27,609 bases of DNA, from positions 1 to 27,609 of IMG/VR virus record IMGVR_UViG_3300024346_000405. The stretch is one strand, 5' to 3'. A model generated the notes under the pieces. That model worked only from the letters and a program-made list of their open reading frames with translations, was not told the origin of the DNA and did not search any database. Position 1 is the stretch's first letter, and each line of letters starts with the position of its first letter. Origin of the DNA: a virus. The position numbers and the translations under genes were made by a program. Positions 1 through 27,609 of this stretch are shown piece after piece.

Positions 1-17
1 GACCTAAGTAATATCTA

Positions 18-45
18 TTGCGCTTAGTTCTAGGTTTGATAAAAT
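18..45 (+). promoter_or_regulatory. Putative promoter for the ribonucleotide reductase gene
   Basis: TTGCGC (18-23) and TAAAAT (40-45) are separated by 16 nt. A TG dinucleotide at 37-38 makes the second element an extended -10 (TGATAAAAT). A transcript would start near 52, leaving a short leader that contains the AAGGAG at 62-67. This is assigned by eye from sigma-70-type consensus only. The surrounding bases 2-35 also form an imperfect inverted repeat (ACCTAAG / CTTAG..TAGGT) that could be the end of an upstream terminator. Confidence 0.35.
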
Positions 46-71
46 TGTTGTCTACACTATTAAGGAGATTC

Positions 72-2138
72 ATGGTTTCAAGCACATTAAATGAAAGTCT
101 ATTTTCATTCAGACTGAGTGATGATTTTGTATCATCATATAAGAATAAAAAAGCCCCTTTCGGTTACAGAGACGCTGCGGGCAATTCTGTTGGAGAAATA
201 ACATTCTTGAGAACATATTCAAGAAAGAAACAAGACGGAACAAAAGAAACTTGGACTGATGTTTGCGAGCGTGTCATCAATGGAATGTACTCTTTACAGA
301 AAGATCATTGCAGAAAAAATCGTTTGCCTTGGAATGGCGTAAAGGCGCAATCTAGTGCTAAAGAAGCTTTTGATAGATTGTTTAATCTTAAATGGACACC
401 GCCGGGTCGTGGACTTTGGATTATGGGAACACCTCTGGTAAATATCCATAAGAATTCAGCCGCCCTTCAGAACTGTGCTTTTGTTTCAACATCTGAGATG
501 TCAAAAGATAATCCTGCTGAGCCATTCACTTTCTTGATGGAAGCGTCAATGCTTGGTATTGGTGTTGGATTTGATGATAAAGGTTCTGATAAAGATTTTA
601 ATATCTATAAGCCCTTGGATAAGGTCTTTGTTGATGTCATTGCTGATGATAGAGAAAGTTGGGCTAGAGCAACTGGTGATTTGATTAATTCATATCTCAA
701 GCCAGATCAGCCAACAATCGAATTTGATTACTCACTTATAAGACCGTATGGTTCACCAATTGCAACATTTGGAGGAACAGCATCAGGTCCAGAGCCTTTG
801 ATGAAACTCCATAAAAAGATTAAGAAGATGTTTGAAGGTCGTGGAGGACAAAAGTTAACAACAGTTGACATTGCGGATATTGGCAATCTAATTGGTGTTT
901 GTGTTGTATCAGGGAATGTTCGCCGTTCAGCAGAGTTGTTTATTGGTCGCAATACGGAAGACTTTTTAAATCTGAAAAATCCTGAAGTATTCCCTGAAAG
1001 AAATTCATACGATCCTAGTGATCCCGGACATGGATGGATGAGTAATAACTCTATCGAGACAAAGGTTGGTGCTGATATCTCAAATATTATTGACAGCATC
1101 GCTTTGAATGGTGAACCCGGAGTTATTTGGATGGACATGTCTCAGCAATATGGTCGCTTGGCTGATCCTCCAAACAATAAAGACTGGCGTGTTGCTGGTT
1201 ATAACCCATGTGCAGAGCAATCGCTTGAATCATATGAGTGCTGTACTCTTGTTGAAACCTACCTCAACCGTCACGACTCTCTTGAGGATTACAAGCGAAC
1301 TTTGAAGTTTGCTTATCTTTATGCAAAAACTGTAACGCTTCTTCCGACTCATTGGGAAAAGACAAATGCAATCATGCAAAGAAATCGCCGTATTGGTGCG
1401 TCAATGTCTGGTATTGCTAACTTTGCTGACATTAATGGAATGCCAATATTGCGTCAATGGATGAATAGTGGATACGAAACAATTAAAAGATACGACAACA
1501 TCTACTCAGAATGGTTTGGCATTCGTGAATCAATCAAAATGACAACTGTTAAGCCTTCGGGGACTGTTTCAATCTTGGCCGGAGAATCTCCGGGAGTTCA
1601 TTGGACACCAGGTGGTAAGTTCTTTAATCGTGCAATTCGTTTTGCTAATGACGATCCAATGCTTCCTCTATTTCGAATGGCTAATTATCGTGTTGAACCA
1701 GCATCTGAGTCTCCAGATACAACATCTGTTGTATTTTTCCCAATCAAGTCTTCAGCAAGAAGAGCGGAAAAGGATGTCACTATATTTGAGAAAATGGCAA
1801 TAGCTGCTCATGCTCAAAGATACTGGTCAGATAACTCTGTGTCAGTCACAATCTCTTTTGATTCGGAAAAGGAGCAGAAGCATATTGGAACCGTCTTGCA
1901 CATGTATGACGGACAACTTAAAACTGTGTCTTTCCTCCCTTCAGGTAATTTTACATATCCTCAAATGCCATACACTCAAATAACAGAAGAGGAATATATC
2001 AATGATGGTGAAATGAAATTATTCCCAATTGACTTCTCCGGAGTTTATGCAGGAATGGCAGCAGACGCTATTGGTGAAAACTATTGCAGTACAGATTCTT
2101 GCGAAATTAAACTTATTAAAGACAACATTCCTAAATAA
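72..2138 (+). CDS. nrdJ: Adenosylcobalamin-dependent ribonucleoside-triphosphate reductase (class II, monomeric)
   Basis: This enzyme reduces ribonucleotides to deoxyribonucleotides in the cytoplasm using a B12-generated thiyl radical, supplying dNTPs for phage replication. The 688-residue length suits the monomeric RTPR family (Lactobacillus leichmannii type). The cysteines expected of that enzyme are visible: C135 in NCAFVST, C380 in NPCAEQ as the thiyl candidate, C391 exactly 11 residues later as its redox partner, and a C-terminal C672-x4-C677 pair that would relay electrons from thioredoxin. FGGTASGPEPL is also family-typical. The start is placed at ATG 72 rather than an in-frame ATG at 18 because AAGGAG (62-67) precedes it and residues from 18 look like leader sequence. 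It stands alone before the head genes. No thioredoxin or B12 gene is in the window, so cofactor must come from the host. Confidence 0.93.
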   Translation: MVSSTLNESLFSFRLSDDFVSSYKNKKAPFGYRDAAGNSVGEITFLRTYSRKKQDGTKETWTDVCERVINGMYSLQKDHCRKNRLPWNGVKAQSSAKEAFDRLFNLKWTPPGRGLWIMGTPLVNIHKNSAALQNCAFVSTSEMSKDNPAEPFTFLMEASMLGIGVGFDDKGSDKDFNIYKPLDKVFVDVIADDRESWARATGDLINSYLKPDQPTIEFDYSLIRPYGSPIATFGGTASGPEPLMKLHKKIKKMFEGRGGQKLTTVDIADIGNLIGVCVVSGNVRRSAELFIGRNTEDFLNLKNPEVFPERNSYDPSDPGHGWMSNNSIETKVGADISNIIDSIALNGEPGVIWMDMSQQYGRLADPPNNKDWRVAGYNPCAEQSLESYECCTLVETYLNRHDSLEDYKRTLKFAYLYAKTVTLLPTHWEKTNAIMQRNRRIGASMSGIANFADINGMPILRQWMNSGYETIKRYDNIYSEWFGIRESIKMTTVKPSGTVSILAGESPGVHWTPGGKFFNRAIRFANDDPMLPLFRMANYRVEPASESPDTTSVVFFPIKSSARRAEKDVTIFEKMAIAAHAQRYWSDNSVSVTISFDSEKEQKHIGTVLHMYDGQLKTVSFLPSGNFTYPQMPYTQITEEEYINDGEMKLFPIDFSGVYAGMAADAIGENYCSTDSCEIKLIKDNIPK

Positions 2139-2168
2139 TTGACAGAAGTTGTCAATGCAATGTGGATA
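2139..2168 (+). promoter_or_regulatory. Putative promoter with overlapping inverted repeat, upstream of the head module
   Basis: TTGACA (2139-2144) is a perfect -35 consensus, followed after 18 nt by TGGATA (2163-2168). The -35 hexamer is also the left arm of an inverted repeat, TTGACA-N5-TGTCAA (2139-2155), which could be an operator or a weak hairpin at the end of the reductase transcript. The element fills the 52-nt gap between the reductase and the next gene. Confidence 0.4.
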
Positions 2169-2190
2169 AATTAAAGAAAGTGGTGTAGAA

Positions 2191-2526
2191 TTGTCTCAAA
2201 TGTCTTCAGATATGATCAAAAGTAAAAATATTTGGGTTCCGGAGAGAACCTATGGCGTATGTCTTTGGATAATGCCAGATGGTCTTCCATTAACTGATGG
2301 AGATGGTGTTCTCTGTGCAGAAGGTCTTGTTGGTGATGAATCTCTTGAACTTCGTGTTGCCGAGGCCGCCAAATACTGGACAGGTTCTGAAGATGGAGTA
2401 ATCCGTTGGGTTCCTGGTGCAAGAAAAGTTTCTTCTGATGAGAGAGATGACCAAGCAGAGCGCCTCGCTGCTGGCTTGGTAGCCGATCCTTTTGAAGATA
2501 TGTTTGACGAGCACTTTAGGAAGTAA
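2191..2526 (+). CDS. Small acidic protein of unknown function preceding the portal gene
   Basis: This is a 111-residue protein I do not recognise. It is acidic, especially at the C-terminus (DPFEDMFDEHF), and contains a hydrophobic central part with several Trp residues and no membrane segment. The reading frame opens with TTG at 2191, with a weak AAGAAAG about 10 nt upstream. ATG 2200 is an alternative start three codons in. Its stop is 2 nt before the portal start, and the portal ribosome binding site lies inside its last codons, so the two are probably translationally coupled. Position suggests a role near packaging or portal assembly, such as a small terminase-associated protein, but nothing in the residues proves it. 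Confidence 0.65.
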   Translation: MSQMSSDMIKSKNIWVPERTYGVCLWIMPDGLPLTDGDGVLCAEGLVGDESLELRVAEAAKYWTGSEDGVIRWVPGARKVSSDERDDQAERLAAGLVADPFEDMFDEHFRK

Positions 2527-2528
2527 TT

Positions 2529-4163
2529 ATGGACAACAAAATGGTATTAGCCGAACAAGACTTTTCTGATGAAATTGATGATATTTCATACACTGGCTTC
2601 TCTTCAACTGAGGAAACGATAGACCCATTCTCAATGGTGAAGATAGATTCTCTTTCTCCAAGAATGAAGAGGAAAGCATACAAGATACAGAAAAGACACG
2701 AAGGTGAAGATGGCACAAAATCAAAGTATCTTGACCCAGAAGTTGTTAATGGATATTCTCTTTGGGATATTGTAAACCCTCCATACGACTTGGATAGTCT
2801 TGCTAAGTTGTATGACCAAAGTGCAATCCACTGCGCAGCTATTAATGCAAGAGTTATGAATACAGTAGGACTTGGATTTGAGTTTTCAGAAACCCTTAAG
2901 TCAAGAAGAAGGATTGAGAAAGCACAAGATGATCCAGCAAAGCTGGAAAGAACTCGCAAGAACTTGCAAGATTTACGAGAAGAGCTTGAAGTTCTTTTTG
3001 AAGACTTGAATATTGAAGAAACTCTTATTGAAACCCTCGTTCGTGTTTGGCAAGATTGTCTAACAGTAGGAAACGGTTATCTTGAAATAGGTAGAAATAA
3101 TTCTGGCAAAGTTGGCTATATTGGTCATATTCCAGCAACGATGGTTCGTGTTAGAAGACATCGTGATGGTTTCGTGCAACTGTCAAGAGCAAATAAAATT
3201 CAAGCAGTGTTCTTTAGAAACTTCCAAGATTTGGAAATGAAAGACCCTATCAATAGTGATCCAAATCCTAATGAAATCATCCATTTCAAGATGTATTCTC
3301 CTAATAATACATATTACGGTATCCCCGCAGCTGTTTCGGCTGCTGCCGCAATCGTTGGTGATAAATTTGCAAAAGAATATAACATTGATTATTTTGAAAA
3401 CAAAGCAATTCCTCGTTATGCAATCATTCTTAAAGGTGCGAAACTTAGCAACCGTTCTAAAATGGAACTTGTTAATTACTTCAGAACTGAGGTAAAGGGT
3501 CGTAATCACGGAACTCTCATTGTTCCATTGCCTGCTGGAATTGGTGGAGATGCTGATATTAAGTTTGAAAAACTAGAAGCCGGAATTCAGGATGCTTCTT
3601 TTGACAAATATCGAAAATCAAACCGTGATGAGATTCTTATCGCAAATAGGGTTCCCGCACCAAAGGTTGGTGTTTATGACAATGCAAACCTTGCTGTTTC
3701 AAGAGATGCTGATAAAACATTCAAGATTCAAGTAATTGGTCCAGACCAAGCAATTATTGAAAAGAAGATTAATAGACTTCTTGCCGAGTTCACAGACCTT
3801 CTCCAGTTTAAGTTGAAGAAGATTGACTTGCTTGATGAAGATATGGAATCAAGAATTTATGACAGATACCTCCGTACAGAAGTTGTAAGCCCTAATGAGG
3901 TTAGAAGCAAGATCGGCTTGCCAGAAAGATCTCAGGGTGATGATATGTTGCCATTCCCTACCAAAGTTAAGCAGGAGAATGGTGGAGCTCCTATTGGTAA
4001 TTCCAATAATTCATCATCTGAACCGCCAAAGTCTAGATCTGACAGTGGAGCGACACCAAGTGGTGTACAAGGCACTGGAGATCAAAAAGAAAGAGGTCAG
4101 AGTCAAGATTCTGGCGATAATACAGATACCGTTAAGGTATTTGAAGGAGAAAATAATGAGTAG
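2529..4163 (+). CDS. Phage portal protein
   Basis: The portal is the dodecameric ring at one capsid vertex through which DNA is packaged and to which the neck attaches. The 544-residue length fits. A family-like core runs from about residue 80 (WDIVNPPYDLDSLAKLYD, then CAAINARV) through a mixed alpha/beta middle with NEIIHFKMYSPNNTYYG, to a helical region with SFDKYRKSNRDEILIANRVP at about 355-380. Residues after about 480 are rich in Ser, Gly, Gln and Asn and are probably disordered. AGGAAG (2518-2523) precedes ATG 2529. It is followed by an 8-nt overlap with the next gene and then by the protease-scaffold and capsid genes, which is the classical head-gene order. The assignment rests on remembered family patterns and context. 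Confidence 0.88.
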   Translation: MDNKMVLAEQDFSDEIDDISYTGFSSTEETIDPFSMVKIDSLSPRMKRKAYKIQKRHEGEDGTKSKYLDPEVVNGYSLWDIVNPPYDLDSLAKLYDQSAIHCAAINARVMNTVGLGFEFSETLKSRRRIEKAQDDPAKLERTRKNLQDLREELEVLFEDLNIEETLIETLVRVWQDCLTVGNGYLEIGRNNSGKVGYIGHIPATMVRVRRHRDGFVQLSRANKIQAVFFRNFQDLEMKDPINSDPNPNEIIHFKMYSPNNTYYGIPAAVSAAAAIVGDKFAKEYNIDYFENKAIPRYAIILKGAKLSNRSKMELVNYFRTEVKGRNHGTLIVPLPAGIGGDADIKFEKLEAGIQDASFDKYRKSNRDEILIANRVPAPKVGVYDNANLAVSRDADKTFKIQVIGPDQAIIEKKINRLLAEFTDLLQFKLKKIDLLDEDMESRIYDRYLRTEVVSPNEVRSKIGLPERSQGDDMLPFPTKVKQENGGAPIGNSNNSSSEPPKSRSDSGATPSGVQGTGDQKERGQSQDSGDNTDTVKVFEGENNE

Positions 4164-4416
4164 TATCGTATATACAACAACAGCTATCGCAAGCACAGAC
4201 GGAGTGGTGTCAATTGGACATCATACTGATTATCTGTTTGTATGGAATAAAAGCAACACAACAAGTGCTATTATTGAATTAAATGGGATACATCAAGTTG
4301 TCATTCCGCATTCACCAGATGCTGGTAGTCACACATACCATAAAATTCCAGGCGACTATACAACAATTAAAATTGTTACAGCCGGTGTTAGCTTTTCGGC
4401 TTACGCAGTTGGCTGA
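4156..4416 (+). CDS. Small beta-rich protein, possible virion or decoration protein
   Basis: This is an 86-residue protein with alternating hydrophobic and Ser/Thr-rich segments that read as a small beta-sandwich. It has no Cys and no membrane segment. ATG 4156 is preceded by GAAGGAGA (4143-4150) and overlaps the portal stop by 8 nt, indicating coupled expression. Its general character resembles two other small proteins in the window (8277-8609 and 13598-13957): a repeated pattern of beta strands describing a value with bound valence terms such as 'ATIxL' and 'VVIPHS'. The resemblance is by eye and weak. A minor capsid or decoration role is an inference from position between portal and protease genes. 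Confidence 0.7.
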   Translation: MSSIVYTTTAIASTDGVVSIGHHTDYLFVWNKSNTTSAIIELNGIHQVVIPHSPDAGSHTYHKIPGDYTTIKIVTAGVSFSAYAVG

Positions 4417-4433
4417 TTATACAAACAATAGTG

Positions 4434-4439
4434 TATAAT
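4434..4439 (+). promoter_or_regulatory. Putative -10 element upstream of the protease-scaffold gene
   Basis: A consensus TATAAT lies in the 42-nt gap before the protease gene, preceded by TG at 4432-4433. A transcript would start near 4446 and carry a short leader with GAGGTGA (4450-4456) before ATG 4459. A possible -35 (TTGGCT, 4409-4414) is at a long 19-nt spacing. Confidence 0.45.
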
Positions 4440-4458
4440 ATAAGATTACGAGGTGACT

Positions 4459-6078
4459 ATGGAAAATTTTAACTTGTCCTTCCCCATTGACATGATCAAG
4501 AAAGAAGAGAGAATCGTAAGTGGTATTGCTACTGCTGACAACATTGACAAATCTGGAGATATTGTTGAATTTAGTGCCTCACTAGAAGCATTTAAAAATT
4601 GGGGTGGAAACATCCGTGAGATGCATGCACCCATTGCTGTCGGTAAAGCAATTAATTTTGAGCCAATTGAAATAACTGCTCAAGATGGAACTAAATATAA
4701 TGCAATCAAGGTTGATGCCTATATATCAAAAGGTGCCCAAGACACTTGGGAAAAGATTTTGGATGGAACGCTTAAGGCCTTCTCTATTGGGGGCAAGATC
4801 GTTGAAAAAATTGAATCTGCTGAAAAAATGTTCCGTGGTCGACCTGTAAATATTATTAAGCAATACATGCTTGGCGAACTTAGCCTCGTAGATAACCCCG
4901 CAAATGCTCTGGCAGTTGTTGACATTATCAAGATGGACACTGATGGTAATCTTGACTATATCCTAGATATTGTTGAAGATATTGATTTTGAAAAAGCGAA
5001 GCAACCTCTAAAAGACCCCAAAGGTGGTTTAACTGCCGCAGGTCGTAGACATTTTAAAGAGACTGAGGGCGCAAATCTTAAGCCCGGAGTTCGTGGAGCA
5101 GCAGATACTCCAGAAAAAATGCGTAGAAAGGGTTCATTCCTTACACGGTTTTTTACAAACCCATCCGGCCCTATGAAGAAGCCAAATGGAGAACCCTCAA
5201 GACTTGCGCTATCTGCTGCTGCATGGGGCGAGCCTGTGCCACAAAACGCACAAGACGCAGCAGAACTCGCTGCAAAAGGTCGCAGACTCCTTGAGAGATA
5301 TGCTAATACGAAAGAAAAGGGCATTGAAAAAGAAGGCGAAGTGACAACTGGAAACATGGGTGCTGGCATTAAAAATCCAGCACAGGGTTATCCAAAGAAA
5401 AAGAAAAAGGAGTCTTTAATGACAAATGAAATAAAAAAAGAATCTTCAGAGGAAATCTCCGAAGACAATGATTCAATTAATGAAGTGCTTAAACAAATGA
5501 TGGATTCAATCAGTAAAACTGATAATAATAATGAATTAGTTGAAAATCAAGATAACGAATTGCGAAATGATATAAACTATGATAAGGTCTTTAACATGAA
5601 TGAACAAGAAATTAACAGACTATCTCTGCTAAAGAGACTAGTCAATTGGCTTGTTCCAGATGTTCAAGAAAATGCTTCAGCACAAGTTGAAGTAACTGAA
5701 AACACACAGGAGGAAGAAATGGATATTGAAGTCCTAAAAAACGCTCTCAGTGATGTGGTTGATCAAAAACTCGAAACCTTCGCTACTTCAATTAAAGAAG
5801 AGATTGAAGCTTCGGTTCAAAACAAGATTGATGATATTACGAAGGGATTTGAAGCCAGCACTGCTGAACTTCAAGAAAAATTAGAAGCAACAGAGCAAGC
5901 TCTGACCGAGCAGGAAGAGCAGGTTAAGGCCTTCGCAACTGCTGGTGCTATCAAGAAAAGTGTTGATCCAGAGGATGATGAGGATGGCGAGGAACTTACC
6001 AAGTCCGCTCCAGCATCGCTATGGAACAATGTATATTTGCCACAAGGTTTAATTAACTCCTTGGGCTATAAGTCATAA
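4459..6078 (+). CDS. Prohead protease-scaffold fusion protein with internal conserved domain
   Basis: The protein processes and shapes the procapsid. Residues 1-160 resemble phage prohead proteases (XkdF/HK97-S78 type): VSGIATADNIDKSGDIVEF near the N-terminus, H56 in REMHAP, S109 in LKAFSIGG and E140 in GELSLVDNPAN are the likely catalytic His, Ser and acidic positions. Residues 185-285 form a separate conserved block (KDPKGGLTAAGRRHF, NLKPGV, RRKGSFLTRFF, SAAAWGEPVP, LLERY) that I recall as a phage domain of unknown function, possibly DUF6321. Residues 321-539 are acidic and coiled-coil-rich with Glu/Gln-heavy helices, as expected of a scaffold. GTG 4453 is in frame, but ATG 4459 is preferred because GAGGTGA (4450-4456) sits before it. 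Two internal ATGs at 5419 and 5719 have strong ribosome binding sites. The capsid gene follows 16 nt later. Confidence 0.85.
   Translation: MENFNLSFPIDMIKKEERIVSGIATADNIDKSGDIVEFSASLEAFKNWGGNIREMHAPIAVGKAINFEPIEITAQDGTKYNAIKVDAYISKGAQDTWEKILDGTLKAFSIGGKIVEKIESAEKMFRGRPVNIIKQYMLGELSLVDNPANALAVVDIIKMDTDGNLDYILDIVEDIDFEKAKQPLKDPKGGLTAAGRRHFKETEGANLKPGVRGAADTPEKMRRKGSFLTRFFTNPSGPMKKPNGEPSRLALSAAAWGEPVPQNAQDAAELAAKGRRLLERYANTKEKGIEKEGEVTTGNMGAGIKNPAQGYPKKKKKESLMTNEIKKESSEEISEDNDSINEVLKQMMDSISKTDNNNELVENQDNELRNDINYDKVFNMNEQEINRLSLLKRLVNWLVPDVQENASAQVEVTENTQEEEMDIEVLKNALSDVVDQKLETFATSIKEEIEASVQNKIDDITKGFEASTAELQEKLEATEQALTEQEEQVKAFATAGAIKKSVDPEDDEDGEELTKSAPASLWNNVYLPQGLINSLGYKS
5407..5421 (+). promoter_or_regulatory. 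Internal ribosome binding site and in-frame start within the protease-scaffold gene (first)
   Basis: AAGGAG (5407-5412) lies 6 nt before ATG 5419, which is in frame with the long gene (residue 321). Initiation here would make a 219-residue C-terminal protein lacking protease and the conserved middle domain. The upstream AAG/AAA run encoding PKKKKK could have produced the AAGGAG by chance, so the site is plausible rather than certain. Confidence 0.5.
5708..5721 (+). promoter_or_regulatory. Internal ribosome binding site and in-frame start within the protease-scaffold gene (second)
   Basis: AGGAGG (5708-5713) is a full Shine-Dalgarno match placed 5 nt before ATG 5719, in frame at residue 421. 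It would produce a 119-residue protein consisting only of the coiled-coil scaffold (MDIEVLKNALSDVVDQ onward). It is as strong as the site used by the major capsid gene. Confidence 0.6.
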
Positions 6079-6094
6079 TAGGAGGAAAAACAAA

Positions 6095-7126
6095 ATGGCA
6101 TCACAAGAAGAAATTCTATCAAAAGCTGACGAAGTAACAACTGGGGTTGTAGGTAATGATTCAGGTGGTTTGATGAAACCAGCTCAGTCAAATCGATTCC
6201 TCGATTTTGTTATTGATCAGTCTGTACTTATGCAGAACGCAAGAGTCGTTCGTATGCGTACACCACAAATGGAAATCGATAAGGTTTCCGTAGGCACTCG
6301 CTTGCTTTCAAAGGCAACAGAGGCAACAGACAGCGGTGCAAATGCCGCTGTAACATTCAGCAAGGTTTCATTGTCAACCGTTAAGCTTCGTCTTGACTGG
6401 GCATTGAGCACTGAGTCTTTGGAAGACAACATTGAAGGTGCATCTCTTGAAGATCACATCGCACAGGTTATGGCTCGTCAAACAGCTAACGACCTTGACG
6501 ATTTGTTCATCAATGGTAATACATCGTCAAACAATGGTCTTCTTAAGGCACTTGATGGCTTCGTTAAGCTTGCTAAGACAAATGGTCGTGTAGTCGATGA
6601 GGCTGGTAATCAGGTTTCAAGAGCTACTTATGATCGTATCCTTCGCAATATGCCAACCAAGTATCTCCAGCGCAGAAATGAACTGAGATTCTTCTCTGGT
6701 TCAGGCAATGTTCAAGACACCATCTACAGCTTGGGTAATCCAAACTCCGCAACAGCCGCGACTGCAGGCGCACCATCTCCCGGTTCAGTAACCGGTGATG
6801 TGGCTTTCCTTCAGGGCGCAATGCGTGGTAATGGCGGTCCTGGTTCAACTGGTATTTCACCATTCGGTATTCCGTTGATTGAAGTTCCTTTGATGCCAGA
6901 AACCGTTACTGGTGACTACTCAGGTGCAGCAGGATCGCATGGTCATATTGAACTTACATTCCCGCAGAACCGTGTTATTGGTATCCACCGTGACATTACT
7001 GTGTACCGTCAGTTCAAGCCAAAGACAGACACGATTGAATATACTCAGTACATGAGAGTTGCAAGCAACATTGAAAATGCTGATTCATATGTAATCGGTA
7101 AGAATGTCAAGCTTCGTTCACTGTAA
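6095..7126 (+). CDS. Major capsid protein, HK97 fold
   Basis: The 343-residue protein forms the icosahedral shell. Family-like features are the N-terminal helix region with SNRFLDFVIDQSVLMQNARV (about 32-52), an E-loop-like stretch, the long spine-helix region with STESLEDNIEGASLEDHIAQ, then MARQTANDLDDLFINGN, and a C-terminal part with FPQNRVIGIHRDITV and a final beta segment (TQYMRVASNIENADSYVIGK). GGAGG (6081-6085) precedes ATG 6095. It directly follows the protease-scaffold gene and is closed by a strong terminator, as expected of the most abundant virion protein. Because there is a dedicated protease upstream, part of the N-terminus may be removed during maturation. The cleavage site is not evident. 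Confidence 0.9.
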   Translation: MASQEEILSKADEVTTGVVGNDSGGLMKPAQSNRFLDFVIDQSVLMQNARVVRMRTPQMEIDKVSVGTRLLSKATEATDSGANAAVTFSKVSLSTVKLRLDWALSTESLEDNIEGASLEDHIAQVMARQTANDLDDLFINGNTSSNNGLLKALDGFVKLAKTNGRVVDEAGNQVSRATYDRILRNMPTKYLQRRNELRFFSGSGNVQDTIYSLGNPNSATAATAGAPSPGSVTGDVAFLQGAMRGNGGPGSTGISPFGIPLIEVPLMPETVTGDYSGAAGSHGHIELTFPQNRVIGIHRDITVYRQFKPKTDTIEYTQYMRVASNIENADSYVIGKNVKLRSL

Positions 7127-7149
7127 TTAGTAATTAGAAATTTGTGATT

Positions 7150-7184
7150 GGGGGGGGTGAAATATCCCCTCCCTTTCGCATTTT
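7150..7184 (+). terminator. Rho-independent terminator after the major capsid gene
   Basis: A run of eight G (7150-7157) pairs with CCCCTCCC (7166-7173), allowing one G-U pair, around an 8-nt loop. TTT and a TTTT at 7181-7184 follow. It lies 23 nt after the capsid stop and directly before a promoter-like element. Confidence 0.8.
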
Positions 7185-7190
7185 ATAGTT

Positions 7191-7204
7191 AAGTATGGTA
7201 AGAT
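7191..7204 (+). promoter_or_regulatory. Putative extended -10 promoter for a leaderless gene at 7212
   Basis: AAGTATGGTAAGAT contains an extended -10 of the TGnTAAGAT type (TG 7196-7197, TAAGAT 7199-7204). The start codon at 7212 is 7 nt beyond the hexamer, where transcription would be expected to begin, and no Shine-Dalgarno is present. The 10-mer AAGTATGGTA recurs exactly at 23258-23267, and AGTATGGTAA recurs at 17541-17550, in the same position relative to a start codon. Confidence 0.6.
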
Positions 7205-7211
7205 ATTTGTT

Positions 7212-7532
7212 ATGAGTGAAAATATTGTTACTTCAACATCAGTTAATGATGCAAGCAAAACCCCGGCAAAGAAAGCACCAGCGAAAAAGGCTGCTGCAAA
7301 GCCAAAAGAATCAAAGCCAGTTCAAAAGAAAGAAAATACTTTAAGCGCAAATAGCGTTGTTATTATTTTTGAAAGTGGAGCTGCATATAGCGGTAATGGT
7401 CTTCTTTTTACAAGAGAAGATAGTATCCAAGAAGTTACAGAGGAGCAAGCCGCTTTCCTCCTAACTCTTGAAAATTTTAGAATGCCAGATGTACTTGAAC
7501 TTGAAGAGTACTTGGCTTCTAAGGAGGATTAA
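7212..7532 (+). CDS. Small protein with Lys/Ala-rich N-terminal tail, probable virion protein
   Basis: The 106-residue protein has two parts. Residues 15-42 are Lys/Ala/Pro-rich (KTPAKKAPAKKAAAKPK), like a histone H1 tail or DNA- or capsid-binding arm. Residues 46-106 form a small acidic domain (VVIIFESGAAYSGNGLLFT, then EEQAAFLLTL) that resembles small phage proteins in which a beta hairpin reports a value followed by a helix 'EEQAAFLL'; compare Bacillus YqbF-type head proteins (remembered, weak). No Shine-Dalgarno precedes ATG 7212. A -10 hexamer ends 7 nt upstream, so the mRNA is probably leaderless. It starts the transcription unit just after the capsid terminator. A head-associated role is inferred from position. 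Confidence 0.7.
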   Translation: MSENIVTSTSVNDASKTPAKKAPAKKAAAKPKESKPVQKKENTLSANSVVIIFESGAAYSGNGLLFTREDSIQEVTEEQAAFLLTLENFRMPDVLELEEYLASKED

Positions 7533-7535
7533 TTT

Positions 7536-7919
7536 ATGGCTGGAAATTTAAGCGATTATCTTGAGGTTAAACTTCTTGATCACTTTCTTGGCACAACGGC
7601 ATACACTATGCCAGCAGATGTTTATTTGGCTCTCTACACAGCCGCTCCTACCGACTCCTCAGCGGGGACAGAGGTTAGTGGTGGTTCCTACGCCAGAAAA
7701 ATAGCAACATTTAATGCTGCCTCTTCAGGCTCAACAACGAACGATTCAGACATTGACTTCAACGGTATGCCTGCTTGTACGGTTGTTGCAATTGCAGTTT
7801 GCGATGCAATCACAAGTGGTAATATTCTTGTATATGGTCCTTTAACTGCAAATAAATCACTTGATGCAGGAGATATTCTTAGAGTTAGCTCAGGCGACCT
7901 AAGTATTTCTATTAACTAA
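7536..7919 (+). CDS. Phage structural protein of the Gp80-like small virion family
   Basis: This is a 127-residue protein with the pattern of a widespread phage family: an N-terminal helix (SDYLEVKLLDHFLGT), then TMPADVYLALYTAAPTD, GTEVSGGSYARK, a beta-rich middle, and a C-terminal DAGDILRVSSGDLSI. I recall this family in many actinophage and marine phage genomes, where it is annotated as a virion, decoration or tail-fibre protein. I cannot verify the name. AAGGAGG (7521-7527) precedes ATG 7536, in the last codons of the previous gene. It is followed by two more small beta proteins, so the four genes 7212-8609 look like one operon of virion accessory proteins. Confidence 0.75.
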   Translation: MAGNLSDYLEVKLLDHFLGTTAYTMPADVYLALYTAAPTDSSAGTEVSGGSYARKIATFNAASSGSTTNDSDIDFNGMPACTVVAIAVCDAITSGNILVYGPLTANKSLDAGDILRVSSGDLSISIN

Positions 7920-7932
7920 TTAGGGGGTTGCT

Positions 7933-8277
7933 TTGTTAAGAAGAGAATTCGCTGGTGGTGTTTTAAAAACACAATTAACAGCAAATGTATCCAACTCAGC
8001 AACATCAATTGTAGTTATTGATGGAAGTACATTCCCCTCCGGTTCTCTAAACCCTTTTGTAATTGTAATTGGAAGAGGAACTGCAGCAGAAGAAAAAATT
8101 CTCTGCTCTTCAAGATCAGCAAATACTTTTACTGTATCTTCAAGAGGTTATGATTCAACAAGTGCAATAGCGCATACAGCGGGTGAAATCGTTGATCATG
8201 TGCTAGATGCAACCACAATTCAGGATATGAACACTGTGGCTAATGACACAAGCATTCTTGCTTGGATGAGGTTCTAA
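7933..8277 (+). CDS. Small beta-rich phage structural protein, baseplate or fibre-like
   Basis: The 114-residue protein reads as a beta-sandwich: TSIVVIDGSTFPSG, an FVIVIGRGTAAEEKILCSS strand pair, then TFTVSSRGYDSTSAIAHTAG. This 'value at a position, E-E-K-I-L, RGYDST-A-AH--G' layout matches a domain that recurs in phage tail and fibre proteins (recollection, not checked). It ends in a short helix with DATTIQDMNTVAND. Translation probably begins at TTG 7933 behind AGGGGG (7922-7927). No ATG is available near the N-terminus. The stop overlaps the next start (TAATG at 8275-8279). Confidence 0.68.
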   Translation: MLRREFAGGVLKTQLTANVSNSATSIVVIDGSTFPSGSLNPFVIVIGRGTAAEEKILCSSRSANTFTVSSRGYDSTSAIAHTAGEIVDHVLDATTIQDMNTVANDTSILAWMRF

Positions 8278-8609
8278 TGGCTAACTTAACTCCCAAAACT
8301 CTTTATATCGGTAGCGATAGCGCAGCTAATGTTTACACATTAAGCTCCAATGTTGGAAGCTATGCGATTGTGAAGAATATAAATATTTGCAACACAGGCG
8401 GAAGCACACTGCTTTGCAATGTTCATCTTATTCCCGCAAGTGGTTCTGCTGGTGCAAACAACAAAGTGTTAAGCAACTTTTCAGTTCTTAGTGGAGAAAC
8501 TATATCTTACGATTCAGCAGTTGTTATTAACGCTGGTGCTTCTATTTATGTAAGTTCAAGTGTGTCAACAGCAACTTACACTATTAGTGGTGTGGAGTAT
8601 GTCGCTTAA
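8277..8609 (+). CDS. Small beta-sandwich virion protein
   Basis: This 110-residue protein is beta-rich, with LYIGSDSAANVYTLSS, NINICNTGGSTLLCNVHL and a final TYTISGVEYVA. The pattern 'N-x-CNTGGSTLLCNVHLIP..G..VLSNFSVLSGETIS' is matched in layout by the protein at 13598-13957 (ILLTNTTASSKTATIRLKP..ILSSVTINANETVSF). The two are probably paralogues of an Ig-like family that decorates virions or caps fibres. ATG 8277 overlaps the previous stop as TAATG, with GAGG at 8268-8271 as a short ribosome binding site. An in-frame ATG at 8262 would extend it by five residues but is less likely. Confidence 0.7.
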   Translation: MANLTPKTLYIGSDSAANVYTLSSNVGSYAIVKNINICNTGGSTLLCNVHLIPASGSAGANNKVLSNFSVLSGETISYDSAVVINAGASIYVSSSVSTATYTISGVEYVA

Positions 8610-8621
8610 TCAATAATCAAG

Positions 8622-8627
8622 TATTAT
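8622..8627 (+). promoter_or_regulatory. Putative -10 element for a leaderless gene at 8634
   Basis: TATTAT sits 6 nt before GTG 8634 in the 24-nt gap between genes, so transcription would start at or next to the start codon. No Shine-Dalgarno is present. No clear -35 is seen. Confidence 0.5.
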
Positions 8628-8633
8628 TGTTAG

Positions 8634-10322
8634 GTGAGACAATTAAGATTTAAAAAAGGTTCTTGGGTATTAATACCTTTAATTTTTATTTCTATTTTCG
8701 CATCCCCCGCTAAGGCTGAAAACCTAATAATCACACAGCCAACGGATGTTTGGTTTGATTACAGCGAGACAACTCAGTTTATAGCGCAGACTTACATGAT
8801 TACTGGGTATAACTCAGATCCAATGCTGTGGCTATACAACGAAGCAGGCACTTTGCTCTACAGTATTGATGATTCCATTGGTTTGCAGTCGTATATCTCA
8901 ATGGAAGTCCCTGCTGGTCGTTACCGGCTAAGGGCTGGTATTTGCTGTAACGACCCCAATGCTTGGCATACCAATGGAGGGTGGAACTTACAATATGAAT
9001 TAAGTTTTAACGGCGTTGGTTCTACTCAAACTACTTCTACGACAGTGGAATCAACCACAACTACTTCTACCACAATAGAGCCAACTACTACAACTTCTAC
9101 AACGACCACCACAACAACCACAACCACAACGACAGTGGTGCCGACCACAACAACAACATCTTCAACTACAACCTCCACTACAACTTCTACAACAACTATA
9201 GCACCTGAGCCTGAACCGAATGCAACGACTGTTGAGGAAGTTATTCCCCCTCCTGTTGAAACACTTCCAACAGAAAACACCACTGTTTCAATTCCCGAGT
9301 TGGACCAAACTCCAGTTTCTACTCCAGAAATAGATACAACACCTGTTGAAATTCCTGAAGACCCAACGCCAACAATTGAAGTTCCCCAAGAGGTTCAAGA
9401 AACTATAGATGCAACGGTTGATGATATTTTTGATGCACCTATAACCAATGCAAACCTTGCAAATGCTGTTGATGATTTAGTAGCGGATGCCGGAACCCCT
9501 GAAGAACTCACGGCAGTGGTTAATTCTCTTCTTGGTCAAGATTTAACTGATTCGCAGTTTTCTACAGTTATTGATTCAGTGTTTGATGGGCCTATGTCTG
9601 ACGAAAACTTCTCTGCTGCAGTTGAAGCGGTCTTTGATGATACATCTAAATTAAGCGCAGACCAGTTTGAAGCTGCTGTTGATGCAGTCTTTTCTGAGCC
9701 GTTATCTGAAGAGCAATTTTCTGCTGCTCTTGATTCCATTTTTGATGAACCAATCTCGGATGAGAAATTTGCATCGGTTATTGATTCTGTATTAGATACG
9801 CCGTTGTCAGATGAACAATTTGAAGCGGTTGTTGGAATTTTAGAGTCAGATTCTGTTTCTGAAGAACAAGTGTCTAATGCTGTTGACAGTGTTTTGGAAC
9901 TTGGTGTTACAGAAGACCAAGCAACCGACCTTGCTACAAGTGCAAAGGTTTTGGAAAGTATTGACGCAGATCAGGCTACAGAGATTTTCCAAGAGATTCC
10001 TGTTGAGAACCTTACTCCAGCAGAAGAAGCTGCCCTTGTTGCAACACTTACTGAAGCGCCAGAAGAAATTAAAGAATCCTTTGAAGGCGCTATTGACATT
10101 TTCGGAGAAGGTCTTGATGATTATGTCCCAACAGGCTCTGGAATTGATGTAAAAGCAAGAAGAGCACTGATTGCCGTAACAACGGCTTTAACAACTATTA
10201 CAACGGCTCCTATGCCCTCTGGAGGCAGTTCTGCACCATCGGGTGGAGGTTCTGGTGGACCATCGGGAAGCGGTGGTTCTGGTAACACAGATCGGGGTAG
10301 TACCCGATCAAGGAGAAAATAA
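8634..10322 (+). CDS. Secreted or surface protein with signal peptide, Thr-rich linker and acidic repeats
   Basis: This is a 562-residue protein with a textbook signal peptide: basic RQLRFKKGS, hydrophobic WVLIPLIFISIF, and SPAKA before residue 29, a likely signal peptidase I site. Residues 30-125 look like a PPC-type beta-sandwich (DPMLWLYNEAG, VPAGRYRLRAG, two adjacent Cys in GICCND). Residues about 132-190 are a Thr-rich, probably extended linker. From about residue 303, at least five 17-residue acidic repeats of the form PLSDEQFxAAVDSVFDE follow. The C-terminus is Gly/Ser-rich and ends in SRRK. Such mucin-like Thr stretches are common in exported proteins of aquatic Actinobacteria (recollection). 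GTG 8634 is required for the signal peptide and has no Shine-Dalgarno. The gene lies immediately before the lysis cassette, so roles in envelope remodelling, lysis timing or superinfection exclusion are possible but unproven. Confidence 0.8.
   Translation: MRQLRFKKGSWVLIPLIFISIFASPAKAENLIITQPTDVWFDYSETTQFIAQTYMITGYNSDPMLWLYNEAGTLLYSIDDSIGLQSYISMEVPAGRYRLRAGICCNDPNAWHTNGGWNLQYELSFNGVGSTQTTSTTVESTTTTSTTIEPTTTTSTTTTTTTTTTTTVVPTTTTTSSTTTSTTTSTTTIAPEPEPNATTVEEVIPPPVETLPTENTTVSIPELDQTPVSTPEIDTTPVEIPEDPTPTIEVPQEVQETIDATVDDIFDAPITNANLANAVDDLVADAGTPEELTAVVNSLLGQDLTDSQFSTVIDSVFDGPMSDENFSAAVEAVFDDTSKLSADQFEAAVDAVFSEPLSEEQFSAALDSIFDEPISDEKFASVIDSVLDTPLSDEQFEAVVGILESDSVSEEQVSNAVDSVLELGVTEDQATDLATSAKVLESIDADQATEIFQEIPVENLTPAEEAALVATLTEAPEEIKESFEGAIDIFGEGLDDYVPTGSGIDVKARRALIAVTTALTTITTAPMPSGGSSAPSGGGSGGPSGSGGSGNTDRGSTRSRRK
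9028..9200 (+). repeat. Low-complexity Thr-codon repeat (ACA/ACT/ACC) encoding the Thr-rich linker
   Basis: The stretch is dominated by ACN codons with interspersed TCT, giving runs of Thr in the secreted protein. Its complement encodes Val runs, which explains an apparent antisense open frame here. Such tracts change length by replication slippage. Confidence 0.8.
9540..9850 (+). repeat. Degenerate 51-bp repeats encoding 17-residue acidic units
   Basis: At protein level, units such as DLTDSQFSTVIDSVFDG, PLSEEQFSAALDSIFDE and PISDEKFASVIDSVLDT follow one another with a 17-residue period. Some units are extended by two or three residues. DNA identity between copies is moderate, indicating old duplication with selection on the protein pattern. 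Confidence 0.75.
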
Positions 10323-10492
10323 TGTTTAAGAAAATATTAAACGAACTTCACGCTTTGGCGTGGACATTATCCGGAGGTGTAATTGTATTAATTACATTAT
10401 CTGGAAAAACTCAAGCTTATGGATTATGGCTAACAGTTGCTGCTTTTGTTGTTCATATGTTTGGAGTTCTGATTAAAAAGGATGAAGAATAA
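10322..10492 (+). CDS. Small two-helix membrane protein, holin or antiholin candidate
   Basis: A 56-residue protein is encoded: MFKKILNELHALAW, then a hydrophobic segment (about 16-28), a short turn with GKTQAYG, a second hydrophobic segment (about 35-51) and a charged IKKDEE tail. That is a class II holin-like hairpin. ATG 10322 overlaps the upstream stop (TAATG) and is preceded by AAGGAG (10310-10315). The stop overlaps the next start in the same way, so three genes in a row are coupled. Position just before another membrane protein and the endolysin supports a lysis role. Size and topology alone cannot separate holin from antiholin. Confidence 0.7.
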   Translation: MFKKILNELHALAWTLSGGVIVLITLSGKTQAYGLWLTVAAFVVHMFGVLIKKDEE

Positions 10493-10740
10493 TGAATAAT
10501 ACAAAAAATATTTTGTTAAGAATACTAGCTGTATTTGGAGCATCTGGTCTTGGTGTGATTGGCGCTGGCTCTATCGCTGGAGTTAATCTACCTCAAGCAA
10601 TCCTGATGGCTGGAATTGGAGGGGTTGCTAAAGTTGTTGAAGGATTAGCTAAGGCTTTCCTTAATGATGGCAAACTTGACCTTGACGAGATTGATGAAAT
10701 CTTTAATGGATCCAAGACTCAGCCTAAAAATGACATCTAA
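10492..10740 (+). CDS. Small Gly/Ala-rich membrane protein, holin candidate
   Basis: The 82-residue protein has a basic N-terminus (NNTKNILLR), a long Gly-rich hydrophobic stretch (about 10-30), a second Gly/Ala/Val-rich amphipathic segment (about 33-56) and an acidic tail (LDLDEIDEIF). This resembles small phage holins that form inner-membrane lesions. ATG 10492 overlaps the previous stop (TAATG), with AAGGATGAAG just upstream. A promoter-like element and then a third small membrane protein follow. Function is inferred from topology and neighbourhood. Confidence 0.65.
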   Translation: MNNTKNILLRILAVFGASGLGVIGAGSIAGVNLPQAILMAGIGGVAKVVEGLAKAFLNDGKLDLDEIDEIFNGSKTQPKNDI

Positions 10741-10742
10741 TG

Positions 10743-10748
10743 TATAAT
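10743..10748 (+). promoter_or_regulatory. Putative -10 element for the holin-endolysin pair
   Basis: A consensus TATAAT preceded by TG (10741-10742) lies just after the stop at 10738-10740. Transcription would begin near 10755, giving a leader of about 30 nt with a short inverted repeat GTGG-TTAT-CCAC (10759-10770) and AAGGAG (10771-10776) before ATG 10786. A separate promoter here would allow independent timing of the endolysin genes. Confidence 0.5.
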
Positions 10749-10785
10749 TGACTTATAGTGGTTATCCACAAAGGAGATATTTTAT

Positions 10786-10974
10786 ATGAAAATTACAGAA
10801 GCACAAAAGGCACTAGCAGCATCATACGCAAGAAGCGTATTGGGAGCCGCAGTTGCCGTGTACGCATCAACTGGTGATGCAAAAATGGCTGCGAATGCAT
10901 TGTGGGCTGCGGCTCTCCCTGTCATCATTCGCTACCTGAATCCAAACGATTCTGCTTTTGGGAAGGTAAAGTAA
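10786..10974 (+). CDS. Holin-like small protein
   Basis: This is a 62-residue protein: KITEAQKALAASYARSVLGA, then an Ala-rich hydrophobic stretch (AAVAVYAST), a second one (ANALWAAALPVIIRYL), and NPNDSAFGKVK. The ending 'P-[IV]-x-R-x-LNPND-AFG' is a pattern I recall in small putative holins of marine and freshwater phages. AAGGAG (10771-10776) lies 9 nt before ATG 10786. The stop overlaps the endolysin start (TAATG), so the two are made together. It is the best holin candidate of the three small membrane proteins because it is directly coupled to the endolysin. Confidence 0.72.
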   Translation: MKITEAQKALAASYARSVLGAAVAVYASTGDAKMAANALWAAALPVIIRYLNPNDSAFGKVK

Positions 10975-11504
10975 TGCCAAGAAAGTATTCGTACTATCCT
11001 AGTTTTGACGGAAAAGGCGCACAGCCTGGAACGCTAAAACTCGTTGAACTTTGTGGAAAAAGATGGAAAGCAACAAATATGGGCGTGTATTCCGCCAGAT
11101 TGATGAGAAACTCTAAGACCGCAGGTAAAAAGATTGGCGACCCAGGCATGGAGAAATTCCTATCAGTCCACGCAACTGGAGCCGCATGTGATGTTGGCTA
11201 CACGGACCGCAAGGTTGGTGTTGAGATGTGGAACTGGTTTATTAAGTACACCAAAGAGCTTGGCATTGAAGAGATTCACGACTATGCATATGATGCTGAC
11301 AAGTCGGACAAGAATGTTGGCTATGGCCGCGGCTTCAGGTGCTCAAGAGGAGAGAACGAGGCAGGGGTCAAAATTTTTAGTGAGTCCGACAATGCCGGGT
11401 CATTCGGCGGAAAGTGGTTGCATTTAGAGCTTTCTCCAGAAATGGCAAAGGATGCTGCAAAGTTTGAAGCAGCTTGGAGAGCGTTGCCAAAGCCGGGTGC
11501 ATGA
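10974..11504 (+). CDS. Endolysin, M15-type zinc peptidase (VanY-like)
   Basis: The endolysin cleaves peptidoglycan peptides at the end of infection. The 176-residue protein carries the M15/VanY-type zinc motif: S64-V-H66-A-T-G-A-A-C-D73 (family pattern SxHxxGxAxD) and the distal W148-L-H150-L-E152 (family pattern WxH). H66, D73 and H150 are the expected zinc ligands. An acidic residue earlier in the W-L-H region or the E152 position would serve catalysis. No separate cell-wall-binding domain is visible, so this is a single-domain enzyme. ATG 10974 overlaps the previous stop and is preceded by GGAAGG (10961-10966). The ATG context, rather than an upstream in-frame codon at 10902, is chosen because the longer frame would run through the holin gene. 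Confidence 0.85.
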   Translation: MPRKYSYYPSFDGKGAQPGTLKLVELCGKRWKATNMGVYSARLMRNSKTAGKKIGDPGMEKFLSVHATGAACDVGYTDRKVGVEMWNWFIKYTKELGIEEIHDYAYDADKSDKNVGYGRGFRCSRGENEAGVKIFSESDNAGSFGGKWLHLELSPEMAKDAAKFEAAWRALPKPGA

Positions 11505-11599
11505 TGGAAGACTTGAATAAAGGAAGAAACAAATCTTGTGAATGCGGTTGTGATTGTGTTGATCAATGCGACTGCGGTTGTGAGTCTTGTGACTGCTAA
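11501..11599 (+). CDS. Cysteine-rich microprotein, metallothionein-like pattern
   Basis: The protein has 31 or 32 residues: an N-terminal M(M)EDLNKGRNK and then nine Cys among 21 residues with the spacing CxCxCxCxxxCxCxCxxCxC, separated mostly by Glu, Asp and Gly. This is how metallothioneins or other thiolate-cluster peptides look, although it matches no family I can name. Two start codons are in frame (11501 and 11504). The first forms an ATGA overlap with the endolysin stop, suggesting coupled translation. No good Shine-Dalgarno is present. It is too short to show homology by eye and could be a chance open frame. Against that, the Cys codon density is far above its surroundings and it fills the gap exactly. 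Confidence 0.55.
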   Translation: MMEDLNKGRNKSCECGCDCVDQCDCGCESCDC

Positions 11600-11601
11600 A
11601 T

Positions 11602-11937
11602 ATGGCTGGCATAAGAGATATATCAATTTATAAAGGGGATTCATATACTCATGAAGTCCGAATAAAAAATAGCGCTAATACTGCTATTAATATATCTGGT
11701 CGTACATATAGAGCTCAAATTAGAAAAACAAAATCTTCTGAGACAATTATACAAACATTTACAACAACCATTAGTAATGCTGCTGCTGGAACACTTAATA
11801 TCACATTATCATCCGGCACAACTTCGAATATAAATACTGGTATATACTATTATGATCTTGAAGAAACAAATGGATCAACTGTTACAACCTTAATGGGAGG
11901 TAAAATAACAGTTATTGGAGAAGTAAGTCGTGGCTGA
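11602..11937 (+). CDS. Beta-sandwich virion protein, possible baseplate or fibre component
   Basis: The 111-residue protein begins AGIRDISIYKGDSYTHEVRI, continues with NTAINISGRTYRAQIRKTK, and ends with GIYYYDLEETNGSTVTTL and GGKITVIGEV. It matches in layout a small Ig-like domain (BppU N-terminal-like, recollection) found at the N-terminus of many phage baseplate and fibre proteins. No Shine-Dalgarno is seen before ATG 11602, which lies 2 nt after the stop of the Cys-rich microprotein, so translational coupling is likely. It begins the fibre block and overlaps the next gene by 8 nt. Confidence 0.72.
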   Translation: MAGIRDISIYKGDSYTHEVRIKNSANTAINISGRTYRAQIRKTKSSETIIQTFTTTISNAAAGTLNITLSSGTTSNINTGIYYYDLEETNGSTVTTLMGGKITVIGEVSRG

Positions 11938-12205
11938 TATAACAACACTGCAAGTTTTGACAGGTGATGTAACCAACATTACTGTATCAAATAGCGATGT
12001 TACATCAGTTGCAGTCAGCAATGGAGATGTAACAACACTTGTCGCAACTCCAGCAACAATAACATTAGAAAGAATCTTAACAATGTCAAATGCAGCGCCA
12101 TTGGACATTGCAAGAGCCGCAAATAGCGGAACTCTTGAGGTTGCAAGTCGAGCAGATCATGTTCACTCAATCGCAAATACATTACTTGATGGAGGTAATT
12201 ACTAA
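11930..12205 (+). CDS. Small fibre-associated protein with repetitive beta N-terminus
   Basis: The 91-residue protein opens with a repeating pattern DVTNITVSNSDVTSVAVSNG (five or so short strands of the type 'DVTxxxVS'), probably a beta-solenoid or trimeric beta rod. It ends with SRADHVHSIANTLLDGGNY. The ADHVHS motif is common at the start of phage tail-fibre chains. The start is GTG 11930 with GGAG at 11917-11920. It overlaps the upstream stop by 8 nt. It is probably a linker or chaperone of the fibre that follows. Confidence 0.65.
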   Translation: MADITTLQVLTGDVTNITVSNSDVTSVAVSNGDVTTLVATPATITLERILTMSNAAPLDIARAANSGTLEVASRADHVHSIANTLLDGGNY

Positions 12206-12206
12206 A

Positions 12207-13295
12207 ATGGCTAATACAATTAGAATCAAAAGAAGGGCTTCTGGAGGAGCAGCTGGAGCGCCAGCCTCTCTGGAAAATGCAGAACTTGCATATAACGAAG
12301 TAGATGATGTCCTCTACTACGGTAAAGGAACAGGTGGAGCGGGTGGAACTGCTACAAGTGTTGAGGCAGTTGCTGGTGCAGGTGCCTACCTTACTCTTTC
12401 AGGAGTTCAGACGGTAACTGGGAATAAGACATTTAGTGGTCTTGTTCTTGTTCCAACACCAACGGCAAACACGCATGCTACAACCAAGGCTTATGTTGAT
12501 AGCGCTATTGCTGGAGTTACTCTAGGGAATACAGCGGTAACGGCTGGCTCTTATGGCGGTGCAGGCACAGTCGGCACCTTCACTGTTCAAGCAGATGGTC
12601 GTTTGACTGCTGCTGGCAATACAACCATTTCAATCACCGCTTCTCAAGTTAGCGATAGGGCTACAAATCTTGTAACTGGTCTTACTGGTACAGCCAATCA
12701 GATTGCAGTTTCCAACTCAGGTGTTGGAGCTGTAACAATTAGCCTTCCAGCTGATGTTACAATCTCAAATACTCTCACTGTTACTGGAGATCTTGTTGTT
12801 AATGGAAATACTACAACTCTTAACACCGCAACTCTAACTGTTGAGGATAAGAATATTGTTCTTGCAAATGTTGATACACCAACAGACACAACTGCAGACG
12901 GTGCTGGTTTCACAATCAAGGGTGCAACAGATAAGACTCTTAATTGGGTTGATGCAACAGATGCATGGACATCTTCAGAACACCTAAATCTTCTCACCAC
13001 CAAGAGTTTCCAAATTGCCGGAACTTCAGTTCTTTCTGGAACAACTTTGGGTTCAGGTGTCACAGGCTCAAGTTTGACATCAGTTGGAACCATTGTAACT
13101 GGTGTATGGAATGGCACAGCAATTGGCGCAACTTACGGTGGTACTGGTCTTACCTCTTATACAACTGGTGACTTGGTTTACTCCTCTGCTACAAATACCC
13201 TTGCAAAACTTGGCATTGGCTCGGCAGGTCAGTTTCTTAAAGTTGTAGCAGGCGTTCCTTCGTGGTCTGATACAGTGGATGGCGGAACTTTCTGA
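12207..13295 (+). CDS. Tail fibre protein
   Basis: This is a 362-residue repetitive beta-rich protein. The N-terminus MANTIRIKRRASGG, then PASLENAELAYNEVDDVLYYG, is a pattern I recall at the start of many aquatic phage tail fibres. Middle parts contain VTGNKTFSGLV and ATTKAYVDSAIA, which are characteristic of fibre collar regions. Residues from about 200 hold repeated NTLTVTGDLVVNGNTTTLN and a long Thr/Gly-rich C-terminal region with ATYGGTGLTSYTTGDLVYSS. GGAGG (12191-12195) precedes ATG 12207. A longer frame from 12090 would overlap the previous gene and is not supported. The next gene repeats the N-terminal domain, so this fibre and the next share an attachment module. Confidence 0.8.
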   Translation: MANTIRIKRRASGGAAGAPASLENAELAYNEVDDVLYYGKGTGGAGGTATSVEAVAGAGAYLTLSGVQTVTGNKTFSGLVLVPTPTANTHATTKAYVDSAIAGVTLGNTAVTAGSYGGAGTVGTFTVQADGRLTAAGNTTISITASQVSDRATNLVTGLTGTANQIAVSNSGVGAVTISLPADVTISNTLTVTGDLVVNGNTTTLNTATLTVEDKNIVLANVDTPTDTTADGAGFTIKGATDKTLNWVDATDAWTSSEHLNLLTTKSFQIAGTSVLSGTTLGSGVTGSSLTSVGTIVTGVWNGTAIGATYGGTGLTSYTTGDLVYSSATNTLAKLGIGSAGQFLKVVAGVPSWSDTVDGGTF

Positions 13296-13307
13296 TAGGA
13301 GGGAGTA

Positions 13308-13598
13308 ATGGCTAACACCATTAAAATCAAAAACTCAGGAACGGCTTCAGCAGTCCCGGCTTCGCTTGAACATGGTGAACTGGGGCTTAACTATGCCGAT
13401 GGAAAGATTTTTTACAAAAATGGTTCTAATACAATTGTTCAGTTTAGCAGCGGAGGCTCTGTAGATCTAGATGCCCTAACTGATGTGGCTGTTACAACTC
13501 CAGCATTAGGACAGATTTTGGAATATAATGGTAGTTCATGGGTAAATAGAGATACTGTTCGTGACAACATGATTAAGTTCTACATGGAGGTTATATAA
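13308..13598 (+). CDS. Short fibre protein sharing the N-terminal module of the upstream tail fibre
   Basis: A 96-residue protein starts MANTIKIKNSGTASAVPASL and continues EHGELGLNYADGKIFYKNG, closely parallel to the first 45 residues of the protein at 12207-13295. It then has DLDALTDVAVTTPALGQIL and EYNGSSWVNRDTV, also typical of phage fibres. It is a duplicate of the attachment module with a short distal end, or the remnant of a longer fibre. AGGAGGGAG (13297-13305) gives a strong ribosome binding site. Its stop overlaps the next start as TAATG. Confidence 0.75.
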   Translation: MANTIKIKNSGTASAVPASLEHGELGLNYADGKIFYKNGSNTIVQFSSGGSVDLDALTDVAVTTPALGQILEYNGSSWVNRDTVRDNMIKFYMEVI

Positions 13599-13957
13599 TG
13601 GCTGTGACACAAAAAAGATTGGCTGGTCCAACTCAAATTACTACCGTTACATCTGTTGCATATACTGTTCCAATTAACACCACAACTATCGTTAAACAAA
13701 TCCTGTTAACTAATACAACAGCTTCTTCAAAAACTGCAACAATTCGTTTAAAGCCTCTCAATATTGCTGAAGCAAATACTCATGATATATTAAGCAGTGT
13801 AACAATTAATGCAAATGAGACTGTATCATTCAACTGCTCTATGGTTTTAATTAATAATGGAAGTACTGCGAACAATACAAATAGTGATCAAATTACATTT
13901 TTAGCATCGTCTAACTCAGCAATCAATGTTACAATATTTGGGATAGAGGAGTCATAA
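13598..13957 (+). CDS. Small beta-sandwich virion protein
   Basis: The 119-residue protein has strands VAYTVPINTTTIVKQILLTN, ASSKTATIRLKPLN and ANETVSFNCSMVLINNGS. The layout parallels the protein at 8277-8609, and the two are likely paralogues with an Ig-like fold. GGAGG (13586-13590) precedes ATG 13598, and the start overlaps the previous stop. The stop overlaps the next start (TAATG at 13955). It probably decorates or anchors the fibre. Confidence 0.68.
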   Translation: MAVTQKRLAGPTQITTVTSVAYTVPINTTTIVKQILLTNTTASSKTATIRLKPLNIAEANTHDILSSVTINANETVSFNCSMVLINNGSTANNTNSDQITFLASSNSAINVTIFGIEES

Positions 13958-14673
13958 TGACAGGTATTTCTAAATTTCCTGCATCCAATGCTTTCGCTTC
14001 CTTCATAGATGCCGCTGACCCTGTATACGGTACTGGTTCAGATGGGTCTGTAACTATTTCTGTAAATACAACTTTGTCATCTGATAAGTATTATTATAAT
14101 TTGGAAATAAGTGCAAACACAAATCTTATCACTGCCGGTTATAGAGTTTTTGTAAAGAATTTACTTACACTTCGCAATGGTTCTTTAATTGGTTTCACAA
14201 CTGGATCAAACGCAAATGGCTCAATATCTGGTGGAGGAGCTGCTAACACTGCTGTTACAAATAGTCTTGGTGGAAATAGCGCAACACAGGTCGCAGCAGT
14301 CCCAACTGTTTCAAACGGTGGAACTGGCGATAAGACGACACAGAGTGGCTACTGGTATCAACCTACACAATCTTCTAAAGGGTATGTTGTAACAGCAACT
14401 CAAACCACTCCTTTATTTTTAAGAGGAGGCGCTGGTGGTGCCTCTGGTGCTGGTGGTGGAGTTGTTATTCTTAATGCGAGATATATTTCTTGTGATGCAA
14501 ATACTATTAATGCATCAATTAGTGCACCAGGAACGGCTGGTTCTGGTGGTGGAGGAGGCGGAGTTATTGTCATCACTTCTGCACAAGCATCTTTGCCAGC
14601 AAATGTTTCAACAAATGTTGCTGGTGGAACAAGTTGCGTAGCGGGTACGGTTATTTACTCCCAGTTGGTTTGA
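13957..14673 (+). CDS. Glycine-rich adhesin-like protein, shorter paralogue
   Basis: This is a 238-residue protein. Residues about 22-80 contain DPVYGTGSDGSVTISVNTTL and YRVFVKNLLTLRNGSLIGF, a head domain shared with the next gene. Residues about 155-215 are Gly-rich (GGAGGASGAGGGVVIL, GTAGSGGGGGGVIVIT), like the sheet-forming Gly-rich adhesins at the tips of some phage fibres (for example gp38 of T4-like phages, recollection). The C-terminus returns to a short beta segment (GTSCVAGTVIY). AGAGGAG (13945-13951) is the ribosome binding site. It contains no His-rich part, unlike its larger neighbour. Confidence 0.72.
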   Translation: MTGISKFPASNAFASFIDAADPVYGTGSDGSVTISVNTTLSSDKYYYNLEISANTNLITAGYRVFVKNLLTLRNGSLIGFTTGSNANGSISGGGAANTAVTNSLGGNSATQVAAVPTVSNGGTGDKTTQSGYWYQPTQSSKGYVVTATQTTPLFLRGGAGGASGAGGGVVILNARYISCDANTINASISAPGTAGSGGGGGGVIVITSAQASLPANVSTNVAGGTSCVAGTVIYSQLV

Positions 14674-14674
14674 T

Positions 14675-16336
14675 ATGGCTGGTTTAGAAAGATTTAACTC
14701 ACCTGTAAAAGTTCAAAGAATCGGTAATGACTCAGTTTACGGAACAGGTTCTGACGGAACCGTAGTGATTGCATCCAATACATCCCTTACTAGGGATATG
14801 TACTACAGTAGTCTTACGATCAATAGTGGTTCTCATCTAAACACAAACGGTTTTAAAGTTTTTGTAAAAAATACATTAACTGTAAATGGAAGTATTGGAA
14901 TAAATGCTGGGGTTGCGGTTAGTAATGCAACTCTTGTTGGAACATCAAATATCGCAGCAAATACCACAAACTCAATCGGAGGAAGTGCTGCTGGTGTAAC
15001 CTACACAGCATCTCAGGTTTCTTCTGATGTGCGTTCTTATATTGAAAATATTTTGATGGGAGCTTCTGTAAGCGTATCGGGAACGGTTGCTGCTTTTACT
15101 GGTGGGGCAGGGGGAGGTAATGGAGCTGCTGGAACTGTTACTCCCGCAACGGCAGGGAGCGGTGCAACCAATGGGGCTGCAGGATCTGCAGGATCTGGAG
15201 CAACTGCGGGTGGTGCGGGTGGTGCAGGTGATCTTGGTCCTCATAGAAATGTTTTGGCACCCGGAGGTAATGGCACTGCAGGAACTCCCGGAACCAATGG
15301 GGCTGCTGGCTCTGCTGGCTCTGCTGGCACCAATGGAGCCGCTGGTACAACACCCCCTGCTGCTTCGGGAGGAACAGGAGCAAGAGGTGGTGGTGTAGTT
15401 CTTGTATGTGCTAAGTCAATTACAGGAAGTGGAAGCATTGTATCTCTTGGCTCACATGGAGGTCTTGGAGGAAACTCAGCAACAGGTACTGGTGCAACAA
15501 ATGGCGCTAATGGTACTGGCGCAACTGCGGGAGGGGCGGGTTCCGCAGGCTCTGCAGGAACAGCTGCACCGGGTGCCTCTATTGCTCATCATGTCAACAG
15601 CCATGCACATATCATAAGTGGTGATGGTACACATGGTGCTCATGTTCAAGTACCATCTCCCGCTCTACCGAGAGGTCATATTGCTGCAGCTCATGGTCAA
15701 CATGCTCATGGCTCTTATACAAACACTCATCATGGTGCAACCCCTGTTCATCCTGAAAACCATCATGGTGGTTCAAGCCCCACCTACGGTAGTGCTTCAA
15801 CAGGTTATGCACATGTCGCCCCATCTGGTTATTATCACCAAAACGGTATAAACCATACCGTAGGGGGTCATCTTGGTCATGATGGAGCAGTTGCTCATGG
15901 ACATTCCGGAGATGTGGAATTTGGTGTTAATAGCTATCACGAAACTGATCACCACCATGTGGGAGGCTATAAAACCCCTCATCACACAGCTTCGCAAGCC
16001 CGCCCCCGCACTGATCGTGTTGGCCATCATTTTAATGGTGATCACAGAAACGCAGGCGATCAAAGACATGTAGGTCATACTCACAAAGCAGGAGGAGCTG
16101 CGGGATCTGCGGGATCTGCGGGAACTTCTGGTACTTCTGGAAGCAATGGAGCTGCGGGGACCAATGGAACAAATGGCTCAACAACGGCTGGCGCTCATGG
16201 TCAGTCAGGTGGAGGTGGAGGGATATTTATTATAACCGATTCAACCCCGACAGGCGTGACAACAAGCGTTGCTGGTGGTACAATTGGAGGAGTTAGCGCT
16301 AGTAGTGGTAATATAATTACCGTACTCAATGCATAG
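14675..16336 (+). CDS. Large glycine-rich adhesin with His-rich insert
   Basis: The 553-residue protein begins with the same head domain as the previous gene (VYGTGSDGTVVIASNTSL, then FKVFVKNTLTV). Residues about 140-300 are Gly/Ala/Asn/Thr-rich with collagen- or polyglycine-like runs (GSGATNGAAGSAGSG, GTNGAAGSAGSAG). Residues 305-470 hold 34 His, many as HH, HxH or HHH (HVNSHAHIIS, ETDHHHVGG, GHHFNGDH). A second Gly-rich run (about 473-515) precedes a final IFIITDSTPTG segment. Phage fibre tips that bind metal through HxH motifs are known (T4 gp37), so a metal-stabilised rod is a reasonable inference. No Shine-Dalgarno is visible and the start lies 1 nt after the preceding stop. Probable receptor-binding protein. 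Confidence 0.75.
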   Translation: MAGLERFNSPVKVQRIGNDSVYGTGSDGTVVIASNTSLTRDMYYSSLTINSGSHLNTNGFKVFVKNTLTVNGSIGINAGVAVSNATLVGTSNIAANTTNSIGGSAAGVTYTASQVSSDVRSYIENILMGASVSVSGTVAAFTGGAGGGNGAAGTVTPATAGSGATNGAAGSAGSGATAGGAGGAGDLGPHRNVLAPGGNGTAGTPGTNGAAGSAGSAGTNGAAGTTPPAASGGTGARGGGVVLVCAKSITGSGSIVSLGSHGGLGGNSATGTGATNGANGTGATAGGAGSAGSAGTAAPGASIAHHVNSHAHIISGDGTHGAHVQVPSPALPRGHIAAAHGQHAHGSYTNTHHGATPVHPENHHGGSSPTYGSASTGYAHVAPSGYYHQNGINHTVGGHLGHDGAVAHGHSGDVEFGVNSYHETDHHHVGGYKTPHHTASQARPRTDRVGHHFNGDHRNAGDQRHVGHTHKAGGAAGSAGSAGTSGTSGSNGAAGTNGTNGSTTAGAHGQSGGGGGIFIITDSTPTGVTTSVAGGTIGGVSASSGNIITVLNA

Positions 16337-16344
16337 GAGGGAAA

Positions 16345-16578
16345 ATGATTCAATTTTCATTAACAGCAGAACAGAAAAAAGAGATGCTTGAAAACAACCT
16401 GCGAAGTATTTCAATGGAAATCTACAGTCTGATTCTGTTCTTAGGTCATGATCCAGATACATACGATCAAACTGGAATACTTGCTTTTGCAGAACGAGAA
16501 GCTCCAAGCAATGAGGCAAGATTGTTCTCGTTATACAACCGCTATAATTCACTTCAAGAGAAAATAGCCAGCCTGTAG
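16345..16578 (+). CDS. Small alpha-helical protein following the adhesins
   Basis: The 77-residue protein starts MIQFSLTAEQKKEMLENNLR and contains a helix with MEIYSLILFLGHDPDTY, then REAPSNEARLFSLYNRYNSLQEKIA. It is helical and charged, with no membrane segment. I recall similar short proteins next to fibre genes in aquatic phages, but I have no function for them. A chaperone or coiled-coil adaptor for the adhesin is one possibility. AGGAGG (16335-16340) is the ribosome binding site before ATG 16345. The gene marks the boundary to the accessory cassette that follows. Confidence 0.7.
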   Translation: MIQFSLTAEQKKEMLENNLRSISMEIYSLILFLGHDPDTYDQTGILAFAEREAPSNEARLFSLYNRYNSLQEKIASL

Positions 16579-16579
16579 T

Positions 16580-16981
16580 ATGAGAAGGGTGATTTTTTGT
16601 CCCAACGAATCCCTCATTCCAGAAGCGGAAATCCTTTCTAAGAAGAATAATTTGCCAATAAATATTGGTTTATTTGACGAAATAGAAAATTTATCATTTG
16701 ATCATCGGAAAGTTCAAATCCTTGAAGTACCTGAAAAAAACAACCTTTCTTATTTCCAGACCTGTGCTAATCATTTTCATACTAATATTTGGTACGAAAA
16801 CGATTTTATTGCATTAAAAAATCAAACCGTTTTAAATATAGATGGTGTTGAATTTCAGCCAGTGTTGGCTGAGAAACACAAAGTCCATTTTCTGATTTTA
16901 GAAAGTATAACCGGAAATAAAAAATGCAGTATTATTTCCAATAATAAAATAGTAGAAAGTTTTAATTACGATGTATGTTGA
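16580..16981 (+). CDS. Protein of unknown function, first gene of the oxygenase/halogenase cassette
   Basis: The 133-residue protein has an alpha/beta character: MRRVIFCPNESLIPEAE, NLPINIGLFDEIENLSF, an EVPEKNNLSYFQTC stretch and a beta-rich C-terminus with VHFLILESITGNKKCSIIS. It is Asn- and Lys-rich, like its downstream neighbours and unlike the Gly/Ala-rich adhesins before it. ATG 16580 lies 1 nt after the previous stop with no clear Shine-Dalgarno, so it may depend on coupling. The stop overlaps the oxygenase start by 11 nt, tying it to that gene. I cannot assign a function. Confidence 0.65.
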   Translation: MRRVIFCPNESLIPEAEILSKKNNLPINIGLFDEIENLSFDHRKVQILEVPEKNNLSYFQTCANHFHTNIWYENDFIALKNQTVLNIDGVEFQPVLAEKHKVHFLILESITGNKKCSIISNNKIVESFNYDVC

Positions 16982-17564
16982 AAAAATAGAAGAAATGCCT
17001 TGCGTATGGGTGTACAAAGACTATTTTGATGTAAAAGATTTTATTTCAAAATTTGAAGAAGAGGCTGAGAAGTCTTGGTCTTATATTCCGTGGACAAAAT
17101 CCGTTACTGGAGATGCAGAGAACAGGCGGGAATCAGAGTACAGGAGTTCTCTTGAAGCCCCAGTGGGGGTTCTGCTAGAAAAAGATTTGGTTGCTGATGT
17201 AGCGGAGTTGGGGGAATCCTTTAAGGAAATTTTTTCTTCAATTGACAAGTGCATTTGGGATTACCGAAATGCTTATGATTTATTTTTAAAAGAAGTGGAA
17301 GTAATAAATCTTTTAAAATATGAAGGAAGCGCTCAGTATCATAGTCATCACGATCACAGTGCAAGCAATGGCAGAATTCTGAGCCTAATTGCTTGTTTTG
17401 GAGATGACTTTGAAGGAGGGGAACTGGAGTTTCCCTTTTTTAATAAAACAATAAAATTGCAAAAAAACTCTTTAATCCTATTCCCTTCCAATTTTCCCTA
17501 CACCCATATAGCTCATCCGGTAACAAGTGGGGTTAAGTACAGTATGGTAACATGGTTTATATGA
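16971..17564 (+). CDS. Fe(II)/2-oxoglutarate-dependent oxygenase (prolyl 4-hydroxylase-like)
   Basis: The 197-residue protein has the facial-triad signature of 2-oxoglutarate oxygenases: H126-H-D128 (HxD), distal H179 in YTHIAHPV and K189 in GVKYSMVTW as the 2-oxoglutarate carboxylate ligand. FEGGELEFPF (about 147-156) and LILFPSNFPYTH are classic neighbours of these residues in prolyl hydroxylase-type enzymes. The N-terminal part is less conserved. Such enzymes hydroxylate proteins or small molecules. A cyanophage protein of this class acts on proline-containing peptides (general family knowledge), but this substrate is unknown. It sits between two unassigned genes and upstream of a halogenase. 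The start overlaps the preceding stop by 11 nt, with no good Shine-Dalgarno. Confidence 0.85.
   Translation: MYVEKIEEMPCVWVYKDYFDVKDFISKFEEEAEKSWSYIPWTKSVTGDAENRRESEYRSSLEAPVGVLLEKDLVADVAELGESFKEIFSSIDKCIWDYRNAYDLFLKEVEVINLLKYEGSAQYHSHHDHSASNGRILSLIACFGDDFEGGELEFPFFNKTIKLQKNSLILFPSNFPYTHIAHPVTSGVKYSMVTWFI
17541..17553 (+). promoter_or_regulatory. Putative extended -10 promoter inside the oxygenase gene
   Basis: AGTATGGTAACAT contains TG (17545-17546), one base, then TAACAT (17548-17553). ATG 17561 begins 7 nt later. This reproduces the arrangement at 7192-7212 (AGTATGGTAAGAT, 7 nt, ATG) almost base for base, despite lying in coding sequence. A leaderless transcript from here would start at the next gene. 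Confidence 0.5.
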
Positions 17565-18631
17565 AAAATATAAGTGAAATCAACCCTCTTGATTACGAAA
17601 GTTACTACTTTATAGGCGATATGGATAATATTGAGTTAAAGTTTAATACCACAGAGGGTATGATTGTGCATGATGATTATGATGTGATCAATACAGAATC
17701 TGGTAAAATCATCGCCTTCCCAGTCCGAAGAGTCGGTGTCCATAATTACATATGTAATGATGTAAATGTTAGCTTAACTTATTTTGATCAAATGTTTGAT
17801 ATTCTAGATAAAAAAGAATTTGAAGGTTTTAAGTTCTTCATACTTGCAAACTCTATTGAACTCCCAAGTTTTGAGGAATTTGATAAAATAGAGGGGATGA
17901 GTAGAACAGTGGAAGGTACGCATGCTATTCGATGTGATTATGGAAAATATGGCTCATTCCCTTTCTCCATTCCCGAAAAGGTTTATGTAATATCAAAAAC
18001 ATTTAATCCACTCAATCTTGCGGGAGTTGCTCATGTGGCATATCTAGAAACTCTAGAAAAAGAGAATCAAAATCCAAACCACTCTTCTGTACTCATGTCC
18101 GCAAGATCCTACTCGGCAATGCTAAAAGTTATTTATGAGTGGGCTATGGTGCCGGATGCTGACATCCACGAATATGCTGAAATTTCTCAAAAGGCAAAGG
18201 AGCTATGGTCCAGTTTAAATGTACCTGCAGATTTACAGGATTGGCTTTCAACTCAATACCCTGCAGCTAGGTTGTCTAAATATCTAAATGGTCAGCCATA
18301 TAAGGGTATAGAACATGAGATGCCAGAAGAGATGCCAGAAGTTCTTTCTAATTTTATCAAATCAAATTGTCAGTACAGAACACTAACATCTTTAAAGAAT
18401 TCTCATCCAAGTAATGTTGTAATTCCTCAAGATATTCTTGATTCCGAAAAGAGTCAAATTGATTTTTTCATTTACGACTTGCTTACAAGAAACAATATTG
18501 ATTATGAAGATAAAAAGTATATTGATATTGTAAAATTATTTTTTGATAAAAACTACACCTTAGATTTTGCACCAAATAGTAATGTTGGGCAAATGATAGC
18601 AAAAACTGCATGTCTTCAAAGGACACTATAA
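17561..18631 (+). CDS. Protein of unknown function between the oxygenase and halogenase
   Basis: This 356-residue protein is one I do not recognise. The N-terminal half is mixed alpha/beta (YYFIGDMDNIELKF, IIAFPVRRVGVHNYI, KFFILANSIELPSFEEF). The C-terminal half is helical with YSAMLKVIYEWAM and LSTQYPAARLSKYL. It is acidic, has no signal or membrane segment, and has a base composition like the oxygenase and halogenase. ATG 17561 forms an ATGA overlap with the oxygenase stop and has a promoter-like element 7 nt upstream. ATG 17552 is in frame but has no advantage. Its fixed place between the two enzymes suggests a partner or substrate-recognition role. That is inference only. Confidence 0.65.
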   Translation: MKNISEINPLDYESYYFIGDMDNIELKFNTTEGMIVHDDYDVINTESGKIIAFPVRRVGVHNYICNDVNVSLTYFDQMFDILDKKEFEGFKFFILANSIELPSFEEFDKIEGMSRTVEGTHAIRCDYGKYGSFPFSIPEKVYVISKTFNPLNLAGVAHVAYLETLEKENQNPNHSSVLMSARSYSAMLKVIYEWAMVPDADIHEYAEISQKAKELWSSLNVPADLQDWLSTQYPAARLSKYLNGQPYKGIEHEMPEEMPEVLSNFIKSNCQYRTLTSLKNSHPSNVVIPQDILDSEKSQIDFFIYDLLTRNNIDYEDKKYIDIVKLFFDKNYTLDFAPNSNVGQMIAKTACLQRTL

Positions 18632-18635
18632 TAGT

Positions 18636-20096
18636 ATGAAAACAACAATTGTCGGAAGTGGTACGGCAGGATTAATTACTGCTTTGATTTTAAGAGAAGC
18701 GTTCCCCTTTAGGGAAATTACAATCATATCTTCTTCCAAAATTGGGATAATTGGAGTCGGGGAAGGGTCAACAGAGCACTGGAAACTCTTTATGAGCCTT
18801 TGCAACATACCACTTGGTGAGATGATTGTTGAATCCAGAGCTACCCATAAGTATGGAATTCGTTTTGAAAATTGGACTAATCATACCCCTGATTATATTC
18901 ATAGCATATCAAGTGCAGATACTCATGAACCCATTGGGTATTATGCTGCCTACAATGGCTTTATCATGAATAATAGAACATTAACAGAGAACATGGCACC
19001 AAGATCTCTTATTGAAAATAAGATAAATGCCAATAACCCTCATCAATCTGTTAATCAATTTCATTTTGACACTTTTTCTTTAAACAAATATCTATCCAAT
19101 ATCTGCATTAGTAGATCTATAAAAATTATAGATGCTGAGGTTATCAAGGTTAATTTAAATTCAGAGAACGGCTATATTGATTCCGTAATGCTGGACAGTC
19201 TTGAAAACTTTGAATCCGATTTCTGGATTGATGCTACAGGAATGAAGAGAACTCTGATGTCAGAGATTGGCAATACAGAGTGGAATTCCTTTAAAGACTA
19301 TTTGCAAATGGATTCTGCAATAGCTTTCCCAACAGAAAGCGACCCTTCTGGTGAAATTAGACCGTATACAAGGGCGAGAGCGATGTCTAATGGTTGGGTT
19401 TGGGAAATTCCAACACAAGACCGGCGGGGTAACGGTTATGTATATGCTTCCCAGCATTGCACTGATGATCAAGCGGTCAAGGAAGTGTCCGACCTGCTAG
19501 GTCGTGAAGTTGAACCAGCACGAAGTTTTAAATTTGATCCGGGTCATCTAAAGAAATTCTGGGTAAATAACTGCGTAGCAGTTGGGTTGGCAGCAGCTTT
19601 TGTTGAACCGATTGAGGCAACATCTATTGGGTCAACAATCCAGCAAGCTAGATACTTAATGCATTCGCTAAGTACTTATGACTTGAATTCTAAAAAAATT
19701 CAAGAAGACTATAATCTTAAGATGAATACTATGATGGAAAACATATTGGCAATGATTTCTCTTCACTATGTTTCTGATAGAGAAGATACACCTATGTGGA
19801 AGCAGCAAAAACAAATGAAGAAGCCAGATTACCTAAATAATCTTCTGGAACTTTGGCAAGAAAGACCTCCATTCCGTGACGATATCCCAACAAACAGTTA
19901 TGAGATGTTCCATGTTCCTCACTTTTATCATGTTGCACAGGGTCAAAAGATGCTCTCTGCGGAGAAAGCGGAAAAAATGATTAGCGCTTATGGCAAGAAT
20001 CAATTTGTAAATAAATTAATTTCAGATATCAAACTGGACCAAACAGCACATGCAAAGGTGGATCATGCGGAAGCACTCAGACAAATACAACTATAA
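18636..20096 (+). CDS. Flavin-dependent halogenase (tryptophan halogenase family)
   Basis: This enzyme family uses FADH2, oxygen and halide to halogenate aromatic substrates. The 486-residue protein shows the family signatures: GSGTAG (7-12) for FAD binding, GVGEGSTEH (40-48), the catalytic-lysine candidate K72 in HKYGIRFENW, the diagnostic WxWxIP as W253-V-W255-E-I-P258, and FVEPIEATSI (321-330) with the conserved Glu. It is somewhat shorter than PrnA or RebH. Related halogenases are known in cyanophages, and one (VirX1) was reported to prefer iodide and accept varied substrates, so the substrate here need not be tryptophan. No flavin reductase gene is in the window. AAAGGA (18618-18623) is the only weak ribosome binding site, 12 nt upstream. 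The C-terminus overlaps the next gene. Confidence 0.9.
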   Translation: MKTTIVGSGTAGLITALILREAFPFREITIISSSKIGIIGVGEGSTEHWKLFMSLCNIPLGEMIVESRATHKYGIRFENWTNHTPDYIHSISSADTHEPIGYYAAYNGFIMNNRTLTENMAPRSLIENKINANNPHQSVNQFHFDTFSLNKYLSNICISRSIKIIDAEVIKVNLNSENGYIDSVMLDSLENFESDFWIDATGMKRTLMSEIGNTEWNSFKDYLQMDSAIAFPTESDPSGEIRPYTRARAMSNGWVWEIPTQDRRGNGYVYASQHCTDDQAVKEVSDLLGREVEPARSFKFDPGHLKKFWVNNCVAVGLAAAFVEPIEATSIGSTIQQARYLMHSLSTYDLNSKKIQEDYNLKMNTMMENILAMISLHYVSDREDTPMWKQQKQMKKPDYLNNLLELWQERPPFRDDIPTNSYEMFHVPHFYHVAQGQKMLSAEKAEKMISAYGKNQFVNKLISDIKLDQTAHAKVDHAEALRQIQL

Positions 20097-20883
20097 GATT
20101 GCACATTTCCGACACGACATACCAAAACCTAAAAGGGGAGAAATTGTCATCGTCCCCTCAGACAATCGTTTGATAGAAATACCCCCTTATGTCGCAGGAA
20201 GCCAGTTACCTTCTTGGTGGAAACTTCTTCCAAAAGAAAAGGGTTCGCTTAGGTTTTGTGAGGGTACATATGATTTCAATAATCTTGGGATCATCATTCC
20301 GGCATGGTCGGATATAAAAGTCAGACCAGATATCACAGGGACTAATTTTGAAGCAAGAATCGTTCCGATGAGCGATTATGCAGACTCAACCAGTCCATTT
20401 ACTATTGAGGACTTTACTGCTCAATCAGCATCGGGTTGCCCAATGGAAGATATAAGAAAAATTAAAACGGGAAGATATCTTAAATTAGTTTCCCCTTGGA
20501 GATATAGAACGCCAAAAGGTGTTTCTTTAATGGCAATGCCTCTTTTGCATGAGCCAAATGAGAATTATGAAGTAGTTCCGGGATTGGTCCATACTGATTT
20601 CTATAATCAAATTCATGTTGTTTTAAATATTAAAACAGATAAAGAATTCTCTATACCTGCGGGAACCCCATTGCAACAGTTAATTCCAATTAATCGCAAT
20701 GATAATATTAAAAAAATTACTTTTGGAAATGAGTCAATGTTTAAGTTTGTAAGAAATTCAGGATTGGGTGATTCCTATGTCCCCGCTGAAAACTCAAGAG
20801 TTTTTTATCGTAAAAAACAGAGAGAGCTAGATTCGGAAGCTAAAGAAGAGGATGGTAAAAAATGGTATTCTTTAAGAAAATAA
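20065..20883 (+). CDS. Conserved phage protein of unknown function next to the halogenase
   Basis: The 272-residue protein has a layout I recall from cyanophage and marine phage contigs, often near oxygenases: QLPSWWKLLPKEKGSLRFCEG near residue 48-68, GIIIPAWSDIKVRPD, SPWRYRTPKGVSLMAMPLL, PGLVHTDFYNQIH and IPAGTPLQQLIPI. The last elements resemble the barrel of cupin or dUTPase-like proteins, where 'G-D-x-I/L-x-Q' strands line a pocket. No catalytic residues can be named. ATG 20065 is chosen over ATG 20050 because AAAGGTGG (20054-20061) lies just before it. It overlaps the halogenase end by 32 nt and the next gene by 22 nt, so it is transcribed and probably translated with the halogenase. A basic, disordered C-terminal tail ends in SLRK. 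Confidence 0.75.
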   Translation: MRKHSDKYNYKIAHFRHDIPKPKRGEIVIVPSDNRLIEIPPYVAGSQLPSWWKLLPKEKGSLRFCEGTYDFNNLGIIIPAWSDIKVRPDITGTNFEARIVPMSDYADSTSPFTIEDFTAQSASGCPMEDIRKIKTGRYLKLVSPWRYRTPKGVSLMAMPLLHEPNENYEVVPGLVHTDFYNQIHVVLNIKTDKEFSIPAGTPLQQLIPINRNDNIKKITFGNESMFKFVRNSGLGDSYVPAENSRVFYRKKQRELDSEAKEEDGKKWYSLRK

Positions 20884-21152
20884 TTGATGCAATTAAGACG
20901 ATGAGTAGTCGTTCTTACTGGACAAAGGTTAACTCAGTAGAGGCTTGGGGATTTGCAACAAAGATTGCAATTATCTTTCCGGGTCTTCTTCTTGATAAAC
21001 AATGGTGGTGGTTATATATCTTTGCCATCATTTCAAGCATAAGTCTTATCTGGACATCAACCCGCAAGACTTTGCCAACAATTATCCTATTCAATGTTGC
21101 TTGGGTGATTCTAGCCAGTTTGTCTATCCTGAAGCATTTTTGGTGGTTTTGA
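20862..21152 (+). CDS. Small membrane protein closing the accessory cassette
   Basis: The 96-residue protein has two or three hydrophobic segments: FATKIAIIFPGLLL (about 31-44), WWWLYIFAIISSISLIW (about 48-65) and TIILFNVAWVILASLSIL (about 73-90). It is rich in Trp and has a basic N-terminus, so it is probably an inner-membrane protein. It overlaps the preceding gene by 22 nt, with GAGG at 20848-20851 as ribosome binding site. It is not obviously a holin, since three such candidates already exist next to the endolysin. It could anchor the cassette's products at the membrane or act on superinfection. Function unknown. Confidence 0.7.
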   Translation: MVFFKKIIDAIKTMSSRSYWTKVNSVEAWGFATKIAIIFPGLLLDKQWWWLYIFAIISSISLIWTSTRKTLPTIILFNVAWVILASLSILKHFWWF

Positions 21153-21171
21153 GATTTACCAACTAAACCTA

Positions 21172-21184
21172 TATGCTGTATAAT
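21172..21184 (+). promoter_or_regulatory. Putative promoter for a leaderless connector operon
   Basis: TATGCTGTATAAT ends in a perfect -10 hexamer (21179-21184). ATG 21194 begins 9 nt later with no Shine-Dalgarno, so the mRNA would start 0-3 nt before the start codon. TTTACC (21155-21160) is a weak possible -35 at 18 nt. The TATG upstream of the hexamer is shared with the elements at 7194, 23261 and 24119. Confidence 0.6.
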
Positions 21185-21193
21185 TAAAGCATA

Positions 21194-22123
21194 ATGGATG
21201 AAGTAAAAATCAACACATCTAAAACCCTTACACTAACCCTGCCAAGTGACCCAACCTCAAATCTGGTATCGGTGTCGCTCTATCATGAATTCGGTGATCT
21301 AGTCTCAGGTCCAACCAGTGCCTCTAGGACAGCCACAGGGGTTTATACAATCACATTTGGTCAGCAAGCATCTGGTATCTATATTTTAAATTCTGGGGGG
21401 AAGTACAGGGCTGATTTCACATACACAGTTTCGGGGACTCAATACACTCAATCTCAAATTATCAATGTCTATACGCCATACATTTCGTATGATGAGTTCT
21501 TCGAGGAGCACCCTGAGCTTGAGGAATCTTTTGGTCAAAATTTTGACAAAAATGAAAGACAAGTCAGGAATATTATAAATACCTTTATTGGTCAAACTTT
21601 TGACCCATATTATGACAAAACGATTCTTCTGGAAGGCAGGAATTCAAAGACGCTGCATCTACCTCTTCCAATATTTAATTTGAAATTGGTAGTCAAGGAT
21701 ATTGGTCTTGATGAAGAAACTATCATTCATGACTCAACAAGTGCTCAGCTCAATAATCTTGAAAAGGTCAAGAATCAGCCTTTCAATTTTAATTCTTCTT
21801 ATAATATAAAATGGAGAGCAAGCATTATAGACAGTCTAAATGCCTTTCTTTTTACAAATGTGTTTAGCGCAAATACTACATACAGCGTCAAGGCGGATTA
21901 TGGTTGGCAGTATGTTCCTGAGAATGCTAAACAAGCGGCTTCTCTTCTTTTAGCTGATATGCTCAATGATGATTCTATGTATAGAAGGCATGGTTTCTAT
22001 GCCGTTGATTTGGATATTGTTAAATTACAGTCAAAGCAATCGTTCTACGAGTCCACAGGAAACATTGATGCAGACACATTGCTCATGGACTATACGCTAT
22101 TTGTTATGGATTATATAGGATAA
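21194..22123 (+). CDS. Head-tail connector protein with N-terminal beta domain
   Basis: The 309-residue protein has two parts. Residues 1-95 read as an Ig-like beta-sandwich (INTSKTLTLTLPSDPTSNLV, YHEFGDLVSG, ADFTYTVSGTQYTQSQIINV). Residues 97-309 resemble phage adaptor proteins: YISYDEFFEEHPELEESFG, then NFDKNERQVRNIINTFIGQTF, a beta strand pair, and a helical C-terminus with AKQAASLLLADMLNDDSMY and DADTLLMDYTLFVMDY. In the HK97 or SPP1 scheme this is the first protein docking under the portal (gp6/gp15 type). The start has no Shine-Dalgarno; a -10 hexamer lies 9 nt upstream. The stop overlaps the next start (TAATG). The fused beta domain is unusual. Confidence 0.72.
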   Translation: MDEVKINTSKTLTLTLPSDPTSNLVSVSLYHEFGDLVSGPTSASRTATGVYTITFGQQASGIYILNSGGKYRADFTYTVSGTQYTQSQIINVYTPYISYDEFFEEHPELEESFGQNFDKNERQVRNIINTFIGQTFDPYYDKTILLEGRNSKTLHLPLPIFNLKLVVKDIGLDEETIIHDSTSAQLNNLEKVKNQPFNFNSSYNIKWRASIIDSLNAFLFTNVFSANTTYSVKADYGWQYVPENAKQAASLLLADMLNDDSMYRRHGFYAVDLDIVKLQSKQSFYESTGNIDADTLLMDYTLFVMDYIG

Positions 22124-22512
22124 TGGCTGGTGCTGGATTTTTAAGATATCCTCACACCGTTGAGATTCACGAAAAAACAACAAGCGTGAACCCCGCTGGT
22201 CAGCAGTATTATACCTTTTCTCTAAACCAGAAAATTCCTGCAATCGTCAACTCTCCTGAAGACCAGTACTCTGCTGGAGCAAAGATAAGGATGGCTCCAT
22301 ATCAAGACTTCATCCCTGTTATTCAGATGATTGTCCCTGGCTCTTATTCCTCAACTGTTATCACATCATCAAGAGTTCTCAATATCAAAGACAGGTATGG
22401 GAATGTCTTGGAGACTGGCCCTTATGAAATTATTACAATTCAGGCAAAATATGGATGGAATGGTAAAAAGCACCATCTTCTTGTATCTCTAAGATCTGTG
22501 GTGGAACAGTAA
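22123..22512 (+). CDS. Head-closure protein (head-tail joining)
   Basis: The 129-residue beta-rich protein has RYPHTVEIHEKTTSVNPAG near the N-terminus, a central YSAGAKIRMAPYQD, and a C-terminal pattern RVLNIKDRYGNVLETGPYEI, then KYGWNGKKHHLLVSL. This matches the small beta-barrel head-closure proteins (SPP1 gp16 type) in size and in the ending 'Y.V..v...W.GKkhHLlv'. It follows the connector gene with a TAATG overlap and a short AGGA upstream. Neighbours on both sides are the expected neck proteins, which adds confidence. Confidence 0.72.
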   Translation: MAGAGFLRYPHTVEIHEKTTSVNPAGQQYYTFSLNQKIPAIVNSPEDQYSAGAKIRMAPYQDFIPVIQMIVPGSYSSTVITSSRVLNIKDRYGNVLETGPYEIITIQAKYGWNGKKHHLLVSLRSVVEQ

Positions 22513-22853
22513 TGATTAGATTTCAAGCCAAAAGTAATCTGGATGAAGTTCTTGATTATATTTACTCAATGCCAAATCAGATAGAAATGCTAGTAAGTCA
22601 GACGATGGCTGATTCCGTAAATGATTTACAAATTGAATTACCTGCCAGATTTGGTAATGCTGCTAATGATGCAGTGGTTACTCTTGGGTATGATGGCGGA
22701 GATATAAGTATATCTGTTGATGAGATAAACCCATATCATCTACTTAATGCAACAGGAGAAACTTATGATGATGTTGTTTTATATATTGAAGAATTTATAT
22801 CAAATAAGTTAGCGGAAAATTTTAGAAATGCAGGTTATGATTATGGCAATTAG
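22512..22853 (+). CDS. Neck or tail-completion protein (HK97 gp10-like)
   Basis: The 113-residue protein has an N-terminal helical part (SNLDEVLDYIYSMPNQIEML), LQIELPARFGN, a short beta stretch with ISISVDEINPYHL, and a helical C-terminus with YIEEFISNKLAENFRNAG. Size, acidic helical character and position third in the connector cluster fit the neck proteins that join head and tail. It is divergent, so the assignment leans on gene order. The start overlaps the previous stop (TAATG) and the stop lies within the next gene. Confidence 0.6.
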   Translation: MIRFQAKSNLDEVLDYIYSMPNQIEMLVSQTMADSVNDLQIELPARFGNAANDAVVTLGYDGGDISISVDEINPYHLLNATGETYDDVVLYIEEFISNKLAENFRNAGYDYGN

Positions 22854-23259
22854 TGTTTATGATATAAACTCCCATTTAAAGAGTGATGCAACTATCCTTT
22901 CCGTTGCGGGTAAGGAAATGAGCTTCTTTCCGGTTGTGGCTACTGATGGTGAGTCTGCTCCGTATGTCGTCTACTACTACAACCCAATGGTTTCCAATGT
23001 GGAGACATACTGGGAGAGATACGATTATATAAAATATTCAATTTTTGACACAGATGTTGACAGGTTATTCCGTCTTTCAGATAGGTTCATAAATCTTCTA
23101 AGCATCGGGGATCAGGTCGCTCAGGCAAATGGTATCGAAAGTGATACGGTCAGAATCCTGTCATCTAAACAAACTGGGTCAAGTCTAAATGCCCCATTAG
23201 AAATAAATGGTTTATATAGAATGAATTTAGACTTCAGAATATGCCTTGTGGTAAAATAA
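22843..23259 (+). CDS. Tail terminator protein
   Basis: The 138-residue protein starts MAISVYDINSHLKSDATIL and contains FPVVATDGESAPYVVYYYNP, YIKYSIFDTDVDRLFRLSDR and GIESDTVRILSSKQTGSS, ending in a beta strand with MNLDFRICLVV. That layout (helix, 'APYVVY', beta, helix, beta) is the pattern of tail terminator proteins that cap the tail tube (gpU/gp17 type). ATG 22843 is chosen over upstream in-frame ATGs at 22828 and 22837 for its better spacing to AGGT (22831-22834). It overlaps the preceding gene by 11 nt. The connector set ends here, followed by a promoter-like element. Confidence 0.7.
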   Translation: MAISVYDINSHLKSDATILSVAGKEMSFFPVVATDGESAPYVVYYYNPMVSNVETYWERYDYIKYSIFDTDVDRLFRLSDRFINLLSIGDQVAQANGIESDTVRILSSKQTGSSLNAPLEINGLYRMNLDFRICLVVK

Positions 23260-23274
23260 GTATGGTAGTATAAT
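23246..23274 (+). promoter_or_regulatory. Putative promoter for a leaderless gene at 23280
   Basis: TTGTGG (23246-23251), 17 nt, then TATAAT (23269-23274). The intervening AAGTATGGTA (23258-23267) is identical to 7191-7200. ATG 23280 begins 5 nt after the hexamer and has no Shine-Dalgarno. This is the best-formed promoter of the set, with both hexamers at ideal spacing. Confidence 0.68.
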
Positions 23275-23279
23275 AATAT

Positions 23280-23474
23280 ATGAAATATACTACTATTACA
23301 TATGTCGGTAAATTACCGGGGTATGTTGTCAAAATAGGAAACAAAGTCTATGATTTTGAGTGGAATAAAGGTCTTGGAATCGGAAGAAGAAAAGATGAAA
23401 TCAGTCAAGAACATACAAAAAAGATCGCTAAATGGCGTGATAAAAAGGGCAAAAGAATTTTTGTTCTTGAATAA
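23280..23474 (+). CDS. Small basic protein between tail terminator and tail tube
   Basis: The 64-residue protein is basic with a beta-like N-terminus (MKYTTITYVGKLPGYVVKIG, then KVYDFEWNKGLGIG) and a helical Lys-rich C-terminus (HTKKIAKWRDKKGKR). I do not recognise it. Size and charge would suit a nucleic acid-binding or capsid-interior protein. The gene has its own promoter-like element and the start lies at the expected transcription start. The next gene starts after an 18-nt gap with a strong ribosome binding site, so both are likely on one mRNA. Confidence 0.68.
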   Translation: MKYTTITYVGKLPGYVVKIGNKVYDFEWNKGLGIGRRKDEISQEHTKKIAKWRDKKGKRIFVLE

Positions 23475-23492
23475 TTTTAGGAGGAACTAAAA

Positions 23493-24074
23493 ATGGCAGT
23501 TAATGTCTCAAACATCGTGGTCGGAGAGGCCACACTTAAGCTTGGCGATTCCGCCAATGCTACCTCGATTGCAAACATGGATGCTTTCTCGGACCTCGGC
23601 GCTACACAAAATGGCGTTGAGATTTCGTGGGAGCCAGACATGGTTGATATCGAAATTGATCAGTACGGTGATGCTGCAAGAATCGTTCAGTCGAAAGTTA
23701 AGGTTATGGTTAAGACCACCTTGGCAGAAGCAACATTGAATAACCTTGCACTCGCATGGAACTATGACCAGAACACTGGTGGAGCTGATATCGCAAACAA
23801 TGCTGACGGTGCGAACACCCAAACTTTCAAGTTTGGCGCACAGACCGTATTCCCATACGAGAAGGCACTTGTTATTACCGGTACAGCACCAAACTCTGCT
23901 GCTGGCGGAGTTAAGACCAGAAAATTCTACACAAAGAGAGCAATCTCAATGGATGCATCGAATGTAACCATGAAGAGAGCAGAGGCATCCGTCTTTGCTG
24001 TCGGTTTCAGAATTCTTCCAAAGGTTGAAGACTCTGGTTATGAGTACGGCAAGATCATCGATCAAACCGCTTAA
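23493..24074 (+). CDS. Major tail protein (tail tube)
   Basis: The 193-residue protein forms the stacked hexameric tube. It opens AVNVSNIVVGEATLKLGD, then DLGATQNGVEISWEPDMVDI and DQYGDAARIVQSKVKVMVKT, a standard layout for tail tube proteins ('G.t..Gv..s.e.e...i..D.....i.......v...l'). A central FKFGAQTVFPYEKALVI and final AVGFRILPKVED follow. AGGAGGAA (23479-23486) gives a strong ribosome binding site. Codon use looks more GC-ending than in neighbouring genes, as expected for a highly made virion protein. A terminator hairpin follows the stop. Confidence 0.82.
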   Translation: MAVNVSNIVVGEATLKLGDSANATSIANMDAFSDLGATQNGVEISWEPDMVDIEIDQYGDAARIVQSKVKVMVKTTLAEATLNNLALAWNYDQNTGGADIANNADGANTQTFKFGAQTVFPYEKALVITGTAPNSAAGGVKTRKFYTKRAISMDASNVTMKRAEASVFAVGFRILPKVEDSGYEYGKIIDQTA

Positions 24075-24105
24075 TCAATAAATAAAACTTAATTATCTTG
24101 TGAAG

Positions 24106-24146
24106 TCCCTAGGGTCAGTATGCTATACTGAAACTCTAGGGATTTT
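24106..24146 (+). terminator. Nested hairpin terminator after the tail tube gene
   Basis: TCCCTAG (24106-24112) pairs perfectly with CTAGGGA (24136-24142), and an inner CAGTAT (24116-24121) pairs with ATACTG (24125-24130). TTTT (24143-24146) follows directly. An alternative, shorter hairpin GGGAT-TTTGCT-ATCCC (24139-24154) would compete with the outer stem, which is an attenuator-like possibility. Confidence 0.7.
24119..24129 (+). promoter_or_regulatory. Putative extended -10 embedded in the terminator hairpin
   Basis: TATGCTATACT contains TG, one base and TATACT (24124-24129), the same extended -10 form as the leaderless promoters. Its sequence also forms the inner arms of the terminator stem, so hairpin formation and promoter activity may be linked or the similarity accidental. 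Transcription would start near 24136, with a leader containing AAGGAG (24164-24169) before GTG 24175. Confidence 0.35.
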
Positions 24147-24174
24147 GCTATCCCCATAACACTAAGGAGAAAAA

Positions 24175-24480
24175 GTGGCTACAGACAAAAACAAAGACCT
24201 ATTTTTAGGCACAGAAATCATCTTCGCTGATGGTAAGAAGAGAACAATTAGACCTTTGACAATTCGTAACTTGAGAAAGTTTATGAAGATTGTTAAAGAC
24301 CTGAAGACAGAGGACAACCTTAATGATGACGATATCGATGTTATGGTTGAGGCTGCAGCAGTAGCACTACTCGCAGTTGATCCTGAACTTTCAGAAGATA
24401 GAGAGGCACTTGAAGATGCTCTCGACCTTCGTTGCTTTGGCGAACTTATGTCTGCCGCAATGGGTTCAGACCCTTCCTAA
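24175..24480 (+). CDS. Tail assembly chaperone, short product (gpG-like)
   Basis: The 101-residue protein starts at GTG 24175 behind AAGGAG (24164-24169). It opens with beta strands (FLGTEIIFADGKKRTIRPLT), then helices with RNLRKFMKIVKDLKT, VMVEAAAVALLAVDPELS and EALEDALDLRCFGELM. Phage tail assembly chaperones of this type bind the tape measure protein and guide tail tube polymerisation. They are usually expressed with a C-terminally extended form by programmed frameshifting. A second open frame begins in the -1 register before this stop and continues to 24794. Position between tail tube and tape measure is the standard place. Confidence 0.8.
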   Translation: MATDKNKDLFLGTEIIFADGKKRTIRPLTIRNLRKFMKIVKDLKTEDNLNDDDIDVMVEAAAVALLAVDPELSEDREALEDALDLRCFGELMSAAMGSDPS

Positions 24481-24794
24481 CAGATGAGGGCGGGAGTGGT
24501 GAGCCTCTTTCTTGGGAGGACATCCCGCTACTCAAATACGAATGCGAAATATTCGTAAAAACTGGGGCTTGGAAAAGCATAGAAGATCTTGAATATAATC
24601 TCACCTTAGACGAGATGTTTCTTCTTTACAGAGCTTGTGCCAATGACACAAACACAACAATGAAAGTAATGGCCGCATCGCAAGGTGCAGATGTTGATTT
24701 TGATGATGACTGGTATGATCCAGAACCAGCAAGACCGGCTGATGCTAAAGAAATTAGTTCTATTCCATTTGGTCTTGGATATTCTATTGAATAA
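24414..24794 (+). CDS. Tail assembly chaperone extension reached by -1 frameshift (gpT-like)
   Basis: The -1 frame is open from 24414, after a stop at 24411, to 24794. The extension beyond 24480 contains EPLSWEDIPLLKYECEIFV, NLTLDEMFLLYRACANDTN and an acidic DVDFDDDWYDPEPARP, typical of the second domain of tail chaperones. No independent start codon with a ribosome binding site is available in this frame, so it is probably made as a 206-residue fusion from GTG 24175. No canonical slippery heptamer is present. Candidate slip sites are GGGTTCA (24462-24468) and CCCTTCC (24471-24477), just before the zero-frame stop. The frameshift itself is inferred. Confidence 0.72.
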   Translation, partial: RCSRPSLLWRTYVCRNGFRPFLTDEGGSGEPLSWEDIPLLKYECEIFVKTGAWKSIEDLEYNLTLDEMFLLYRACANDTNTTMKVMAASQGADVDFDDDWYDPEPARPADAKEISSIPFGLGYSIE

Positions 24795-24826
24795 TTCGCT
24801 TTATCATAAAGGCGTATGTAATAATG

Positions 24827-24832
24827 TATAAG
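24827..24832 (+). promoter_or_regulatory. Putative -10 element for the tape measure gene
   Basis: TATAAG (24827-24832), preceded by TG, lies 8 nt before ATG 24841. TATG at 24815-24818 recalls the other promoter-like elements but is farther away (12 nt from the hexamer). AAGAGA (24830-24835) could act as a weak ribosome binding site instead, so the leaderless reading is less certain here than at 7212 or 23280. Confidence 0.4.
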
Positions 24833-24840
24833 AGATAATT

Positions 24841-27609
24841 ATGACAAGTATAGGCAGAGTTCAAATTGATACTATTATTGACAACAGCCTAAAAGCGGCT
24901 ATTGAGTCAATGGGTGACTCTGTTCAATACATTCTAAGAATTACAAATGATTTAAATAGAACATCAATGTCCACAAAAAGTGGAGTTGATTCCTTAAATA
25001 AGGCTTTGTCAAGTGGTACCAGTTCCTCATCTGCATATGCAAGAGCAACTTCAAACCTTTCAAAGAACCAGCAAGTTCTTGCCAACCACTTTAAGCATGT
25101 CTCAGCCACCGTTGAAAGACTGCAAAGAGATATAAATAGCTTTACTGCTATATCAACGGCAAGCGCGGCTGCTACAAGACAACAAGTTGCAGCATCCCAA
25201 TCTCTAGTAAATTCTCTTAATAGCCAACTTGCTATGCAGAAGGAGTTGCAAAAGTATTCTCTTGCACAAAGCTATAAGAATCAAGCGGCTTCTTTAACAG
25301 ATCTTTCCAACAAGTACAGCATGTCCGGAACGAGATTATCTCTTTCAGTATCCGCTCCAATAATCGCATTTGCAAGATCTGCATTTAGCACATTCAAGAG
25401 ATTGGAAGTTCAAACAGTTCGTACAACAAAACTTATTGGAGACTCTTACAAGACCATAGATGAAGTTGTCAGGACTACTGGGGCATCATTGGCAAAAGAT
25501 GGCAAGAGTTATTCAATGGTTATTGATGGTCAAGTGCAGCAATTGTATACCGTTAATGGAGCAATGGAGAAACTTACCAAAACTCTTGACGATATAAGTT
25601 TCAAATACGGTATTTCTAGGGAACTCGTACAAGGTCTTGTAGGCGATTATGCTGAATTAGGAATTAGCTCAATAGGTGCTCTTGCGAGCCTGGTTGATTT
25701 AACTGCAGCAACTGAGAAGTTGGGTAATGTTGATATTGGAGAATCACAAGCATTCATTCAATCAATTTATCAAACAGTGATGAGGGTGAATAGAGACTTG
25801 GGCAAAGATGTTACTGCAGATGAAGCGTTGAAGGAAGTAACTGCTCAATTAGCAATGTTTAACCAACTTGAAAACAAAACATCTTTGTCTCTAAATAACT
25901 TGGCAAAAGGCTTCCCTGAATTGACAGCATCGGCAACCTCTTTTGGCCTTTCAATGGGTGAAGCTGCTTCATTGATGGTTCCAATGGTTGCTGCTGGTTT
26001 CCAAGTTGGAGCATCTGCCAACTCGGTTAAAGTATCTCTACAAAGACTTGTTGACTTAACAAAAGAAAACAGTCAATTAATTGATGGTTTTAGACAGAAT
26101 AATAAAGATTTTACAATCGAAGCAGGTGTCGGTATTGAAACAATTCAAAAACTTGCAGACTCTTATAACTACCTTAAAGAATCGAAGGGTGAGCAGGGAA
26201 CCATGGAAATGTTCTCAAATCTTTTTGGAGTGCGTCAGGGTCCAAGAATGGAAGTCGCAATTCAGAACCTTGCTCAGTTCCAAGATGCTCTTGATAGACA
26301 AGGTTCTATAGAAAGAGAAATTGCTGATAAATTTTCAGAGTATATAAGAAAGAATACCGCTGGTCTTGGAGACGAATATAGTAAATTCCAAGTTAAGAAG
26401 TTTGAAGACTTATCAGCGGCCGTTGAGTTGGCATCAAGTAAGGATGAAAAAGTTGCTGCTGCGTTTACTGCGGGCAGATCGGAATTTGCTAACTATCTTA
26501 GAGAACAAGCACAGGCGGGGGCAGATGTTGTAGCTCAAATATCAACAGAATCAGGTCGTGCATTGATTGTTGCCGCTCAGGGAGGTACTGAAGGTTCTGA
26601 GGCTCAAAGAAAATTTTTGCAAGAAGTTGCGGCCTCTCTTGAAACTGCAGAGACACGGTATAACAGAGCAAGAGAAATTATTAAAGGAATCGGAAGACAA
26701 ATTGTTCCAATTGTTAGTGAAGTATTAAAAGCGCTAGTCCCTATTCTTGACTTTATATCAAATATTCTTAAAAAAATTGGACCAGTTGGAAAGATGATTT
26801 TTGCAATTGGGTTGGCACTATTTGCTGCCATTGGTCCGGTAATGAAAATTATGGGTGCGGTATTTCAACTGAGATCTGCATTTGCTTCAATTCGTGGAAT
26901 GAATGCATTTGGTAAATTAAAAACACAGGCAATTGAAGTTTCAGAATCCATGATTCGTTCCAATGCCGCATTATTCAAAATGCGTGGAGGTTTAGCTCAG
27001 ATTGGTAATAAATTCTTTTTGAAAGCTACTCTAAAAGAATTCCAGCAACTTGAAAAAGCAATGGCTTTGTCTACTGGTGGATTCTTCCAGAAGAGAACGG
27101 CAGATAAGATATTCAAATCACTTGGTGTTGATAAACGACAAGCAAACTTTGAAGGTCTTATGCCAGGTTATAAAGAATCCGTTAAGGCTGGGTTTGCTAG
27201 TGCAGGAGATTTATCAGTTTCTGAAGGTTATAGGAAAGAGACATATGACGCAGACGGAAATATTATTGCTAATATAAAAACAGAAGCAGCAGCCATTGGA
27301 ACAGGAATTGCTGAAGCATTCCTTGAAATATTAAGAATAAATGGGTTTGATACAAACCAGACAAAAGGTAATCAACCACCTCAAACTCCACCACCGACAA
27401 TTCACGGACCACCATCACCACCCGGAATGCCAAACAGTGGCTATCCCGGTCCCGGAGGAACAGGTCCCGGAGGAACAGGTCCCGGAGGTTCTGGAACCAA
27501 ACCTTCTAAGAGAGTATCTGCTAAACAAAATTATCAACAAATAATTGATGACATTCTTGACCAAGTAGATCAGGGTGTAAGTGCTGATCTTGACATGATT
27601 GCTTGGACT
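24841..27609 (+). CDS. Tail tape measure protein, partial (runs past the window end)
   Basis: The tape measure protein sets tail length. 923 codons are open to the window edge without a stop. The N-terminal part is helical and Gln/Ser/Ala-rich (LVNSLNSQLAMQKELQKYS, QAASLTDLSNKYSMSG). A conserved-looking region around 170-430 has TRLSLSVSAPIIAFARSAF, GISRELVQGLVGDYAELGIS and SATSFGLSMGEAASLMVPMV, the pattern of the TIGR01760-type tape measure core (recollection). A hydrophobic region near 640-670 (MIFAIGLALFAAIGPVMKIM) may cross the host membrane during DNA entry. Residues about 845-885 are a Pro/Gly linker with GPGGT repeats. ATG 24841 is preceded by a weak AAGAGA and a -10-like hexamer. The gene is complete at the start only. 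Confidence 0.88.
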   Translation, partial: MTSIGRVQIDTIIDNSLKAAIESMGDSVQYILRITNDLNRTSMSTKSGVDSLNKALSSGTSSSSAYARATSNLSKNQQVLANHFKHVSATVERLQRDINSFTAISTASAAATRQQVAASQSLVNSLNSQLAMQKELQKYSLAQSYKNQAASLTDLSNKYSMSGTRLSLSVSAPIIAFARSAFSTFKRLEVQTVRTTKLIGDSYKTIDEVVRTTGASLAKDGKSYSMVIDGQVQQLYTVNGAMEKLTKTLDDISFKYGISRELVQGLVGDYAELGISSIGALASLVDLTAATEKLGNVDIGESQAFIQSIYQTVMRVNRDLGKDVTADEALKEVTAQLAMFNQLENKTSLSLNNLAKGFPELTASATSFGLSMGEAASLMVPMVAAGFQVGASANSVKVSLQRLVDLTKENSQLIDGFRQNNKDFTIEAGVGIETIQKLADSYNYLKESKGEQGTMEMFSNLFGVRQGPRMEVAIQNLAQFQDALDRQGSIEREIADKFSEYIRKNTAGLGDEYSKFQVKKFEDLSAAVELASSKDEKVAAAFTAGRSEFANYLREQAQAGADVVAQISTESGRALIVAAQGGTEGSEAQRKFLQEVAASLETAETRYNRAREIIKGIGRQIVPIVSEVLKALVPILDFISNILKKIGPVGKMIFAIGLALFAAIGPVMKIMGAVFQLRSAFASIRGMNAFGKLKTQAIEVSESMIRSNAALFKMRGGLAQIGNKFFLKATLKEFQQLEKAMALSTGGFFQKRTADKIFKSLGVDKRQANFEGLMPGYKESVKAGFASAGDLSVSEGYRKETYDADGNIIANIKTEAAAIGTGIAEAFLEILRINGFDTNQTKGNQPPQTPPPTIHGPPSPPGMPNSGYPGPGGTGPGGTGPGGSGTKPSKRVSAKQNYQQIIDDILDQVDQGVSADLDMIAWT
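27451..27489 (+). repeat. Tandem 15-bp repeat in the tape measure linker
   Basis: The unit CCCGGAGGAACAGGT occurs exactly at 27451-27465 and 27466-27480, followed by a partial third copy (CCCGGAGGT). It encodes PGGTG units inside a Pro/Gly-rich linker. Perfect copies suggest recent slippage duplication. Confidence 0.8.

Follow-up and report, generated by a model that had tools for sequence, protein, structure and literature searches.

Our analysis suggests that dozens of aquatic phages chemically modify the tip with which they grab bacteria, since a halogenase, an oxygenase and helper proteins adjoin a His-rich fibre protein and are co-inherited with it. In the stretch of DNA that we analyzed, a 27.6-kb virus fragment (hereafter the window), adhesin-2, g1, the oxygenase, the halogenase and g5 very probably constitute one functional unit. 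The features concerned are the following:

13957..14673, plus strand: adhesin-1, a Gly-rich, His-poor companion adhesin that lies beside the module and tracks the backbone instead
14675..16336, plus strand: adhesin-2, a Gly-rich receptor-binding (fibre) protein, the proposed substrate
14850..20860, no strand: block that is replaced among phages near-identical elsewhere, its limits placed to within about 300 nt
15587..16084, plus strand: insert of adhesin-2 (aa 305-470), His-rich (20% His) and Trp-free
16345..16578, plus strand: g0, 77 aa, between adhesin-2 and g1, frequently present
16580..16981, plus strand: g1, 133 aa, conserved accessory protein of the unit
16971..17564, plus strand: 2OG-Fe(II) oxygenase, 197 aa, prolyl-4-hydroxylase-like
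17561..18631, plus strand: g3, inside the block yet decoupled from it
18636..20096, plus strand: flavin-dependent halogenase of the Trp_halogenase family, 486 aa
20065..20883, plus strand: g5, accessory protein with a predicted dUTPase-like fold, PHROG 7084
20862..21152, plus strand: g6, 96-aa membrane protein (by hydropathy), bordering the swapped block on the right and lying outside the unit

The six open reading frames between 16580 and 21152 are present as an earlier sequence-only reading had described them, and the overlaps of 11, 4, 32 and 22 nt that it listed are exact, given starts at 17561 for g3 and 20065 for g5; alternative starts lie at 17552 and 20050, respectively, and a 4-nt gap separates g3 from the halogenase gene. 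We likewise recovered the motifs at the positions it had assigned to the halogenase (GSGTAG at 7, K72, WVWEIP at 254 and FVEPIEATSI at 322) and to the oxygenase (H126, D128, H179 and K189). The halogenase matches the Pfam family Trp_halogenase (PF04820) with an E-value of 3e-102 and 343 bits (curated cut-off 21), and a 14-row alignment shows G7, G9, G12, K72, W254, W256, I258, P259 and E327 to be invariant, the last of these having been located through alignment to solved enzymes. With GxGxxG, the catalytic Lys, WxWxIP and the catalytic Glu all intact, the protein is a flavin-dependent halogenase whose halogenating activity is predicted. The lack of a flavin reductase gene noted in the sequence-only reading applies to this 27.6-kb piece of the virus. 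Its halide loop reads EATS, as in its relatives, while the solved structure 6frl, which we take to be an active BrvH-type halogenase, carries ESTS and other solved enzymes carry ESTG. The oxygenase matches 2OG-FeII_Oxy_3 (PF13640) above the curated cut-off (E 2e-12); its HxD...H facial triad and 2OG-binding Lys are invariant in an 8-row alignment, and its closest solved structures are prolyl 4-hydroxylases. By composition, Pro is commoner in halogenase-linked adhesins than in halogenase-free relatives (AUC 0.88).

To determine the linkage of these genes, we searched viral contigs with the adhesin as sole query and counted the clusters whose sequence ran on for 3 kb or more downstream; the linkage figures, like those for His content given below, refer to the best 80 matches per scan of 314-398 adhesin relatives. 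Among these matches, halogenase, 2OG oxygenase and g5 were found near the adhesin in 38/38 clusters, g1 in 30/38 and g3 in 20/38. The gene order of the block is kept in further viral contigs far beyond chance, and the module stays with the adhesin where the adhesin's order, strand or place differs. Conservation of the gene set and retention of K72 and WxWxIP, which had been proposed beforehand as tests of a shared pathway, all hold. Adhesin-2, g1, the oxygenase and the halogenase also co-diversify (rho 0.61-0.79, Mantel p <= 0.0015 for the pairs tested): the rho of adhesin-2 is 0.61 with the halogenase, 0.67 with the oxygenase and 0.78 with g1. No such co-diversification with the module was found for adhesin-1, g6, the adaptor or the tail tube, adhesin-1 giving a rho with the halogenase of 0.07. 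Moreover, when we compared the window with contig L021, and L021 with L041, one contig proved to have a near-identical backbone in which the block from adhesin-2 to g5 is replaced, and another to carry that block on a different backbone, the limits of the swap being sharp. These genes are linked and inherited together, and they are not loose cargo.

The accessory proteins differ in how closely they follow the enzymes. The sequence-only reading had named g1, g3 and the protein after the halogenase as candidate partners or substrates and had placed the membrane protein g6 in the same set; g1 (rho 0.79 with the halogenase) and g5 keep their place in the unit, while g6 and g3 drop out of it. We rejected g6 because it tracks the backbone, being 86-98% identical across contigs with divergent modules and having a rho of -0.07 with the halogenase. 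The case for g3 as a core partner is weakened by its decoupling from the other module genes and its patchy occurrence, and as g3 is very divergent its low rho may partly reflect saturation. Its predicted model (pLDDT 88) had no good PDB match in structure searches with Foldseek and VIA-align and found only uncharacterised phage proteins in BFVD; tblastn of g3 against named phages gave no matches, nor did that of adhesin-1. As for g5, its score against the dUTPase profile (17.3 bits) is under the cut-off of 22, and its model is predicted to have a dUTPase-like fold (VIA Z 10.4, rmsd 4.0 over 124 residues; Foldseek E 1e-4), a likeness of fold that is no indication of function.

Adhesin-2, the main candidate substrate, lies just upstream of the interval originally flagged and had been treated there as mere context. 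It matched no Pfam family, Gly_rich_2 (PF21722) included, and we regard it as a tail fibre because of its location and because relatives bear the annotation tail fibre or minor tail protein. His makes up 2.84-16.0% of the residues in 72 halogenase-linked adhesin clusters vs 0-2.38% in 36 related halogenase-free ones, with one exception (L348, where a halogenase accompanies just 1.8% His); the tree of the adhesin family has only 1-3 changes of halogenase and His state, so that this association lacks independent replication within the family. A needle of the T4 gp37 type, with regular HxH iron sites, was rejected, as HxH spacing is not above chance in the His-rich segment of the window (5 observed vs 6.5 expected) and shows no general excess across clusters. 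Trp, the substrate suggested by the name of the halogenase family, is unlikely here, because adhesin-2 of the window has none and halogenase-linked adhesins contain less of it than their halogenase-free relatives.

A parallel is offered by VirX1 (PDB 6qgm) of Syn10, a T4-like myovirus of cyanobacteria, which belongs to the same Pfam family as the window halogenase but is distant in sequence (phmmer E 2e-45) and has an ESTG-type halide loop in place of EATS. Its gene stands behind Gly-rich, His-bearing tips, with a g5 relative directly after it and 2OG oxygenases beyond; the full order in Syn10 is tips, halogenase, VirX1, g5 relative and 2OG array, so that the window locus fits the order of a VirX1-type tip locus except for the position of the 2OG gene. 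Syn10 differs in having two halogenases and about nine oxygenases, and its tips match Gly_rich_2 (PF21722), a family different from that of adhesin-2. A VirX1-type halogenase lies close by in 11/11 distinct cyanophages matching two tip queries. VirX1 halogenates in vitro, and the review that describes it gives no natural substrate (PMC8407142). That all phage halogenases are fibre enzymes can be rejected, as six named phages (S-PM2, S-MbCM6, S-SSM7, S-B64, P-SSM2 and HTVC008M) have a halogenase with non-fibre neighbours, and in S-SRM01 the halogenase adjoins a tip with nine Trp and no His.

Other known systems share parts of this arrangement. The free-tryptophan halogenases PrnA, RebH, PyrH and Thal have the fold family, GxGxxG, Lys, WxWxIP and Glu in common with the window enzyme, but they act on small molecules and belong to biosynthetic clusters, whereas the window gene is tied to a near-Trp-free fibre gene. 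The genes of phage tail-fibre assembly chaperones (T4 gp38, Tfa type) lie, like the module, directly behind the fibre gene and are co-inherited with it; the chaperones are not redox enzymes, and we found no sequence match between them and the module. Prolyl 4-hydroxylases, including that of PBCV-1, are of the same superfamily as the window oxygenase, with HxD...H and Lys, and the PBCV-1 enzyme sets a precedent for the virus-encoded hydroxylation of viral proteins (PMC9301287), although it has no halogenase or g5 partner. Halogenated His and Tyr in structural materials of marine animals, such as the natural 5-bromohistidine of a sponge skeleton (PMC8659048), are a chemical precedent only, of unrelated origin.

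All of this leads us to propose that the module probably oxidises and/or halogenates the receptor-binding tip as a maturation step, with adhesin-2 as the likely substrate of its enzymes. Adhesin-2 would display a His-rich, hypervariable domain within a Gly-rich frame, and the oxygenase and the halogenase would oxidise and/or halogenate side chains of this domain before assembly, with g5 and g1 perhaps guiding them to the fibre in the role of adaptors or chaperones. His would be the most likely residue, Tyr or Pro being possible, yet its modification is put forward only tentatively. The wider proposal, that at least two unrelated phage lineages halogenate (and hydroxylate) their own tip histidines with a dedicated enzyme set inherited with the tip, that they thereby diversify host recognition by chemistry as well as by sequence, and that VirX1-type viral halogenases natively serve this purpose, is possible but rather doubtful. 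Of the targets considered in the sequence-only reading, it is the fibre for which a tie to the module is strongly favoured, by the constant linkage, co-diversification, block swap and VirX1 parallel, and a capsid target is unsupported.

Nevertheless, the enzymes could act on an envelope component or metabolite of the host that bears the adhesin's receptor, adhesin and enzymes then forming a host-range module with no direct chemistry between them. This explanation, which we consider unlikely, expects co-inheritance equally well and agrees with the location of the S-SSM7 and S-MbCM6 halogenases in sugar or metabolic gene regions; it predicts neither the His-rich insert of halogenase-linked adhesins nor the matching gene order that accompanies another tip family in cyanophages. 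Less likely still, adhesin-2 would be modified through oxidation only, the flavin enzyme serving in vivo as an oxidase, hydroxylase or scaffold. The EATS loop of the clade, in place of ESTG, speaks for it, as do two contigs (L325 and L329) that retain 2OG oxygenase and g5 while the halogenase is missing, but the catalytic Lys and Glu and the WxWxIP motif show no variation in the 14-row alignment, BrvH-type 6frl carries ESTS in the same loop, and VirX1, from the matching cyanophage locus, halogenates in vitro (PMC8407142). Mere hitchhiking, in which the fibre locus, as a hot spot of recombination, would collect cargo functionally unrelated to the adhesin, seems very improbable. Fibre regions are known as variable islands, for example in Nanopelagicales phages (PMC10202952), and other phage halogenases are located elsewhere; against this stands the presence of the same three genes in all 38 clusters counted among the best 80 matches per scan. 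Nor is proximity alone enough, since coupling is absent from g3, which lies within the block, and from g6, which borders it, but holds between farther members; for g3, as said, part of the low rho may be saturation.

Viral halogenases and 2OG oxygenases have been explained as host-metabolism genes, with roles in antibiotic protection (PMC2984593, PMC9964418), DNA repair (PMC9146016) or nitrogen control (PMC3037559). Our data point instead to the virion, as the enzymes are locked to a His-rich receptor-binding tip. To our knowledge, no halogenated phage structural protein was known before, and the module would, if our reading is true, give the first. It would also provide a candidate native substrate for VirX1, and phage host range would gain a chemical dimension.

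The genes concerned are a glycine-rich adhesin pair and the six genes behind it:

13957-14673: adhesin-1
14675-16336: adhesin-2, the candidate substrate
16580-21152: g1, a 2OG oxygenase, g3, a halogenase, g5 and g6, a membrane protein

On re-reading the window, the six genes, their motifs and their overlaps matched the earlier description, and the Pfam scores of the halogenase and the oxygenase were well over the curated cut-offs. When the halogenase, g3 and g5 served as queries against viral contigs, some of the contigs listed had g1-2OG-g3-halogenase-g5 in this order downstream of a glycine-rich adhesin pair and others had altered gene content (each scan covered its top 80 matches, which leaves the survey short of exhaustive). 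To avoid circularity, we ran a separate search of viral contigs with adhesin-1 as the sole query, clustered adhesin-2 at 90% identity and kept the 38 clusters with at least 3 kb downstream. Among the matches listed, the halogenase, g5 and the oxygenase were close by in all 38 clusters, g1 in 30, g6 in 24 and g3 in 20. The placement of the module varies: in some contigs it is encoded on the other strand or precedes the adhesins, and its tie to them is therefore independent of any single operon layout. Three contigs (L072, L248 and L249) each carry a tandem pair of complete module copies, each with different adhesins.

The limits of the unit were drawn by comparing related contigs. DNA identity between the window and contig L021 is mostly 85-100% on both flanks but only 42-78% from about 14,850 to 20,860, while L021 and a third contig, L041, show the reverse, with 84-100% (mostly 95 or more) inside this block and mostly 48-87% outside it. 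Across 11 related contigs, the pairwise identities of adhesin-2, g1, the oxygenase and the halogenase correlate with one another (rho 0.61-0.79), those of g5 correlate with these four at 0.29-0.52, and those of the halogenase with adhesin-1, g6, the head-tail adaptor and the tail tube at about zero. From these correlations and the block limits, the unit consists of adhesin-2, g1, the oxygenase, the halogenase and g5; the membrane protein g6, originally counted in the set, falls outside it. Within the block, g3 is uncoupled from the unit; because it is highly divergent, however, the correlation may be blurred in its case.

The 27.6-kb virus fragment also carries portal, capsid and minor-tail genes and, at its left end (18-2138), upstream of the portal gene, a B12-dependent class II ribonucleotide reductase gene. 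The capsid protein shares about 50% identity with those of Streptomyces phages, which makes an actinobacterium the probable host; an Actinomycetota-binned contig has the same module, preceded by a 20%-His fragment. At 8634-10322 the window encodes a protein of 562 aa whose N-terminus is signal-like and which contains a long run of poly-Thr and short EPLSEEQF-like repeats; its relatives occur close to the module in other contigs.

Adhesin-1 is His-poor, and the glycine-rich adhesin-2 of the window has a His-rich insert (aa 305-470, 20% His, no Trp). We added halogenase-free relatives by a wider scan with the adhesin N-terminal domains and scored the most His-rich adhesin of each of 121 clusters. 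It contained 2.7-16.0% His in the 85 clusters with a halogenase nearby and 0-2.4% in the 36 without (2.84-16.0% in 72 and 0-2.38% in 36 for adhesin-query clusters only). His content thus separates the two groups with an AUC of 1.000, a value to be read with the N-terminal-domain tree, where only 1-3 changes of halogenase state mean that the clusters are not independent. Adhesins near a halogenase are also lower in Trp and Phe, higher in Pro and slightly higher in Tyr. The sole exception to the His rule is a Gammaproteobacteria-binned MAG contig (L348:3409-8708) with the full module and an adhesin-2 of 1.8% His. Two contigs (L325:8947-17130 and L329:1317-10096) look like a halogenase-free variant of the module, with reversed adhesin order, g1, two 2OG genes, two g5 relatives, more unknown proteins and 2.4% His in the most His-rich adhesin.

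A second fibre family, the Gly_rich_2 tips of cyanophages, comes closest to replicating the adhesin-halogenase link independently, with the caveat that g5 proteins and halogenases are homologous between the two groups. In Syn10, CPUG_00131 is the flavin halogenase VirX1 itself (1271 bits to 6qgm); its gene overlaps both the second halogenase gene before it and the gene of a g5 relative (E 2e-15) after it, with two Gly_rich_2 tip proteins of 11 His each further upstream and an array of 2OG/JmjC oxygenases downstream. This order recurs in S-CREM1 and S-RIM44, and a VirX1-type halogenase was close by in 11 of 11 distinct cyanophages matching two tip queries; some other cyanophage halogenases are without fibre linkage. 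In S-SRM01 (L185:7995-10576) the halogenase gene is immediately upstream of an annotated gp37-gp38 adhesin tip complex gene, and since this tip has no His and nine Trp, the residue concerned may differ between systems. In seven further viral contigs (L153, L155, L158, L160, L170, L174 and L176), three to five Trp_halogenase genes form arrays interspersed with many 2OG oxygenase-like genes, and no adhesin of the window's family is in view; a g5 relative is present as well in L176.

The data show the linkage and co-inheritance of the module and the residue composition of its adhesin; each step of the chemistry on adhesin-2 is our inference, as follows. After translation, g1 and g5 would hold adhesin-2 or recruit the enzymes to it, the oxygenase would hydroxylate and the halogenase halogenate side chains of the His-rich insert, and the matured tip would then be assembled. 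Reduced flavin would come from the host or from a gene beyond the fragment. Because the halide loop of the halogenase reads EATS and not the usual ESTG, oxidation without halogenation is possible. The confident model of g5 (pLDDT 91.7) has a dUTPase-like fold (Z 10.4), but the protein scores under the Pfam dUTPase cut-off. Most dUTPases, like most tail fibres, form trimers. VirX1 is a trimer too (PMC8407142), which together makes a symmetric adaptor an attractive candidate role for g5. The g3 model is confident (pLDDT 88) and had no good match in the PDB, which is not proof of a new fold.

Modification of virion proteins by phage-encoded enzymes is known in general. Viral halogenase and oxygenase genes have been read as metabolic, serving antibiotic protection (PMC2984593; PMC9964418), DNA repair (PMC9146016) or nitrogen control (PMC3037559), and no link between a halogenase and a tail fiber or adhesin appeared in the titles and abstracts of the matches from a full-text literature search. 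Bromohistidine is present in the skeleton of a sponge (PMC8659048), and a viral prolyl hydroxylase with viral proteins as substrates offers a precedent (PMC9301287). If true, a halogenated receptor-binding tip, which we put forward as a proposal only, would to our knowledge be new.
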